From Acinetobacter sp. MB5 (lineage in GTDB: Bacteria > Pseudomonadota > Gammaproteobacteria > Pseudomonadales > Moraxellaceae): a DNA stretch of 64,000 nt. The stretch spans positions 124,001-188,000 of the forward strand of contig NZ_POVU01000006.1 in the NCBI RefSeq assembly GCF_003261585.1, given 5' to 3'. Position numbers and translations under genes: made by a program. Position 1 is the stretch's first letter; every line of letters starts with the position of its first letter. Shown here one piece after another: positions 1 to 64,000 of the stretch. Under the pieces are notes generated by a model. That model was not told the DNA's origin. It saw nothing but the letters and a program-made list of their open reading frames with translations, and made no database searches.

Positions 1-255
1 TTTCATAACACCACGAAAGGTCTGATTTAGATGCTGAGCAGTCAAACCTTTTTTCTGAACCGTTTTTTTACCACTGCTTTTGGTCGTTTGTTCGAAATTG
101 GCAGTCATACTATGCAAGCTACTGAGCTGTTTTACCAAGTTCTGAGTTGCCTGTTGTTCTGAAGCTGGTGCTGCGAAAACCGTTGTACTTACTACTGGAG
201 CTAAAGTGACAGCACCAAGTGCCACAGCACAAAATGTTTTACGAAGCATATTCAT
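1..255 (-). CDS. lolA: Outer-membrane lipoprotein carrier protein LolA (partial, N-terminal 85 residues)
   Basis: LolA is the periplasmic chaperone that carries lipoproteins from LolCDE to LolB at the outer membrane. Only the N-terminus is in the window; the frame runs open off the left edge. Translation of the minus strand gives MNMLRKTFCAVALGAVTLA, a Sec signal peptide ending near VFAAPA, then a segment with LVKQLSSLHSMTANFEQTT, which fits the start of the LolA fold, and KKGLTAQHLNQTFRG, recalled from Acinetobacter LolA. The ATG at 255 is preceded by AAGGTGA at good spacing; a second in-frame ATG lies at 249. Identification is from remembered family sequence and only a third of the protein is visible. 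Confidence 0.8.
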   Translation of the reverse strand, partial: MNMLRKTFCAVALGAVTLAPVVSTTVFAAPASEQQATQNLVKQLSSLHSMTANFEQTTKSSGKKTVQKKGLTAQHLNQTFRGVMK

Positions 256-412
256 TGATTCACCTTTTTCTTTATAAATGCAGTTGCATTGGGTGTCATA
301 CTAACCCAGTTCAGAAGATCTAAGAACACAGAATATAAGCAATTTTGTATTTGTTATAGCGCCTGTTTGTGAGCATTTTATCTACTTATGAATAAAATAT
401 GAAAAATTAAGA

Positions 413-442
413 CATAAAAAAAGCCTGCAAAAGCAGGCTTTT
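413..442 (-). terminator. Rho-independent terminator of rplU-rpmA
   Basis: Perfect 8-bp stem AAGCCTGC / GCAGGCTT (421-428 and 433-440) with an AAAA loop. Runs of A on the left and T on the right let it work in both directions. It lies 13 bases after the rpmA stop codon. Confidence 0.85.
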
Positions 443-454
443 TTCAATCAAAGC

Positions 455-712
455 TTATACAGCTTCAATTTTTACGTAGCGACGGCCAAACTGACCTTTC
501 ACTTCGAATTTTACTACGCCGTCAGCAGTAGCAAATAAAGTATGGTCGCGGCCCATACCAACATTTGCACCAGCGTGGAATTCTGTACCACGTTGACGAA
601 CGATGATGCTTCCAGCAGTTACAGTTTGACCACCGTAAGCTTTAACACCTAGCATTTTTGGGTTTGAATCACGACCGTTACGTGTCGAACCACCGGCTTT
701 CTTGTGAGCCAT
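455..712 (-). CDS. rpmA: 50S ribosomal protein L27
   Basis: L27 is a large-subunit ribosomal protein whose N-terminus reaches the peptidyl transferase centre. The 85-residue product has the family's usual length and sequence: [19 protein letters not shown] at the start, then VKAYGGQ and a central [13 protein letters not shown] block. It begins at position 2 of the classic MAHKK form, so no N-terminal cleavage extension is present. It lies 18 bases downstream of rplU and is followed directly by a strong terminator, so the two form the usual rplU-rpmA operon. Confidence 0.98.
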
Positions 713-730
713 GTCTCTTACTCCTCGTGA

Positions 731-1042
731 TTAGCCTGAAATACCAGTAATTTTCAACTCGGTAAACCATTGACGGTGACCTTGTTGTTTACGGTAGTGT
801 TTACGACGACGCATTTTTACGATGCGGATTTTGTCGTGACGACCATGACCAACCACTTCTGCAGTTACTTTAGCGCCAGCAACAACTGGAGCACCGATTT
901 GAATGCTTTCGCCGTTTACAACCATAAGTACATCGTCAAATGTAACAGTTGAACCAGTTTCAGCTTTTAACAATTCTACTTTAAGGGTTTCACCCTCAAC
1001 CACACGGTGCTGTTTACCACCGCTTTGGATTACTGCGTACAT
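731..1042 (-). CDS. rplU: 50S ribosomal protein L21
   Basis: L21 binds 23S rRNA in the large ribosomal subunit. The product of 103 residues starts [14 protein letters not shown], the family's standard N-terminus, and ends with the basic [14 protein letters not shown] stretch followed by ELKITGISG. The frame is open for 23 more codons upstream, but the ATG at 1042 is chosen because it matches the family start and has TTGGAG seven bases ahead of it. It is the first gene of the rplU-rpmA operon, divergent from ispB as in many gammaproteobacteria. Confidence 0.97.
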
Positions 1043-1359
1043 AACGTACTCCAACCTAGCCCGTGTCGTCGTGTCAATAAAGGGATATATTGATCTTAAA
1101 ACGAACGCCACTGGGGATATAAAGGGCTAGTATTTTAAGTAAAAAACATACAAACAACAAGTAGGCATATTTATTTTTATAAAGAAAAACTTAAAATAAC
1201 CTAAATACATGTTTTTTATATTTTTTTAATTATTATTTTTAAATAAAAAACCAAGAGCTAAGAAAAACATCTATTTTATGGTATAAATCATGCTTTCAGT
1301 CACAACGTACTTGCTTGTGACAAGCAGTATAAAAACGTTTTAAATAGATTTCAGGTTTT
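1043..1359. promoter_or_regulatory. Divergent promoter region between rplU and ispB
   Basis: This 317-base AT-rich gap separates two divergent transcription units and must hold both promoters. A TATAAA-like hexamer near 1281-1286 could serve ispB, but no convincing partner -35 box was seen, so no exact promoter is claimed. No further gene was found. Confidence 0.4.
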
Positions 1360-2343
1360 ATGTTTATGGCCATCGATTTTAAGCAAGATATTCTCGCCCC
1401 TGTTGCTGCTGACTTTGCTGCAATGGATACATTCATCAATGAAGGAATTAGCTCAAAAGTCGCTTTGGTCATGTCCGTAAGCAAACATGTTGTGGAAGCT
1501 GGTGGTAAACGCATGCGTCCTATTATGTGTTTACTTGCTGCCCAAGCCTGCGGTGAAACTGATTTAACACGCACTCAACGCCTCGCTGCAGTCATTGAAA
1601 TGTTACATACGGCGACTTTAGTGCATGATGATGTGGTCGATGAATCCAACTTGCGTCGTGGTCGCCCAACAGCCAATGCGACATGGAACAATCAAACCGC
1701 GGTATTAGTTGGTGACTTCCTGATCGCACGCTCTTTTGACTTATTGGTCGATCTCAACAATATGACCTTATTGAAAGACTTTTCTACAGGCACATGCGAA
1801 ATTGCCGAGGGTGAAGTCCTTCAGCTGCAAGCTCAACACCAACCTGACACGACTGAAGAAACCTATCTCAGCATTATTCATGGTAAAACTTCGCGTTTAT
1901 TCCAATTGGCTACCGAAGGCGCAGCGATTTTGGCGGGTAAATCAGAATACCGTCAGGCACTTCAAGCTTATGCAGGACATTTTGGAAATGCTTTCCAAAT
2001 TATTGATGATATTTTGGACTATACCTCTGATGCTGAAACATTAGGTAAAAATATCGGTGATGATTTAATGGAAGGTAAACCGACTTTGCCATTAATCTCA
2101 GCATTAAATAAAACCTCAGGTTCAGACCACGAGATTATTCGTAAGAGCATTGCAACTGGCGGTTTATCTGATCTTGAACACGTCATTCATATTGTTCAAA
2201 ATTCTGGTGCTTTGGATTATTGTCGTTTGCGTGCTCAACAAGAAACCCAACTTGCGATTGATGCTTTAACCATTTTACCAGAGAGCGTTGCTCGTCAGGC
2301 TTTATATAATCTAGCCATGCTCGCGCTGGATCGTATTCAATAA
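1360..2343 (+). CDS. ispB: Octaprenyl diphosphate synthase
   Basis: Long-chain trans-prenyl diphosphate synthase, which extends farnesyl diphosphate to the polyprenyl tail of ubiquinone in the cytoplasm. The 327-residue product has the first aspartate-rich motif DDVVD at 90-94 followed by the LRRGRPTAN block, a KTSRLF block near 176-181 and the second aspartate motif DDILD at 216-220. Length is normal. Two ATGs lie six bases apart (1360, 1366); either may be used. Position divergent from rplU-rpmA supports ispB over other family members; the ispA paralogue is at 35546-36469. Confidence 0.95.
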   Translation: MFMAIDFKQDILAPVAADFAAMDTFINEGISSKVALVMSVSKHVVEAGGKRMRPIMCLLAAQACGETDLTRTQRLAAVIEMLHTATLVHDDVVDESNLRRGRPTANATWNNQTAVLVGDFLIARSFDLLVDLNNMTLLKDFSTGTCEIAEGEVLQLQAQHQPDTTEETYLSIIHGKTSRLFQLATEGAAILAGKSEYRQALQAYAGHFGNAFQIIDDILDYTSDAETLGKNIGDDLMEGKPTLPLISALNKTSGSDHEIIRKSIATGGLSDLEHVIHIVQNSGALDYCRLRAQQETQLAIDALTILPESVARQALYNLAMLALDRIQ

Positions 2344-2357
2344 TAGACTGCGTTGAG

Positions 2358-4397
2358 ATGACCCAACAATCTGTCACCCAAATCCTGATTTCCCTTCAAC
2401 AGCAGCTTGAGCATCCTCAAACTGCTGTTCATGAACAAATACTGATTGATCTCGTTCAACATCTACGCCCAGAAAACCCTCACAATGGGCAAGAAATCAA
2501 ATTAAAATTTAGTGCTTTACTTCATGCCTTGCTACAAACTCCGCATAGTGTGGTGAGCCTACAACAATATTTACTACGACTTTTACTGCAATATCGCCAA
2601 ACCAAACTCTATGCCGATAGTGGAATTTTATCACTAGATGGCTTCTGGAATCAGCTTGGTCAACGCTTTGTCTCTCGCATCTTGCCTCCTGTCAGTGATC
2701 AAACTCAGTTACAGAATTTGCTTGAGAAAGTTTTCTATCTGGCAACAGATCGTTTCTGGTTAGAACAAATTGAGCCAGTCCAATGGCAAATGTTATTTCA
2801 GCTTTTTGACAGCAATCAAAACAACCAGCAACAAAAAAACCTGCTCAAACAAGACCTGATTAAGGCCATTAATGTACTTAGTTACCGCATTAGCGGCATT
2901 GGTTTATTTCCAGAACTCATTTACGCAGAACCAAAACTCACAGAATACGAATCTCCTTTTATTGCTCAAAACCGAGAAATTGTTGGTTTTATTGATAAAT
3001 TCAACCAATCATTTTCTCATTCTCATCAAATCGGAGTGTATAGCCCGCCCGATGCAGCACAAGCATTTGTGATGATCGAACAATGCTTAGTGATTGTGAG
3101 CAATATTCGAAAATCCACCAAGCGTATTGGTGTCAGCCTAAACCTGACCTATCTATTGACTGTTTTGGAACAGAGTCTAGAACGTCTAGAGCTATTACTT
3201 AAACTACTTCACGGCCAAACAGAACAACGGGCAGATGCGATTCATGAACTAATTAATGACTTGGTTACAGCCAATCACAATGAAAAAAGTGTCGGGGCAT
3301 TACTCTCTGCAAACAGCGAACTTCTTGCTTTTCAGGTGACAGAAAATGCCAGTAAAACGGGTGAACATTATGTGAGTAGTGACAAAAAAGGCTTCTTTGA
3401 GATGTATTGGGCAGCTGCAGGTGCAGGCTGTATCATCGCCTTTATGGCCACATTAAAGATTCTATTGTCACGTCTCACCCTTGCTCCGTTCACACATGCA
3501 CTCAGCTATAGCCTGAATTATGCATTTGGTTTCGTCTTTATTCATATCCTGCATTTTACGGTTGCAACCAAACAGCCCGCGATGACCGCAGCAGCTCTTG
3601 CCGCAACAGTTCAACAGCGTAAAGGTTCACGTACAGCACAACTTGCTGAACTGGCTGAGCTCATTGTGAATATTATCCGAACTCAGTTCATCGCGATTTT
3701 GGGCAATATTTCAATCGCAATCCCGATTGCTGCGCTCATCACCTGGTTCTGGCAACATGTTCTTGATAAACCATTAATGAAACATGCCAAAGCTGCCGAT
3801 TTATTGCATAGCCTTGATCCATTTACATCACTGGCGATTCCTCATGCAGCGATTGCTGGCGTCTGCTTGTTTTTATCAGGCTTAATTGCAGGTTACTTCG
3901 ATAACATGGCTATTTATCGAAAAATAGGTCCACGCCTTAAAGCACATCAAGGTTTACGACACTGGCTTGGAGAAAAGCAGCAAATCAAATTCGCAGATTA
4001 TATCGAACGTAATCTCGGGGCACTGGCAGGTAACTTCCTTTTTGGCATCATGTTGGGCAGTATGGGAACCATTGGCTTTATTTTAGGATTGCCCTTAGAT
4101 ATTCGCCATATTGCTTTTGCTTCTGCAAATTTAGTCCAAGGTTTAATGTCGATTAATGAAACACCCGATTTAGGACTGATTTTGATCTCAAGTCTTGGTG
4201 TATTATTGATTGGACTCACCAACTTGTTTGTCAGTTTCACACTGACGATTATTGTGGCGCTTCGTGCTCGACAAGTCCGCTTTGAACAATGGAAGCCGCT
4301 TGCCAAACTAGTACTTACCCATTTTTTCACTCGACCAATTGATTTTATTTGGCCGCCAAAAACCTTACCCGAATCCACAAATAATGCACAAAAATAA
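2358..4397 (+). CDS. SpecificRecomb family membrane protein (annotated as site-specific recombinase Gcr)
   Basis: The 679-residue product resembles the family named site-specific recombinase (PF10136, Neisseria gcr). The first half is soluble and helical; from about residue 345 several long hydrophobic segments follow (for example MYWAAAGAGCIIAFMATLKI, FGIMLGSMGTIGFILGLPLD), so most of the C-terminal half should sit in the inner membrane. No tyrosine or serine recombinase catalytic pattern was recognised, so the recombinase name is inherited and doubtful. It begins 15 bases after the ispB stop, which suggests co-transcription with ispB. Confidence 0.7.
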   Translation: MTQQSVTQILISLQQQLEHPQTAVHEQILIDLVQHLRPENPHNGQEIKLKFSALLHALLQTPHSVVSLQQYLLRLLLQYRQTKLYADSGILSLDGFWNQLGQRFVSRILPPVSDQTQLQNLLEKVFYLATDRFWLEQIEPVQWQMLFQLFDSNQNNQQQKNLLKQDLIKAINVLSYRISGIGLFPELIYAEPKLTEYESPFIAQNREIVGFIDKFNQSFSHSHQIGVYSPPDAAQAFVMIEQCLVIVSNIRKSTKRIGVSLNLTYLLTVLEQSLERLELLLKLLHGQTEQRADAIHELINDLVTANHNEKSVGALLSANSELLAFQVTENASKTGEHYVSSDKKGFFEMYWAAAGAGCIIAFMATLKILLSRLTLAPFTHALSYSLNYAFGFVFIHILHFTVATKQPAMTAAALAATVQQRKGSRTAQLAELAELIVNIIRTQFIAILGNISIAIPIAALITWFWQHVLDKPLMKHAKAADLLHSLDPFTSLAIPHAAIAGVCLFLSGLIAGYFDNMAIYRKIGPRLKAHQGLRHWLGEKQQIKFADYIERNLGALAGNFLFGIMLGSMGTIGFILGLPLDIRHIAFASANLVQGLMSINETPDLGLILISSLGVLLIGLTNLFVSFTLTIIVALRARQVRFEQWKPLAKLVLTHFFTRPIDFIWPPKTLPESTNNAQK

Positions 4398-4605
4398 CCG
4401 TAAAAAATTGTGGAAACAATTCTTTAATCAGGTTTTACATTTCAGGGAATAGAACTCTTTTTTGTTATGTTTGTTTGCTTAATGTTAAAAAAAACTTGAA
4501 ATAAAATTACTATAAATTTTCAGACTTGAAAAAAAGTGTACTGGAAAGTACACTTTACAACTCTAAAATGCCGATGTTTGTTAACCTAAATTGCAAGGTT
4601 TCTGC

Positions 4606-5208
4606 ATGCCCTATCTAATACTCTGTATTGGTTGTGTTTTTTTTATTTTCAGTGTCAGTGTACTGAATTTGACGCACACTCAAATCTTAGATAATCAAAT
4701 TGTCAGAATATTGAGCCAGCATCGAATTGAGTGGTTAGATCCCATTGCAAAGTGTTTGTCTTATGTTGGTGGCATGCCTTTTGTATTGATATTTACCACA
4801 CTTTGGTGTGTATATTGGTTCCGTATTCAACACTATGCGTTAGCCTTCACGATCATATTCGCTGTAACTGGAAGTGGTATTTTTGGCTGGATTTTAAAGT
4901 GGTCTTTTAATCGTCCACGTCCCGCTTCCATTTACCATATGGTCAATAGTTATGGTGCATCTTTTCCCAGTGCTCATAGCGTATATGCAGCCACACTTGC
5001 ATGCCTTGCAATCATGATTTACCAACAGCATCAACATTTCCACAGTATTGCACTGATGTCCTGCATCTGGTTCATATTTATGGGAATTTCAAGAGTATAT
5101 TTAGGCGTACACTACCCAACAGATGTATTGGCTGGTTGGGGAATAGGCTGTTTTTGGACTGCCCTCATCTGGCTTGGATTCAAACGGATTCACGTGAGTA
5201 AACAGTAA
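4606..5208 (+). CDS. PAP2-family membrane phosphatase
   Basis: Integral membrane acid phosphatase of the type 2 phosphatidic acid phosphatase family, probably acting on lipid phosphates or undecaprenyl diphosphate. The 200-residue product shows the three-part signature: KWSFNRPRP (KxxxxxxRP), PSAHS, and SRVYLGVHYPTD (SRxxxxxHxxxD), between hydrophobic segments. An in-frame TTG lies at 4591, but the ATG at 4606 is preferred, with AAGG about seven bases upstream. It ends only 36 bases before adeI. A PAP2 gene ahead of adeIJK is also what is recalled from A. baumannii, so the pump may be partly read from this gene's promoter. Confidence 0.88.
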   Translation: MPYLILCIGCVFFIFSVSVLNLTHTQILDNQIVRILSQHRIEWLDPIAKCLSYVGGMPFVLIFTTLWCVYWFRIQHYALAFTIIFAVTGSGIFGWILKWSFNRPRPASIYHMVNSYGASFPSAHSVYAATLACLAIMIYQQHQHFHSIALMSCIWFIFMGISRVYLGVHYPTDVLAGWGIGCFWTALIWLGFKRIHVSKQ

Positions 5209-5214
5209 TTTCAT

Positions 5215-5233
5215 TTTTAGAAAAAATCTAAAA
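5215..5233. repeat. Inverted repeat in the adeI leader
   Basis: TTTTAGA (5215-5221), five A residues, then TCTAAAA (5227-5233): a perfect 7-bp dyad directly ahead of the GAGGTGG ribosome binding site of adeI. It could be a protein-binding site or a weak RNA hairpin near the ribosome binding site. The pattern is seen; the function is inferred. Confidence 0.4.
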
Positions 5234-5244
5234 GAGGTGGAAGA

Positions 5245-6498
5245 ATGATGTCAGCTAAGCTTTGGGTTCCAACCCTTACTGCTTGCGCATTAGCAACAAG
5301 TATCGCACTTGTTGGTTGTAGCAATGACAAAAAGGATGCGCAGCAAGCTGCCGCTTCCCAACAAGCACCAATGGTTGAAGTTGGTGTTATTGTTGCGCAA
5401 CCGCAAAATGTGGAAAAAACAGTTGAACTCGCAGGTCGAACATCGCCTTATGAAGTCTCAGAGGTTCGACCTCAAACTGGCGGTGTTATCTTGAAACGTC
5501 TATTTGCAGAAGGCAGTTATGTCAAAGCTGGGCAACCACTTTATCAAATTGACTCTCGTGCTAACCGTGCCAGTGTAGAAAACTCTAAAGCATCTTTGCT
5601 TCAACAAGAAGCAAACTTGAATAGCTTGACCACCAAGATGAATCGTTATAACCAGTTGGTTGGCATTAATGCTGTTGCCAAACAGGACTATGATGACCTC
5701 GTTGGTGAAGTGAAAGTTGCTAAAGCCCAAGTCGAAGCAGCACGTGCAGCATTAGATACGGCTCAAATCAATCTTGGATACTCAACGATTCGCGCACCGA
5801 TTTCAGGTCAAACTGACCGCTCATCGTTCACTGCGGGTGCACTCGTCACCGCAGGACAAAGTGATGCTTTGGTCAAAATCCAGCGTCTAGACCCGATTTA
5901 TGTCGACATTACCCAGTCAAGTAGTGACTTGTTACGTCTACGCCAAGAATTGAAAAAAGGCAGCCTAGACAACAGTAACAATGCCAAGGTCAAACTCAAA
6001 CTTGAAGATGGCAGCTTCTATAGCACTGAAGGTAATTTAGCATTTGCTGATGCCAGTGTTGATAGCGGCACAGGCAGCATTACGATTCGTGCAGTATTCT
6101 CGAACCCTGATCACTTGCTCCTTCCTGGTATGTATACAACAGCGCAAATTGTGGAAGGTGTGATTCCAAATGCCTACCTTGTGCCACAAATTGCGGTCTC
6201 TCGTACACCAGCAGGTCAAGCGACAGTATTTGTAGTCAATGCGAAAGGGGTTGTAGAAACACGCATCATCCAAACTTCAAGTACTCAAGGTCAAAACTGG
6301 ATTGTCACTGGTGGTTTAAAATCAGGCGACAAAGTCGTAGTCGATGGCGTTGCAAAAATCAAAGAAGGTCAGGAAGTCAAAACCACACCGTATCAACCTG
6401 TGGCAGCGCCTGCAACAACACCCAACAACCCAGTTCCAAAACCAGCAAATGCTGCTTCACAAGCCCAAAGCTCATCTAAACAGCAAGCACATGCTTAA
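5245..6498 (+). CDS. adeI: RND efflux pump periplasmic adaptor AdeI
   Basis: Membrane-fusion subunit joining AdeJ in the inner membrane to AdeK in the outer membrane. The 417-residue product begins MMSAKLWVPTLTACALATS and has a lipobox ending LVGC, so it should be a lipoprotein. Family regions follow in order: the barrel/lipoyl piece with VELAGRTSPYEVSEVRPQ, a coiled-coil hairpin around residues 105-175, LGYSTIRAPISGQTDRSS, then the beta-barrel and membrane-proximal domain. The C-terminal 40 residues are rich in Pro, Ala, Gln and Ser, also typical. GAGGTGG precedes the start. First gene of adeIJK; it recalls A. baumannii AdeI along its length. Confidence 0.95.
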   Translation: MMSAKLWVPTLTACALATSIALVGCSNDKKDAQQAAASQQAPMVEVGVIVAQPQNVEKTVELAGRTSPYEVSEVRPQTGGVILKRLFAEGSYVKAGQPLYQIDSRANRASVENSKASLLQQEANLNSLTTKMNRYNQLVGINAVAKQDYDDLVGEVKVAKAQVEAARAALDTAQINLGYSTIRAPISGQTDRSSFTAGALVTAGQSDALVKIQRLDPIYVDITQSSSDLLRLRQELKKGSLDNSNNAKVKLKLEDGSFYSTEGNLAFADASVDSGTGSITIRAVFSNPDHLLLPGMYTTAQIVEGVIPNAYLVPQIAVSRTPAGQATVFVVNAKGVVETRIIQTSSTQGQNWIVTGGLKSGDKVVVDGVAKIKEGQEVKTTPYQPVAAPATTPNNPVPKPANAASQAQSSSKQQAHA

Positions 6499-6510
6499 GG
6501 GGTAGATTGA

Positions 6511-9500
6511 ATGGCTCGCTTTTTTATTCATCGCCCAATTTTTGCATGGGTGATTGCATTAGTCATTATGCTGGCAGGGATCATTTCCTTGACGCAAATG
6601 CCTATTGCACAATATCCAACCATTGCACCACCTAAGATTAGTATCTCTGCAACTTATACTGGTGCTTCGGCTGAAACGATTGAAAATACAGTAACTCAGG
6701 TGATTGAACAGCAGCTCAACGGACTGGATGGCCTACGCTATATCAGCTCACAGAGTATGTCTAATGGTTCTGTTACTATCGATGTAAACTTTAAGCAAGG
6801 TGTTAATGCTGATATTGCGCAAGTTCAAGTACAGAACAAAGTGCAAACAGCAACAGCCTCTTTGCCTGAAGCTGTACAACGTCAGGGCATTACCATCAAA
6901 AAATCTGGTGCAAGTTTCTTGCAAGTAATTGCATTCTATTCACCAAACAACAGTTTGTCTGATGCCTACATTAAAGACTATGTAAACTCAAACATTAAAG
7001 ATCCTTTAAGCCGTGTCCAAGGGGTTGGTGAGGTTCAAGTCTTTGGTGGTCAATATGCAATGCGTATTTGGCTAGATCCAGCAAAATTGACCAACTATCA
7101 ATTGACACCAAGTGATGTTAGCTCTGCAATTACTGCACAGAACTCACAAATTTCTGTCGGTCAAATCGGTGGTGCACCTGCTGTTAAAGGTCAGGTGATT
7201 AATGCAACCGTGAATACACAAGGTATGCTTCAAACGCCAGAGCAGTTTGAAAATATCATTGTTAAAACAACGTCATCTGGTGCAAAAGTTCTTCTCAAAG
7301 ATGTTGCACGTGTTGAACTTGGTGCTGAAAACTATCAGTTTGAATCAAAATTCAATGGTAAACCTGCTGGTGGTATTGCAATTCGTTTAGCAACAGGTGC
7401 AAATGCATTAGACACAGCAAAAAATGTTGAAGCTGCGCTAGAAAAATTGCGTCCAAACTACCCTGCTGGTTTAAAAGACGATATTGCTTACGATACAACA
7501 CCATTCGTAAAACTTTCGATTGAAAACGTGGTTCATACCCTTGTTGAAGCGATTGTTTTAGTGTTTATCGTCATGTTCTTGTTCTTACAAAACTGGCGAG
7601 CAACCATTATTCCAACTTTGGCAGTTCCAGTGGTTGTACTGGGTACGTTTGCAATTATTAACCTGTTTGGTTTCTCAATTAATACGTTATCCATGTTTGC
7701 CATGGTACTGGCGATTGGTCTGTTGGTGGATGATGCGATTGTTGTCGTGGAAAACGTCGAACGTGTCATGCAGGAAGAACATCTGGATCCTGTCACGGCG
7801 ACCGAAAAGTCGATGGGGCAAATTACAGGGGCATTGATTGGTATTACCAGTGTTTTGACTGCCGTATTCTTCCCAATGGCCTTCTTCAGTGGTACGACAG
7901 GTGTAATTTATCGTCAGTTCTCACTAACGCTCGTCTCTGCCATGATTTTATCTTTAGTCATTGCACTGACCTTTACACCTGCACTATGTGCAACCATCCT
8001 CAAACAGCATGATCCAAATAAACCTGAAAGTAACAGTATTGTTGCTCGGTTCTTCCGTGGCTTTAACCATAGCTTTGACAAATTATCGCATAGCTATCAG
8101 AACGGTGTAGGCCGTATGACGCATAGCAAACTTCTTTCAGGGTTGTTCTATGCTGTTATTATTGGCATCTTAGGGTTCTTGTTTAAAGCGTTACCAACAT
8201 CATTCCTTCCTGATGAAGATCAGGGCGTGATTATGACGTTAGTTCAGCTACCAAATAACGCAACCCTAGAGAGAACAACCAAGACACTCGATACCATTAC
8301 ACAGCATTTCTTAAATCAAGAGAAAGACAGTGTACAGTCAGTATTTAGTGTTGCAGGTTTCTCCTTCACAGGTCAGGGACAAAACCAAGGTCTTAACTTT
8401 GTTAAGTTAAAAGACTGGAGCCAGCGTAAAACACCAGAAACACAGATCGGTGCGCTCATTGGTCGTTCAATGGCGCTGAATGGCATGATCAAAGATGCCT
8501 CTATGATCTTCCCATTACAGTTACCTGCGATGCCAGAACTCGGTGTAAGTTCAGGCTTTGACTTCATGTTAAAGGACGCCAATGGTCAGGGTCATGAAAA
8601 ACTCATGGCTGCCCGTAATGCAATATTAGGATTGGCTGCACAAGATAAACGTCTTATGGCTGTACGTCCAAATGGTATGCAAGATACGCCTCAGTATAAA
8701 ATCGACATTGATCAGGCCAAAGCAACTGCTCAAGGCGTAACAGTGAGTGATATCAACAATACGATGAGTATTGCTTGGGGTAGTAGCTATGTAAATGACT
8801 TTGTTGACCGTGGTCGTATCAAGAAAGTTTACTTACAAGGTCAAGCAGATTCCCGCATGATGCCTGAAGATTTAAACAAATGGTATGTGCGAAATTCCAG
8901 CGGACAAATGGTGCCTTTCTCAAGCTTTGCAACAGGTCACTGGACTTATGGTTCTCCACGTCTTGAGCGTTACAATGGTGTTTCTTCTGTGAACATCCAA
9001 GGCTCACCTGCTGCTGGTGTAAGTTCAGGCGAAGCAATGAAAGCCATGGAAGAAATCATGCAAAAGCTGCCATCTATGGGCTTTAAAGGTTATGATTATG
9101 AGTGGACAGGTCTTTCATTAGAAGAGCAGGATTCTGGTAATCAAACGTTTGCATTGTATGCATTATCACTGTTACTTGTATTCTTCATTTTGGCAGCACT
9201 TTATGAAAGTTGGTCAATTCCATTTTCAGTCCTTCTCGTTGTTCCACTAGGCCTTATTGGTGCGGTTGTGCTGACTTACTGTGGCATGAAGCTGCTAGGA
9301 AACCCTAACTTATCCAATAACATTTACTTCAAAGTCGCGATTGTTGCTGTAATTGGTCTTTCTGCGAAAAATGCGATCTTGATTGTAGAGTTTGCCAAAG
9401 AGCTCCAAGAGAAAGGCGAGGAATTATTTACAGCAACTATGCACGCTGCTAAATTGCGTCTACGTCCAATTATTATGACGACATTGGCATTTGGTTTTGG

Positions 9501-9690
9501 TGTATTACCGCTTGCACTGTCTACAGGTGCTGGTGCTGGTAGCCAACACTCGGTAGGTTATGGTGTCATCGGTGGTGTCCTTAGTTCGACACTATTGGGT
9601 ATTTTCTTTATTCCTGTATTCTTCGTTTGGATTCGTAGTATTTTTAAATACAAACCAAAGAATACAAATATTCAGGAGCATAAATCGTGA
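6511..9690 (+). CDS. adeJ: RND multidrug efflux transporter AdeJ
   Basis: Proton-driven inner-membrane transporter of the HAE-1 family and drug-binding subunit of AdeIJK. At 1059 residues it is the normal size. Visible landmarks: MARFFIHRPIFAWVIALVIM as the first membrane helix, QYPTIAPP after it, the proton-relay pair of aspartates in GLLVDDAIVVVENVER (about residues 407-408), and a second repeat after KALPTSFLPDEDQGV. The C-terminal half has VAIVAVIGLSAKNAILIVEF with the conserved lysine. It starts 12 bases after the adeI stop and overlaps adeK by 4 bases, so translation is coupled. Regulation by an unlinked TetR repressor is known for A. baumannii AdeIJK; no regulator gene is adjacent here. 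Confidence 0.96.
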   Translation: MARFFIHRPIFAWVIALVIMLAGIISLTQMPIAQYPTIAPPKISISATYTGASAETIENTVTQVIEQQLNGLDGLRYISSQSMSNGSVTIDVNFKQGVNADIAQVQVQNKVQTATASLPEAVQRQGITIKKSGASFLQVIAFYSPNNSLSDAYIKDYVNSNIKDPLSRVQGVGEVQVFGGQYAMRIWLDPAKLTNYQLTPSDVSSAITAQNSQISVGQIGGAPAVKGQVINATVNTQGMLQTPEQFENIIVKTTSSGAKVLLKDVARVELGAENYQFESKFNGKPAGGIAIRLATGANALDTAKNVEAALEKLRPNYPAGLKDDIAYDTTPFVKLSIENVVHTLVEAIVLVFIVMFLFLQNWRATIIPTLAVPVVVLGTFAIINLFGFSINTLSMFAMVLAIGLLVDDAIVVVENVERVMQEEHLDPVTATEKSMGQITGALIGITSVLTAVFFPMAFFSGTTGVIYRQFSLTLVSAMILSLVIALTFTPALCATILKQHDPNKPESNSIVARFFRGFNHSFDKLSHSYQNGVGRMTHSKLLSGLFYAVIIGILGFLFKALPTSFLPDEDQGVIMTLVQLPNNATLERTTKTLDTITQHFLNQEKDSVQSVFSVAGFSFTGQGQNQGLNFVKLKDWSQRKTPETQIGALIGRSMALNGMIKDASMIFPLQLPAMPELGVSSGFDFMLKDANGQGHEKLMAARNAILGLAAQDKRLMAVRPNGMQDTPQYKIDIDQAKATAQGVTVSDINNTMSIAWGSSYVNDFVDRGRIKKVYLQGQADSRMMPEDLNKWYVRNSSGQMVPFSSFATGHWTYGSPRLERYNGVSSVNIQGSPAAGVSSGEAMKAMEEIMQKLPSMGFKGYDYEWTGLSLEEQDSGNQTFALYALSLLLVFFILAALYESWSIPFSVLLVVPLGLIGAVVLTYCGMKLLGNPNLSNNIYFKVAIVAVIGLSAKNAILIVEFAKELQEKGEELFTATMHAAKLRLRPIIMTTLAFGFGVLPLALSTGAGAGSQHSVGYGVIGGVLSSTLLGIFFIPVFFVWIRSIFKYKPKNTNIQEHKS

Positions 9691-11144
9691 TGCAAAACAT
9701 ATGGTCTCTTACAGGTCGTAGCATTGCCGTCTCCACACTTGCGTTTGCTTTGGCTGCCTGCCAAAGCATGCGTGGGCCAGAGCCTGTAGCAAAACCTGAT
9801 ATTCCAAATCAGTTTGCATCGAAAGCTACGGCAGGTACATCTGTTGCTGAGCAAGGCTACAAAGATTACTTCTCAGACCCACGTCTGTTGAAAGTCATTG
9901 AAATGAGTTTGGAAAATAACCGTGATTTGCGTACTGCTGCATTGAATATTCAAAAAGCGCAATTGCAATATCACGTCACTGAACTCAATCAGTTACCAAC
10001 TGTGGGTACAGATGTCAGTTATACGCGTGCTCAAACAGCCAGCTCAAGCTGGAAACCTTACTCACTGTACCAAGTAAGTTTAGGTGTAACATCGTATGAA
10101 TTAGACTTCTGGGGACGCGTCCGCAGTTTAAAAGATGCTGCGCTAGATACCTATTTGTCGACTCGTGCAGCCAAAGACTCGACCCAAATCAGCCTAATCA
10201 GTCAGGTTGCAGAAGCATGGGTAAGCTACTCGTATGCCAATGCCAACCTCAAACTGGCTCAGCAAACCCTGAAAGCTCAACAAGAATCGTATAACCTTAA
10301 CAAGAAACGCTTCGATGTCGGTATTGATAGCGAAGTTCCACTTCGTCAATCACAGATTTCTGTTGAAACCGCACGTAGTGATGTTGGGAACTATCAAACT
10401 CAACTCGAACAAGCGAAAAACTTGCTAGATGTCTTAGTGGGTAAAATTGTGCCAAACGAGTTGTTGCCAACCGATACCGTGAAACAAATCACTTCACAGA
10501 AAGTATTGGCGGCTGGTTTACCAAGTGACTTGCTGAATAACCGTCCAGACATTATGTCGGCTGAATATCAGTTAAGTGCAGCAGGTGCAAATATTGGGGC
10601 GGCTAAAGCAGCGATGTTCCCAACCATTAGCTTGACTGCAAGTGCGGGTCTGGCAAGCTACCAGTTAAGCGACTTGTTCAAATCAGGTTCAACCATCTGG
10701 CAGTTTGCACCTACGCTTGATCTCCCAATCTTTGACTGGGGCACACGTAAAACCAATGTCAAAATTTCAAAAGTCGATCAACAACTGTATTTGACTGCTT
10801 ATGAAAAATCGATTCAAACCGCTTTCCGCGAAGTGAATGATGTATTGGCAACCCGTGCACACATCAATGAGCGTTTGGCTGCACAGCGTAGTCTGGTTCA
10901 AGCGACCAACAAGAACTATGCGCTTTCAACAGCACGTTTCCGTGCTGGGATTGATAACTACTTGACGGTACTGGATGCACAGCGTTCCAACTACTCTGCG
11001 GCTCAAGGTTTACTTGCGCTTGAACAGACCAATCTGAATAATCAGATTGAACTGTACAAAACTCTCGGTGGTGGTGTAAAAGCCAACACTTCAGATCAGG
11101 TACAGTACCCTGCTTCAAGTGCAGAGCGTTATCAGAAAAAATAA
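9687..11144 (+). CDS. adeK: Outer-membrane efflux channel AdeK
   Basis: TolC/OprM-type outer-membrane factor that completes the AdeIJK pump. The 485-residue product has a lipoprotein signal (FALAACQSM, lipid-bearing Cys about residue 25), LENNRDLRTAALNIQKAQ typical of outer-membrane factors, the VTSYELDFWGRVRSLKDAAL block, and the repeat-related second half with LPSDLLNNRPDI and LPIFDWGTR. Start codons GTG 9687 and ATG 9690 are adjacent; CAGGAG sits 8 or 11 bases ahead. The GTG overlaps the adeJ stop. A strong terminator follows 11 bases after the stop, closing the operon. Confidence 0.95.
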   Translation: MMQNIWSLTGRSIAVSTLAFALAACQSMRGPEPVAKPDIPNQFASKATAGTSVAEQGYKDYFSDPRLLKVIEMSLENNRDLRTAALNIQKAQLQYHVTELNQLPTVGTDVSYTRAQTASSSWKPYSLYQVSLGVTSYELDFWGRVRSLKDAALDTYLSTRAAKDSTQISLISQVAEAWVSYSYANANLKLAQQTLKAQQESYNLNKKRFDVGIDSEVPLRQSQISVETARSDVGNYQTQLEQAKNLLDVLVGKIVPNELLPTDTVKQITSQKVLAAGLPSDLLNNRPDIMSAEYQLSAAGANIGAAKAAMFPTISLTASAGLASYQLSDLFKSGSTIWQFAPTLDLPIFDWGTRKTNVKISKVDQQLYLTAYEKSIQTAFREVNDVLATRAHINERLAAQRSLVQATNKNYALSTARFRAGIDNYLTVLDAQRSNYSAAQGLLALEQTNLNNQIELYKTLGGGVKANTSDQVQYPASSAERYQKK

Positions 11145-11154
11145 TTCTCTCCAA

Positions 11155-11185
11155 TAAAAAAGCCCACGTTAAAGTGGGCTTTTTT
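11155..11185. terminator. Terminator after adeK
   Basis: Seven-base stem AGCCCAC / GTGGGCT (11161-11167 and 11174-11180) flanked by A5 on the left and T6 on the right. It ends adeIJK and could also stop minus-strand transcription leaving the dehydrogenase gene. Confidence 0.88.
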
Positions 11186-11265
11186 ATGACTTTTCGTTTA
11201 GCTCAAACAGTTACAGATCAGATTTTCACGTATCCAATTTATGAGCAATATTCTTCAAACTTAGA

Positions 11266-12069
11266 TTATTTCACTTCAGCTTTACGAATTTGTTTATACA
11301 AAATGCTTGGAGCTAAGCGAGACAACATCACACCCAGTTTTTCCTTACGCCCACCAATCACAATATATTCCTGCTTTTGCAATAATGCTTTCACGGTCTG
11401 TTCAGCAAACTCATCAGCATCCAAGCCATGTTCAATCGCTTGATCTTGAAAACCTTGTGCTTCACCGTTACCCGTCAATGCATTGAGTGACACATTGGTT
11501 TTGACAAAACCTGGGAACACCACTGAAACATCAATACCCTGTGCAGCCACCTCGGCACGTAAACTGTTTGCCCACATATGAATCGCGGCTTTGGCTGCCG
11601 AATAAGTCGCACGATATTGTGTTCCGATCAGCCCTGCCACACTGGAAATAAACACCACATGACCAGATTTTTGCTTCAGTAAAGTCGGCAAAACCGCTTT
11701 GGTCATGGCCACATGGGCAAAATAATCTACTTCCATGATTTTTCGTTCAGTTTCCATTGAGGTGTCTTGAATCAGTGCGCGCTGACTGAGACCTGCATTA
11801 TTGATCAGCCAGTCAATTTTGCCTTTTTCAGCCAAAACCTGCTGTAAAGCCTGTTCAATTTGCCCTGCATTGGTAATATCAAGCGGAATACATAAATGCT
11901 TGTCCTGATTTGGCAGCAATGCTTTGACCCGTTGCAACTCACTGTCACGACGCGCAGACAAAACCAATTGTGCACCCAATTCAGCAAAGGCTATCGCCAA
12001 AGCCTGTCCAATGCCAGAAGATGCCCCTGTGACCCAAACCACTTGATCTTGCAAATTTTGTGTTTTCAT
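11266..12069 (-). CDS. Short-chain dehydrogenase/reductase (SDR)
   Basis: Cytoplasmic NAD(P)-dependent oxidoreductase of the classical SDR family; substrate unknown. In 267 residues it shows the cofactor motif TGASSGIG at 14-21, NNAG at 90-93, and the catalytic set Ser143, Tyr156 and Lys160 (YSAAK). An SARR segment near 38-41 after the second strand suggests preference for NADPH, an inference. The C-terminus ends LAPSILYKQIRKAEVK, reminiscent of membrane-associated SDRs acting on lipids or ketosteroids. Its start lies 8 bases after the stop of the upstream unknown gene, so the two are probably one transcript. Confidence 0.88.
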   Translation of the reverse strand: MKTQNLQDQVVWVTGASSGIGQALAIAFAELGAQLVLSARRDSELQRVKALLPNQDKHLCIPLDITNAGQIEQALQQVLAEKGKIDWLINNAGLSQRALIQDTSMETERKIMEVDYFAHVAMTKAVLPTLLKQKSGHVVFISSVAGLIGTQYRATYSAAKAAIHMWANSLRAEVAAQGIDVSVVFPGFVKTNVSLNALTGNGEAQGFQDQAIEHGLDADEFAEQTVKALLQKQEYIVIGGRKEKLGVMLSRLAPSILYKQIRKAEVK

Positions 12070-12077
12070 AAAGTACC

Positions 12078-12770
12078 TTATTGAACATGCTCGTCAAAAA
12101 TCAAAAACCTCAGGAAATGCTCTATATAATAGGGCGCAACATGTAAATCCACTTCATTACCCAGTCCCTGTAAACGCTTATAGCCCATGTGCGTGGTCAT
12201 TTGTATCACGCCATTTAAGGTTTTATCCACCACAAAGTTAAAATCAAGCATTTCTTTGGGAATACGAATGAGATGTGTCACCCCTTGGTCAATAATTTCA
12301 GTCAGTGCATGAAAGGCAGGACTAATCTGACTGGCATCACCTGCCTGAATCTTTTGAATGAATGTTAAAGTTTGATCAACCAATGCATCGGATACAGGAT
12401 AGCGTAAAAACACCTGATCCTGTTCCAAGACAATACATTCCGCAAAATAATTAACAATGCCTGCCAAACGCGCATTACTAAGCAGCGCCACCGACCACGG
12501 TAAATATTTTTTTAAGGCATCGAGCACATGCTGCACGACTTTTTCAGACTCTTGGGCAATCTTATGCCCTTCTGGGCGCTGCACACGCTTCTTTTGCTGC
12601 ATCAGCAAATCGACAAACACCTGCTGGATAATTTGTACGGCAACATCGGCAAGAAGTTGTCCCAATTCATGTGCCAGTTTATGTTTGGTTGCAGCATTGA
12701 ACTGCTGTTGTAATGTCAAAAACTCTGCATAACTTTGCGGGTTGACCTGCAAACTGACCACATACCCCAT
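12078..12770 (-). CDS. Conserved protein of unknown function
   Basis: The product of 230 residues is not recognised. It is largely helical with no signal peptide and no clear membrane span. A basic, glutamine-rich region (LLMQQKKRVQRPEGHK) lies near one third of the length; the C-terminus has YKRLQGLGNEVDLHVAPYYI and FLIFDEH. The ATG at 12770 (MGYVVSLQVN) is chosen over the ATG at 12791 because GCAGGA lies before it. It sits 8 bases upstream of the SDR gene, likely co-transcribed, and is divergent from valS. A role linked to the dehydrogenase is only a guess from the spacing. Confidence 0.7.
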   Translation of the reverse strand: MGYVVSLQVNPQSYAEFLTLQQQFNAATKHKLAHELGQLLADVAVQIIQQVFVDLLMQQKKRVQRPEGHKIAQESEKVVQHVLDALKKYLPWSVALLSNARLAGIVNYFAECIVLEQDQVFLRYPVSDALVDQTLTFIQKIQAGDASQISPAFHALTEIIDQGVTHLIRIPKEMLDFNFVVDKTLNGVIQMTTHMGYKRLQGLGNEVDLHVAPYYIEHFLRFLIFDEHVQ

Positions 12771-12873
12771 AGAAAATCCTGCTTCAAACATCCAATTTAT
12801 CGCTTAACTGAACATTGTCGCATGATATGCCGCAGATTGCCGACGCTTTGTAGCTTAATCTTGTGGATTTTTT

Positions 12874-12882
12874 TGCTACAAT
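12874..12882 (+). promoter_or_regulatory. Candidate extended -10 element for valS
   Basis: TGCTACAAT, an extended -10 motif (TGn plus TACAAT), lies 36 bases before the valS start. No good -35 box was found at 16-18 bases, which an extended -10 tolerates. Confidence 0.4.
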
Positions 12883-12918
12883 GAAACCAATTTTTTTTGC
12901 ACTTTTGATCTGTTAACT

Positions 12919-15825
12919 ATGACTGACGCAACTGCGAATTCCGCTCAGAATATTGCTACAACTTACGATCCTACCGAGATCGAGAAAAAATGGTACCAAA
13001 CTTGGGAAGAGAAAGGCTACTTTAAGCCATCTCAACAAGGTGAATCATTCTGTATCATGATTCCGCCGCCAAATGTCACGGGTAGCTTGCACATGGGTCA
13101 TGGTTTTAACAATGCCATTATGGATGCCTTGACACGCTACAACCGTATGTCAGGTAAAAATACCTTATGGCAACCCGGGACTGACCATGCGGGTATCGCA
13201 ACCCAAATGGTGGTTGAACGCCAACTTGCTGCGCAAAATATCAGCCGTCATGATTTGGGTCGTGAACAGTTCATCGACAAAGTTTGGGAATGGAAAGAAC
13301 AGTCTGGCGGGAATATTACTCGTCAAATCCGTCGTTTAGGTTCTTCAGTAGACTGGTCTCGTGAACGCTTTACCATGGATGAAGGTTTATCTAATGCGGT
13401 AAAAGAAGTTTTCGTAAAACTGCACGAAGACGGTTTGATTTACCGTGGTAAACGTCTGGTGAACTGGGATCCGAAACTGCAAACCGCGCTTTCTGACTTA
13501 GAAGTTGAGTCAGACAAAGAAGAAGCCGGTTCATTGTGGCACTTCAAATATTTCTTTGAAGATAAAAACTTGCGCACGCACGATGGCAAAGATCACATCG
13601 TTGTCGCAACCACGCGTCCAGAAACATTGCTCGGTGATACTGCGGTTGCAGTGGCACTGGATGATGAGCGTTATACGCACCTTGTCGGTCAGAACATCAT
13701 TCTGCCAATTACAGGTCGTGCAGTTCCAATCGTTAAAGATGAATATGTCGACAAAGAATTCGGTACAGGCTGTGTAAAAATTACCCCTGCGCACGACTTT
13801 AACGACTATGAAGTCGGCAAACGCTGCGAACTCCCAATCATCAATATCTTCAACAAAAATGCGGAAGTATTGGCTGAGTTTGAATACATCGCCAAAGCGG
13901 GCGAGCAAATTTCTAAAACCATCGCAGCCCCTGCTGACTATGTGGGTTTAGAGCGTTTTGCTGCACGTAAGAAATTGGTTGAGCAAGCAGAAGCTGAAGG
14001 CTGGTTAGATCAAATTCAACCGTACACCTTGAAGCCACCACGCGGTGACCGTTCAGGCGTGATTGTTGAGCCATTATTGACCGACCAATGGTATGTAAAA
14101 ATTGCACCACTGGCTGAACCTGCGATTGAAGCGGTGAAAGATGGTCGCATCAAATTCGTACCAGAACAGTACAGCAACATGTACATGGCGTGGATGAACA
14201 ACATTCAAGACTGGTGTATTTCACGTCAGCTTTGGTGGGGTCACCGTATTCCAGCTTGGTACGATGCACAAGGTAATGTATTTGTGGGTCGTGACGAAGC
14301 AGAAGTCCGTGCGAAAAACAACATCCCTGCTGATGTTGCATTGAACCAAGATGAAGACGTATTGGATACATGGTTCTCATCTGCACTTTGGACGTTCTCG
14401 ACTTTAGATTGGACAGGTGATGCCAAGAAAGATGCGGAAAACTATTTCCTCAAGACTTTCCACCCGACAGATGTATTAGTCACTGGTTTTGACATTATCT
14501 TCTTCTGGGTAGCGCGCATGATCATGATGACCATGCACTTCATGAAAAATGAAGATGGTACGCCGCAAGTTCCGTTCAAAACTGTGTATGTCCATGGTTT
14601 AGTACGCGATGGCGAAGGTCAGAAGATGTCTAAATCTAAGGGTAACGTACTTGACCCATTAGATTTGATTGACGGTGTAGATCTTGAAACCTTGGTACAA
14701 AAACGTACTACGGGTTTGATGAACCCGAAACAAGCGGCGAAGATTGAAAAATCGACTCGTAAAGAATTCCCAGAAGGCATTCAGGCTTACGGTACAGATG
14801 CGGTTCGTTTCACGTTCTGTGCGCTAGCCAATACTGGTCGTGACATTAAGTTCGACATGAAACGTGTTGAAGGTTACCGTAACTTTGCCAATAAAATCTG
14901 GAACGCGACCCGTTTCGTGATGATGAATGTTGAAGGTCAAACGATTGGTGCTGAAGCACGTCCTGATCTGTGGGAATTGCCTGAACAATGGATCATCAGC
15001 CGTCTGCAAAAAGCCGAAGCTGCGGTACAACAAGCCTTTGCGACTTACCGTTTAGACTTGGCTGCACAAGCAATTTACGAATTTATCTGGAATGAATACT
15101 GCGACTGGTATGTCGAGTTAACCAAACCAGTTCTGAACGATGCTGAAGTGTCTGAAGAGCGTAAAGCGGAAGTTCGTCGCGTGTTACTTGCCGTGATGGA
15201 AGCATCTTTACGTCTTGCGCATCCGCTTATGCCGTATTTGACTGAAGAAATTTGGCAGACGCTTGCACCGAAACTCGGTATTGCTGGCGAAACCATTATG
15301 CTTGCGCAATACCCTGTTGCGAACCCTGAGCGTGTAAACGAACAGGCTGAAGCAGATATGCAATGGCTGCAAGGTCTGATTGGTGCGGTGCGTAACATCC
15401 GTGGTGAAATGGGCTTAGGTAATGCGCGTTTATTACCAGTGTTGCTTCAAAACACCACTGATGCTGAAAAAGCACAGATCACCCGTATTGAAGCATTGTT
15501 TAAAGCTTTAGCAAAAGTGGAAAGCATTACATTCTTGGCTGATGCTGAACAACCACCATTGTCTTCTTCATCTGTTGTGGGTCACGTATCTGTATTCGTT
15601 CCAATGAAGGGTTTAATTGACCCGAAAGCGGAATTGGGTCGTTTACAAAAAGACTTAGACAAAGTTCAAAAGCAGCATGACCAAATTGCGACTAAACTTG
15701 GCAATGAAGGTTTTGTAGCGAAAGCACCTGCGGCTGTCGTTGAAGGTGAAAAAGCGAAATTGGCTGAGTTTGCTGACCAGTTAGCGAAAATTAAAGCGAA
15801 TATGGAGCAGATTGCAGCGCTGTAA
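12919..15825 (+). CDS. valS: Valyl-tRNA synthetase
   Basis: Class I aminoacyl-tRNA synthetase that charges tRNA-Val, with an editing domain that removes threonine. The 968-residue product has [13 protein letters not shown] with the HIGH-type motif HMGH at 58-61, the inserted editing domain with [38 protein letters not shown] at 569-573, the anticodon-binding helical domain, and a C-terminal coiled coil ([20 protein letters not shown]) that is typical of ValS. Length is normal. It is a single-gene unit ending in a terminator at 15856. Confidence 0.98.
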
Positions 15826-15855
15826 GGTGTTGTTAATTTAATCTATTTTGTGTAT

Positions 15856-15887
15856 AAAGGGCTGATTATTCAGCCCTTTATTATTTT
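15856..15887 (+). terminator. Terminator after valS
   Basis: Ten-base perfect stem AAAGGGCTGA / TCAGCCCTTT (15856-15865 and 15870-15879) with a TTAT loop, followed by ATTATTTT. It ends five bases before the next gene's start codon, so that gene needs its own promoter or read-through. Confidence 0.88.
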
Positions 15888-15891
15888 AAAA

Positions 15892-16860
15892 ATGAAAGAA
15901 CTATTAGAACCAATTTATCTTAATGAAAAGATGTTACTCAACTGTGCAAGTTATCTATTTGATGGAATAGAGTTAAGTAAAGAAATTCACCAAGCCGATG
16001 AAAATCATTCAGATAAAAACCTAGACATTGAAGGTACTGCCAAAACAAATGGAATAGTTGATTTAATAGCTCAGGCTGATGGGAAACTCAATGCAGGCCT
16101 GATTACAAGAAATAATTCTAGTCTTTCATCAAATTCGGTCAAAAATATTACTTTAGGTGCTATACATATGAAAGCACTCAAAAAGCTATATGAAGAAGGC
16201 TTAATCCATAATTTTAAAAATTTTGAGGAAAACTTAAAGAAAAAACCATATATATCTATTGAGGCAGATTTACAACCAGTAGATTTCTTCGAGCTATTAC
16301 AAATATTAAAAATGCTTACTCCTCAATTAAAATATTTCGTGGCACTTCTGAATAAAAAAAATACTAACAATACAAACAAGAGAAATCCATCAGCTCAACA
16401 ATCATTAAATAATGACCTGATAGAGATCATTAAAAATCTAATTGTAGAGTTAGAAAAGAGCTACTTAGAATCAAATTTACTAGAAATGCTTATGTTCAAG
16501 GATAATAAATGTATAGGTGTAATAGATTTAGACCTAGATAATATAGATCCAAGTAAGTTAAAGTCTCAATTAAACGATGGCAATTTCACAGTTATAGGCA
16601 AAATAACTAAAAACATTACATCAGATGAAAGAATAAATTTGCTTCAACGAAATATTATTACACCTTTATTAACTATCGTTGAGCGTATAACTGTATTTGT
16701 AGAGACGAAAAAAAATCTTCAAAATTTAGAAGTGTTAGAAGATAAAATTTCCAAGTTAAAAGAATTAAAAGATACCGTTTTCTCAATTATTAACTTATTA
16801 CTGGATATTTATATAGAAGGCCCTGCTCTTAGAATCCGTGCAATGTCTGTTTGTATTTAA
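15892..16860 (+). CDS. AT-rich orphan gene, possible DUF6414-family protein
   Basis: The product of 322 residues has no signal peptide or membrane span and is rich in Leu, Ile, Asn, Lys and Ser. It starts KELLEPIYLNEKMLLNCASY; has a Ser/Asn-rich middle (near 80-100); then KKPYISIEADLQPVDFFELL and, in the last third, FTVIGKITKNITSDERINLL. That layout recalls the DUF6414 family, but from memory only. The frame reaches up to 15850, but the valS terminator lies there, so the ATG at 15892 is preferred although no good ribosome binding site is visible. Codon use is more AT-rich than valS. It stands alone between the valS terminator and a repeat element, which suggests acquired DNA. Confidence 0.65.
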   Translation: MKELLEPIYLNEKMLLNCASYLFDGIELSKEIHQADENHSDKNLDIEGTAKTNGIVDLIAQADGKLNAGLITRNNSSLSSNSVKNITLGAIHMKALKKLYEEGLIHNFKNFEENLKKKPYISIEADLQPVDFFELLQILKMLTPQLKYFVALLNKKNTNNTNKRNPSAQQSLNNDLIEIIKNLIVELEKSYLESNLLEMLMFKDNKCIGVIDLDLDNIDPSKLKSQLNDGNFTVIGKITKNITSDERINLLQRNIITPLLTIVERITVFVETKKNLQNLEVLEDKISKLKELKDTVFSIINLLLDIYIEGPALRIRAMSVCI

Positions 16861-16918
16861 AATATGAGAACCAAGTAATATCTATCAAATGATGATTTGA
16901 ACTAATACAGATAAAATC

Positions 16919-17015
16919 CCCTCTCCTCCTAGGAGAGGGTTAGGGAGAGGTACTTCTGAATTTTTTCCATTATAACTTCAATCCCTCATCCTAACCTTCT
17001 CCCAAAGGGAGAAGG
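16919..17015. repeat. CT/GA-rich palindromic repeat pair, left of the DUF559 gene
   Basis: Two copies of the repeat in opposite orientation. The left copy (16919-16950) has stem CCCTCTCCT / AGGAGAGGG around CCT, then TTAGGGAGAGG. The right copy (16983-17015) is the reverse: CCCTCATCCTAA, then stem CCTTCTCCC / GGGAGAAGG around AAA. The pair resembles a REP/BIME unit. Matching copies lie at 17402-17433 and 17479-17511. Confidence 0.85.
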
Positions 17016-17023
17016 AGAACTTA

Positions 17024-17389
17024 CTACATGTTCTCTTTTAAACCAAAACATATACTCCACAAATCCCCTAAAACTGCTTCCATATTCTTCAATACATCAT
17101 GATTCCAAAACCGTACAACTTTTAAATCCAAAGCCTCTAAAAACTTGGTTCGTTCAGCATCATAGGTTTTTCCATCTTCCGTATTGTGCTGACTACCATC
17201 TAGCTCAATAACCAATCCCAACTCATGACAGTAAAAATCTACAATATAGGGAGCAATCACATGCTGTCTGCGAAATTTAAGATTCATAAATCGTTTAGCA
17301 CGAAGTAGTTGCCACATGAGGTGTTCTGCATCTGTGGCATTGCTCCGCATGGTTTTAGCGAATTCTAATAATTGTGGGTCTAGTTTCAT
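17024..17389 (-). CDS. DUF559 domain protein (nuclease-like fold)
   Basis: The 121-residue product matches the DUF559 pattern: RSNATDAEHLMWQLLRAKR, then FRRQHVIAPYIVDFYCHE, then LGLVIELDGSQH. DUF559 is related to very-short-patch-repair and PD-(D/E)XK endonucleases; Asp51, Glu62 and Asp64 are in place for a metal site, and His68 follows. Cutting activity is an inference. No ribosome binding site is visible before the ATG at 17389. The gene fills nearly all the space between two pairs of CT/GA-rich palindromes, which suggests a compact mobile or repeat-associated unit. Confidence 0.85.
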   Translation of the reverse strand: MKLDPQLLEFAKTMRSNATDAEHLMWQLLRAKRFMNLKFRRQHVIAPYIVDFYCHELGLVIELDGSQHNTEDGKTYDAERTKFLEALDLKVVRFWNHDVLKNMEAVLGDLWSICFGLKENM

Positions 17390-17401
17390 TTTTTATTATT
17401 A

Positions 17402-17433
17402 CCTCTCCCTAGCCCTCTCCTAAAAGGAGAGGG
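17402..17433. repeat. CT/GA-rich palindromic repeat, reverse orientation
   Basis: CCTCTCCCTAG followed by stem CCCTCTCCT (17413-17421) / AGGAGAGGG (17425-17433) around AAA. Same family as 16919-17015; it lies 13 bases upstream of the DUF559 start codon. Confidence 0.85.
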
Positions 17434-17478
17434 AATGTTCATTATAAATTTGATGCAGACATATAATCACTTGCTACT

Positions 17479-17511
17479 CCCTCTCCCTCAGGCAGAGGGT
17501 TGGGGTGAGGG
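17479..17511. repeat. CT/GA-rich palindromic repeat, forward orientation
   Basis: CCCTCT ... AGAGGG stem with a CCCTCAGGC loop, then TTGGGGTGAGGG. It ends five bases past the stop codon of the J-domain gene and may stabilise or end that transcript. With 17402-17433 it mirrors the pair on the left of the DUF559 gene. Confidence 0.8.
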
Positions 17512-17515
17512 AAAA

Positions 17516-18538
17516 TCAAAGTGCCCCATGCCCCAACAACATCTCCACACCACTCACCTTTTTCATATGCTTTAAACGCTCTTTTTCCCACTTCAACTGC
17601 TGCTTTAACCCAGCACAATCGGCATCTATGGCTTTATACACATCACTGATCTGCACATGCTCCGCTTTCACATTCTTCGCTAACTGAAAAGAATCTAAAA
17701 TTTCCGCAATTTGGCTTTCAAGCTGCTGACTTTGAGCATCCAATGCCAACTGATAAAACTTTACTTGCTCAGGCGAGAGTTCTTTTGAAGTTACGCTCTT
17801 ATTCTGCTCAAGCTGTAACTGCATTTTCAGTAAATAAAACAAATCCTGCTGCTCATACGCCTGACTTGCCTTCTGAAACAACGCAGTTTTTTCGGCTTTC
17901 TTGCTTTCATCTTGTTCACGGTCAGGGTGAATCATCGCAGCAATTTTTAAGTACACGGTTTTCAAAGACTGAGCTGCCATCTGCTCCGCTTGCTCACGTT
18001 TTTGTTGCAGTCGTTGCTGCTTGGCGTGTTCTCGTGCCTGTTGCTGCTCGGCAGCATATTGTTCAAAGTCTTGCTCTATATCAAACTCATCTTGCTGAGG
18101 AGTTTCCTGATTTTCTAGACGGACATTCTGCGACTTTTTGCTTTTTTTAGCATTCGATTGTGCTATAACCTGCTGATAAAAGGTATTTATTTGAGCAACT
18201 TGAGTATATTGCTCGGCAGACAGAACTTTAGAATGTTTGAGGATCTTTCCAAGACTGGCAATTTTCTCATCGAGTTGCTGTATTTCTGCTTTAGAAAATT
18301 CGTGGCTATGCAGCATATTCCAAAGCTGCTGCATTTGCTGAAACAGCACCGTATGCAATTCGGCATAGACAGGGTAAAGTTTTTGGCGGGTGTGCTGCTG
18401 AATCTCATCCTGCGCATTTTGCCATGTCACCAGACTGATTTTTTGCTGTTCGATTTTGTCGATCAGGCGATTGAGCTTTTTCTGCTGTGGGGAAAGTTCA
18501 GTCTTTTTCTGTATCGTTACTTTGAGATCAGAAGTCAT
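17516..18538 (-). CDS. J-domain protein of unknown target
   Basis: The 340-residue product is rich in Gln, Lys and Glu and mostly helical, with a coiled-coil stretch near 170-195 (AAEQQQAREHAKQQRLQQKR). It carries a J-domain core: YLKIAAMIHPDREQ with the HPD triad at 204-206, then KTALFQKASQAYEQQDLFYLL. The J domain stimulates DnaK-type ATPases, so this is probably a DnaK co-chaperone with its own client; no zinc-finger or DnaJ C-terminal domain is present. The ATG at 18538 is preferred over an in-frame TTG at 18544. A member of the palindromic repeat family lies just past its stop. Confidence 0.75.
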   Translation of the reverse strand: MTSDLKVTIQKKTELSPQQKKLNRLIDKIEQQKISLVTWQNAQDEIQQHTRQKLYPVYAELHTVLFQQMQQLWNMLHSHEFSKAEIQQLDEKIASLGKILKHSKVLSAEQYTQVAQINTFYQQVIAQSNAKKSKKSQNVRLENQETPQQDEFDIEQDFEQYAAEQQQAREHAKQQRLQQKREQAEQMAAQSLKTVYLKIAAMIHPDREQDESKKAEKTALFQKASQAYEQQDLFYLLKMQLQLEQNKSVTSKELSPEQVKFYQLALDAQSQQLESQIAEILDSFQLAKNVKAEHVQISDVYKAIDADCAGLKQQLKWEKERLKHMKKVSGVEMLLGHGAL

Positions 18539-18658
18539 CGCCAATCACACTTGCAAAAGCAACACTATAGCAAGATTGGCAATGTGACGCAGTAGCGAGA
18601 CACAAGCATGGAGCTGATTGTGATTTTGCGATCTGCCCCATGCTCAACAAAAGAATGA

Positions 18659-20350
18659 CTATTCGCTCGCTTCGATGAGTTCTTTTGAAGACACCACACA
18701 ATTACGCCCCTGTTCCTTGGCAGAATACAAGTTTTTATCCGCACGGCGAATGGCAGTATTCACATCGACATCTTCTAGACTTGCTACAGTCACCCCGATA
18801 CTCATGGTGATGGGGTGATGATCAATAATGACGGCATCTGCAATCACTTGGCGGATTTTTTCAGCCAAAACGACTGCACCTTTCAGCGATGTATCTGGCA
18901 ATAAAACGACAAATTCCTCACCACCAAAACGTGCGACAAAATCGGTCGTTCTCAGTGCTGTTGGCAACAATTTAGCCACACTTTGCAAGACATAATCGCC
19001 CATTTCATGCCCGAAGGTATCATTCACTTTCTTAAAGAAGTCGATATCCATCAGCAATACGGCATAAACTTGCTGAGAGCGGTGCAACTGCTCAAATAAA
19101 TAGTCCAAATACGCATTGCAAGCACGGCGGTTGTGTAATCCTGTCAACGCATCATAACGAGCCAGTTTTTCCAGCTCTAAATTGGCTTGCTTTAACGCTT
19201 GAGTCCGTTCTTCAACTTTCTGTTCCAGATTGGCATTGGTGTCTTGAAGCTGCTGCTGCTGTGACAACAAGGTTTCGGTCATGCTTTCTAAAGATTGTGA
19301 CAAGCCTTGAATTTCACGAATGGTGGTTGTGGTTTCAAAGTGCACATTGTCCTGACCCTGTTCAACTGCATGTGCCTTTTGCGCTAATTTTTCGATTGGA
19401 TGGCTAAACTTATTGGCGAGCTTATAAGTAATGAATAGCAGCACCAATGAAAGAATAAAACCTATCAGCAAAATCTGATGTTGTAGCGAACGAACATTCA
19501 TTAAAGCAATTGCCACAGGTTGGCGAATCACCACATGCCACCCCAAATTGGTCGTGGTTTTCGAGACCACTGGAATATCAACGGTTAAATAGGCTTTATC
19601 TTCATGCCAATGATCAAGAAAATACATTGGTCGCTGCTTGCTATACGCAGGAGGTTTAACCTGTCCAATACTTTTAAACGGATATAAAATGTCACCACTG
19701 GAGTTCACAATAAATACTTCAATGCCTTGCTCCACCGCATCTTGTGAAAGTGCACTATTTAAAACATGTCCTGCCCAACTCCAGTCAGCATGTGCCGCAA
19801 GAACCCCTTTGACTTTGTGCGTCACAGGGTCATAAATCGGCGTTGCAAAGTCAATAAAGCGCATCGGTTCATTCGGGTTCACCGCTTTAATCTGCTTGGC
19901 AAGCAATACCGCTTTATGGACATCGCCCAAATAGACATGTTTGGAACCATTAATAAACCACGGACGCTCTGAAACGTCTGCGCCTTCAAGCAGATGGTTG
20001 GCTGCAACCTCAACCTTGCCATCAAGATTGGCTATGCCAAGCCACGCATAATATTGATAGGACTTTTTGACCTGATCGAGTTGTATCTGAACACGCGGGT
20101 TGTGAAAATCGGCCTCCGCAAAAAATGGCGACTGACCGAGCAGTACCATTTCCCGCTCTCGTTCCGTCAACGATGTCGCCAGCGTATTACTGATATTCTT
20201 TGCTGAGATATATAAAGCTTGACCATTGGCTTTGGTCATTTGCGCTGAAGCAATTTGACCAATATACAGCGTAATACATAGGCCTAAAGTAAAAGCTAAA
20301 CCTGTAAATAAAATCAGTAGACGATTTCGAAAGGAGTCTATTTGAAGCAC
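18659..20350 (-). CDS. Membrane diguanylate cyclase with periplasmic sensor
   Basis: Makes cyclic di-GMP from two GTP. The 563 residues contain an N-terminal membrane helix (LLILFTGLAFTLGLCITLYI), a periplasmic Cache-type sensor (about 35-285, with LGIANLDGKVEVAANHLL), a second helix (ILLIGFILSLVLLFITYKLA), a HAMP-like segment, a coiled coil near 350-400, and a GGDEF domain. The active-site loop is GGEEF at 476-480 and the inhibitory I-site RTTD is at 467-470, so an active, product-inhibited enzyme is expected. The start is GTG at 20350 with AGGGG nine bases upstream. No partner gene is adjacent and the signal sensed is unknown. Confidence 0.9.
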   Translation of the reverse strand: MLQIDSFRNRLLILFTGLAFTLGLCITLYIGQIASAQMTKANGQALYISAKNISNTLATSLTEREREMVLLGQSPFFAEADFHNPRVQIQLDQVKKSYQYYAWLGIANLDGKVEVAANHLLEGADVSERPWFINGSKHVYLGDVHKAVLLAKQIKAVNPNEPMRFIDFATPIYDPVTHKVKGVLAAHADWSWAGHVLNSALSQDAVEQGIEVFIVNSSGDILYPFKSIGQVKPPAYSKQRPMYFLDHWHEDKAYLTVDIPVVSKTTTNLGWHVVIRQPVAIALMNVRSLQHQILLIGFILSLVLLFITYKLANKFSHPIEKLAQKAHAVEQGQDNVHFETTTTIREIQGLSQSLESMTETLLSQQQQLQDTNANLEQKVEERTQALKQANLELEKLARYDALTGLHNRRACNAYLDYLFEQLHRSQQVYAVLLMDIDFFKKVNDTFGHEMGDYVLQSVAKLLPTALRTTDFVARFGGEEFVVLLPDTSLKGAVVLAEKIRQVIADAVIIDHHPITMSIGVTVASLEDVDVNTAIRRADKNLYSAKEQGRNCVVSSKELIEASE

Positions 20351-20691
20351 GCGTACCAGCCCCTTTAAATAAGCAATTGTTTTAATTTAAAAAGTAGTTA
20401 TGCCGTGTATTACATCATTTAACCCAAACACAGCATCAAAAAATGCCCTTTCAGCCACACAATTATCAGAGATGAAAATAGTCAAATGACATTTTGGGAA
20501 CTCACTTTTCTATTTTGAGAGATTCAAAACCGATCAAAACTGAACATCTTCTAGGCATGACTATTAAAACATTGTTCAATAGCAACATAAAACCAAAACT
20601 TGATTAATTTGGTCGGAATAATTCGGGTGCTCGAATCATCATGATTCATATCCATGAACAAGTGCTTCTTGCCTTAGTCGAGATTGCTGAT
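20351..20691. other. Non-coding gap of 341 bases
   Basis: AT-rich gap upstream of the diguanylate cyclase and downstream of the AEC transporter. The only structure noted is a 15-base dyad GAATCATCATGATTC at 20633-20647. No convincing gene was found. Confidence 0.4.
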
Positions 20692-21615
20692 TTAGGTCAT
20701 ACACCAAATCACAAGCGGTAAAGTCAGTGCCGCACAAACGGTTTGAAAGCTAATCACCGCAGCCATGAGCTGACTATCACCATTGAGTACTTTGGTTAAA
20801 ATGTAAGAAGCCGAAGCCGTTGGCAATGCAAAGAAAATGACCATGACTTGCAGGCTGAGTTGGGGCACAGCAAAGTGGTTCGCTACCGTATAGGCCAAAG
20901 CAGGCATCAACAATAAACGTGCGAACGTATCTAGAGACAACGCCCAAAGATCCTTATGGAGTTGCTTAAACTGCAAAGCTGCACCCACACAGAATAAACC
21001 TAATGGCAAACTCGATGCTGCACTAATTTTAAGGACTTGTAGAATGCCCTGCCAGATTGGAACATTCAGCAGATTCAAACTGATTCCGACAGCACAGGAC
21101 AAAATTAACGGATTTTTTAGCAGTGACAATAACACAGGACGCAATGCCATGTGCTGACGTTCCATTAGAGACAATACCGAAATGACGTTTACCACAGGAA
21201 TGCATAATGCTAACAAGACCGCCAAGATGGCCATGCCCTGTTTGGCATACAATGCCGCTACGAGTGCCAGACCAATATAGGTATTGAAGCGCACCACACT
21301 TTGCATATGCACCCCAAAACGTGCTGCGGACATTGGCTTAAACATCCGCAGTGCATATAAAAATGTACTTGCCGAAGCCACGACCACAAACATGCTGAGA
21401 ATCGGACGTTTGAGTTGAGAAAACTCAATGTGTGCTGTTAGGGTAGTGTGCAACAAGAGCGCTGGAAACAACAGATAATAATTCAGCTTCTCTGCACCGT
21501 GCCAGAACCCATCTTCAAAAAAATTCACCTGCTTTAATCCATAACCTGTTGCGATCAGCACGATTAATGGAATCACTGCAAGCATCATTTGCTGCAACAT
21601 GCTTTGCCTCAGCAT
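20692..21615 (-). CDS. AEC-family transporter
   Basis: Ten-helix permease of the auxin efflux carrier family, which in bacteria often moves malate, malonate or related acids; the substrate here is unknown. The 307 residues are hydrophobic throughout: MMLAVIPLIVLIATGYGLKQ at the start, LNYYLLFPALLLH (the family's first conserved helix), ILSCAVGISLNLLNVPIWQG, and LPTASASYILTKVLNGD near the C-terminus, the typical AEC signature. It is divergent from the LysR regulator gene at 21697, 63 bases or more away, so that regulator probably controls it. Confidence 0.87.
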   Translation of the reverse strand: MLRQSMLQQMMLAVIPLIVLIATGYGLKQVNFFEDGFWHGAEKLNYYLLFPALLLHTTLTAHIEFSQLKRPILSMFVVVASASTFLYALRMFKPMSAARFGVHMQSVVRFNTYIGLALVAALYAKQGMAILAVLLALCIPVVNVISVLSLMERQHMALRPVLLSLLKNPLILSCAVGISLNLLNVPIWQGILQVLKISAASSLPLGLFCVGAALQFKQLHKDLWALSLDTFARLLLMPALAYTVANHFAVPQLSLQVMVIFFALPTASASYILTKVLNGDSQLMAAVISFQTVCAALTLPLVIWCMT

Positions 21616-21696
21616 TTCATCTTGTCATAAATCAAGTTTAAACAAGATTTGTGCTCATGCTAAAATGAGCTTTTCCTCATGATGTCGTGCCTTGCC

Positions 21697-22581
21697 ATGA
21701 CCTTTAGCCAATTAGAAATTTTTGCATGGATTGCAGAACTGCGTAGCTTTACCGCAACTGCGGAGAAGCTGGGAATTACCCAATCGGCTGTCTCACATGC
21801 ACTGAAAAGTTTGGAACAAGACTGGCAGGTTAATCTGATTGCCCGTCATAACAACCAAGTCGAACTCACCGCAACAGGACAGCAACTCCTGATCCATGTC
21901 AAAGAGTTACTGAGTATTTCGCATACTCTGGAACAAGAAGTACAAGCTTTGCATGGACTTAATCAGGGTACACTTCGCATTGGCTCTTTTGGTGCATCGT
22001 CTTCAATTTTGCTTTTGCCTGAAATTTTAGAAATCTTTCAGCAGCAGTATCCCAATATCGAAATTTATATTGATGAAGGTGATGATCAGGACGTTTGTCA
22101 GTGGCTTCAGGAAAGGCGGATTGATGTCGGTTTTGTTTTATTGCCGAATACACAGTTTGATTGTGTACCGTTACTGAATGATATTTTTGTGGCTTTAATT
22201 CCCAAAACCCATCACTTGGCAAAATACAGTACGATTCAGCCCGAGCAACTGGCACAAGAATCTTTCATAATGACTTTGGCAGGCAGCCAGAAACAAGTGG
22301 AACTGATTTTTCAGCAGTTTCAGGTGCAACCTAAAATTAAATATCGCATTTCCCAGATTCTCAGCATCATCAGCATGGTCAACAACCAACTAGGAATTTC
22401 TGTCGTTTCGGATATGGTGTTGACTCAAAAGTTACTAGCGCTCTACCCCAATGTCGTGAAACGTCCTTTTTCACCCAATTTAAAACGCAGTATTGGGCTT
22501 GCGGTCAAGAACAATAAACATCTCAGTCCTGCGACCAAAGCATTCATACAAATTGCCCAGCAGGTCTGGCAATCAGCATAA
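21697..22581 (+). CDS. LysR-family transcriptional regulator
   Basis: DNA-binding regulator with an N-terminal winged helix (MTFSQLEIFAWIAELRSFTA, then ITQSAVSHALKSLE) and a substrate-binding effector domain from about residue 90 (GTLRIGSFGASSSILLLPEI). The 294-residue length is normal. Two further in-frame ATGs at 21679 and 21682 would add six residues; the start at 21697 fits the family best, but no clear ribosome binding site decides it. Its position divergent from the AEC transporter suggests it regulates that gene in response to a small molecule; the ligand is unknown. Confidence 0.9.
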   Translation: MTFSQLEIFAWIAELRSFTATAEKLGITQSAVSHALKSLEQDWQVNLIARHNNQVELTATGQQLLIHVKELLSISHTLEQEVQALHGLNQGTLRIGSFGASSSILLLPEILEIFQQQYPNIEIYIDEGDDQDVCQWLQERRIDVGFVLLPNTQFDCVPLLNDIFVALIPKTHHLAKYSTIQPEQLAQESFIMTLAGSQKQVELIFQQFQVQPKIKYRISQILSIISMVNNQLGISVVSDMVLTQKLLALYPNVVKRPFSPNLKRSIGLAVKNNKHLSPATKAFIQIAQQVWQSA

Positions 22582-22671
22582 AACAGAGTTTATATGCCAA
22601 ATATTAAGATCAATTTCAACAATCAGAAAATGATCATTCACTCATGATTCATCAAAGTCCTCTTGAAAGTT

Positions 22672-22693
22672 CCCTCTCCCTTTGGAATGAGGG
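22672..22693. repeat. Degenerate CT/GA-rich palindrome
   Basis: CCCTCTCCCTTTGGAATGAGGG resembles one half of the repeat family seen at 16919-17511 but its stem is broken and the flanking TTAGGGAGAGG part is missing. Likely a decayed copy. Confidence 0.45.
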
Positions 22694-22743
22694 TATCCTT
22701 ATTGTCATTTATCGTTTTAAAAGTAACTGATGAATGAAGTCTA

Positions 22744-23103
22744 TTAAATAAAAAATGTAATCACTAGAAAAATGCCACATAAGACATTAAAGATGGTGAG
22801 CATCATCGGCAAGTCAGTTCGATAACCTTCAATCAACTCCACTTGACTGAGTGACTTCAGGGCGACTTTATACTGACGGGCAGATAAAAGACTTAAGCCC
22901 ATTCCAAACAAAATAACAATGACCGCAAAAATTTTGCTTAAAAGGATTTTAGTTGCATAGTTTTTGGGATCAAGAAGATGTGCAAGCACGGTTGAACGCT
23001 CCAGAAGAAACCCAAAAGCGATCAATCCTAAGCTCGTTCTGTTCCAAGCCAATAAGGTGCGCTCTAAAGCAAAAAATACACGAGGGTCTTGTAAATTGGA
23101 CAT
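22744..23103 (-). CDS. DUF202 family small membrane protein
   Basis: A 119-residue inner-membrane protein with three hydrophobic segments and the family motif DPRVFFALERTLLAWNRTSLGLIAFGF at the N-terminus. DUF202 proteins (YidH/YidG type) have no established function. The ATG at 23103 is followed directly by the motif region, as in the family. It is a lone gene, divergent from amt. Confidence 0.88.
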   Translation of the reverse strand: MSNLQDPRVFFALERTLLAWNRTSLGLIAFGFLLERSTVLAHLLDPKNYATKILLSKIFAVIVILFGMGLSLLSARQYKVALKSLSQVELIEGYRTDLPMMLTIFNVLCGIFLVITFFI

Positions 23104-23213
23104 TTTTACCTACTGTTAAAAGCATTTCTATGAACTTTAAAAAGTTATTCAATTTCTTGCAATAATTAAACTTCATGCAAGTTTATTTTCCAATACCGCC
23201 TAAAAAGCACCAC

Positions 23214-23246
23214 ATTTGTGCATTTAATCTGTTTTAGTGCACAAAT
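23214..23246. promoter_or_regulatory. Inverted repeat in the amt / DUF202 intergenic region
   Basis: ATTTGTGCA (23214-23222) and TGCACAAAT (23238-23246) form a perfect 9-bp dyad with a 15-base spacer, and TTGTGCACATTT recurs near 23340. The spacing suits a protein-binding site. The dyad is seen; control of amt is inferred. Confidence 0.35.
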
Positions 23247-23380
23247 TGCTTTATATCGAGTCTTGCGTATTTTCATATTTTCATGATTAAAATTTCCATC
23301 TAACAATACCTATATTGGTGCAACTTGCATCGCTATACTTGTGCACATTTCCAAATTAGCACTATTTTTAAGCGACCATA

Positions 23381-24568
23381 ATGCAAAATTTCGATATTTT
23401 ATTTTTATTGCTCGGCGCAGTTCTGGTTCTTGCCATGCATGCGGGCTTCGCATTTCTTGAGCTGGGGACAGTTCGGCATAAAAATCAGGTCAATGCTCTG
23501 AGTAAAATCTTATCGGATTTTGCAATCTCAGCGATAGCTTACTTTTTTATCGGGTATTACATTGCTTATGGGCAGCACTTTTTCCATTCAGGTAATGTAC
23601 TAGCTGAACAGCATGGTTACAACCTGATGCGCTGCTTCTTCCTACTCACCTTTGCCGCAGCAATTCCTGCGATTATCTCAGGTGGTATTGCAGAACGCGC
23701 GAAGATGCGTACCCAAGCCATTGCGACTTTATTACTGGTCGGACTTGTTTATCCTTTTTTTGAAGGATTGATCTGGAATGGCAATTTAGGCTTACAAAAC
23801 TGGCTACAACAAACTTTTGGCGCAAGTTTTCATGACTTCGCAGGTTCAGTCGTTGTCCATGCAATGGGAGGCTGGATCGCTTTAGCTGCTGTCATCTTAC
23901 TGGGACCACGTTATGGTCGCTATCGTAAAGATGGTGCTATTGCTGCACACCCACCATCATCTATTCCCTTTCTGGCACTGGGCTCATGGGTTCTCATGGT
24001 TGGCTGGTTCGGCTTTAATGTGATGAGTGCCCAACGCTTAGATGCTATTTCAGGATTAGTTGCCATCAACTCACTGATGGCAATGGTTGGCGGTACGATT
24101 ACAGCTAACTATATGGGCAAAGATGACCCTGGTTTCTTGCACAATGGCCCGCTTGCAGGTCTGGTTGCAATCTGTGCAGGTTCAGATATTGTTCATCCGA
24201 TTGGCGCACTGGTGATTGGTGGTATCGCAGGTATCGTGTTTGTACAACTCTTTACCTATACCCAAAACAAACTCAAAGTCGATGATGTGCTTGGGGTTTG
24301 GCCAATGCATGGGGTTTGTGGTGCATTAGGTGGTATTGCTGCGGGTATTTTTGGACAAACCACTTTAGGTGGTCTAGGTGGTGTATCTTTCGTTGCACAA
24401 ATCATCGGTACACTCCTTGCGATTGCAATTGCACTTGCAGGTGGATTCGGTGTTTATGGCTTATTGAAAGTCACCATGGGAATTCGCCTAACCCAAGAAG
24501 AAGAATATCGCGGTGCTGACTTATCTATTCATAAAATTTCTGCAAATGCCGAGGAAAGTAAGTTCTAA
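23381..24568 (+). CDS. amt: Ammonium transporter Amt
   Basis: Trimeric inner-membrane channel for ammonium. The 395-residue product has about eleven hydrophobic segments and family blocks FAFLELGTVRHKNQVN, FAGSVVVHAMGGWIALAAV (with the first pore histidine region) and DDVLGVWPMHGVCGALGGIAAG (second). It lacks a cleaved signal peptide. No glnK gene is next to it, which is unusual as the two are often paired; glnK may be elsewhere. The 277-base upstream gap holds an inverted repeat. No fit to a sigma-54 promoter was found. Confidence 0.94.
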   Translation: MQNFDILFLLLGAVLVLAMHAGFAFLELGTVRHKNQVNALSKILSDFAISAIAYFFIGYYIAYGQHFFHSGNVLAEQHGYNLMRCFFLLTFAAAIPAIISGGIAERAKMRTQAIATLLLVGLVYPFFEGLIWNGNLGLQNWLQQTFGASFHDFAGSVVVHAMGGWIALAAVILLGPRYGRYRKDGAIAAHPPSSIPFLALGSWVLMVGWFGFNVMSAQRLDAISGLVAINSLMAMVGGTITANYMGKDDPGFLHNGPLAGLVAICAGSDIVHPIGALVIGGIAGIVFVQLFTYTQNKLKVDDVLGVWPMHGVCGALGGIAAGIFGQTTLGGLGGVSFVAQIIGTLLAIAIALAGGFGVYGLLKVTMGIRLTQEEEYRGADLSIHKISANAEESKF

Positions 24569-24728
24569 GGCAGTCTTTGGGCAAACTCCTTTTAAGTTTG
24601 CCTTTCATGACATTTTCAATGTGATATGACAATACTGTAAGATAACCCTATACTTATCGGGAAAACTGAGATACATTTTCATTCCCGCTTGTTTTCACTC
24701 ACCACCTGAATAAGGTGTCGTTGTTCGT

Positions 24729-25523
24729 ATGCACAAATATCAAGAGTTCTTGGAACACACCGCCTCTACACAAAGCCGATCGATTCAGCCTTATGTGATT
24801 GATGGATTAAAGGTATGGCTCAAGAAAGCGTCGAAGCGCCATCCTTGGTGGTTGTATTTACCTTTGCAATGGTTTTCTAAGCTTTTGAATTTACAGATTT
24901 TAGCACCTGTACCCAATTATGGTGGTTCAGATGCGATTCACTGTGAAGCACAGCGTATTCGTCAGTTAGAGCAAATCGGCATTTCTGTTCCCAAAGTGCT
25001 TGCTGAGTCAAAATCAGGGTTACTGATTCAAGATATTGCACATGATGATCAAAAACTGATGCAGCTTGATCATGCCTTGGCCCGTGAATCCAATTTTTCA
25101 CAACGCAAAGCGTTATTTGAAACCGCGCTATATGCCTTAAAACAGATTCATGCTAAAAACAGTTATTTGAGCGAAGCCTTTGCCCGCAATATTTTGGTTG
25201 ATAGCCAGCAGAATATTTCATTTATTGACTTTGAAACAGACCCACGCAGTACGCTGGATCTCGAGACATGTCAGGCACGTGACTGGTTATGTCTTTTATT
25301 TTCAACGGCTTTTCGATTTAATGAGCAAGAGCGTCCTGAAATTGAGCAAATGGTCAAACATGAGCTTAAAGATCGTCAGGACATTTTGTTTCAGCTTGGC
25401 AAAGTGGGACATCGCTTTGCATGGCTCAACCGCATTGGCGTAGAAAAAACGGGAAATGATGGGAAACGAATGAAGATTTTTCTGATTTTTCTGAAAAATT
25501 TAAAACCGATCTCATCCGTTTAA
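24729..25523 (+). CDS. Kinase-fold protein, BUD32/RIO-like
   Basis: The 264-residue product looks like a small serine/threonine or sugar kinase fold: an IRQLEQIGISVPKVLAES segment in the N-lobe, then EAFARNILVD (about 151-158, in the place of the catalytic loop) and ISFIDFETDP (about 163-171, in the place of the metal-binding DFE/DFG). It lacks a classical HRD motif. Annotated Acinetobacter proteins of this kind are recalled as BUD32-family; the true substrate is unknown. Its last 12 bases overlap the end of pmrB on the other strand, so the two transcripts converge. Confidence 0.6.
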   Translation: MHKYQEFLEHTASTQSRSIQPYVIDGLKVWLKKASKRHPWWLYLPLQWFSKLLNLQILAPVPNYGGSDAIHCEAQRIRQLEQIGISVPKVLAESKSGLLIQDIAHDDQKLMQLDHALARESNFSQRKALFETALYALKQIHAKNSYLSEAFARNILVDSQQNISFIDFETDPRSTLDLETCQARDWLCLLFSTAFRFNEQERPEIEQMVKHELKDRQDILFQLGKVGHRFAWLNRIGVEKTGNDGKRMKIFLIFLKNLKPISSV

Positions 25524-26846
25524 AATATGAAGATGTGTCGGTAATCTTACCAAGACTTTTAAACCACCCAGCTCCAGACTTTGATCAAAGCTCAGCGTGC
25601 CACCGACATGCTGAATGGCTTTTTGCACAATTGATAAGCCCAAGCCACTGCCCACCTCTAAATGGTGATGGACGCGGTAAAAGCGCTTAAGCACCTGTTC
25701 ATATTGCTCTTGTGGAATCCCTGGCCCACTATCCTCAATACAGACATAAGCAACTTGTTGCTGCTCATCTGGATAAACGGCAATATTAATTACACCTGCT
25801 GTCGGTGTGTACTTAATCGCATTATCAATCAGATTATAAATAATTGAATGTACTGTTGGTTCATAGTTTTGCAGAATCACTTCTTCATTGCGCTCAAAGC
25901 CCAGATCAATATCTTTTTCCATCGCCAAATTCATGAGCTGTTCCACACAGTTCAATGCAACATCATTGAGACGGAATTTTTTCGACATATCCAAAGTATT
26001 GAGTGATGCATCCTGTTTCGCCAACGCCAACAATTGACTTACCAAATGCTGGATCCGTGCCAAACCTTTGCTGAGATTAATCAAAGCGGTATTTTCGGGA
26101 AAATCTCTCAGCAGAATTTTGGTCTGCAAATTCAGCGCAGTAATTGGCGTACGCAACTCATGCGCAGCATCGGCTATAAATTGTTTCTGTTCCTGTTGTG
26201 TCTTTGAAATACGATCAAACAAGTAGTTAATTTCATTGACTGCTGGTAACAATTCGATTGGATATTGTTCTTCAGAAATATGACTTAACTCATTTGAATC
26301 ACGCTGAGCCAGTTCACTTTTTAAATCATCCAGTGGTTTTAAACTCCCACGAATAATCCAGAAAATAATAAACAGCACAAATGGCATAATCAGAATATAG
26401 GGCAATACCATACTTCCAGCCAGCTCCAATGCCAGAACCTGTCGAGTCCGTTCATGCTGACTGACCTGAATCTGGAATTTTGCTGTGGGTAACACATAAG
26501 TGTACCACGTACCATTATCCGTTTCGCGCTTATAGAAACCTGCTTTACTCACCCTAGGAACAAGGAGCTGATTGGATTTTAGCTGATTGGGATCATCATA
26601 AGCCCAAATATCCATGAATACTTCTTGACGCTGATATTCATGGTCGAGGTTAAAACTACTATGGTTACTTTTAAGATTAAATGTTGTGGCGCGAGTGGCC
26701 AAAAACTGCATTTGGGTGTCCAAAATGCGAGTGAGTTCTTTTAGTGCAATATGATAGGTCGAAAACATCAAAATACATGCCATCACCAAACTCATCAGTG
26801 ATGTCAGGACAACCAGTTTTGACCCTAAAGACTTGCGCTTTTGCAT
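25512..26846 (-). CDS. pmrB: Sensor histidine kinase PmrB
   Basis: Membrane sensor of the PmrAB system that controls lipid A modification and polymyxin resistance. The 444 residues show one membrane helix near 10-30, a periplasmic loop to about 145, a second helix at 145-165, a HAMP-like linker, the phosphoacceptor His229 in FIADAAHELRTPITALNLQ, and ATPase motifs NLIDNAIKYTP, DSGPGIP and GSGLGLSIV. It recalls A. baumannii PmrB throughout. It begins 13 bases after the pmrA stop. The changes that give resistance in A. baumannii lie in this gene and pmrA; none can be judged here without a reference. Confidence 0.93.
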   Translation of the reverse strand: MQKRKSLGSKLVVLTSLMSLVMACILMFSTYHIALKELTRILDTQMQFLATRATTFNLKSNHSSFNLDHEYQRQEVFMDIWAYDDPNQLKSNQLLVPRVSKAGFYKRETDNGTWYTYVLPTAKFQIQVSQHERTRQVLALELAGSMVLPYILIMPFVLFIIFWIIRGSLKPLDDLKSELAQRDSNELSHISEEQYPIELLPAVNEINYLFDRISKTQQEQKQFIADAAHELRTPITALNLQTKILLRDFPENTALINLSKGLARIQHLVSQLLALAKQDASLNTLDMSKKFRLNDVALNCVEQLMNLAMEKDIDLGFERNEEVILQNYEPTVHSIIYNLIDNAIKYTPTAGVINIAVYPDEQQQVAYVCIEDSGPGIPQEQYEQVLKRFYRVHHHLEVGSGLGLSIVQKAIQHVGGTLSFDQSLELGGLKVLVRLPTHLHILNG

Positions 26847-26859
26847 ATTGCACTCAAAC

Positions 26860-27534
26860 TCAGTTATGTCCTAGACGATAACCCAAGCCGCGAATCGTAC
26901 GAATAAAGTCTTTCCCCAGTTTGGCACGCAAATGGTGAATATAAACTTCTATCGTATTACTCGAAACTTCACTGTCAAAATCATACAGTTTGTCTTCCAA
27001 ATTAGATTTTGAAAAAATCTTATTGGGATGCGTCATCAGTGGGGTCAAAATCGCCCATTCACGATTAGACAATTCGATGATTTGACCTTTATATTTAGCA
27101 ATATGTTGCTCGATATCGAGCATCAAGTCACCATTTGTGAGAACTTTATCGTTACTTGTCGTTTTTACGCCAACACCAGCACGGCGCAACAATGCCTGAA
27201 TTCGAGCAAATAACTCTTCAAATTCATAAGGTTTAACCAAGTAATCATCTGCCCCTTGGTTTAAACCATCCACACGATTTTCCAGTTGATCACGAGCAGA
27301 AATAATCAGGACTGGAATTTGCGTGCGCTGACGAATCTGCTTGAGTACCTGCATGCCATCCATCAAGGGCAAGCCAAGATCAAGCAACACGATATCAAAC
27401 GCTTGCTTAGACAATTCTGTCAGACCATCAACACCATTGTTGACCCATTCAACATCAAAACCATGATATTTCAATAGGGTAATGGTGGACTCTGCAATCA
27501 TGAAATCATCTTCAATAATTAAGATCTTGGACAT
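26860..27534 (-). CDS. pmrA: Response regulator PmrA
   Basis: OmpR-type response regulator activated by PmrB. The 224 residues hold a receiver domain with acidic pair Glu8, Asp9 and Asp10, phosphoacceptor Asp52 in VLLDLGLPLMDG, and Lys in DDYLVKPYEF, then a winged-helix DNA-binding domain ending NTIEVYIHHLRAKLGKDFIRTIRGLGYRL. The frame extends 9 bases upstream to a GTG, but the ATG at 27534 (MSKILIIEDD) matches the family and has AGAGTG upstream. Middle gene of pmrCAB. Confidence 0.95.
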   Translation of the reverse strand: MSKILIIEDDFMIAESTITLLKYHGFDVEWVNNGVDGLTELSKQAFDIVLLDLGLPLMDGMQVLKQIRQRTQIPVLIISARDQLENRVDGLNQGADDYLVKPYEFEELFARIQALLRRAGVGVKTTSNDKVLTNGDLMLDIEQHIAKYKGQIIELSNREWAILTPLMTHPNKIFSKSNLEDKLYDFDSEVSSNTIEVYIHHLRAKLGKDFIRTIRGLGYRLGHN

Positions 27535-27555
27535 GCGATGCACTCTAATTACAAT

Positions 27556-29214
27556 TTAGGTGTTGGCACACTGTGCCAACATATTTAATTCGGGTTGAAT
27601 GACTTGACTGTCAATATCTAACAAACTCAACAAGGTTGGGAACAAATTATCCTGCCCTCGTTTGGCCTGTCGCTGTTGCAACAAACACGCCACTTGTTGC
27701 GGATGATTGCTACGCCATTCTGGAGAGAACCACATCATCATTGGAATATGTGTCTGCTGTGACGGTGCTAAAGCATACGGTGCGCCATGCAGATACAATC
27801 CATTTTCACCTGTGGACTCGCCATGATCTGACAAATACCAAAAACCGGTTTGGTATTTATCATTATTTGCTAAAACACGAATTACTTCGCTTAAAATATG
27901 ATCTGTATAAACAATACTATTATCATAGCTATTGATCAATTTTGACCGTTCACAGCTTTGAATTGCAGTCGTATTGCAACTCGGCTGGAAAGGTGAAAAT
28001 TCAGCAGTCGACCGCTGATAATAGGCAGGACCATGACTCCCAATCTGATGTAATACCACCAGTTGCGGTGTCTGGTCAGTTGCAGGAATACTTTGTAAAT
28101 AACGCTGCAAACTTTCTAATAAAACACCATCTAGACAATAATCCCGATTCTCACAATATTTTTTCTTAATATCGTCAGGAATAACAAAATTATTGACCCG
28201 ATCACAAGTCCCTTTACACCCTGAATCATTCTCAATCCAAGTGACTTTATAACCTGCATGTTGAGCAACATCGAGTAAACCTTCCCGATGCGAAGCCAAA
28301 CGTTCATCATAATCCTTACGCGGCATACCCGAGAACATACATGGAACCGAAACCGCAGTTGCTGTACCACAAGAACTTGCCTGAGTGAAATTAATCAAAT
28401 TCTCCACTTTCGCTAGTTCTGGATTGGTATTTTTCCTATAGCCATTCAACGAGAAACTTTCTGCACGCGCTGTTTCGCCAACTACCAAAACCATCAACTT
28501 GGCTTTTTGATTTGCAGTCACAGCAATATTACGTTTAGCATCCAAACCATATTGCACCAAAGGTAATGGTTTATACGACAACTTCTTGTAGTAACTCAAA
28601 CCTGAACTAAACACATTATTTGGAGAGATCAGGTTTTTAACTTCACGATGTCCTCGAAACAACGACGTGAAATTAATATAGTTTAAGTAAACTGCCCCAC
28701 CTACAATCACCAAAGCAACCACAATACTGGCAACTTTTTTCCAGAGCTGACCCAAGATCGGCTCTTTCTTTACGGGCAATACAGCCATTATAGCGATTGG
28801 TAAAATCACCATAAAAGCCAGCCAAACCAAATATTGCCATGATAATAAATTCATGGCTTCAGTTCGGTCAGTCTGCATCATATTTTGAATTTGTTCTGGG
28901 GTAATCATAATTCCCATACTATTTACAAAATATGCACTGCAACCTGCAATCACCAGTAAAATGGCAGCTAACCATTTTTTGTTCCACTGCCAAGATAAAA
29001 TCTGTAAACACACGAAATAATAAAGTGTTAAAACCAGTGCGAGTGTCCCACCAAACATCAAACTTTTTAAACTACTCAAATTAGCGTAGATCAATGCCTG
29101 CCGATAAAATGTAAAGTTCAATGCGATGGCTAACCAAACCGCGATAATCAAATTAAAACGACTCAGGCTTATTGGCCGTAATCGAGTTCTAAACTGACTA
29201 AAAAAATTCAACAT
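27556..29214 (-). CDS. pmrC: Lipid A phosphoethanolamine transferase (PmrC/EptA)
   Basis: Inner-membrane enzyme that adds phosphoethanolamine to lipid A phosphate and so lowers binding of polymyxins. The 552 residues have about five N-terminal membrane helices, then a periplasmic sulfatase-like domain. Thr284 in SSCGTATAVSVP is in the place of the nucleophile, VVGETARAESF carries the first zinc-ligand Glu, and LSDHGESTGENGLYLHGAPY carries the later zinc ligands. The ATG at 29214 (MLNFFSQF, GGAAGA upstream) is chosen over a TTG at 29241. First gene of the operon; its stop lies 21 bases before the pmrA start. Confidence 0.93.
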   Translation of the reverse strand: MLNFFSQFRTRLRPISLSRFNLIIAVWLAIALNFTFYRQALIYANLSSLKSLMFGGTLALVLTLYYFVCLQILSWQWNKKWLAAILLVIAGCSAYFVNSMGIMITPEQIQNMMQTDRTEAMNLLSWQYLVWLAFMVILPIAIMAVLPVKKEPILGQLWKKVASIVVALVIVGGAVYLNYINFTSLFRGHREVKNLISPNNVFSSGLSYYKKLSYKPLPLVQYGLDAKRNIAVTANQKAKLMVLVVGETARAESFSLNGYRKNTNPELAKVENLINFTQASSCGTATAVSVPCMFSGMPRKDYDERLASHREGLLDVAQHAGYKVTWIENDSGCKGTCDRVNNFVIPDDIKKKYCENRDYCLDGVLLESLQRYLQSIPATDQTPQLVVLHQIGSHGPAYYQRSTAEFSPFQPSCNTTAIQSCERSKLINSYDNSIVYTDHILSEVIRVLANNDKYQTGFWYLSDHGESTGENGLYLHGAPYALAPSQQTHIPMMMWFSPEWRSNHPQQVACLLQQRQAKRGQDNLFPTLLSLLDIDSQVIQPELNMLAQCANT

Positions 29215-29436
29215 ACTTATTCTTCCGTATGGAAATTGCAATGTATAAGGACTAACTTAAAAAACGCTTAAACAACAACTTATAAGAAAAATAGACAGCA
29301 AAGCATCGATATCAATTGCTCAATAGAATCAACGCTTGATGCTGAAATTGCTTGTTGTTGTGCTGAGTAAAAATCAGGTGGGTATTGTATCTATAAAATG
29401 ATACTTAACATTATTTATATTTATTAAAATCATAAA

Positions 29437-29466
29437 AAAACCGCAGTCAACTGACTGCGGTTTTCA
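29437..29466 (-). terminator. Terminator after the porin gene
   Basis: Near-perfect hairpin AACCGCAGTCA / TGACTGCGGTT (29439-29449 and 29452-29462) with a run of A on the left, which reads as T on the minus strand. It lies 25 bases after the porin stop. Confidence 0.85.
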
Positions 29467-29490
29467 TCACTTTAAATTCTATAAGAAGAA

Positions 29491-30888
29491 TTAGAAGTTA
29501 TATTTAGCCATCAAGTTTACGCGAGAGTAGTCGCCTTTTTCATTAAGGAATGTTTTACGTTGACCGTAAGTGTATTCTACACCCAAATCTACACCAGGAA
29601 CTGGTGAGTAGAAGCTGTTTGCGATGATGTTATACATACTCTTGTTCAAACTTGTAGAGCTTGTTGTTTTTGCAAAATCAGCATAATCATTGCTGTTTTT
29701 ATACCAGATACCACCAGCCGCTACAGTTGAACGCCATTTTGGTGACCATTTATGTGCATAGCCAATCAAACCTGAGTCAAATTCAGATTCAGCAATAATA
29801 ACATCTGTGCCATCAACTCCAGTAGCATACGCTGGGTTTGAATAAAGCATATATTTGCTATCGCCTTTTACGTGGTAATAGTTAGCAAATACTGTATCGT
29901 TTGGTGTAAAGCTATATTTTGCACCAAGACCTACGCCCCAACCTAATTTTGTTTCATCAACACTGTCACTCAATGAAACACGGTTTTCATGTAGCAAACC
30001 ATGCACTTGTAAAAGACCTTTTTTGTCTGCAGTTGCAATATCATAACGTGCAGTCAATGCAGGTAGGCGGTTACCACCTGAACTTGTAGTTCCTGTTGTA
30101 GTAATAGCTGTTACAGTTGCTGTTGAGGCTGAAGAGTTAATACCATCAACATCACCGCCTTCTAATGCTAACAATAATTTTTGGTTAGCTGTTACAGGCT
30201 GTGTATAACGGACTTGAACTGTACGTTTCGTACCACCACCCATTGCACCGTTGAAGTCAACAGTTTCAGGCATAGTGTCAGCATTTACGAATGGAGATGT
30301 GGTTTGACCCACTAACCATTTGTTTAAAGACATATAGGCATGACGTACACGGAATTGGCCGTCACTGTTTGTCCCACCACTGCTACCCATAAAGTCAGCT
30401 TCGATTTTACCAATCAAATCACCATATTGAGTTGGACGAACGATGTCTAAACCAATACGTGAAGTTGCAGCAGTAACGTTTAAGTTATCTTTAGTGCCAT
30501 TTGCAGAATTTAAAGGTACTGAGTTTGTATTGTTGTTAATGTTTGGTGATGGGTTAGCTTTCGTATCGTATGTACCATCTACACGTACGCTACCGTAGAG
30601 TTTAACTTGAGTTTGACCATCTGGAAGTGTAAACCAACCTGGTTTAGAGCTTGAAGCCATTGGTGCAACTGGTGCTGGTTTAGCAGCAGCCATTTCAGCT
30701 TGTTGTTGCAACTGTACTGCTTGTTGTTGTTGTTGGCCAGAAAGTGTTTGAACCATTTGTTGAAGTTCTGCAACTTGTTCCTTTAAGTCAGCAACTTGTT
30801 GTGAAGTTGTTGCTGCTTGAGCTGAACCCATTGCTCCCCATGCTAAAGCTGCGCTTACAGAAAGTGCTAACGTTTTAACTTTGACCAC
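29491..30888 (-). CDS. DcaP-like trimeric outer-membrane porin
   Basis: Acinetobacter DcaP-type porins are trimeric beta-barrels that take up dicarboxylates and let some beta-lactams in. The product of about 465 residues has a signal peptide ending GSAQA, a Gln-rich coiled coil (SQQVADLKEQVAELQQMVQT), then a barrel that begins QVKLYGSVRVDGTYD and ends VNLMAKYNF with a terminal aromatic residue. The start is taken as GTG at 30888 (MVKVKTLALS) because GGAG sits six bases ahead; the in-frame ATG at 30900 overlaps that GGAG and lacks its own site. Substrate is not certain. Confidence 0.85.
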   Translation of the reverse strand: MVKVKTLALSVSAALAWGAMGSAQAATTSQQVADLKEQVAELQQMVQTLSGQQQQQAVQLQQQAEMAAAKPAPVAPMASSSKPGWFTLPDGQTQVKLYGSVRVDGTYDTKANPSPNINNNTNSVPLNSANGTKDNLNVTAATSRIGLDIVRPTQYGDLIGKIEADFMGSSGGTNSDGQFRVRHAYMSLNKWLVGQTTSPFVNADTMPETVDFNGAMGGGTKRTVQVRYTQPVTANQKLLLALEGGDVDGINSSASTATVTAITTTGTTSSGGNRLPALTARYDIATADKKGLLQVHGLLHENRVSLSDSVDETKLGWGVGLGAKYSFTPNDTVFANYYHVKGDSKYMLYSNPAYATGVDGTDVIIAESEFDSGLIGYAHKWSPKWRSTVAAGGIWYKNSNDYADFAKTTSSTSLNKSMYNIIANSFYSPVPGVDLGVEYTYGQRKTFLNEKGDYSRVNLMAKYNF

Positions 30889-31127
30889 AGTATTCTCCAT
30901 CCAATAAAAAAACTTGTTGTTTTGAAAGTATCGCTACTATTCCAAACTAAGGTAACAAAATTATGACAATCCCTTAAGAAATTTAATAATCCTTACTTAT
31001 TCCATATATTTCTATACAGCTTAAGTCGTAGAATTACACAAAAAAATAACTTTAAATTAAAATTATTCCAAGATGTTTCTAAAAACAAATTTGTAAATTG
31101 CTTATTTTTGTCTATTTTTTATTCAAT

Positions 31128-32351
31128 TCAGTTCTTTGAATATCTGGTTCCCCATTTATAAATAAAAAACATATTTATAAAAACAATAAATAGAACAAGG
31201 ATGCTCATATGCCAATACCCCATATTTTCGGTTAAAAATCCACCAAACACATAACTTATTCCACTCACGAGTGCCATGATTGATACTTGTAATGTGAAAT
31301 CTGTAGCTGCAAATTGTGGTCTGCAATACTGCATAATGAGCGTTAACATCACCACCAAAAGCATGGCTGAACAAAATTCTTCAAAAGCATGTAATACATA
31401 AATCGTCAGATGCGAGACAGAATTGAACGTTTGCAACTGCATCGCCAACCATGCCATTCCCAATAAACTCAGTACCTTAAAAACACTAAACCAATATAAG
31501 GCCCGATTCCGAGACCAAACTCGCAATATCCAAGCTGCAACCAAAGATCCTAAAAGTGCACTCACCGCCCCTAAAATCGAAATATAAAAACCAATCTGCA
31601 ACAGTGACAGCCCCAAATCCACCATAATGGTTTTCGACATCGGGCCAAACAAGCCATCTGCGACTTTAAAAGTGAGTAGAACCAGTAACCATGCACGTAT
31701 TTCTTTTTGATCTAAAAAATAAGGTAAATAGGTTCGCCAATTAATTTGATCAACTTTCGCTATATGATGGATAGAATTTGGAGATTGATCCCGATACAAC
31801 ACCATCGGAATTGTATTTAAAAGAACCAAGCCAGCAAGGCACATAAAACTAGACTGCCAGCCAAAATCCCCAACCGCCCAGAGCATTGCACCACCACCCA
31901 CAATAAAACCCAAACGTGAGCCCATGACTTGCAAGCTATTTCCCCAGTGCTGTTGCTGCTGTTTGAGCAACTTCACTGCCAAACCATCCGTTGCAATATC
32001 CTGCGTTGCACCCGCACTATTCAGCAAAAAAAGTAGAATAAAAAACACATACAATTGAGATGGCTGATGCAAAACAGAGAGTGGAAACTTAGCCAATACA
32101 ACAAGAAATATAATACTTAAAAATTGAGTCACTAAAATCCAGCGGCGAAAGTGCCCCCACTGATCAACCCAAGGTGCCCAAAGGGCTTTAATTGCCCAAG
32201 GCATCATCAATAAACCAAAACCACCAATTTTTGCCAAAGACACTCCTTCTGCGCGAAGCAATACAGGCAAGGCATGTGTCATAAACCCAACAGGCAAGCC
32301 CTGTGCCCAGTACAGTGAAAATAACAAGACGTATATATTGGGCATAGCCAT
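31128..32351 (-). CDS. MFS permease, AmpG-like
   Basis: Twelve-helix major facilitator protein of 407 residues. The start, NIYVLLFSLYWAQGLPVGFM, and the PWAIKALWAPWVDQWGHFRRWI segment fit the AmpG / acetyl-CoA-transporter group rather than sugar or drug families. AmpG imports muropeptides for cell-wall recycling; that role is a possibility, not proven. Two ATGs at 32351 and 32345 are both usable. It is a lone gene, divergent from the decayed acyltransferase. Confidence 0.72.
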   Translation of the reverse strand: MAMPNIYVLLFSLYWAQGLPVGFMTHALPVLLRAEGVSLAKIGGFGLLMMPWAIKALWAPWVDQWGHFRRWILVTQFLSIIFLVVLAKFPLSVLHQPSQLYVFFILLFLLNSAGATQDIATDGLAVKLLKQQQQHWGNSLQVMGSRLGFIVGGGAMLWAVGDFGWQSSFMCLAGLVLLNTIPMVLYRDQSPNSIHHIAKVDQINWRTYLPYFLDQKEIRAWLLVLLTFKVADGLFGPMSKTIMVDLGLSLLQIGFYISILGAVSALLGSLVAAWILRVWSRNRALYWFSVFKVLSLLGMAWLAMQLQTFNSVSHLTIYVLHAFEEFCSAMLLVVMLTLIMQYCRPQFAATDFTLQVSIMALVSGISYVFGGFLTENMGYWHMSILVLFIVFINMFFIYKWGTRYSKN

Positions 32352-32447
32352 TCCATTCGGTGAAGCACGAGATTTACAATTTGTAAAAGCATGATCAGCA
32401 CATCAGTTTACAATGCTTTCCTGTCTAAAATGCATTGATCTATCAAC

Positions 32448-33069
32448 ATGAAAGTAAAACGTTTTCCAACATTACCCACTCAATGACCTGCACGTGGCAC
32501 AGTGCAAAGTCGGGCTTGGTTCCGCCAGTTCTTTTACCTGCAAGGCTGGAGTTTTGAAAGAGAAATTCCAGATTTACCTAAAGGTATCACCATTTTAATG
32601 CCGCATTCGTCGAATTATGATGCATGGTATGCCCTGATCAGCATTTTAGGTTTGGGGATGAAAATTTCAGTTTTGGGGAAAGATTCTCTGTTTAAAACCC
32701 CACTTAAACCCCTGCTTGAACATGTTGATGTCATCCCCGTTCAACGCAACAAAAACAGTGGATTTACTGAACAAGCCATAAAAATCCTTCAATCCCGTGA
32801 GAAAATCTGGTTAGGTCTTGCTCCCGAAGGGACTCGTAAACATGCTCGGCAGATTAAGACAGGGTTTTATCATATTGCAGCTGGCTGCAGGCGTACCGAT
32901 TGTGATGTTTGCACTCAACTATCAAGATAAAACCTTAGGTTGCCTTGGTTTTATACAACCTAGTGGAAATTACGAACAGGATTTAGAGAAGATTTTAAGC
33001 TGCTATCGAGGGCAATTTTCCCCTAAAAATAAACAATGGTTATCTGAGCCTTTACGCAAACTTTTGTAA
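32448..33069 (+). pseudogene. Acyltransferase pseudogene (PlsC-like), early stop and frameshift
   Basis: A lysophospholipid acyltransferase frame with two lesions. It begins at the ATG at 32448 (MKVKRFPTLPTQ), meets an in-frame TGA at 32484-32486, then continues in frame with SRAWFRQFFYLQGWSFEREI, the motif HSSNYDAW (in place of NHxxxxD) and APEGTRK (EGTR). Near 32879 an extra base breaks the frame; the next frame resumes AAGVPIVMFALNYQDKTLG to the stop at 33069. Removing one base joins the halves at HIALAAGVP. A GTG at 32502 could start a shorter product, but it would still be cut by the frameshift. Sequencing error could explain one lesion, less easily both. Confidence 0.8.
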
Positions 33070-33104
33070 AAATACTGGTCAATATCTGAAAAGTTTGCTG
33101 AGAT

Positions 33105-34067
33105 ATGCGCTCTCGTTTTTTCACGCACACGATGCTCGTTCCTATGACACCCAACATAATACGCTGGTCTTGCATTGCCCTACTCGGCACAGGGCTTTTA
33201 GGCTGTGATACGCTAGGTTCTAAAAAAGTGCCTACGCCCACAGTGAAACCTCGCGAACCTGTAATTGCACTTGCATTGGGCGGAGGTGGTGCCAAAGGTT
33301 TTGCACATATTGGCGTGATTAAAGTTCTTGAATCTCATGGCATTAAGCCAAAGATCGTAACGGGAACCAGTGCAGGCAGCTTCGTCGGCAGCCTGTATGC
33401 GAGTGGCAAAACCCCGTATCAGTTACAACAACTTGCTTTTAAGTTAAAAGAGTCCGATCTACGTGACCTGACCTTTAACCGTCAGGGAGTTGTCTTGGGT
33501 CAAAAACTCCAAGACTATGTCAACGCCAATGTGGGAAATAAACAAATTCAGCAATTTCCGATTCGATTTTCCGCAGTGGCAACTCGCTTAGACAACGGCA
33601 AAAAAACCGAATTTATTCGAGGCAATGCGGGTCAAGCGGTTCGTGCCTCTTGCAGTATTCCCAACGTATTCGTACCTGCCACCATTGCGGGTGTGAAATA
33701 TGTCGATGGTGGATTGGTCAGCCCAATTCCTGTCAGCACCGCCAAAAGTATGGGCGCAGATATTGTGATTGCAGTCGATATTTCTGCACGTCCAAGTAAA
33801 ACTGGTGCAGGCAATATGTTTGGCTTACTTGATCAAACCATTAATATTATGGGACAGCAAAGTATTCGACAAGAACTACAGCAAGCAACTGTGGTGATTC
33901 AGCCCAAAGTCGGCAATTTAGGTGTCCTCGATTTAAATGAGAGCCAGAATGCTATCTTGGAAGGTGAACAAGCGGCTCAAGCCAAGATTCCTGCGATTGA
34001 AGCTGCAATTGCTAACTTTAAAAAATCCCCTGCTGCACTACGCCCTGCACCTCGCCCTCGCTTCTAA
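33105..34067 (+). CDS. Patatin-like phospholipase, probable lipoprotein
   Basis: Serine hydrolase of the patatin family (RssA-like). In the 320-residue frame the oxyanion motif GGGGAKG is at 59-65, the nucleophile GTSAG at 87-91 (Ser89) and the catalytic Asp in YVDGGLVSP near 200. An N-terminal hydrophobic segment ends in a lipobox (LLGTGLLGC, Cys34), so it is probably anchored in an envelope membrane. Internal ATGs at 33132 and 33144 give better lipoprotein signals; no ribosome binding site decides. It follows the acyltransferase pseudogene by 35 bases, so the intact ancestor may have been a lipid-remodelling pair. Confidence 0.87.
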   Translation: MRSRFFTHTMLVPMTPNIIRWSCIALLGTGLLGCDTLGSKKVPTPTVKPREPVIALALGGGGAKGFAHIGVIKVLESHGIKPKIVTGTSAGSFVGSLYASGKTPYQLQQLAFKLKESDLRDLTFNRQGVVLGQKLQDYVNANVGNKQIQQFPIRFSAVATRLDNGKKTEFIRGNAGQAVRASCSIPNVFVPATIAGVKYVDGGLVSPIPVSTAKSMGADIVIAVDISARPSKTGAGNMFGLLDQTINIMGQQSIRQELQQATVVIQPKVGNLGVLDLNESQNAILEGEQAAQAKIPAIEAAIANFKKSPAALRPAPRPRF

Positions 34068-34162
34068 AAATATTCAATAAACATATTCTTTACCTGCATC
34101 ATCTGCTAAATTAAGCTGATGCAGGTGCTGCAAAATAAAACCAAAAAATACAGAGAAAACGT

Positions 34163-34648
34163 ATGCATATCGTAATAGAACCTTGGCACTGGTTTGTTTT
34201 AGGCATTGCTTTAATGCTCATTGAACTGATTGTGCCGACTTTTGCCGCGATTTGGTTTGGCATTGCTGCAATTATGGTCAGTATTTTATCTTGGATTTTC
34301 CCATGGATGGGTTTAGCCACCCAATTAGTGACATGGAGCATTTTTTCGATCCTGTGCACTGTGCTTTGGTTTAAATTCATCAAACCTTTATCGATTGATA
34401 AAACCAAAGCAGGTTTGCCTCGCGAAGCGACCATCGGGCAAATCGGGATGGTGATCCAGACTGGACTCAATCACGATCAAATTAAAGTGAGATTTTCCCT
34501 TCCTGTACTCGGCGCTGATGAATGGACTTGCCGTACCACTTCTACTGTTCAAGTGGGCGATCGCGTGATTGTCACTGACATTTTAGGAAACGAGTTGGTC
34601 GTACAAAGCTATTCATCAAGCACTTCATCTTCACCACAAGGAAAATAA
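34163..34648 (+). CDS. NfeD-family membrane protein
   Basis: The 161-residue product has two or three hydrophobic segments (WHWFVLGIALMLIELIVPTF, then TQLVTWSIFSILCTVLWF) and a C-terminal soluble OB-fold-like region with GLPREATIGQIGMVIQTG and VGDRVIVTDILGNELVV. NfeD proteins pair with stomatin-like proteins; here the partner starts 2 bases after this stop. Function is likely in membrane microdomain or protein quality control, inferred from the pairing. Confidence 0.88.
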   Translation: MHIVIEPWHWFVLGIALMLIELIVPTFAAIWFGIAAIMVSILSWIFPWMGLATQLVTWSIFSILCTVLWFKFIKPLSIDKTKAGLPREATIGQIGMVIQTGLNHDQIKVRFSLPVLGADEWTCRTTSTVQVGDRVIVTDILGNELVVQSYSSSTSSSPQGK

Positions 34649-34650
34649 CA

Positions 34651-35508
34651 ATGTCGATTCCAAGTATTATTTTTTTAGCCGTTTTAGTTTTTGTTGCAGT
34701 GACGATTTTTAAAGGTGTCCGTATTGTGCCTCAAGGGAACAAGTGGATTGTGCAACGTCTTGGTAAATATCACACCACACTTGGCCCTGGCTTAAGCATT
34801 ATCATTCCTTATATTGATGATATTGCCTACAAAGTCACCACCAAAGATATTGTGCTGGACATTCCTTCTCAAGAAGTCATCACTCGTGACAATGCGGTAT
34901 TACTCATGAATGCCTTTGCTTATATCAACTTAACGACACCTGAAAAAGCAGTTTACGGGATTGATAATTTTAGTATTGCGATTCAGAACTTGGTACAAAC
35001 ATCGTTGCGTTCGATTGTTGGTGAAATGGATCTGGATGATGCTTTATCATCACGTGATCATATTAAAGCAAAACTGAAAGCAGCCATTTCTGATGATATT
35101 GCTGACTGGGGAATTACTTTAAAAACGGTTGAAATTCAAGATATTCAACCATCTCCAACGATGCAAGCTGCCATGGAAGCCCAAGCAGCAGCGGAACGTC
35201 AACGCCGCGCGGCGGTAACCAAAGCAGATGGTGAGAAACAAGCAGCGATTTTAGAAGCTGAGGGTCGTTTGGAAGCATCACGTCGTGATGCCGAAGCCCA
35301 AGTCGTCTTGGCTGAAGCTTCGCAAAAAGCGATTACTATGGTCAGCTCTGCCGTAGGTGAAAAAGAAATTCCTGTGTCTTACTTGCTCGGTGAACAGTAC
35401 ATTAAAGCCATGCAAGACATGTCGAAATCCAATAATGCCAAAACTGTGGTGCTTCCTGCCGATGTACTCAACACCATCCGCGGGATTATGGGACGTGACC
35501 TAAGATAA
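34651..35508 (+). CDS. SPFH/band-7 stomatin-like protein
   Basis: Membrane-anchored scaffold protein of the QmcA/stomatin type. The 285 residues have one N-terminal hydrophobic helix (IPSIIFLAVLVFVAVTIF), then the band-7 domain beginning VPQGNKWIVQRLGKY, the SLRSIVGEMDLDDALSSRD block, and an Ala/Glu/Gln-rich coiled coil (near 170-225). It forms a two-gene operon with the NfeD gene and ends at a terminator. Confidence 0.92.
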   Translation: MSIPSIIFLAVLVFVAVTIFKGVRIVPQGNKWIVQRLGKYHTTLGPGLSIIIPYIDDIAYKVTTKDIVLDIPSQEVITRDNAVLLMNAFAYINLTTPEKAVYGIDNFSIAIQNLVQTSLRSIVGEMDLDDALSSRDHIKAKLKAAISDDIADWGITLKTVEIQDIQPSPTMQAAMEAQAAAERQRRAAVTKADGEKQAAILEAEGRLEASRRDAEAQVVLAEASQKAITMVSSAVGEKEIPVSYLLGEQYIKAMQDMSKSNNAKTVVLPADVLNTIRGIMGRDLR

Positions 35509-35521
35509 TCACTTAGAAAAT

Positions 35522-35547
35522 AAAAAAGCGGCTGATGCCGCTTTTTT
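35522..35547. terminator. Bidirectional terminator between the band-7 gene and ispA
   Basis: Ten-base stem AAAAAGCGGC / GCCGCTTTTT (35523-35532 and 35537-35546) with loop TGAT, shared by two convergent genes. Confidence 0.88.
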
Positions 35548-36469
35548 AATGTGCTCTTGCCAGTAAAAACTGGGTAATTGCATAGAGTTGCTGAGCATCT
35601 TCACCAAAATGGCTTAAGGCTTTTAGGGCTTGGTCATGGAGTTGCTGTGCATAGGCTTGTGCAGCATCTAAGCCCAACAATGCAGGGTAAGTCGATTTCT
35701 CAACTTCAAGATCTTTCCCTGCCGTCTTACCTAAGACTTCAGTATCGGCTGTAATATCCAAAATATCATCTTGCACTTGAAAGGCCAGACCAATCGCCTG
35801 ACCAAACTGACGCAATTGAGGAATAGCAGGATCTGTACCTTTAAAAATAGTCACCGCCGCCATCATGATTGCCGCCTGAATCAGAGCACCTGTTTTGTTG
35901 CGGTGAATATTTTCCAGTGCTTCCTGATCAACCCGCTTTCCTTCAGCTTGTAAATCAAGCACTTGACCACTGACCATTTTTGAACTGGCAGTCGCCAAAA
36001 TCTGCATTTGTTTTAAAACAATACTTGGCTCAATCACGACACCTGTATCGAATAAACGGCTACCAAGTACTTCATACGCCATCGACTGCAACACATCACC
36101 AGCCAGCAAAGCCGTATCTTCCCCAAAAGCGACATGACAAGTTGGCTGTCCACGGCGCAATGAGTCATTGTCCATACATGGCAAATCATCATGTGCCAAT
36201 GAATAGCAGTGAATCAGTTCCACTGCAACCGCAGCACGGCGTACTGCCGCCGATGGTGCATGAGTCTGTAAAGCGGCTGTGGCATAACACAGTGCAGGAC
36301 GCACTCGCTTACCGCCCAGCATGACTGCATGATAGACCGCCCCTTTTAAAGGTTCTGGCAATGCAAAAGCATCCAGCGCTAAAGTGAGGTCTTGCTGAAT
36401 TTGTTGCTGTGCAGATTTTAAAACGTCTGCGGATATGGATGCGAGTGTTGACACATCTGCCTCGGACAT
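35546..36469 (-). CDS. ispA: Farnesyl diphosphate synthase
   Basis: Short-chain prenyl diphosphate synthase making C15 farnesyl diphosphate for ubiquinone, undecaprenol and other isoprenoids. The 307 residues carry GGKRVRPALCYAT, the first Asp-rich motif with a two-residue insert typical of bacterial FPPS (DDLPCMDNDSLRRGQPT), NKTGALI, and the second motif QVQDDILDITAD. This insert separates it from IspB at 1360-2343. It lies 7 bases downstream of the PhnA-like gene, probably one operon. Confidence 0.93.
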   Translation of the reverse strand: MSEADVSTLASISADVLKSAQQQIQQDLTLALDAFALPEPLKGAVYHAVMLGGKRVRPALCYATAALQTHAPSAAVRRAAVAVELIHCYSLAHDDLPCMDNDSLRRGQPTCHVAFGEDTALLAGDVLQSMAYEVLGSRLFDTGVVIEPSIVLKQMQILATASSKMVSGQVLDLQAEGKRVDQEALENIHRNKTGALIQAAIMMAAVTIFKGTDPAIPQLRQFGQAIGLAFQVQDDILDITADTEVLGKTAGKDLEVEKSTYPALLGLDAAQAYAQQLHDQALKALSHFGEDAQQLYAITQFLLARAH

Positions 36470-36476
36470 ATAGAAA

Positions 36477-36818
36477 TTACGCTTTTTTGACGAATTCTGA
36501 TTTAAGTTTCATGGCGCCAATCCCTGTGATTTTACAGTCAATATTGTGACCATCAGTGGCATCGGCAAGTAAGCGAATATTTTTAACTTTTGTACCGACT
36601 TTAACGACTGAAGATGAACCTTTAACTTTTAAATCTTTGATGACTGTAACGCTGTCACCATCTTGTAAGGGTTGACCATGTGCATCTACAATCTGTGCGC
36701 TGCTTTCAGTCGCTGCTTCGCCTTCTTTCCATTCATAAGAACATTCTGGACAGATCAATAAATCACCATCAGCATAGGTATATTCTGACTGACACTTTGG
36801 GCAAGCAGGAATGGTCAT
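36477..36818 (-). CDS. PhnA/YjdM-like zinc ribbon protein
   Basis: The 113-residue product has an N-terminal zinc ribbon [21 protein letters not shown] and a C-terminal domain with [26 protein letters not shown], the family layout of YjdM (once named PhnA). No phosphonate genes are nearby, and the family has no settled role. It precedes ispA by 7 bases. Confidence 0.9.
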
Positions 36819-36960
36819 GTAATCAACCTCAAAATAAAAGGCATTATCGCCTGAATGTTGATTTTTTTCAAAAATATCTGAACATCTCTAATAAAATGTA
36901 CAACTTAAGCTTCAAAACGGACATTTTTTAATCAAAAAATATTGATGTTTTTCAAAAAGT

Positions 36961-36966
36961 TATAAT
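36961..36966 (+). promoter_or_regulatory. Candidate -10 box for the AroP-like gene
   Basis: A consensus TATAAT lies about 97 bases ahead of the chosen start. A TTGATG at 36942-36947 is too close to act as -35 (13 bases), so the assignment is weak. Confidence 0.3.
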
Positions 36967-37062
36967 ACAAAGGTCGCACATCGATGAGTCACGCTTAACG
37001 CTAGGCTAAATTATAGCAATCTATTACAATACAAAATCTTGTGGATTACTGAGCATACGATT

Positions 37063-38418
37063 TTGAGTAACGAGTCATCGAAATTACAGCGTGGCTTAAA
37101 GAACAGACATATCCAACTGATTGCAATGGGTGGTGCAATTGGTACGGGTCTGTTTCTAGGCTCCGCACAAGTCATCCAATCTGCTGGGCCATCAATTATT
37201 TTAGGCTATGCAATTGGTGGTTTAATTGCTTTTTTAATTATGCGTCAACTGGGGGAAATGATTGTTCATGAACCAACAACAGGTTCGTTCAGTCACTTTG
37301 CGTATAAGTATTGGGGAAATTTTCCAGGCTTCTTAACAGGCTGGAATTACTGGATTTTATATATTCTGGTAGCAATGTCCGAACTGACCGCTGTTGCTAA
37401 ATATATTAACTATTGGTGGCCATTTATCCCTGCGTGGGTGTCAGTATTGTTCTTCTTTATTGTCATTACCCTTGTGAACTTGGGTAATGTCAAATTCTAT
37501 GGAGAATCTGAATTCTGGCTGGCGATCATTAAAGTCACGGCTGTGATTGCCATGATTATTTTCGGCATCGTGCTATTGGTAACGGCTGATCCAAGCTCAG
37601 GTTCAACCATTACTAACCTTTGGACACATGGCGGTTTCTTCCCGAAAGGTTTTGATGGCTTATTTTACATGCTGGCCTTCATTATGTTTGCCTTCGGCGG
37701 GATTGAACTGATCGGGATGGCAGCAGCCGAAGCTGAACAGCCAGAGAAAACCATTCCGAAAGCCATTAATCAGGTGGTTTTCCGTGTTCTGATTTTCTAT
37801 GTCGGTTCACTGACGATTTTATTATCGCTTGTGCCTTGGGATAAACTGGAACTTGGTGGTTTAGATAAAAGCCCATTCGTGATGATTTTCAGCCAGTTAG
37901 GTATTGGCTGGGCAGCAAGTATTTTAAACTTCATTATCTTAACGGCTGCACTTTCTGTGTATAACAGTGGTATGTATGCCAATAGCCGTATGTTGTTTGG
38001 TCTAGCTGAACAAGGTAATGCGCCAAAAGTGTTCCTGAAAGTCAATAAAAGCGGCACACCAATTCCTGCGGTGTTGTTCTCTGCATTGTTGATTTTCGCG
38101 TGTGTATTGCTGAACTACTTTGTTCCTGAAGATGCTTTAGGACACTTGATGTATATCGTGGTCGGTGCTTTGGTACTGAACTGGGCAATGATTGCCTTGA
38201 CTCACTTGAACTTCAAAAAAGTGGTTATTGCTGAAGGGATTAAAACCAAATATCCATCATTCTTATACCCAATCACGAACTACATCGTTTTAGGGTTTAT
38301 TGCTGTTGTACTCTACATTATGTGGATGCAAGGCTTTAAAGAGTCGGTGATTATGATTCCAATCTGGATCGTGCTCATGTTTGTACTCTATAAAATGCTT
38401 GCAGCGAAAAAATCTTGA
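37063..38418 (+). CDS. Amino acid permease, AroP-like
   Basis: Twelve-helix APC-family permease that imports amino acids with protons. The 451-residue product matches the E. coli AroP pattern: LKNRHIQLIAMGGAIGTGLF, YAIGGLIAFLIMRQLGEM, SHFAYKYWGNFPGF, ALSVYNSGMYANSRMLFGLAEQGNAP. Aromatic amino acids are the likely substrate, but close relatives take others. The first usable codon in frame is TTG at 37039; TTG at 37063 (MSNESSKLQRGLKNRH) is chosen because it aligns with the AroP start. No ATG exists near the start and no strong ribosome binding site is visible. Confidence 0.85.
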   Translation: MSNESSKLQRGLKNRHIQLIAMGGAIGTGLFLGSAQVIQSAGPSIILGYAIGGLIAFLIMRQLGEMIVHEPTTGSFSHFAYKYWGNFPGFLTGWNYWILYILVAMSELTAVAKYINYWWPFIPAWVSVLFFFIVITLVNLGNVKFYGESEFWLAIIKVTAVIAMIIFGIVLLVTADPSSGSTITNLWTHGGFFPKGFDGLFYMLAFIMFAFGGIELIGMAAAEAEQPEKTIPKAINQVVFRVLIFYVGSLTILLSLVPWDKLELGGLDKSPFVMIFSQLGIGWAASILNFIILTAALSVYNSGMYANSRMLFGLAEQGNAPKVFLKVNKSGTPIPAVLFSALLIFACVLLNYFVPEDALGHLMYIVVGALVLNWAMIALTHLNFKKVVIAEGIKTKYPSFLYPITNYIVLGFIAVVLYIMWMQGFKESVIMIPIWIVLMFVLYKMLAAKKS

Positions 38419-38478
38419 TGAGAATGGGTTTATTCACGATTTGAGAAAATGAATAAACCCAATTTTCTGAGTATTTTT

Positions 38479-38510
38479 AAAAAGTTATTGTCATACAATA
38501 ACTTTTTTTT
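38479..38510 (+). terminator. Terminator after the AroP-like gene
   Basis: Ten-base stem AAGTTATTGT / ACAATAACTT (38482-38491 and 38495-38504) with loop CAT, followed by a T run. It separates the permease gene from the tRNA. Confidence 0.8.
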
Positions 38511-38543
38511 TATTTAAGTTTACGGTAGAGTAATGCCTGAGTT

Positions 38544-38619
38544 GCGGTCTTAGCTTAACTGGATAGAGCAGTTGCCTCCTAAGCGACCGACGTGGGTTCG
38601 AGTCCCGCAGACCGCACCA
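38544..38619 (+). tRNA. tRNA-Arg, anticodon CCT
   Basis: 76-nt cloverleaf read by hand. Acceptor stem GCGGTCT / AGACCGC, D-arm GCTT / GAGC, anticodon stem GTTGC / GCGAC around loop CTCCTAA with anticodon CCT (reads AGG), T-arm GTGGG-TTCGAGT-CCCGC, and encoded 3' ACCA. AGG is a rare arginine codon in Acinetobacter-like genomes. No integrase gene or attachment repeat was seen beside it. Confidence 0.95.
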
Positions 38620-38698
38620 TTTCCAACATATCTTGAGCTATGCTTTAGCTCAGTATTACTTAAAAATAATACATATCATCAATCTACTGCATCCTCTC

Positions 38699-39286
38699 CT
38701 ATTTAATCGGAATCATTAAATGCTCGTAAGGTGTTCCAAACCACATCACATATGGAACCGAAGTATCGGGTTGTTTATGTTTAGGATACATATCGTAAAA
38801 GCTTTGAGATGCACCAACAATCATGATATGTGGGCCCGTTTTAATCCAGTGATTGCCAGCCGTTGGTTTAGTTGCATAAGGATCAATATTACTCGCATCT
38901 GTTCCACCTGCGAGCATATACATCAACCCCATTTTTCCTTTTGGAGGAGTCTTGTGCATCATCCATGCATTAGCCCACTCCAATGAAGCTGGATCCATAC
39001 ACATCGGGTCTGGCCCAGGTGTTGTTGGGTTATCTGGCATACAGGTAAAATTATTGTGTCCTTTACGCAAAGTCTGCATATGACCCTGAGCATCTATAAA
39101 AACGATAGTTGCCATTGCACTGACTTTTTTAGGTGCTGCACTCATCGCACTCGCAATCATATGTTTTTTCTGCATTGAAGCTTTCCAACTCGACATATGT
39201 TTACTATGCATTGCTTCATCTGCATAAGTCACTGATGTTGCCAGCATTACACTAGCCGCAACAATCAATACTTTGGAAAAATTCAT
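38699..39286 (-). CDS. Secreted Met/His-rich protein of unknown function
   Basis: The 195-residue product has a clear signal peptide (MNFSKVLIVAASVMLATS, cleavage near TYA-DEA). The mature N-terminus is rich in Met, His and Lys (EAMHSKHMSSWKASMQKKHM). A later segment has two Cys within CMPDNPTTPGPDPMCM, then MMHKTPPKGKMGLMYMLAGG. The family is not recognised. Met/His richness could mean metal, for example copper, binding; this is a guess. Upstream codons extend the frame to 39388, but the ATG at 39286 has AAGGAGC upstream and starts the signal peptide. Confidence 0.75.
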   Translation of the reverse strand: MNFSKVLIVAASVMLATSVTYADEAMHSKHMSSWKASMQKKHMIASAMSAAPKKVSAMATIVFIDAQGHMQTLRKGHNNFTCMPDNPTTPGPDPMCMDPASLEWANAWMMHKTPPKGKMGLMYMLAGGTDASNIDPYATKPTAGNHWIKTGPHIMIVGASQSFYDMYPKHKQPDTSVPYVMWFGTPYEHLMIPIK

Positions 39287-39780
39287 CACACGCTCCTTGT
39301 ATTGTGAATAGAACCATTTCATCAATAGCGTTAAATTGACAAAACATTCGCTATGCAACAACTCTAAATTCCATAGATAAGTAGCCACATAAGCATGTTT
39401 TAAAAGGCGAACTCTATTTGTTTTATTAATGTCTAAAAAGAAAATATAGATTCGCCAGATCCTGATTATTTTTTATTCATTTTTATTTTTTCGTCAACTC
39501 AATGGACGATAAACCGAAAGATCTATAACAAATAAAATTATTAATACACAGTAACTTACAAACCAAAATAAGCTATATGCTTTAAAAGTTAAGTGATATA
39601 TAACTTGATATTTTCGCGATGCAAAAAAGAATGATCTAAAGAATTTCAGTGTGCTTAACGGCCTTAAAATAAACTTTTCATTGCGATGTAAACACGTTAA
39701 CTTTCTTTTAAATCATCCTTAAGAATTGAATCAATCACGTGACTTTATGAGTCGTATTTAGATCCAATTAGATATAAATC
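39287..39780. other. Non-coding AT-rich gap, 494 bases
   Basis: Upstream of the Met/His-rich secreted protein and downstream of the DMT transporter. No gene, RNA or clear repeat was seen. It may hold the promoter of the secreted protein gene. Confidence 0.4.
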
Positions 39781-40689
39781 CTAAATGCTTGGATCCTCAC
39801 AAGCCACTTTCACTTTCTTTTTACGAGTCCACTTCATTTCACTTAAAATTACGCCGAACACCACACACAATCCACCAAGTAATGCCATAACACCCAAACG
39901 TTCCCCAGCTAAACGCCCAAATATACCAGCCCACACAGGTTCCCCCGCATAAATAATTGCAGCTTGAGCAGAATCCACTGAACGTTGTGCCCAGTTCATG
40001 GTGAGTTGAATCGCAGCACTTGCCAAGCCCATACCAATAGCCGTAAGGCATAATGTCCAACTAAAAGCAGGAATATGCGTTTCTCCGATCACAGGCATAC
40101 TGATAAAGGCACATAATGATGCAATTGCAAGCTGAATCACGGTGACACGCTGTGCATTGACCTTCCCTGCAAAATGCCCAATCCAAATAATTTCCATGGC
40201 AATCGCGATTGCACCAAATAAAGTGACGATTTGACCTGAATTTAACTGAATGGATGAAAAGCCATTCCCTGTTAAAAGCATCAAGCCCACAAACGCTAAA
40301 GCCGCTGCACACCACATCATAGGTTTTGGATATTTCTTAAAAATCAGCAATTGTAAAATCGGGACCATCGGCACATACAATGCAGTTAAAAATGCCGACT
40401 CACTACTGGGAATCGTTTTTAAACCAATCGTTTGAGACCCATAGCCAATCGCGATCATTAAACCAATACCAACTCCTGCGACCATATCCTGTCGAGTCAT
40501 TCCTTTGAGCAACTTCCAAGACAATAGCAACATGATGCTTGCGGCTGCAGCAAAACGACAGCCAACGAAGAACATCGGTGAGCTTGCAGTCAATGCATGT
40601 TGTACCACTAAAAAAGTCCCGCCCCACACGATGGTGATGACAATCAAGGACAATTGAGGCGCATAACGCTGTATGAATGATTTTGACAT
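39781..40689 (-). CDS. DMT-family (EamA) transporter
   Basis: Ten-helix drug/metabolite transporter of 302 residues, with two EamA repeats (LSLIVITIVWGGTFLVVQHA in the first; GEPVWAGIFGRLAGERLG in the second). Such proteins commonly export amino acids or other small metabolites; the substrate is unknown. The ATG at 40689 (MSKSFIQRYAPQ) is chosen over codons up to 40725, because the latter lie inside the operator palindrome. It is divergent from the XRE-cupin regulator, and one 18-bp palindrome sits 15 bases before its start codon, so that regulator probably represses it. Confidence 0.87.
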   Translation of the reverse strand: MSKSFIQRYAPQLSLIVITIVWGGTFLVVQHALTASSPMFFVGCRFAAAASIMLLLSWKLLKGMTRQDMVAGVGIGLMIAIGYGSQTIGLKTIPSSESAFLTALYVPMVPILQLLIFKKYPKPMMWCAAALAFVGLMLLTGNGFSSIQLNSGQIVTLFGAIAIAMEIIWIGHFAGKVNAQRVTVIQLAIASLCAFISMPVIGETHIPAFSWTLCLTAIGMGLASAAIQLTMNWAQRSVDSAQAAIIYAGEPVWAGIFGRLAGERLGVMALLGGLCVVFGVILSEMKWTRKKKVKVACEDPSI

Positions 40690-40703
40690 GACAGGATCTA
40701 AAG

Positions 40704-40721
40704 TGTGCAATATATTGCACA
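40704..40721. promoter_or_regulatory. Operator candidate 1: 18-bp perfect palindrome
   Basis: TGTGCAATATATTGCACA reads the same on both strands. It lies 15 bases upstream of the DMT transporter start. An identical copy is at 40743-40760. It is the likely binding site of the adjacent XRE-cupin regulator. Confidence 0.75.
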
Positions 40722-40742
40722 TCATATAAGCATTTTATCTTT

Positions 40743-40760
40743 TGTGCAATATATTGCACA
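40743..40760. promoter_or_regulatory. Operator candidate 2: identical 18-bp palindrome
   Basis: Second copy of TGTGCAATATATTGCACA, 39 bases centre to centre from the first (a little under four helical turns) and 48 bases upstream of the regulator start. Its placement suits autoregulation and cooperative binding. Confidence 0.75.
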
Positions 40761-40808
40761 GCTGTGCTACACTGCGATTTTTCGCAGACAGCTCAACGGT
40801 AAAATGAC

Positions 40809-41357
40809 ATGACACAACAGGGAATTTTGGAATATGTCAGTGACAACCTGAAACGCTTACGCGAACAGCATCAATTAAGTCAGCAACAATTAGCTGACCT
40901 TGCTAGTGTCAGTCGACGTACCATTGCAGGTTTAGAATCTGGGGAAATGAACATTAGCCTGACCAAACTGGCTGCAATTGCCAGTGTCTTAGATGTTTCT
41001 TTTGCAGAATTGGTCAGTTCACCAGCGGCAAAAAATCCACATATTCATCAAGTCAAAACATGGCAAAGTGCCAATGGAAAAAGTTTTGCAGAACTCAACT
41101 GCTCCGCGCCCGCGCAGCAGCAAGTTGAACTTTGGACATGGTCTTTAGCAAGTGGTGAAGTCTATGAAGCCGAAGCCGACCCACAAGGCTGGAGTGAATT
41201 GTTATATGTAGTACACGGCACGCTAACACTTACTTTAGACAAAGTACAACACCAACTCGGTGCAGGTTCATCCTTTGTTTATGCCAGTTCAGTTCCCTAT
41301 CGCTATGCCAATTTAGGAACTGAACCGTTGCTCTTTACGCGTACTGTGGCTTATTGA
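40809..41357 (+). CDS. XRE-family regulator with C-terminal cupin domain
   Basis: The 182-residue product has an N-terminal helix-turn-helix (about 10-66: [40 protein letters not shown]) and a C-terminal cupin barrel (about 105-182, with [23 protein letters not shown] and [17 protein letters not shown]). Such regulators usually sense a small molecule in the cupin. The divergent DMT transporter and twin palindromes in the shared promoter point to control of export plus self-control. The gene's end overlaps the convergent MFS gene by 7 bases. Confidence 0.9.
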
Positions 41358-42544
41358 TTTGAAGGTGCTGACATAAAATCAGGACGCTTCACCATCAAAA
41401 AGCAGAGAATACAACCGAGCAAGCCTAGACAGCCGCCCACCATGCCAATTGATTGCAAGCCATAATGCAGACTAATGATACTACCGAGTAATGCTCCACC
41501 ACCAATTCCGACATTATAGAGTCCTGAAAATAGCGACATGGCAACATCCGTGGCATCGGATGCCAGTTGCAATACACGTGATTGTAAAGACAAGCCAAAA
41601 CTCATAATGGCAATGCCCCACAACACGGTTAAGCCCATTAAACTCATGACATGAGATGCAAAGGGTAAAAGCAGCAACATGGAAATGCTGATGCCTAAAC
41701 TGGATGCCATCACAAAAGTTCGTGGTAGTTTTCGACTAAAACGGCTAAATAAAATCGAGGCCAAAATACCCGAACCACCATAAATCAATAAAATTGCTGT
41801 GGTCTGAGTCGATTGAAAATGCGCGATATGCAATGTAAAGGGTTCAATATAGCTATAAGCCGTAAATTGTGCCGTAATCACCACAATCGTTGCCAAATAC
41901 AGAAGCACCAATGCAGGACGTTTCATGAGCACAGGTAAGCTACTAAATGAACCCGAATTTTGACTCGGTAATTTTGGCAGTGTTGTCGCCAGCACCAACA
42001 TGGTAAATAGCGCCAAAGCTGCAATCAGTGCAAAAGTATTGCGCCAACCAAATAACTCACCCACCACGCGCCCAAAAGGAATTCCTAGCACCAATGCCAA
42101 CACGGTTCCTGTAGACAGTAAACCCAATGCCTGAACGCCCTTCCCGACAGGTGCAACCCGAACAGCAAGAGAAGCCGTAATTGACCAGAAAATGGCATGC
42201 GCAAAAGCAATCCCAATTCGACTAATCAATAAAATCACAAAATTATGAGCCACACTGGAAAGCAGATGACTCATCATAAACAACAAAAAAATCGATAATA
42301 ATAAAGCTTTACGCTCCATATTACGGGTAATCAGCATCATGGGAAGTGACGCTAAAGCCACAACCCATGCATAAATGGTGAGCATAATGCCGACTTCTGC
42401 AGCCCGCATATTGAAACTTTGTGCAATGTCACTCAAGAGAGCAACTGGCACAAATTCAGTGGTATTAAAAATAAAAGCGGCCAAAGCGAGTGCAATAACA
42501 CTAATCCAGCTTCCTTGCTGCGCTGGCTGTGTAGATATAGACAT
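41351..42544 (-). CDS. MFS sugar-efflux-type transporter (SotB-like)
   Basis: Twelve-helix permease of 397 residues. The start ([29 protein letters not shown]) and the motif [20 protein letters not shown] fit the SotB/YdeA group of sugar efflux and related MFS proteins, though drugs are also exported by relatives. The ATG at 42544 is preferred over a TTG at 42571; no strong ribosome binding site is visible for either. It converges on the XRE-cupin gene. Confidence 0.8.
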
Positions 42545-43035
42545 AAAATTCGCTAAAAAATTAAGGGCCAAGTTTGCTGTTTAATTATAGCGTTAAGTCA
42601 AAAATACAGTATGCTTTTTACATAAAAAAGTTGATTAATTCACTTGGTTTTTAGTTCTAGTTTTCTTTTAACTCCGAATGCTTTTCATTGAGCAAAAATT
42701 GAATCAATCTACTTGATTTTTCCATCTTAGAAAACACATAAACTCATGACTTATCTTAAAAAAAATAACTCAGCCTATTTTTTATCAGCATCCGAATTTT
42801 AAAAAATGATAAAGAAAACACGCTGTTTTTTTATTGCTGATCCAATATCGAGAAGCATTAAGAATTTAGGTATCATAGCAACAGCTTTCTCAATTTAAGA
42901 TGATATTAATTAAACCGATTTTACTTATAAGTATTTACCTTTTATTTATCATCGCATTTTGTGCTTTACTTAAATTCATTTTGACTTTATCTCTGTCTTA
43001 TTGATGAGCCTCCAAGCCAACAGCCAGGAATAACC
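42545..43035. other. AT-rich gap upstream of cysH, possible leader peptide
   Basis: 491-base gap. It includes a small frame 42900-43004 (ATG to TGA, 34 residues, MILIKPILLISIYLLFIIAF at the start), very hydrophobic and ending 31 bases before cysH. No good ribosome binding site precedes it, so it is listed only as a possibility. No other structure was noted. Confidence 0.3.
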
Positions 43036-43773
43036 ATGACCGACACCATTCCATCTATTGATCTGATTGATGCACTTGCTGCTGAATACACAGACAAATC
43101 GCCAAGTGAAATTCTTGAGCTTGCTTTAAACCAACAAGGTGAAGTTGCCATTTCTTTTTCAGGTGCAGAAGATGTGGTGCTGATTGACATGGCCTATCGC
43201 CTGCGTAAGCCATTTCGTGTGTTTAGCCTCGACACTGGACGCCTACACCCAGAAACTTACCAGTTCCTCGAAGCTGTTCGTAAATTTTATAAAATTGATA
43301 TTGAAATTTGCTTCCCTGAAGCTGAAGCGGTACAAAAACTGGTCACAGAAAAAGGCATGTTCAGTTTCTATCAAGATGACCACAAAGAATGTTGTGGCAT
43401 TCGCAAGGTTCAGCCACTTCGCAAAAAACTCGCAACGCTTGATGGCTGGATCACAGGTCAACGCAAAGACCAAAGCCCAGGTACACGAAATGAAATCCCT
43501 GTAATTCAAGCCGATGCTGGTTTCTCAGGCCCAGGTAAGCAACTGATTAAGTACAATCCGCTTGCGAACTGGTCAAGTGCCGATGTCTGGAACTATATCC
43601 GCATGATGGAAATTCCATACAACTCACTGCATGAACGTGGCTTTACCTCGATTGGTTGTGAACCATGTACTCGCCCAGTTCTTCCAAATCAACATGAACG
43701 TGAAGGTCGCTGGTGGTGGGAAGAAGCCACCCACAAAGAATGTGGCTTACATGCAGGCAATTTAAAACCATAA
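43036..43773 (+). CDS. cysH: Assimilatory adenylyl-sulfate (APS) reductase
   Basis: Thioredoxin-dependent reductase that releases sulfite from activated sulfate in cysteine synthesis. In 245 residues: [14 protein letters not shown] nucleotide loop, [14 protein letters not shown], Cys119-Cys120 in [14 protein letters not shown], Cys208 and Cys211 in GCEPCTRP, and the catalytic Cys236 in THKECGLH. The four-cysteine set marks the iron-sulfur APS-type enzyme rather than the PAPS enzyme of E. coli. No cys operon neighbours follow. Confidence 0.93.
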
Positions 43774-43796
43774 TTTGTCGTAGATCCTTACATATC

Positions 43797-43820
43797 ACCA
43801 CTGCTTTGCAGTGGTTTTTT
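43797..43820 (+). terminator. Terminator after cysH
   Basis: Perfect 8-bp stem ACCACTGC / GCAGTGGT (43797-43804 and 43808-43815) with loop TTT, followed by T5. Confidence 0.88.
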
Positions 43821-43954
43821 ATCTATACTGAAAGTTCGAGCGTATAAACTGATTTTTCAGCATGTATCGTTTTACTTATAACAAAAGTCAGCAAAAATAG
43901 AATGGCAATCAGTCATATACTGATAGAGATGCATAGGCAGTGAGGCACAACGTA

Positions 43955-45352
43955 ATGCGACCATTACACCCAATCGACTTTATTTTTTTATCTTTAGAAA
44001 AAAGACAGCAGCCTATGCATGTGGGAGGACTGTTTTTATTCCAGATTCCGAAGAATTCACCTTCGACCTTTATTCAAGATTTGGTTGCAGATATTCGCAA
44101 TTCAAAATGTAAACCTGTTCCACCATTTAACAACAAGGTCAATGGTCTGTTCTGGGATGAAGATGAAGATTTTGATCTAGATCATCATTTCCGACATATC
44201 GCCCTGCCACACCCTGGGCGTATCCGTGAGTTACTGGTCTATATTTCACAAGAACATGGCACTTTAATTGATCGTGCCAAGCCGCTTTGGACTTGTACCA
44301 TTATTGAAGGGATTGAAGGCAATCGCTTTGCCATGTACTTCAAAATCCATCATGCCATGGTGGATGGTGTAGCCAGTATGCGTCTGATGGAAAAATCTTT
44401 CGCCAAAGATCCGAATATCCATAGCATTGTTCCACCATGGTGTATTGAAAAACGTCGGTCACAGTCAGATAAAAAGAATCCGATTCGCCAACTCAACTCG
44501 AAATTCACCCATTTCAAGCAAAAAATGAGCATTGTGCCTGGTGTTTACCATGAACTGGCTCAGGCAGTACATGATCGTCGTCATGACCCTGACTATGTTT
44601 CAAGTTTTCAAGCCCCTGCCTGTATTCTAAACCAACGGGTTAGTGCTTCACGCCGCTTTGCAGCTCAATCCTTTAACCTTGACCGATTCCGTCGCATTGC
44701 AAAAGCGCTGCAAATTACACTCAATGATGTTATTTTATCGGTTTGTTCAGGCGCACTTCGGGAATACTTGCTCAGTTTAAATAGCTTGCCTGAAAAACCG
44801 TTAATTGCGATGGTGCCAACATCAATCCGTTCTGATGACTCTGATACCAGCAATCGCATCACGATGATACTTGCCAATCTTGCAACGCATATCAGTGATC
44901 CAGTTGAACGTGCCAAAATCATTTCTCGCAGCGTCAGCAATTCAAAAAATCGTTTTAAGCGCATGAACCAAGAGCAAATCCTAGGTTATAGCGCTTTTGT
45001 CTATGCAGCAGCAGGCTTAAATATCATTTCTGGACTCATGCCAAAGCATCAGGCGTTTAACTTGGTGATTTCCAACGTTCCTGGCCCACGTGAGCCTTTA
45101 TACTGGAATGGTGCGAAACTCGAAGCTCTTTACCCTGCTTCGGTAGTCTTTGATGGTCAGGCACTCAACATTACCTTAACCAGTTATTTAAATAAACTTG
45201 AAGTGGGAATTGTGGCATGTCGTAATACTTTACCGAAAGTGCAAAGTTTACTGGTGTTGCTTGAACAAGAGATTCAAAATTACGAGCGTTGCCTAGAATT
45301 AGAACCATCTCAAAACAGTCATCATAAAACACATTTAAAACAGGTCGGTTAA
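43955..45352 (+). CDS. atfA: Wax ester synthase / diacylglycerol acyltransferase (WS/DGAT)
   Basis: Bifunctional acyltransferase that makes storage wax esters from fatty alcohol and acyl-CoA, and triacylglycerol from diacylglycerol, at the inner membrane surface. The 465 residues start MRPLHPIDFIFLSLEKRQQP and have the active-site motif HHAMVDG at 132-138, and NDVILSVCSGALR, NLVISNVPGPREPLYWNGA near the end. The sequence closely recalls A. baylyi Wax-dgaT. An in-frame GTG at 43940 exists, but the ATG at 43955 matches the family; GAGG precedes it by about ten bases. A bidirectional terminator follows. Confidence 0.95.
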   Translation: MRPLHPIDFIFLSLEKRQQPMHVGGLFLFQIPKNSPSTFIQDLVADIRNSKCKPVPPFNNKVNGLFWDEDEDFDLDHHFRHIALPHPGRIRELLVYISQEHGTLIDRAKPLWTCTIIEGIEGNRFAMYFKIHHAMVDGVASMRLMEKSFAKDPNIHSIVPPWCIEKRRSQSDKKNPIRQLNSKFTHFKQKMSIVPGVYHELAQAVHDRRHDPDYVSSFQAPACILNQRVSASRRFAAQSFNLDRFRRIAKALQITLNDVILSVCSGALREYLLSLNSLPEKPLIAMVPTSIRSDDSDTSNRITMILANLATHISDPVERAKIISRSVSNSKNRFKRMNQEQILGYSAFVYAAAGLNIISGLMPKHQAFNLVISNVPGPREPLYWNGAKLEALYPASVVFDGQALNITLTSYLNKLEVGIVACRNTLPKVQSLLVLLEQEIQNYERCLELEPSQNSHHKTHLKQVG

Positions 45353-45373
45353 AGAGAACCAATCAGACAAAAT

Positions 45374-45398
45374 AAAAGGGCGTCTCAATCGCCCTTTT
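45374..45398. terminator. Bidirectional terminator between wax synthase and the PA1571-like gene
   Basis: Nine-base stem AAAAGGGCG / CGCCCTTTT (45374-45382 and 45390-45398) with a seven-base loop, serving two convergent genes. Confidence 0.85.
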
Positions 45399-45401
45399 AT
45401 T

Positions 45402-45581
45402 TTAGCTTTTTACTGTACGGCATTGCTCAAGCAATTTAATACAAATATCTTGTACCATTGAAGTGGTGATTTGCACTTCTTTACCGTGCTCGTCCACCAT
45501 ATAACAATCATTTTTAACAGGATGCTGTTCTGGATTTGGTTGGGTATGATTTGTCAAATTAATGTCTTCTCTCATATGCAT
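45402..45581 (-). CDS. Small PA1571-like protein
   Basis: A 59-residue protein with a variable Asn/Pro/Gln-rich N-terminus and a conserved-looking C-terminal part NDCYMVDEHGKEVQITTSMVQ, which recalls the small PA1571 family (D.G.E..IT..M). The ATG at 45581 is chosen because GGGGAG lies six bases ahead; a TTG at 45587 also fits the frame. No function is known for the family. Confidence 0.6.
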   Translation of the reverse strand: MHMREDINLTNHTQPNPEQHPVKNDCYMVDEHGKEVQITTSMVQDICIKLLEQCRTVKS

Positions 45582-45707
45582 TTTCAACTCCCCATCTGGC
45601 TCAGACTAAAAGGTCTTTGACTACTGGCTTAGGTATAGTATTGAGAAATGCATAATGAAAGTAAACAGTGAGTTGTAACAAGGCTTATGCGAAATTCTGT
45701 TACAAAA

Positions 45708-47162
45708 TCAACTAAGAATGATATCGTATTGCTCTTGCGTATAGAGGTTTTCCACCTGAAATTTGATTATTCGGTTAATAAAGTGCTCTAAATCGGCCAC
45801 TGCTGGCGCTTCCGCTGTTAACAATTTATCAATCACAGATGGATGTGCAACAACGGTAAATCCCGCTTGTGACTGATAGGCACGTGCATAACGTAAAATT
45901 TCACGGAAGATTTCATAACATACGGTTTCTGCCGTTTTGACAAAACCACGCCCCTGACAGGTTGGACATGACTCACACAGCAAATGCTCTAATGATTCAC
46001 GCGTCCGTTTACGCGTCATTTCCACAAGCCCAAGCTCAGAGACTTGGGTAATCTTGGTTTTGGCATGATCACGCTCTAGCATGCGCTCGAACTGTTTCAT
46101 GACTTCATCGCGATGCGTTGCTTCCTGCATGTCGATAAAGTCAATAATGATGATGCCACCCAAATTACGCAAACGGAGCTGACGTGCTATGACTTGAGTC
46201 GCTTCCATATTGGTTTTAAAGACAGTGTCTTCTAAGCTACGACCACCGACATAAGAGCCTGTATTCACATCAATCGTGGTCATGGCTTCAGTCTGGTCGA
46301 TCATCAAATAACCGCCAGATTTGAGCGCTACACGTGTTTGCAAGGCCTTTTGAATATCTTCTTCGACATTGTACAAGTCAAATAAAGGACGCTCACCTGG
46401 ATAATGAATCAGGCGACTTTGCATTTCAGGCATAAATTCCTGAATAAAGTCTTTGAGCTTGGCATGAATTTCACGTGAATCAATACAAATCTTACTGGTT
46501 GATTCAGAGGCCAGATCACGCACAATCCGTTGATGTAATGGTAATTCTTCAAAAATCAGTGAAGGTACTGCAATTATTTTTTGCTTACGCTGAATATATT
46601 CCCAAAGCTTTGCCAGATAATTCATATCTTGGGCAATCGAAGCTTCATCAATCCCTTCTGCTGCAGTACGTACAATCACACTACCTGGGAGCTGATGTTC
46701 TTTCTGGATTTTTTCGATTAAGGTACGCAAACGATCACGTTCTTCTTCAGACTCAATACGCTGAGAAACCCCGATATGGTTCCCAAATGGCATGAGTACC
46801 AAATAACGTGAAGGAATCGAGAGGTCGGTACTGAGACGAGCCCCTTTCGTGCCGAGCATGTCTTTCATCACCTGAACGGTGAGGATTTGCCCAGGTTGAA
46901 GTAGATCAAAAACATTGGGTGTTGGTTGATTTCGTGGCCAGACCATATCGTTGATATGTAAGAATGCTGTTCTCGACAATCCAATATCGACAAAAGCAGC
47001 TTGCATACCCGGAAGGACACGCACGACTTTACCTTTATAAATATTTCCGACTAAACCACGTTTGACTGTACGTTCAACAAAGAGTTCGTTGACGGTTCCA
47101 TTTTCAATTAATGCGACGCGGCATTCCATCGGCGTGACATTAATCAGCAATTCATCTGACAT
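45708..47162 (-). CDS. rng: Ribonuclease G
   Basis: Single-strand endoribonuclease that matures the 5' end of 16S rRNA and aids mRNA decay. The 484 residues carry an S1-like segment (RGLVGNIYKGKVVRVLPGMQ), the catalytic part with TTIDVNTGSYVGGRSLEDTV and IIDFIDMQ, and the zinc-link CESCPTCQGRG near 405-415. Length is normal for RNase G and lacks the long RNase E tail. The gene is the last of the mreBCD-maf-rng cluster, starting 38 bases after maf. Confidence 0.95.
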   Translation of the reverse strand: MSDELLINVTPMECRVALIENGTVNELFVERTVKRGLVGNIYKGKVVRVLPGMQAAFVDIGLSRTAFLHINDMVWPRNQPTPNVFDLLQPGQILTVQVMKDMLGTKGARLSTDLSIPSRYLVLMPFGNHIGVSQRIESEEERDRLRTLIEKIQKEHQLPGSVIVRTAAEGIDEASIAQDMNYLAKLWEYIQRKQKIIAVPSLIFEELPLHQRIVRDLASESTSKICIDSREIHAKLKDFIQEFMPEMQSRLIHYPGERPLFDLYNVEEDIQKALQTRVALKSGGYLMIDQTEAMTTIDVNTGSYVGGRSLEDTVFKTNMEATQVIARQLRLRNLGGIIIIDFIDMQEATHRDEVMKQFERMLERDHAKTKITQVSELGLVEMTRKRTRESLEHLLCESCPTCQGRGFVKTAETVCYEIFREILRYARAYQSQAGFTVVAHPSVIDKLLTAEAPAVADLEHFINRIIKFQVENLYTQEQYDIILS

Positions 47163-47200
47163 AATAGACTCAAAACATTATAAGAATTTTTGTAAAGCGA

Positions 47201-47767
47201 TCAGTTTAATGCATCGACCGCTTGTAATAGCTGAATAGTCTCATGCAATGGCAGTCCAACCACATTGGTATAACTGCCGATAATGCGAGGAATATACTGC
47301 GCTGCCTGCCCTTGTATGGCATAGGCACCTGCTTTCCCCACTGGTTCCCCTGTTGCCCAATAATTTTCCATATCATTTGGCGTGAGCTGTTGAAACTCGA
47401 CTTGTGTCTGGACAACCCGATCTACTGACTGTTTGGCATTTGTAACACAAACCCCTGTCAAAACATCATGACAACGCCCTGACAGTTTTTGCCAAATAGC
47501 AAAAGCATGAGCTTTAGATTCGGGTTTTCCAATAATTTCACCATCGACCGATAAACTGGTATCTGCGGCAATCACTGTTGCGTCGGGAAATTTTTGTAAG
47601 ACTGCCCACGCTTTCGCTTGAGCCAAACGCGCAACATACTGCACAGCATTTTCATCTGGCAGCACACTTTCATCAATTTCAGGACTAAACACCTCAAACG
47701 TCAAACCAAGCTGTAACAACAACTCTTGGCGACGAGGTGAGCTCGAAGCTAAAATTAAATGCGCCAT
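47201..47767 (-). CDS. Maf-family nucleotide pyrophosphatase
   Basis: House-cleaning enzyme that hydrolyses non-canonical or methylated nucleoside triphosphates. The 188 residues begin HLILASSSPRRQELLLQLGL, with IAADTSLSVDGEIIGKP (catalytic Asp near 69) and GKAGAYAIQGQAAQYI, which are the family blocks. The frame runs on 51 codons upstream, but the ATG at 47767 is the family start. It overlaps the end of mreD by 13 bases, so translation is probably coupled. Confidence 0.93.
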   Translation of the reverse strand: MAHLILASSSPRRQELLLQLGLTFEVFSPEIDESVLPDENAVQYVARLAQAKAWAVLQKFPDATVIAADTSLSVDGEIIGKPESKAHAFAIWQKLSGRCHDVLTGVCVTNAKQSVDRVVQTQVEFQQLTPNDMENYWATGEPVGKAGAYAIQGQAAQYIPRIIGSYTNVVGLPLHETIQLLQAVDALN

Positions 47768-48246
47768 CTTTTCAAGAGATAATATAACACAGGCCAAGTA
47801 AAAACACTGCTGATTAATGGAGGCCAGCGGCGCATGATCGGATAGTTCACCCCAACCATGACCTGCGTGATCCATATAAAGACCACATAGGCAATAATCG
47901 CAAGAAATGCAATCACCCACAAATTCAGGAAGGATAAAATTCGTCGCTCACGAATAAAATAACGAGCAGCAAAAGTAATCACGACATAAATCAGCGCGTT
48001 TTGTCCAAGTGGTGCATCGAGCAATAGGTCAGTAAAAATACCCAAACCAAATGCAAACCAGACTCCACACCATGTTGGCTGACACAGCACCCAAAATAGC
48101 ATGACCAGCAACATAATCTGTGGTCGCCATGCCGAAACATCATAAGCTAACGGATAAACCGTCAGCACCGATGCAAGCAATGTCGAAATCACAATCCAGA
48201 TAAATGGATCTTTGGGTTTCTGCGGACGGTAATTAGCGACTAGCAT
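47755..48246 (-). CDS. mreD: Rod-shape-determining protein MreD
   Basis: Integral membrane protein of the elongasome, working with MreB and MreC in cell-wall synthesis. The 163 residues form about five hydrophobic segments, with WRPQIMLLVMLFWVLCQP and GLGIFTDLLLDAPLGQNAL typical of MreD. It overlaps mreC by 14 bases and maf by 13. Confidence 0.93.
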   Translation of the reverse strand: MLVANYRPQKPKDPFIWIVISTLLASVLTVYPLAYDVSAWRPQIMLLVMLFWVLCQPTWCGVWFAFGLGIFTDLLLDAPLGQNALIYVVITFAARYFIRERRILSFLNLWVIAFLAIIAYVVFIWITQVMVGVNYPIMRRWPPLISSVFTWPVLYYLLKRWRI

Positions 48247-49090
48247 AAGGCTGCTCCTTCGCTAACGAGTCCGAAAACAGTACCACCACATAATGCCCAC
48301 CAGCCAGTTGTCCTGCTGGAGTTACATTAATCTGTGCAAACTCACCCGAATTGTGGCGCTGAATTTTGGATACTGTTCCCACTAAATAACCTGCTGGGAA
48401 ATGTTCACCCAAACCTGAAGTATAAACGCGATCACCCACCATAAGATCTGCACTGGTTGGAACATATTGCATTTGCAAGATTCCAGAATCACCTGTCCCC
48501 GACACAATCGCACGCATTCCAGTCCGTTCAATACGAATCGACAGCGAGCTTTCTTTATCGGAAAGTAACAAGACACGGGCACTATGTGAGTAGACATCAA
48601 TAATCTGCCCCATGATACCGTGATCATCCAATACTGTTTGCCCCAAATACAAATGATCTGCTTTACCGCGGTTAATCATAATGATCTGACGTAATGGATC
48701 GGCATCGGTCCCAATGACTTCAGCAATTTCCATACGACCATCAATAATTAAAGGGGTATCAAGCAGACCACGCAAACGGGTATTTTCTGCAGAAAGTTCA
48801 GAGAGTTTTTGCAGGCGTACTTGTGCTTGTAACAACTCAGCACGCATTGCAGTATTTTCACGACGCAGTTGTTCTTCAGACTTGGTTTGTTGATTCAGCC
48901 ACTCTCGCGACATGACTGGATAGCTTGCAATGGCATAAATGGGATTATATGCCGCGTACAAGACATCCCTTGCAGGTTGCACTACATGAGGCATGCGCCA
49001 ATCAAAGAAAAGCACAAGTAAACAGGTAATGACCGCAATAATAAATGAGCGAAAAGATGGCGGTTGTCTTGAAAAAATATTCGGTTGCAC
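48233..49090 (-). CDS. mreC: Rod-shape-determining protein MreC
   Basis: Periplasmic scaffold of the elongasome, anchored by one N-terminal helix (FIIAVITCLLVLFFDW). Residues about 70-110 form a coiled coil (LRRENTAMRAELLQAQVRLQ), followed by the beta-domain with IINRGKADHLYLGQTVLDDHG and VGDRVYTSGLGEHFPAGYLVG. 285 residues. It begins 14 bases after mreB. Confidence 0.94.
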   Translation of the reverse strand: MQPNIFSRQPPSFRSFIIAVITCLLVLFFDWRMPHVVQPARDVLYAAYNPIYAIASYPVMSREWLNQQTKSEEQLRRENTAMRAELLQAQVRLQKLSELSAENTRLRGLLDTPLIIDGRMEIAEVIGTDADPLRQIIMINRGKADHLYLGQTVLDDHGIMGQIIDVYSHSARVLLLSDKESSLSIRIERTGMRAIVSGTGDSGILQMQYVPTSADLMVGDRVYTSGLGEHFPAGYLVGTVSKIQRHNSGEFAQINVTPAGQLAGGHYVVVLFSDSLAKEQPYASR

Positions 49091-49104
49091 CGCCCTGTCC
49101 TATT

Positions 49105-50160
<1,056 letters not shown>

Positions 50161-50282
50161 TCAGTTTTTACAAATGTGGACGCAAGGTCGCAACTTTAAC
50201 TAAATGTGATGATTTGAACAAGTCAATCGCTTATCATATAGCACGATATTTTGAAATTTTTTGATACTGACAAGGTGATGTT

Positions 50283-50594
50283 ATGTCTACATCGGATGCT
50301 CAGCATTCAGATCTAAATGCTCAAACCGTATCGCAAATTGCCAATCTTGCACGTTTATCGTTCAATGATACGCAATCTGCGGAGTACGCTCAAAGTCTAA
50401 ATAAAATTTTAGGCATGATGGAAACCTTAAAAGGCATTGATACTACAGGGATTGAGCCATTAAAAAGTCCATTTGATCATCCACAACCTTTACGCCCTGA
50501 CGTGGTCACTGAAACCAACCACCGTGAAGAATATCAAGCTGTTGCACCTGCAACCCAAGATGGCTTGTATTTAGTTCCTCGTGTGATCGAATAA
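50283..50594 (+). CDS. gatC: Glu/Asp-tRNA amidotransferase subunit C
   Basis: Small subunit that stabilises the GatCAB amidotransferase, which converts Glu-tRNA-Gln and Asp-tRNA-Asn into the correct amide forms. The 103 residues show QTVSQIANLARLSFNDTQSA at the N-terminus and the C-terminal LRPDVVTETNHRE block typical of GatC. AAGGTG precedes the ATG. First gene of gatCAB. Confidence 0.94.
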   Translation: MSTSDAQHSDLNAQTVSQIANLARLSFNDTQSAEYAQSLNKILGMMETLKGIDTTGIEPLKSPFDHPQPLRPDVVTETNHREEYQAVAPATQDGLYLVPRVIE

Positions 50595-50683
50595 TCTTTG
50601 TTTCATTTTGTAAATTTTGGCAGTTTTGTGGCGCTTTTCACAAAAACCAGCTCGGCTGCCATTTCTAGACTAGATTTTAAATT

Positions 50684-52162
50684 ATGACTGATTTACATCG
50701 CCTCTCTATTCGCGAATTGTCAGAAGGTTTGCAAAGCAGCAAATTTTCTTCTCGCGAACTGACACAACATTATTTAAAGCGTATTGAAAAAATTGATGCT
50801 CAGGTTAAAAGTTATGTCACGGTAACCCCTGAGCTGGCACTTGCCCAAGCCGATGCTGCCGATGCTGCAATCCAAGCAGGCAATGCTTCTGTCCTTGCAG
50901 GGATTCCACTGGCACATAAAGACATTTTCTGTACCCAAGGTGTTCGCACTTCTGCAGGTTCAAAAATGCTCGACAACTTCATTTCACCTTACGATGCCAC
51001 TGTAGTGAGCAAAGCCAAAGCCGCAGGTCTCGTGACTTTGGGTAAAGTGAACATGGACGAGTTTGCCATGGGTTCAACCTCTGAAAGCTCGTACTATGGC
51101 GCAACCAAAAACCCGTGGAACTTGGACTATGTTCCAGGCGGTTCTTCAGGGGGTTCTGCTGCTGTGGTTGCGGCTGACCTTGCCCCGTTTGCCACAGGCA
51201 CAGATACAGGCGGCTCAATTCGCCAACCTGCGTCATTTTGTGGTTTGACAGGTTTAAAACCAACTTATGGTCGTGTGTCTCGTTTCGGGATTATCGCGTT
51301 TGCTTCATCTTTAGACCAAGCAGGCCCAATGGCACGTTCGGCTGAAGACTGTGCTTACCTGATGAATGTGATTGCAGGTCACGATGCCAAAGACTCAACT
51401 TCTGTAGAAAAAGACGTTGATGACTATGTCGCGAACCTCAATGCAACGTCTGTGAAAGGTTTACGCATTGGTATTCCGAAACAGTACTTCAATGTTGCAG
51501 GTTTAGCGGCTGACGTAAAAGCACGTGTTGAAGCGTCGTTAAAGAAACTTGAAGACATGGGCGCTATTTTGGTCGAAGTTGACCTGAATATGGTTGAAGC
51601 TTATGTGCCGACTTATTACCTAATCGCACCTGCTGAAGCGTCTTCAAACTTGTCACGTTATGACGGCGTGCGCTATGGCTACCGCTGTGAAAACCCTGTG
51701 GACTTGATGGACTTGTACAAGCGTTCTCGTTCTGAAGGTTTTGGCGAAGAAGTCAAACGTCGTATCCTGATCGGAACCTACGCACTATCTGCGGGTTATT
51801 ACGATGCGTACTATGTCAAAGCACAAAAAGTTCGTCGTTTAATTCAGCAAGATTTCTTAAAAGCCTTTGAACAGGTTGATGTGATTGCTGCACCTTCTGC
51901 ACCAACCACAGCCTATAAGATCGGTGCGAACCTTAGCCCAACCGAAATGTATTTGGGTGACGTGTACACGCTTGCAGTGAACTTGGCGGGTCTGCCTGCG
52001 ATTAACGCACCTGTAGGTTTAGATGATCACAACTTACCTGTCGGCTTACAGTTAATTGGTAATTACTGGTCTGAATCTCAATTGTTGTCGATTGTGCATC
52101 AATACCAACAAAACACTGACTTCCACACCCAACGTGCGGCAATTGCTGAGGAGAATGCATAA
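50684..52162 (+). CDS. gatA: Glu/Asp-tRNA amidotransferase subunit A
   Basis: Amidase subunit that releases ammonia from glutamine for GatB. The 492 residues have the amidase signature with Lys79 (LAHKDIFC), cis-Ser154 ([14 protein letters not shown]) and nucleophile Ser178 ([13 protein letters not shown]). It starts 89 bases after gatC and its last base is shared with the gatB start (TAATG). Confidence 0.97.
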
Positions 52163-53637
52163 TGGCACAAGCTCAAAAAAAGCCTAAATCAAACCTGATT
52201 GATGGTTGGGAAGTGGTGATCGGGATTGAGATTCACACTCAGCTTGCAACTAAATCTAAAATCTTCTCAGGTTCATCGACTGAATTTGGTCAAGACCCAA
52301 ATACTCAAGCGAGTTTGGTTGACTTGGCAATGCCAGGGGTTTTGCCTGTATTGAATAAAGAAGTGGTTGATCTTGCGATTCGCTTTGGTTTGGGGATTGA
52401 TGCTTACATCGACCAAGCCTCTGTGTTTGCCCGTAAAAACTATTTCTACCCTGACTCACCAAAAGGCTACCAAATTAGCCAAATGGACAACCCGATTGTG
52501 GGCTTGGGTCATATTGACATTCAACTTGAAGATGGCACTGTAAAACGCATTGGCGTAACCCGTGCTCACCTTGAAGAAGATGCGGGTAAATCTGTTCATG
52601 ATCAGTTTGAAGGTATGTCAGGCATCGACTTGAACCGTGCAGGTACACCTTTACTTGAAATCGTGTCTGAACCAGACATGCGTTCGGTTGAAGAAGCGGT
52701 TGCCTACATTAAAGCGATTCACACACTGGTGCGTTGGCTCGGTATTTCTGACGGTAACATGGCAGAAGGTTCGTTCCGTGCCGACTGTAACGTGTCTTTA
52801 CGCCGCCCAGGTCAGCCGTTTGGTACACGTTGTGAATTGAAAAACCTCAACTCATTCCGTTTCATTGAGCAAGCGATCAATGTTGAAATTGAACGTCAAA
52901 TGGAAATTCTGGAATGGGATGGCACGGTAGATCAAGAAACACGTTTGTTCGACCCTGTGAAAATGGAAACGCGTTCAATGCGTTCTAAAGAAGAAGCGAA
53001 CGATTACCGCTACTTCCCTGACCCTGACTTGTTGCCTGTGATTATTGCCGATGCGCAAATCGAAGCAGCTCGCGCAGCATTGCCTGAGTTACCTGCGGCA
53101 CGTCGTGCACGTTTCGTGGCTGACTTTGGTGTGACTGAGTACGATGCACATGTATTGACGCTGAATCGTGAAATGTCTGACTTTTTTGAAGCAGTCGTTG
53201 CAGCGGCAGGCGGTGCGGCTCAAGGTAAAGTCTCTGCAAACTGGGTGATGGGTGAATTCTCAGGTGCTTTAAACAAAGCAGGCTTGGATTTGGCTGACTC
53301 TCCTGTATCTGCTGAGCAACTTGGTGGCATGATTGCTCGTATTGTCGATAACACCATTAACGGTAAAATCGCGAAGCAAGTGTTTGGCTTTATGTGGGAA
53401 GAAGGCAAAACTGCCGATGCCATTATTGCTGAAAAAGGCTTGAAGCAAGAAACCGATACAGGCGCGATTGAAGCGATTATTAAAGACGTGCTTGCAGCCA
53501 ATGAAAAAATGGTTGAGGAATATAAGTCTGGTAAAGAGAAAGCCTTTAACGGTCTTGTCGGTCAAGTGATGAAAGCTGCAAAAGGTAAAGCCAACCCAGC
53601 TCAAGTCAATGAATTGATGAAGAAATTGATTGGTTAA
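52162..53637 (+). CDS. gatB: Glu/Asp-tRNA amidotransferase subunit B
   Basis: tRNA-binding and kinase-like subunit that activates and amidates the misacylated tRNA. The 491 residues carry [70 protein letters not shown] and the helical tail with YqeY-like [16 protein letters not shown]. Overlaps gatA by one base; ends at a terminator. Confidence 0.97.
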
Positions 53638-53657
53638 TCTTATCAAACTTTAAAAGA

Positions 53658-53686
53658 AAACCCGCTTTAGAGCGGGTTTCTTTTTT
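53658..53686. terminator. Terminator after gatB
   Basis: Nine-base stem AAACCCGCT / AGCGGGTTT (53658-53666 and 53671-53679) with loop TTAG, then C and T6. It overlaps the end of the convergent metallopeptidase-like gene. Confidence 0.88.
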
Positions 53687-54896
53687 CAAAAAAATCATGC
53701 ATTCTACTTTTAATAAATAATAATGGAGTAGCATCTCCTAAGTATTCTTTCTCAATCAAATCACATAACTCAAATATATATTTCTTTATGTAAATATAAT
53801 ATTCATACGCACTCAGTTCACCCTGTTCAGCACTAAGATTTAAAAATGAAGTTAGTCCGTCATTATCATCTGTCAAATATCTCCATTTCCAATACAATCC
53901 TACCAACAAATTAGATTTTGTACCAAGATAAGCACAGGTTTTAAGAAAAATATCTCTATCATAGTTTTTGAAAGCTATCTCTTCGAGTACATAATAAGTG
54001 AAATATTCGAAAAATTTCATTCTTATAACAGGGTGTGGATGTGTACTTTCAAAAATATTTAATTGCTCACTGTAAGTGCCATCGTAATAGAATTGATTAA
54101 AAATACAGGTTTGTCCACATAAAAGCATATATACATTAGCGAAAGTAAGTTGTTTCTTATGAAGCATATATTTCAAGGTTATCATCATCCCTTTTATATC
54201 AGCTAACAACTCCATTGATTGTCTAAAAGGAATTAAATTCTGACTATTATCGAAATCTGAAGAAGTACTAATTTCTGAGTAATATTGACCTGACTTATAC
54301 CCCATATCTTTCAATATTTTCATATGTTTTTGGAGCAGATGAGAAACCTCATGCGATAGAACTGATATCAATGCCCATTGCCAAAACATTGTTTTACTTG
54401 CTTGAACATTTGCATCCATCAAATCATGCTTTTGACTATCGTTTAAGGCTTGCACAGCTATAGCGGCAAAATCATCAAGTTTATCTAAGTCAAATTTAGG
54501 TAAATCATTAAATAGAAAATCACTATCTTTATATAAATAAAAATTATTTAAATCATCTATATTTTTCGGTGAATCTTGATAAAATTTTTTTGAGTAAGCC
54601 GTAAATGTAACTGCCCATCTATAAAGCTCAATTAACATATTTTGTGTAATTAATATTTGAGCAACTTTATATTCATCACCTACAAAACCTGCATATGCAT
54701 TAATAGATGCTCTATTAACTACTTTGATATGAATTTTTAAACCTATATCTTTTAGTAAATCCGTTTTTAAAAAATTATCAAACTTTAAAATCATTAGTGA
54801 TGATAAATCACATATATTTTTTTCATCAATAAACATGTTACGTTCATCAAACATTCTTTCTTGCTTTATATAACTTTTTTCTTCTTTAGTGGACAC
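53667..54896 (-). CDS. Orphan HExxH metallopeptidase-like protein
   Basis: The product (about 409 residues) has a zinc-peptidase pattern: SVLSHEVSHLLQKH with HEVSH near 182-186, then ELLAD (Glu about 229, Asp about 233, in the place of the third ligand) and STHPHPVIRM near 284-293, as in M48-like enzymes. It has no signal peptide or clear membrane span, so it is probably cytoplasmic. The family is not recognised. Codon use is strongly AT-rich compared with gatB next to it. GTG at 54896 is chosen, since GAGGG lies seven bases ahead; TTG at 54899 is also possible. No toxin, antitoxin or phage gene lies next to it. Confidence 0.65.
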   Translation of the reverse strand: MSTKEEKSYIKQERMFDERNMFIDEKNICDLSSLMILKFDNFLKTDLLKDIGLKIHIKVVNRASINAYAGFVGDEYKVAQILITQNMLIELYRWAVTFTAYSKKFYQDSPKNIDDLNNFYLYKDSDFLFNDLPKFDLDKLDDFAAIAVQALNDSQKHDLMDANVQASKTMFWQWALISVLSHEVSHLLQKHMKILKDMGYKSGQYYSEISTSSDFDNSQNLIPFRQSMELLADIKGMMITLKYMLHKKQLTFANVYMLLCGQTCIFNQFYYDGTYSEQLNIFESTHPHPVIRMKFFEYFTYYVLEEIAFKNYDRDIFLKTCAYLGTKSNLLVGLYWKWRYLTDDNDGLTSFLNLSAEQGELSAYEYYIYIKKYIFELCDLIEKEYLGDATPLLFIKSRMHDFFEKRNPL

Positions 54897-55085
54897 CAAT
54901 ATACCCTCTTAAAAATCCCCAATAAAACAAGAAAATTATATTGCAAACTTATTTAATTAATATGTAATTTTTTCATATAAAATCAACAAAAAAACCTCTC
55001 ATCAAAAAACTACCCTCCATCACAAACTCAAAGACTTAAGACGTATCCAACTTTCAAAGTCCTTCTTTATGTGTGATTTCTGAAT

Positions 55086-55128
55086 CCCTCTCCTTGCGAA
55101 GCTTCGCTTTTCAGCTTTAAAAAGGGGA
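55086..55128. repeat. CT/GA-rich palindromic repeat with expanded loop, copy 1
   Basis: CCCTCTCCTT at 55086-55095, then an insert with GCGAAGCTTCGC (a 12-base palindrome), then AAAAAGGGGA near 55119-55128. It looks like the repeat at 16919 with its 3-base loop replaced by a longer insert that has its own hairpin. Confidence 0.6.
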
Positions 55129-55160
55129 CTTTGTCATATGATTAATTTGATACGCGTGAT

Positions 55161-55226
55161 CCCCTCTCCTGAGCAAGTTTTAAAGTACTGCTTTAAAACC
55201 AAGCGCAAGTGAGGGCTAGGGAGAGG
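55161..55226. repeat. CT/GA-rich palindromic repeat with expanded loop, copy 2
   Basis: CCCCTCTCCT at 55161-55170, an insert of about 40 bases, then GTGAGGGCTAGGGAGAGG ending at 55226. The insert holds its own stem GTTTTAAAG / CTTTAAAAC (55177-55185 and 55191-55199) with loop TACTG. The outer parts match the family at 17402 and 16919. Confidence 0.7.
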
Positions 55227-55234
55227 ATTTAAAC

Positions 55235-55741
55235 CTACTTCCCTCTGATCACACCCAACTGATTCCAAACCTCAGGCGTCAAAAACGTCACCACCAACTT
55301 ATTCATATCCACATAGCGCAACAATCCATTAAGCTGATGCTTCACTTCAGGCGTTTTCAAAATTTCCTCACCCGTAATCTGTCCCAACTGCTGAAAACTT
55401 TCCCCAACTGCCTGTACGCCATCCGCCTGAATCACTGCTTTGGTCTGTGTCGAACATTGATCCACCAAAATACGCTGCAACACCTGCGCCACGCTTTGAT
55501 CTAACGCATTTTTCTGTTCTTCGGTCACATGACTAAACTGCTTTAACTCAGGATGATTCGACAGTGCCACAAATGTCCACTGCAACACGGTAGTTTTATC
55601 ACTTGCCGTGGTAGCCTTCACCAAACATTCACTGAGTCGGTCAACGGTTGGGCTTGCTTGAGTCACTTGAGTTGTGCCCAAAACTGCGGCTGCGAGCAAA
55701 ATGGCTCGACCTAAAAAGGAAGCTTTACGTGGTGCAGACAT
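55235..55741 (-). CDS. Secreted protein of unknown function
   Basis: The 168-residue product has a signal peptide (GRAILLAAAVLGTTQVTQA-SP) and a mature helical domain of about 140 residues with two Cys (LSECLVK, VDQCSTQ) that could form a disulfide. Segments such as SNHPELKQFSHVTEEQKNAL and VDMNKLVVTFLTPEVWNQLG are distinctive but the family is not recognised. An expanded palindromic repeat lies only 9 bases past its stop. Confidence 0.75.
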   Translation of the reverse strand: MSAPRKASFLGRAILLAAAVLGTTQVTQASPTVDRLSECLVKATTASDKTTVLQWTFVALSNHPELKQFSHVTEEQKNALDQSVAQVLQRILVDQCSTQTKAVIQADGVQAVGESFQQLGQITGEEILKTPEVKHQLNGLLRYVDMNKLVVTFLTPEVWNQLGVIRGK

Positions 55742-55848
55742 AAGCTGAGTTCCATAAATGAAATAATTGGCTTGGTTGTATCATACGACGATCTGCTCGG
55801 TTGTTCTAACTGTGTAAATGCTGTGCTCATCTACTGTGTTCAAAGCAT

Positions 55849-56616
55849 TTATTCAAGCCCTGCAAAGTTCCACGTTTCAGGAATTTTTGGCTGAATCGGC
55901 GGATGATTTAAATCAATGTTCAGAATTCGACTACCTTTATAGGATTTTTCGTCCGAATCGGAAGCAGGAGAAACATGCAAACCATAGGCATATCGGAACT
56001 GCCATAACATCGGCTTGAGAACTTGAATGTCGACACTCAGCCCATCTTCATCGTGACAGTCACCTTTTGAACGCTCATAGTCTTCTTCAGAGAAACAAGC
56101 ACGAATCATACGACCAAAACTAAAAGGATAGTTCTGCATCAATGGCTTTGTCTGACCATTGGCGAGAAGTTCATAAAAATCTGCCCGTTCGATGTTTGCG
56201 CCACCCCCTGAATACATTTCAGAATAGGTTTTTATACCTGCAATTGCATAACGCTTTTGATCGAGTGGAAAGAGTTTAGGGTAAACATACTGGCTGCTTC
56301 GTTGATCATCATCTTGAGTTGGGGTCAGTACATGCCATTGCTGCGTCAATTTTAAGCCCTGTGATGATGATTGAAATGTAGCAACATCGCCCTCGGACAA
56401 GATCCAGATAGATTGATCAGGGAGTTTTAGACTTCTGATCAGTTTAGGCTGATGACATAAAGTTGCGGCTTGCTGGCAAATGGATTGCTGCTAAGAGGGG
56501 CTTAGTTGAGCTTTTTTAAACTCAGCAATTTTGAGTGGTTCAGCAACAGTCAGCATACTCACTACACTGGTCAAAACGGCAAGGAGGACTTTTGAATCGA
56601 GATTTTTATTGTTCAT
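55849..56616 (-). pseudogene. Secreted or membrane-linked protein gene with internal amber codon
   Basis: The frame starts at the ATG at 56616 (MNNKNLDSKVLLAVLTSVVS, signal-like), runs to codon 41, and meets TAG at 56491-56493 (codon 42). It then stays open in the same frame through QQSICQQAATLCHQPKLIRS, LKLPDQSIWILSEGDVATF and on to the stop at 55849. The TAG sits before CAG CAA, so a single C-to-T change of a Gln codon would explain it. A TTG at 56400 could start a 183-residue C-terminal product, but that lacks the signal. The full protein, about 254 residues, is not recognised. A sequencing error is also possible. Confidence 0.7.
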
Positions 56617-56860
56617 ATTCAAGCATATTCCAGATTTATTTTTAAAACACAAGGCTAAAGGCATTTTAGGGCAGAAATATCTTGATGTATTAGATCAACT
56701 TTAATCAGAAGGTAAATAGATCTTCGATTAACGTTTTGGTGTTATTCCCATATCCATATTTATTGCTACCATTGAGGATTCATGCAGCTTGATTTAGATA
56801 TTTTATTTATATTTGCCTATTTTTTAAAAAATTATTTGCTCATTTTAAAAATTTAGCAAA

Positions 56861-56891
56861 AAAAAAGACCATCTTATAGATGGTCTTTTTA
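56861..56891. terminator. Terminator after the autotransporter gene
   Basis: Stem GACCATCT / AGATGGTC (56867-56874 and 56878-56885), extended by A and T runs, with loop TAT. It lies 10 bases past the stop of the minus-strand autotransporter gene. Confidence 0.85.
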
Positions 56892-56900
56892 AAGTTTTAA

Positions 56901-58415
56901 TTAAAATGATGTTGTATAAGCAAGTGTGGCACTGGTCGAAGAATCAGCAGCATAAGCTTGTTCTTTATAGTTGGCTTGAATGGATAACTGCTGATTGGCA
57001 GCAAAATTATATTTCAAGCCTAGACCCGCTACAGCACGAATATCATTATGCTTATCGGCAAATTTAATTGGTTCTAAGCCATCCACTCCTGTTGCAACAT
57101 AATTGTCGACTTTAAACTGTACGTCTTTTTCGACACCCAGATTTCCTGTCAAATTAAGCTTACTCATCAATGGCACTTCAAAGTTACTTCCTGCCAGTAC
57201 TGTTGTTGCTTTTTGCGACAATGCAGCATATTGCAACGGTTGTGTCACGCTGTCAGTGGCAGCTTCACTATAGCCATGGCGTTTGATATCGGTATAACGG
57301 ACGCCAATATATGGCGTAATCAATGCCTGATTGTCTAAACGAACAGCATTGCCAACTGAAAACTGATAGCCATCTCCTGTAAGGTTAGCAGTCCCTACAC
57401 CTGCTTCTGCACTCCCGATTGCTTCACGTGTCACGGTGACTTGGCCATCGCTATGGCGATAGGCAAATCGGGCTTGCCAGCCATCCCCATTTTCACCTTG
57501 TGTCCAACCTGTATAGAAGCCGACATCGGGCGCATTTTGTCGATATTTTACATTGCCCGATTCTGTATCCGAAGCAATTTGTTCAATTGAACCTCCTATA
57601 TAAAAGTTTGGTGTCAATTTATACGCCAGATTGACGCCACCTGTAGTGGCTTCAGTACCATTTGAACCATTGGTTTGAACATATCGACCAATTAAAGAAA
57701 TACATGATCGATCATCATTAAATGATGAGCATGACTGGTTTAAGCCATCATTTAAAGTGTCAGACTGCAAAGCAAAAACTTGTCTTAAACCAGTCACATT
57801 ACCTTGCATAGAGGCTAAGGTATCTGCAGCAGAAGGACCAAACGAGAATATATAAGCAAGATCATAACTAGATAACCAATACACCCAAGATGTCGTTAAA
57901 AGTGTGTTTAAGTCATCAACATTATAAAATACAAACTTACCATTTGCGGTTGATTGCCCTAGCAGCCAAGTATAACTGGATGTACCTGATTCACCGACTG
58001 TTGAAAAAAAGATTACATACGTTTTATTTTGAGACAGAGTAGTTCCTTTTGTACTTACTGTAACAGCTTGGGTATCTGAAACATTCATATCTAGTGTAAT
58101 AACATCTGATGCAAATGCTGCTGAACCCACTACACTACTTGTTGCCTCGTCCCATTCATAAATATAGGCACGAAAATTAGTTGCTGTTGTACCACTTGTT
58201 TTTGTTAAATAAAATGTAAAGCTAGTCAAATTTTGAGTTGAACTACTTGTAAATGTTTGACCATAAACTTGTGTGCCTGAAACATCTCCCCAAGTACTAA
58301 CAGAGCTACCATTCGAAGGGTTAACTACATCTTCTGCCTGACTAACTACTGTTACTCCCAGCATTAAGCCACCTAAAAGAAGCTTAGAAACTATCCTTTT
58401 GTTTAATAAGTACAT
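56901..58415 (-). CDS. Autotransporter-type outer-membrane beta-barrel protein with short passenger
   Basis: The 504-residue product has a signal peptide (VSKLLLGGLMLGVTVVSQA-ED). A passenger of about 200 residues follows, rich in Ser and Thr, with WGDVSGTQVYGQTFTSSST and FRAYIYEWDEATSSVVGSAAF; this recalls a beta-sandwich found in secreted proteins, not the usual beta-helix repeats. The C-terminal 270 residues look like an autotransporter barrel (NLAYKLTPNFYIGGSIEQIA, GNAVRLDNQALITPYIGVRY) and end in Phe (LAYTTSF). Two Cys pairs lie near the junction (QSCSSFNDDRSC). The ATG at 58415 is preceded by GGGGTGA. Function may be adhesion; this is inferred. Confidence 0.8.
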   Translation of the reverse strand: MYLLNKRIVSKLLLGGLMLGVTVVSQAEDVVNPSNGSSVSTWGDVSGTQVYGQTFTSSSTQNLTSFTFYLTKTSGTTATNFRAYIYEWDEATSSVVGSAAFASDVITLDMNVSDTQAVTVSTKGTTLSQNKTYVIFFSTVGESGTSSYTWLLGQSTANGKFVFYNVDDLNTLLTTSWVYWLSSYDLAYIFSFGPSAADTLASMQGNVTGLRQVFALQSDTLNDGLNQSCSSFNDDRSCISLIGRYVQTNGSNGTEATTGGVNLAYKLTPNFYIGGSIEQIASDTESGNVKYRQNAPDVGFYTGWTQGENGDGWQARFAYRHSDGQVTVTREAIGSAEAGVGTANLTGDGYQFSVGNAVRLDNQALITPYIGVRYTDIKRHGYSEAATDSVTQPLQYAALSQKATTVLAGSNFEVPLMSKLNLTGNLGVEKDVQFKVDNYVATGVDGLEPIKFADKHNDIRAVAGLGLKYNFAANQQLSIQANYKEQAYAADSSTSATLAYTTSF

Positions 58416-58700
58416 TTTTATCACCCCAGCATTAAGTAAATCATTAATAGAAACACCTTTAAACAACAATTCCAGCAAATACTTTGGATTTTTTTTAAAC
58501 AAATATTTATAAAAGAACTTGTTGTTTTAAGACTATAAACTTCATATTTTTTCATTAATCTTAGATATTTCTACCTAGATAAATATATGTACACATCATA
58601 AACACAATGTGACACAAAAAACAAAGTGTGTATAAAATGTGAATAATATCACACTAATTATTTATAAATATCATTAATTGTTTTAAAAATACACAATAAA
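58416..58700. other. AT-rich upstream region of the autotransporter gene
   Basis: Runs of A and T with no gene. The frame of the autotransporter is open up to 58502 but lacks a ribosome binding site there. It should contain that gene's promoter; no exact box is claimed. Confidence 0.4.
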
Positions 58701-58738
58701 ATAAAAACTTGATGTCGGCATACCCATATCCCGACATC
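58700..58738 (-). terminator. Terminator after the unknown gene at 58773
   Basis: Stem GATGTCGG / CCGACATC (58711-58718 and 58731-58738) with a 12-base loop; the A-rich left flank reads as a T tract on the minus strand. Confidence 0.7.
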
Positions 58739-58772
58739 ACACATGTTCAATGAAAGTGATTGCAAAATAAAA

Positions 58773-59567
58773 TTAAGGCAAAGTTAAAGTCGGATGCACT
58801 GTTGGAGTTGGGTTCCAATACCAATAGAAATAACCATTGTCAGCTTGAAGCAAGGTATGGGTTTGCAAACTGTTTTTATGAATATTGCCCCAACAGGCAT
58901 GTGCCGAGTTTCGATTATTGTGCAAATCCATATAGTCCTGATCGGCAATTTCAAGCTTTGGCGGAATATATAAAGCACTGCCCTGAGGCACCCACAAATC
59001 AGCCAAACGGATTTTGCCAAGTTTAGGCCAGTAACGCCCTACGGATATGACCAGTGGCAAGTCAGGATCTGTCGAGGCAAACACATGTGGAAAGTTATGA
59101 TGCTCCAAGTCGGTACACACCACACTCAGCAATTGATTGCCCGTTCCCTGATACGGCGACCAGTGCCCTGCAAAAACACCATATTCATATTCAATTTGTG
59201 ACAGTGTCTCCACAGGACTGGAGATCTTTACCGCCTGCCCTTGCTCCACCAAGAGAATACCAAATGCAGCCGCAATCTCTCTGGTTGCCCACAAGGCTTC
59301 ATATTCAACCTGATTCGCAGCAAATCCCAACTGCGTTTCGATACCAGATGTACCATCATCTTTTTGATTAATGATGCCAGGAACATCATATTCATTCCCA
59401 ATTGCATTCGTATTAGGTATCAACTCCAAAACTTCCACACCTTCGGGCAACGTTTTCAGGTACGTTGGCACGCCCTGATCATTATAAAAATAAGGCGTAT
59501 CCTGAATATTAACGCTAATTTCGGACTGGGCAACTTCAAGCATAGGAGCATCAAAATAGGGTTGCAT
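58773..59567 (-). CDS. Conserved protein of unknown function
   Basis: The product of 264 residues lacks a signal peptide and membrane span. Notable segments are TYLKTLPEGVEVLELIPNTN, ATREIAAAFGILLVEQGQAV, and a C-terminal part rich in aromatic residues (NGYFYWYWNPTP). The family is not recognised. The ATG at 59567 (MQPYFDAP) is chosen since AGGA lies nine bases ahead; an ATG at 59612 would add 15 residues. It is separated from the LysR gene by 128 bases on the same strand. Confidence 0.65.
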   Translation of the reverse strand: MQPYFDAPMLEVAQSEISVNIQDTPYFYNDQGVPTYLKTLPEGVEVLELIPNTNAIGNEYDVPGIINQKDDGTSGIETQLGFAANQVEYEALWATREIAAAFGILLVEQGQAVKISSPVETLSQIEYEYGVFAGHWSPYQGTGNQLLSVVCTDLEHHNFPHVFASTDPDLPLVISVGRYWPKLGKIRLADLWVPQGSALYIPPKLEIADQDYMDLHNNRNSAHACWGNIHKNSLQTHTLLQADNGYFYWYWNPTPTVHPTLTLP

Positions 59568-59695
59568 CGTTTTAATCCTGTAGAACGGTGTTGATTGGCT
59601 GTCATCGATCATAATACGAACAAAATAACAAACAACCCCTTAATATTAATTAAAAAATAAAGTTGCTCTATATTTTATGATTGGCATGATTTCAA

Positions 59696-60598
59696 TCAAT
59701 TTGAAGTTGAAATTCGATTTTTTAAAAGCCTGAGCACATGTTCTACCCGCACATTTCCATCTGCCCGATACACCGCATAAATCGGCGCTAAACAAGGCGG
59801 TTCGGCTTTGAGTGTTTTATAAATGATTTGTTTATTCCAAAAATCCTGAATCGATGCAGGGACAATCGACACGCCAATTCCCGCTGCAATTAGGTTTAAA
59901 CTGGAGGTTAGACGCGGTGCTTCTTGGACAATATTGGGACTAAACCCCGCCTGATAACAATGTGCCAAAATATTGTCAAACAAGTCCTGCCCTGCCATCC
60001 GCCGATACAACACAAATTCATAGAGTTCCAAATCGAGTAAACGGATCGCTCCACTTTTATCGGCTAAAGCATGATTACTCGGTAACGCCACAATCAGCGG
60101 TTCATCAAGCACATGAATACTCGCAAGTTCCGCATGTAGCGATGCTGGACGGCGCAAAAAAGCAATATCCAGTTTTTCATTGAGCACTGCATCGATCAGA
60201 TCTCGACTGCTTTCTTCTTCAAGCTGAATCGCCACCGCAGGGAACTGTTCACGGAACTGGCGTAACAGATTGGGTAAAAATGGATGCAAACCCACCGAGT
60301 TGGTAAAACCGATATGCAATTGTCCCTCTAAACCCTGCGCGATATTTTGTACCCGCTGGGGAATGGCTTGCGCATGCGCCAAGATGCTCAGCGCTTCCTG
60401 ATATAACACTCGCCCTGCTTCGGTCACTTCGACTCCACGTGGCAAGCGCTTGAATAGTGCTGTACCGAGTTCCTGCTCCAAACTTTTAATCAGCCGTGTC
60501 AACGGTGGCTGTTGCATGTACAAACGGTTGGCCGCTTTGGAAATATTACTTTCTTCAACCACAGCCACAAAGGCGTTGAGTTTATGAATATCAATCAT
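59696..60598 (-). CDS. LysR-family transcriptional regulator, divergent from the chromate transporter
   Basis: The 300-residue product starts MIDIHKLNAFVAVVEESNIS with the winged helix (SKAANRLYMQQPPLTRLIKS) and a C-terminal effector domain (GQLHIGFTNSVGLHPFLPNL). The frame is open to 60721 upstream, but the family start is the ATG at 60598. It is divergent from the chromate transporter genes across about 100 bases, so it probably regulates them; the signal is unknown. Confidence 0.9.
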   Translation of the reverse strand: MIDIHKLNAFVAVVEESNISKAANRLYMQQPPLTRLIKSLEQELGTALFKRLPRGVEVTEAGRVLYQEALSILAHAQAIPQRVQNIAQGLEGQLHIGFTNSVGLHPFLPNLLRQFREQFPAVAIQLEEESSRDLIDAVLNEKLDIAFLRRPASLHAELASIHVLDEPLIVALPSNHALADKSGAIRLLDLELYEFVLYRRMAGQDLFDNILAHCYQAGFSPNIVQEAPRLTSSLNLIAAGIGVSIVPASIQDFWNKQIIYKTLKAEPPCLAPIYAVYRADGNVRVEHVLRLLKNRISTSN

Positions 60599-60700
60599 AT
60601 CTATACTTTTTAGGTATGTTTTATGCAAAAAATAGCATTGGTAAATATAGCACAAGCACCGCATGCTATGACACAGAATCAATGGCTTTAGGATCAAATT

Positions 60701-61255
60701 GTGGATACACGGGTGCTGCATACACCGACTTGTCGAGCGTTATTTTTAGGCTTTTTAAAACTGGGCTTAATGGGCTTCGGCGGCGTTTTGCCGTTGGCAC
60801 ACCGCATGATTGTTGAAGAAAATAAATGGCTCAGCACCACACAATTTACCGACTTGCTCGGTGTCTGCCAAATCTTGCCAGGGGGCAATATCATCAACAT
60901 GTCCGTTGCCATTGGCATGGAATTTCAGGGAGTAAAAGGTGCATTTTCTGCCATTTTAGGATTGATCTGCGCGCCCACAATTATTGTGCTGTTGATCTAT
61001 CAAATTTATAGCCAGTTTCAAAATCTGCCTGCCGTTCAACATGCCATTCAGGGTTTGGCTGCGGCTGCCGCGGGTTTACTGTTATCTACAGGCTTTAAAA
61101 TGCTGAAACCGATTGCCAGAAGCTATTTAACGATCAGCAGTATTGTGCTGACGTTTCTGTTGATGATCATCATTAAAATACCATTGCTGTTCACTTTGGT
61201 TCTGTTGTTAGCGCTGAATATGTGGCTGTTAAATATGGGAGCAAAACGCGCATGA
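60701..61255 (+). CDS. Chromate transporter family protein, N-terminal half type
   Basis: Short-chain CHR protein of 184 residues with about six hydrophobic segments and the family start LGFLKLGLMGFGGVLPLAHR plus LLGVCQILPGGNIINMSVAI. Short CHR proteins work as pairs in place of one long ChrA. The start codon is GTG at 60701 with AGGATC upstream. The next gene overlaps its stop (ATGA). Chromate efflux is known for some members only. Confidence 0.88.
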   Translation: MDTRVLHTPTCRALFLGFLKLGLMGFGGVLPLAHRMIVEENKWLSTTQFTDLLGVCQILPGGNIINMSVAIGMEFQGVKGAFSAILGLICAPTIIVLLIYQIYSQFQNLPAVQHAIQGLAAAAAGLLLSTGFKMLKPIARSYLTISSIVLTFLLMIIIKIPLLFTLVLLLALNMWLLNMGAKRA

Positions 61256-61773
61256 TCTGGGTGTTATGGTCGCTCACCTTATTGTTTACCGAGCTGTCTT
61301 TATTGGCTTTTGGCGGTGGCAATGCCATTTTGCCTGAAATGCAGCATCAGGTGGTTCATGTTCACCACTGGCTCACTGCGCAGGAATTCAGTTCACTGTT
61401 TGCGATGGCTCAGGCTGCACCTGGCCCGAATATGATGATTGTACCCTTAATCGGCTGGCATGTTGCGGGTACAGCAGGCTTGATTGTCAGCTCGATTGCG
61501 AAATTTGGCCCTTCTTCGGTCATTACGGTCTATGCCATGAAGTTCTGGAAACAGGTCAAAGATCATCCATTACGTGCCCGTTTTGAAAAAGCCTTGAAAC
61601 CGATTACTGTGGGTTTGGTGTTGGTCAGTGGATGGTTGATTGCATCGGCATCGGCGCAAAATCTATTGCTCGGTGGAATTGTGATTGCCACAGCAGCATT
61701 AGGCATGTTTAAAAAAGTCCATCCGCTTTGGGTGATGTTACTAGGTGCAGTCTTGGGTGTGTGTTTCTTATAA
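61252..61773 (+). CDS. Chromate transporter family protein, C-terminal half type
   Basis: Partner of the preceding CHR protein: 173 residues with FTELSLLAFGGGNAILPEMQ and the AMAQAAPGPNMMIVPLIGWH block, then several hydrophobic segments. The ATG at 61252 overlaps the previous stop (ATGA), so the two are translationally coupled. An in-frame GTG at 61222 is not preferred. Confidence 0.88.
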   Translation: MIWVLWSLTLLFTELSLLAFGGGNAILPEMQHQVVHVHHWLTAQEFSSLFAMAQAAPGPNMMIVPLIGWHVAGTAGLIVSSIAKFGPSSVITVYAMKFWKQVKDHPLRARFEKALKPITVGLVLVSGWLIASASAQNLLLGGIVIATAALGMFKKVHPLWVMLLGAVLGVCFL

Positions 61774-61838
61774 TTTTATGCCACAGTGATGTACATCATA
61801 AAAGTGCAATTTTGCTTCTTTGAATACTCAGGTGTTTG

Positions 61839-61973
61839 ATGCAAGATCCTGTTTCAGAATCTCAAAATAACAACCATGAATCTTCTATTTGGAAAGAATT
61901 GTTCGACGAAGCACTATCTGAATTTTTACCCAATATATTCATGGGTGTTGTACGTAACATCGTTCATGGATGA
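61839..61973 (+). CDS. Possible small protein, 44 residues
   Basis: A complete frame from ATG at 61839 to TGA, product starting MQDPVSESQNNNHESSIWKE and ending MGVVRNIVHG. AGGTG lies 6 bases before the ATG. It sits 65 bases after the chromate transporter gene and is followed by a terminator at 62011. No known family; the coding case is modest. Confidence 0.4.
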   Translation: MQDPVSESQNNNHESSIWKELFDEALSEFLPNIFMGVVRNIVHG

Positions 61974-62010
61974 GCAAAAATTTTCGACCATGCTTCTTTT
62001 TAATGAGTGC

Positions 62011-62047
62011 AAAAAAACCAGTCAAAACCGTGCATGACTGGCTTTTT
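62011..62047. terminator. Terminator between the small frame and sbmA
   Basis: Stem CCAGTCA / TGACTGG (62018-62024 and 62035-62041), loop of 10 bases, with A7 on the left and T6 on the right. It serves both convergent units. Confidence 0.8.
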
Positions 62048-62067
62048 TATTTATATCTTTTAAGGCT

Positions 62068-63264
62068 TTATTTATACAAAATCGACTCAAAGGCTTTTAA
62101 ACGCTTATAAATCGAAAGTAGTTCAATAATCGTCTTCCATGAGTTGATCAAATACTGGAAAGACTCGCGCACTTTATCAAACACGTTCCCAATCTGATTC
62201 AGCAGACCCAGCGTCATTTTCCCTGCGGCAATCGAGGGGAAAAGTACCACAAGGCTATATAAAACATCGAGCTGCATGTACCACGTACTCACCAAGTTAA
62301 AGTAAGTATAGTGGAAATACAGACGGAAATAGTTTTTACGGACATTTCCAAATAACTCTCTTAAAGTCACTGGCTCGGCACGCTCAACAAAATCTTCGCC
62401 ATACACCAGTTCTTTACGATAGGCAGCTTCAACTTTTTGGTTATTAAACTCCAAACCTGGCAGTTTAATCCCGACAACCATAAGTAACAGGGTTCCAAAA
62501 GCCGCCCAAGCAACCGCAGCATACACCAGAGAATGCTTCACCTCGCCAACCAAAGGCAGCGCAGGCACATGTGCAGACAATTGGAATAAAATTGGTAAAA
62601 AGGCAATTAAAATCATAATCGCTTTGACAAAGCTGACGCCCAAGTCTTCCATCGTGGTCGCAAAGCGCATGGTGTCTTCCTGCACACGCTGCGATGCCCC
62701 TTCAATACTCCGAAGCTTCGGCCAGTGCTCACTGTAATATTCATTCATTGCCGTTCGCCAACGGAAAATATAGTGACTCACCAAAAATGAGTTCAGCACC
62801 GCCAGTGTCACGGCAACCATCGCAATATATAAAAAGGTCAAGGTTCCCATATACAGGTCTTTGATATTGCCACCGCCACCTGCCAGCATTTTCTGGATAA
62901 GATCCCAAAATGGCCCATACCAAGCATTGACCGCTACACTGACTTGCACACCAAACCAGATATTAAACAGAATCAGCGCCGAGCCCCAAATCGACCAGCG
63001 CTGCCATTTATTGTCTGAAAAAAAGCGCCAAAAACTTGCAAAAATGCTGGTTGAAATCAAGAACCATAAATAGAACCACAAGAAGTCTGCCGACCAGAAA
63101 CGGCTAACACCAATAGCCAGTTCGGCATCGGCATAACCATGTGGTAGACCAATGATCGTACCCCAAGCTTTTCCTCCCGCATACCATAAGATCAAGTTAA
63201 ACGATAACCATGCAATTACCGAGATAAAGAATGCACGTGGTGCAGGAAAAAACGATTTAAACAT
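62068..63264 (-). CDS. sbmA: Peptide antibiotic transporter SbmA
   Basis: Inner-membrane importer of peptide antibiotics such as microcins and proline-rich peptides, driven by the proton gradient and related to BacA. The 398 residues have multiple hydrophobic segments and family blocks [26 protein letters not shown]-like [53 protein letters not shown], and [20 protein letters not shown]. Length fits SbmA and there is no fused ATPase domain. It is a lone gene. Confidence 0.92.
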
Positions 63265-63855
63265 GGGGTATTGGAATTCCGTCTAATGATTAGATTCTTC
63301 TTAGCTCAGCACGATGTGATCAATACAAAGGCCTGATACTTCAGGCATCAGTGTAAGTAACTCTTGCACATCATGTTTTTATTTTTTGTAAAGCGCAACA
63401 AAAAAGAGTGCTTTTGTGCTCTTTTTCACAGTTATCAAAATAGAAGTTGTTTTCTCTTTAATTTAATCGTCATGCTCATTTTAAATACATGACAATTTAC
63501 ATGCTCTATTAAAGAGCCTGATAAATCGATGGTTTAGGCCATTTGACCCAAATCATTGCGACAGTCGATTCATATCGTGCCGCAGTTTTTTCGCCTACTT
63601 TTGACTTTTCCAATGTTACACCAAACAAAATGAGCGTATGGACTGTATATTTTGCGCTGTCAGTCGACCTTTATATCTTGTGGGATCTATTCAATGACCA
63701 ACCCTCAAATAATTCCCTGCTATTTTGTGTATTTTACTCACCAATCATTTTTATTGGATGAAAGAATCATGGTTAATGCAAATAGCACTGTGAAGACAAT
63801 CATTTATGATCAGGATCAACAACAGTGACCTTAATGGTATAAATTGGTTACTGGT
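63265..63855. other. Gap upstream of sbmA
   Basis: Mostly AT-rich, with a weak hairpin AAAAAGAG / CTCTTTTT at 63401-63426. A TTG-started frame at 63543-63761 was not accepted as a gene. The sbmA promoter should lie near 63280-63340. Confidence 0.35.
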
Positions 63856-63969
63856 TTAGCCTGAACTGGCGATCCATAAACCATTCAACCCAATACATAG
63901 AAACTGGAGCAACATCACCACAGAAAACCAGAACCAGCCTTTCTTTTTCAATTTTTCCTGCTGCATCAT
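63856..63969 (-). CDS. Possible small membrane protein, 37 residues
   Basis: The frame runs from ATG at 63969 to TAA; the product starts MMQQEKLKKKGWFWFSVVML and has one hydrophobic helix followed by a short end. A basic start before a single helix suits a small inner-membrane protein. GGAG lies 7 bases ahead. A TGA just upstream at 63983-63985 might end another gene that extends past the window. The family is not recognised. Confidence 0.45.
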   Translation of the reverse strand: MMQQEKLKKKGWFWFSVVMLLQFLCIGLNGLWIASSG

Positions 63970-64000
63970 CTCAATACTCCAATCAAACCACACCAAGATA

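Follow-up and report, generated by a model that had tools for sequence, protein, structure and literature searches.

The window, a 64,000-nucleotide stretch of the Acinetobacter sp. MB5 genome, contains four palindromic CT/GA-rich repeat copies that frame a 121-amino-acid DUF559 gene, in the order forward, reverse, gene, reverse, forward. An earlier note on this DNA, made from the letters alone, had described the same arrangement, and the repeat coordinates and the Pfam match to DUF559 (6e-37) bear it out. The gene lies on the minus strand at 17024-17389 and encodes a putative EDxHD/Vsr-like PD-(D/E)XK nuclease (Pfam PF04480, 6e-37; 3hrl, 1.3e-20). Type A repeats have the stem CCCTCTCCT/AGGAGAGGG and a tail ending in AGGGAGAGG. 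The copy at 16919-16950 on the plus strand reads CCCTCTCCT-CCT-AGGAGAGGG-TT-AGGGAGAGG, that is, a 9-bp pyrimidine/purine stem with a 3-nt loop, followed by TT and the mirror tail AGGGAGAGG, and the copy at 17402-17433 on the minus strand reads CCCTCTCCT-TTT-AGGAGAGGG-CT-AGGGAGAGG. Type B repeats have the stem CCYTCTCCC/GGGAGARGG and the tail GGRTGAGGG. The type B copy at 16983-17015 on the minus strand, CCTTCTCCC-TTT-GGGAGAAGG-TTA-GGATGAGGG, has the stem CCTTCTCCC/GGGAGAAGG and the mirror tail GGATGAGGG; to judge from its letters, stem and tail have changed in concert relative to type A. The other type B copy, at 17479-17511 on the plus strand, is CCCTCTCCC-TCA-GGCAGAGGG-TTG-GGGTGAGGG and contains one stem mismatch. 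By type and strand, the order is A forward, B reverse, gene, A reverse, B forward. The two mirrored pairs of the earlier note are therefore mirrored in orientation, but not in type, since the types run A B, gene, A B. With up to three mismatches, the bare stem was found at nine places in the whole genome (3.67 Mb), four of them at the DUF559 locus, and a backward control gave one per strand. An Rfam search of 16800-17700 returned no match at the gathering score, only weak matches, mostly to microRNA families. Besides the DUF559 gene, the region 15825-17516 holds a DUF6414 gene (15850-16860), and a comparison of this region with loci L213-L238 showed that the gene content beside a DnaJ-like gene varies among Acinetobacter species.

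In Pfam, the window protein matched DUF559 and, weakly, MTES_1575 only; no known transposase family was found there. PADLOC gave weak partial matches to DpdF and mREase_II, which we did not take as membership. An AF2 model based on 47 window and locus sequences had a pLDDT of 92.2. Its best structural match was 3hrl, a gonococcal DUF559 protein, followed by both chains of 3r3p, the catalytic domain of the homing endonuclease I-Bth0305I (E 2.2e-4, TM 0.66/0.79). These were the only structural matches with E < 0.001, and Vsr (1cw0) came at rank 10 (TM 0.56/0.45), behind mitoribosomal proteins and PvuRts1I-type enzymes. Residues E21, D50, E61, D63, H67 and D76 are invariant in the 47 sequences, in the numbering of the window protein. 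The median dN/dS was 0.144 (47 intact genes, 760 pairs), and by this measure the gene is under purifying selection. I-Bth0305I has the nearest characterised fold to the predicted model. However, DUF559 differs from the EDxHD homing endonucleases in being a 121-aa single domain with no DNA-binding extension for a long target, in having no intron or intein, and in its presumed target, a repeat present in many copies where a homing endonuclease would have a single allele. One genome paper, in the part of it available to us, applies the term EDxHD to a DUF559 gene (PMC9403480). Caulobacter VsrA likewise combines a DUF559 domain with a Vsr-like fold, but it is linked to a cytosine methyltransferase and has been proposed to act in mismatch repair, and the available extracts of that paper mention no repeats (PMC12907096). 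The gonococcal protein matches 3hrl over 98 residues. At its locus (L301, N. gonorrhoeae), three tandem repeat pairs lie downstream of the gene.

A full-text literature search showed that the repeat strings of the window match a motif described by Holder et al. 2015 (PMC4666352). The motif was named BoxC, later PIT and later TM(ECO), and the available extracts of that paper present it as an intrastrand triplex motif with 23 copies in E. coli, for which a triplex was reported in vitro with the isolated strand (PMC4666352). The repeat framing the window DUF559 gene is this known BoxC/PIT/TM motif, an identity that had escaped the earlier note. Window-type repeats have its pyrimidine/purine stem, short loop, 3-nt second loop and purine tail mirroring the 3' arm, and the two agree in the 9-bp length of the stem, a second loop of TTA or CCG and the mirror tail. 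They also agree in having two types that pair in inverted orientation: all five E. coli pairs are one of each type, according to the same extracts (PMC4666352), and in six genomes, those with a complete set of repeats among the first (partial sets being omitted), 11 of 11 close pairs were inverted and 10 of 11 were A with B, types being assigned by hand. The difference lies in the partner, because in those extracts no enzyme is assigned to the motif, and the authors write that they never met transposase- or integrase-like activities around its sites (PMC4666352), whereas a DUF559 partner is proposed here. A word search of that paper found neither DUF559 nor endonuclease, and our literature searches found no paper linking DUF559 with BoxC/PIT/TM repeats. 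TMECO no. 9 of its Table 1 (1351239-1351204) is the copy adjoining ycjD, the DUF559 gene of E. coli K-12, and the end of that gene overlaps with another, decayed copy. In K-12 (L042, 7327-7466), a duplicate of the ycjD 3' end lies downstream, separated from the original by a decayed B repeat; the arrangement looks as though part of ycjD and a repeat had been copied together.

Within the genus, a PF04480 profile search of 175 Acinetobacter genomes provided 91 loci for examination (the 30 best-scoring, the next 60 in rank and L011), of which 31 are only about 3.3 kb long or less. With up to five mismatches, the tailed repeat matched 132 times in these loci and not once in the reversed sequences, and 128 of the 132 matches lay within 600 bp of a DUF559 gene. 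Subfamily 1, 71-100% identical to the window protein, occupies 53 loci, which amount to 52 distinct genes because the L053 gene repeats the L027 gene; the stem was seen within 600 bp at all 53 and the tailed repeat at 52, the exception being L035. Subfamily 2, 39-48% identical to the window protein, occupies the other 38 loci, and the stem and tailed repeat of subfamily 1 (R1) were seen at none of them. It has repeats of its own with the same design, with the stem TCCCCCTTT/AAAGGGGGA at 31 of 38 loci versus 1 of 53 subfamily-1 loci, and a further stem, CCCTCCTTT/AAAGGAGGG, at 5 of 38 versus 0 of 53. Together with its tail, the CCCTCCTTT/AAAGGAGGG repeat occurred in 118 of the 175 genomes among the matches listed. 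This distribution shows a dedicated pairing, in which each nuclease subfamily goes with its own repeat variant.

When loci were grouped by single linkage on shared flanks, both subfamilies proved syntenic, at 51 of 53 and 38 of 38 loci, respectively, and visible mobility of the gene inside the genus was rejected on these grounds: with 51 of the 53 subfamily-1 loci joined by a shared flank, no movement of the gene can be seen within the genus. DUF559 is usually single-copy per genome among the matches listed, and G004, a 7% contaminated assembly, has three. The earlier note had suggested a comparison with strains that lack the gene. Presence does vary among species of the genus; the DnaJ-like neighbour is present in 27 of 36 genomes without a strong DUF559 match, and the regions downstream of it vary. 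Several of these regions retain repeats or decayed repeats, and at the same locus G007 keeps a 39-residue DUF559 remnant. The clean empty site that the comparison might have revealed was not found at the genus loci, where nearly all copies examined share a flank. Where it has been lost in the genus, the gene may leave behind decayed repeats or a remnant.

Across whole genomes, repeats outnumber DUF559 genes, and the tailed repeat was seen in 127 of the 175 genus genomes, both among the matches listed. When all copies listed were counted, the repeat was present in all of the 58 genomes whose subfamily-1 match is full-length, a class that includes genes with internal stops (mean 12.6 copies), in 14 of 16 with subfamily-1 fragments only (mean 10.4) and in 55 of 101 with no listed subfamily-1 match (mean 4.8), genomes being assigned to subfamilies by the gene matches listed. 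Full-length genomes versus the rest gave a Fisher p = 8e-11 among the matches listed and with relatedness ignored. This co-occurrence is partly built in, because the gene itself is framed by repeats, and the framing copies were therefore subtracted for 52 genomes. Copies elsewhere were seen in 49 of these 52 subfamily-1 genomes and five or more of them in 33, with a mean of 10.8. Among the matches listed and again ignoring relatedness, the Fisher p was 1.4e-7 for away-from-gene copies (49/52 versus 55/101) and 1.1e-4 for five or more copies (33/52 versus 30/101). On the same terms, 58 of the 71 genomes that have subfamily 2 contained repeat 2, as did 60 of the 104 that lack it (p = 0.001). In four genomes whose repeats are fully listed, 11 of 54 repeats lay within 1 kb of a subfamily-1 gene or fragment, against 0.04 expected. 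At the level of the phylum, a strong DUF559 match (E < 1e-20) was seen, among the matches listed for 299 genomes, in 31 of the 36 with three or more repeats and in 46 of the 263 others (p 4e-16, with copies next to the gene included and relatedness ignored). Repeats persist where the gene is missing: 55 of the 101 genomes with no listed subfamily-1 match carry them, and, to judge from place counts, some BoxC is also kept by E. coli strains that lack ycjD.

The association reaches far beyond Acinetobacter, which the earlier note had not noticed. For a scan of named species, the best 80 of at least 570 confirmed candidates were taken, ranked by similarity to the repeat-bearing query. Within 500 bp and with up to two mismatches, the palindrome CCYTCTCC-loop-GGAGARGG was present at 74 of these best 80 DUF559 loci and on both sides in 57; its density was 2.60 per kb near the gene versus 0.071 per kb more than 1.5 kb away, a 37-fold difference. 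Where present, the nearest copy lay a median of about 40 bp from the DUF559 domain on either side. At the same named loci, the palindrome was near 56 of 631 other ORFs of at least 200 aa, and random placement gave a mean of 13.9 and a maximum of 25 of 80 loci, against the 74 observed. The placement of repeats relative to DUF559 genes, which the earlier note had asked to be checked, is thus far from random (53/53 versus 0/38 genus loci; 74/80 versus 56/631 control ORFs). Palindrome-positive named loci carry titles of Pseudomonadota, Desulfobacterales and Geobacteraceae (deltaproteobacterial lineages), Omnitrophota, Planctomycetota, Nitrospirae, Chloroflexi and Bacteroidetes. With Deinococcus and Synechocystis added by plasmid records, the labels of records with a framed DUF559 gene name nine phyla; many of the positive named loci are MAGs, whose contigs may be misassigned to phyla. 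The E. coli ycjD and the 3hrl gene also carry the repeat.

Forty lower-ranked loci, hand-picked at about one per genome with their flanks unseen at the time of choice, had the palindrome in 28 cases and any 8-bp CT/GA stem in 34, compared with 4 and 6 in the outer flanks, among the matches listed. On plasmids, six of 37 DUF559-matching records were opened, and a CT/GA stem was present at three of the loci read (L301, L304, L306) and absent from the other three (L302, L303, L305). On the Synechocystis sp. B12 plasmid (L304), a BoxC-like repeat lies 47 bp upstream of the DUF559 gene, which stands directly before BREX pglX. Among the pattern-negative named loci, L209 does have this stem, enclosing a loop of about 30 nt, and L192, L206 and L210 have inverted flank matches scoring 52-69. 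A first look with a loose pattern had given 26 of 30 loci, a count whose reversed control also fires on palindromes and which was replaced by the counts for named loci and control ORFs; L117, without a match in that look, has a related repeat pair upstream.

When upstream flanks were compared with reverse-complemented downstream flanks, a score of at least 40 was reached at 94 of 146 loci (one of them, L201, a masked-N artefact); among the controls, it was reached by 99 of 728 swapped pairs and by none of 260 off-gene windows. The gene of Legionella anisa is surrounded by inverted repeats of 147 bp. Direct comparison of the flanks also reached 40 at 58 of 146 loci, a frequent outcome given that multiple copies, pointing either way, are present at many loci, and since direct and inverted matches are both high, the ends are probably not simple terminal inverted repeats. 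Protein similarity and stem similarity were correlated over 133 loci (Spearman 0.29; the largest of 500 permutations gave 0.14). L104 was omitted from this correlation and from the flank matching.

The tail of the repeat follows its stem. From 1022 perfect stems, 492 with purine-rich tails and finally 187 distinct repeats were obtained; in these 187, mirror identity between tail and 3' arm was 6.20 of 9 positions, compared with 4.87 ± 0.10 for shuffled tails, and direct-reading identity was 5.23 against 4.82 ± 0.09. Examples of 3' arm and tail are GGGAGAAGG/GGATGAGGG, GGGAGAGGG/GGGTGAGGG, GGGAGAGGA/AGGTGAGG and, in N. gonorrhoeae, GGGAGAGAG/GAGAGAGGG. At L144 (Hyphomicrobiales) and L293, the place of the short second loop is taken by an entire hairpin, and the tail remains a near-mirror. 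Covariation of this kind is what an intrastrand triplex would require, and it is from the covariation that we infer the triplex; selection seems to act on the fold of the repeat. At L293, L144, L112, L117 and L262, mostly alphaproteobacterial-looking loci, the repeat variants have extra hairpins or long stem-tail spacers.

Repeats and gene were also seen inside other genes. At L121 (about 1430-1900), a repeat-DUF559-repeat-repeat cassette interrupts hsdM, a type I methyltransferase gene, in frame, with the reading frame open throughout and the cassette placed between the host residues FHNWQS and YQDIPGFCKSA. Relatives of this hsdM on Shewanella and Vibrio plasmids and in 3khk are uninterrupted there and have a short variable linker. 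At L118 (G444:C1), on the minus strand, asnB (asparagine synthase) is interrupted in frame within its glutaminase domain by a DUF559 cassette at about 2090-1330, and a separate block of four tandem repeats lies in frame further along the same asnB, at about 970-810. The L118 repeats are read as peptides such as LTPNPSPGGRGE, and proline- and glycine-rich peptides encoded by repeats were seen inside host proteins. Strains of E. coli differ at three sites: K-12 has a repeat pair between hrpB and mrcB, another between ygfF and gcvP, and BoxC copies between yjdP and phnP, all or part of which are lacking in the other strains read. Inspection by eye of hsdM and of these three E. coli sites, where the boundaries are blurred, revealed no target-site duplication. 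In 3330 of 5426 E. coli genomes, coverage of the ycjD region is at least 80%. Between fabI and sapF (L241-L243), either ycjD with BoxC or efflux genes occupy the one site; the efflux genes are probably the eefABC cassette named in the title of PMC12817139. A clean ycjD-empty site in E. coli was rejected, as all three ycjD-less strains read have efflux genes there, bordering the fabI side in one strain and the sapF side in the other two. In a Legionella pneumophila evolution experiment, DUF559-bearing segments were among the recombination hotspots, according to the extracts available to us (PMC12308824).

REP elements are dispersed extragenic palindromes whose pairs are oppositely oriented, and their RAYT gene, which encodes an HUH/Y1 transposase (TnpA-REP), is framed by repeats and has been lost in some lineages. 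The arrangement around DUF559 resembles REP/RAYT in having dispersed palindromes, pairs in opposite orientation, one framed cognate gene and loss of that gene in some lineages. It differs in the enzyme, which is an HUH/Y1 transposase in the one case and EDxHD/PD-(D/E)XK by Pfam and predicted fold in the other. REP/RAYT repeats moreover carry a GTAG or CGTC tag at one stem end, in the available part of the source (PMC3733652), whereas there is no such tag by the stem in the window, where the four copies read TTAG, TTAG, CTAG and TTGG. The earlier note had suggested that DUF559 might stand in place of a RAYT. Both of the comparisons it proposed, of repeat placement and of gene presence, came out in its favour, and the analogy therefore holds for architecture and distribution. 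The interpretation in the note is thus supported in part; the nuclease may also mobilise the repeats, as the note supposed.

We suggest, with moderate confidence, that DUF559 and the BoxC-like repeats form one system, an EDxHD/Vsr-like hydrolytic nuclease with its cognate dispersed palindromes, REP/RAYT-like but unrelated in enzyme chemistry. It is natural to infer that the nuclease acts on the repeat; that cutting would lead on to copying is one step further removed. On such a model, a repeat that became single-stranded or was extruded, at the replication fork or under supercoiling, would fold into a hairpin, with its 3' tail turned back to form a third strand along the stem. The DUF559 nuclease would recognise this hairpin-plus-tail fold and nick or cut there. 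A second repeat or repeat pair would then serve for repair of the break, or be joined to it, and in this way repeats, and now and then the flanked DUF559 gene itself, would be copied to new places. In most hosts, the gene would be low-copy, vertically inherited and losable, with the repeats left behind. Several observations count against this reading: the gene keeps to one locus in the genus, repeats occur in genomes with no listed subfamily-1 match, flanks match directly as well as inverted, no target-site duplication was recognised by eye at the sites examined, and three of the six plasmid loci read had no CT/GA stem. DUF559 proteins can, moreover, have other roles, such as that proposed for VsrA in the available extracts (PMC12907096).

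Several other explanations must be weighed against one dedicated system. The repeats could be the ends of a conventional small mobile element, with DUF559 as a transposase-like cutter, the unit moving whole and solitary repeats or pairs being MITE-like derivatives. The inverted flank matches at 94 of 146 loci, which reach 147 bp in L. anisa, the repeat-bounded cassettes inside hsdM and asnB, and the varying presence of repeat pairs among E. coli strains all point in that direction. However, within the genus the gene is syntenic and usually single-copy, repeats are more numerous than genes, pairs mostly join different types (A with B in 10 of 11), flanks often match directly as well (58 of 146), no target duplication could be made out by eye at hsdM or the three E. 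coli sites, and the protein is a single domain of about 120 aa; we consider this explanation unlikely. It is more improbable still that the nuclease removes or repairs the hairpin or triplex of pre-existing repeats and has no part in their spread. A repair enzyme need not sit between its own targets, yet the framing is tight (a median of 40 bp on both sides), and subfamily-specific repeat variants would not be expected, even though the Vsr-like fold of the predicted model (1cw0, TM 0.56/0.45), the purifying selection on the gene and a stem-tail covariation suggesting that the fold itself matters would suit such a role.

We give very little credence to the idea that the repeats are simply recombination-prone and that DUF559 genes are passengers swapped by homologous recombination, without any biochemical interaction. 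The alternative cassettes at one E. coli site (ycjD or efflux genes) are in keeping with it, as is the instability of BoxC sites reported in the available part of PMC4666352. Passengers, though, would be diverse, whereas here a single family is found framed in records whose labels name nine phyla, and within one genus the two paralogous subfamilies have different repeats. That the association is due to chance, or is a compositional artefact of CT-rich sequence, has a negligible probability and was rejected on the reversed-sequence, control-ORF and random-placement, and off-gene-window controls, with no matches in reversed sequence, none in 260 off-gene windows and none at the 38 loci of the paralogous subfamily.

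If DUF559 and the repeats are indeed one system, they would represent a second solution of the REP/RAYT kind, unrelated to the first in its chemistry, and DUF559 might be a protein family that recognises three-stranded DNA inside living cells; the proline- and glycine-rich repeat-coded peptides inside host proteins would be explained as well. The BoxC/PIT/TM repeats have been without an enzyme partner for decades, and DUF559, a largely unstudied family, is now the obvious candidate; with a member in E. coli (ycjD) and one solved structure (3hrl), the question becomes one of simple biochemistry. Tentatively, we can go a step further and imagine a selfish partnership, possible rather than probable, in which a minimal hydrolytic nuclease would recognise the triplex-hairpin fold and drive the copying of that fold, at times of its own gene, and even in frame through host genes. 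DUF559 would then be the missing agent behind BoxC/PIT/TM repeats and, to our knowledge, the first enzyme dedicated to an intrastrand triplex. Rickettsia palindromic elements, for which we know of no enzyme, are also inserted in frame inside protein-coding genes; they are alike in being palindromic repeats in frame within genes, but their sequence is unrelated. Frames that continue beyond the nuclease domain were seen as well: at L104, L105 and L107, DUF559 is in one frame with a following domain (LGLGCDRGTPEETI...), which we guess to be cobalamin-related, and at L113 the DUF559 frame continues into what is, by eye, a MurB-like protein.
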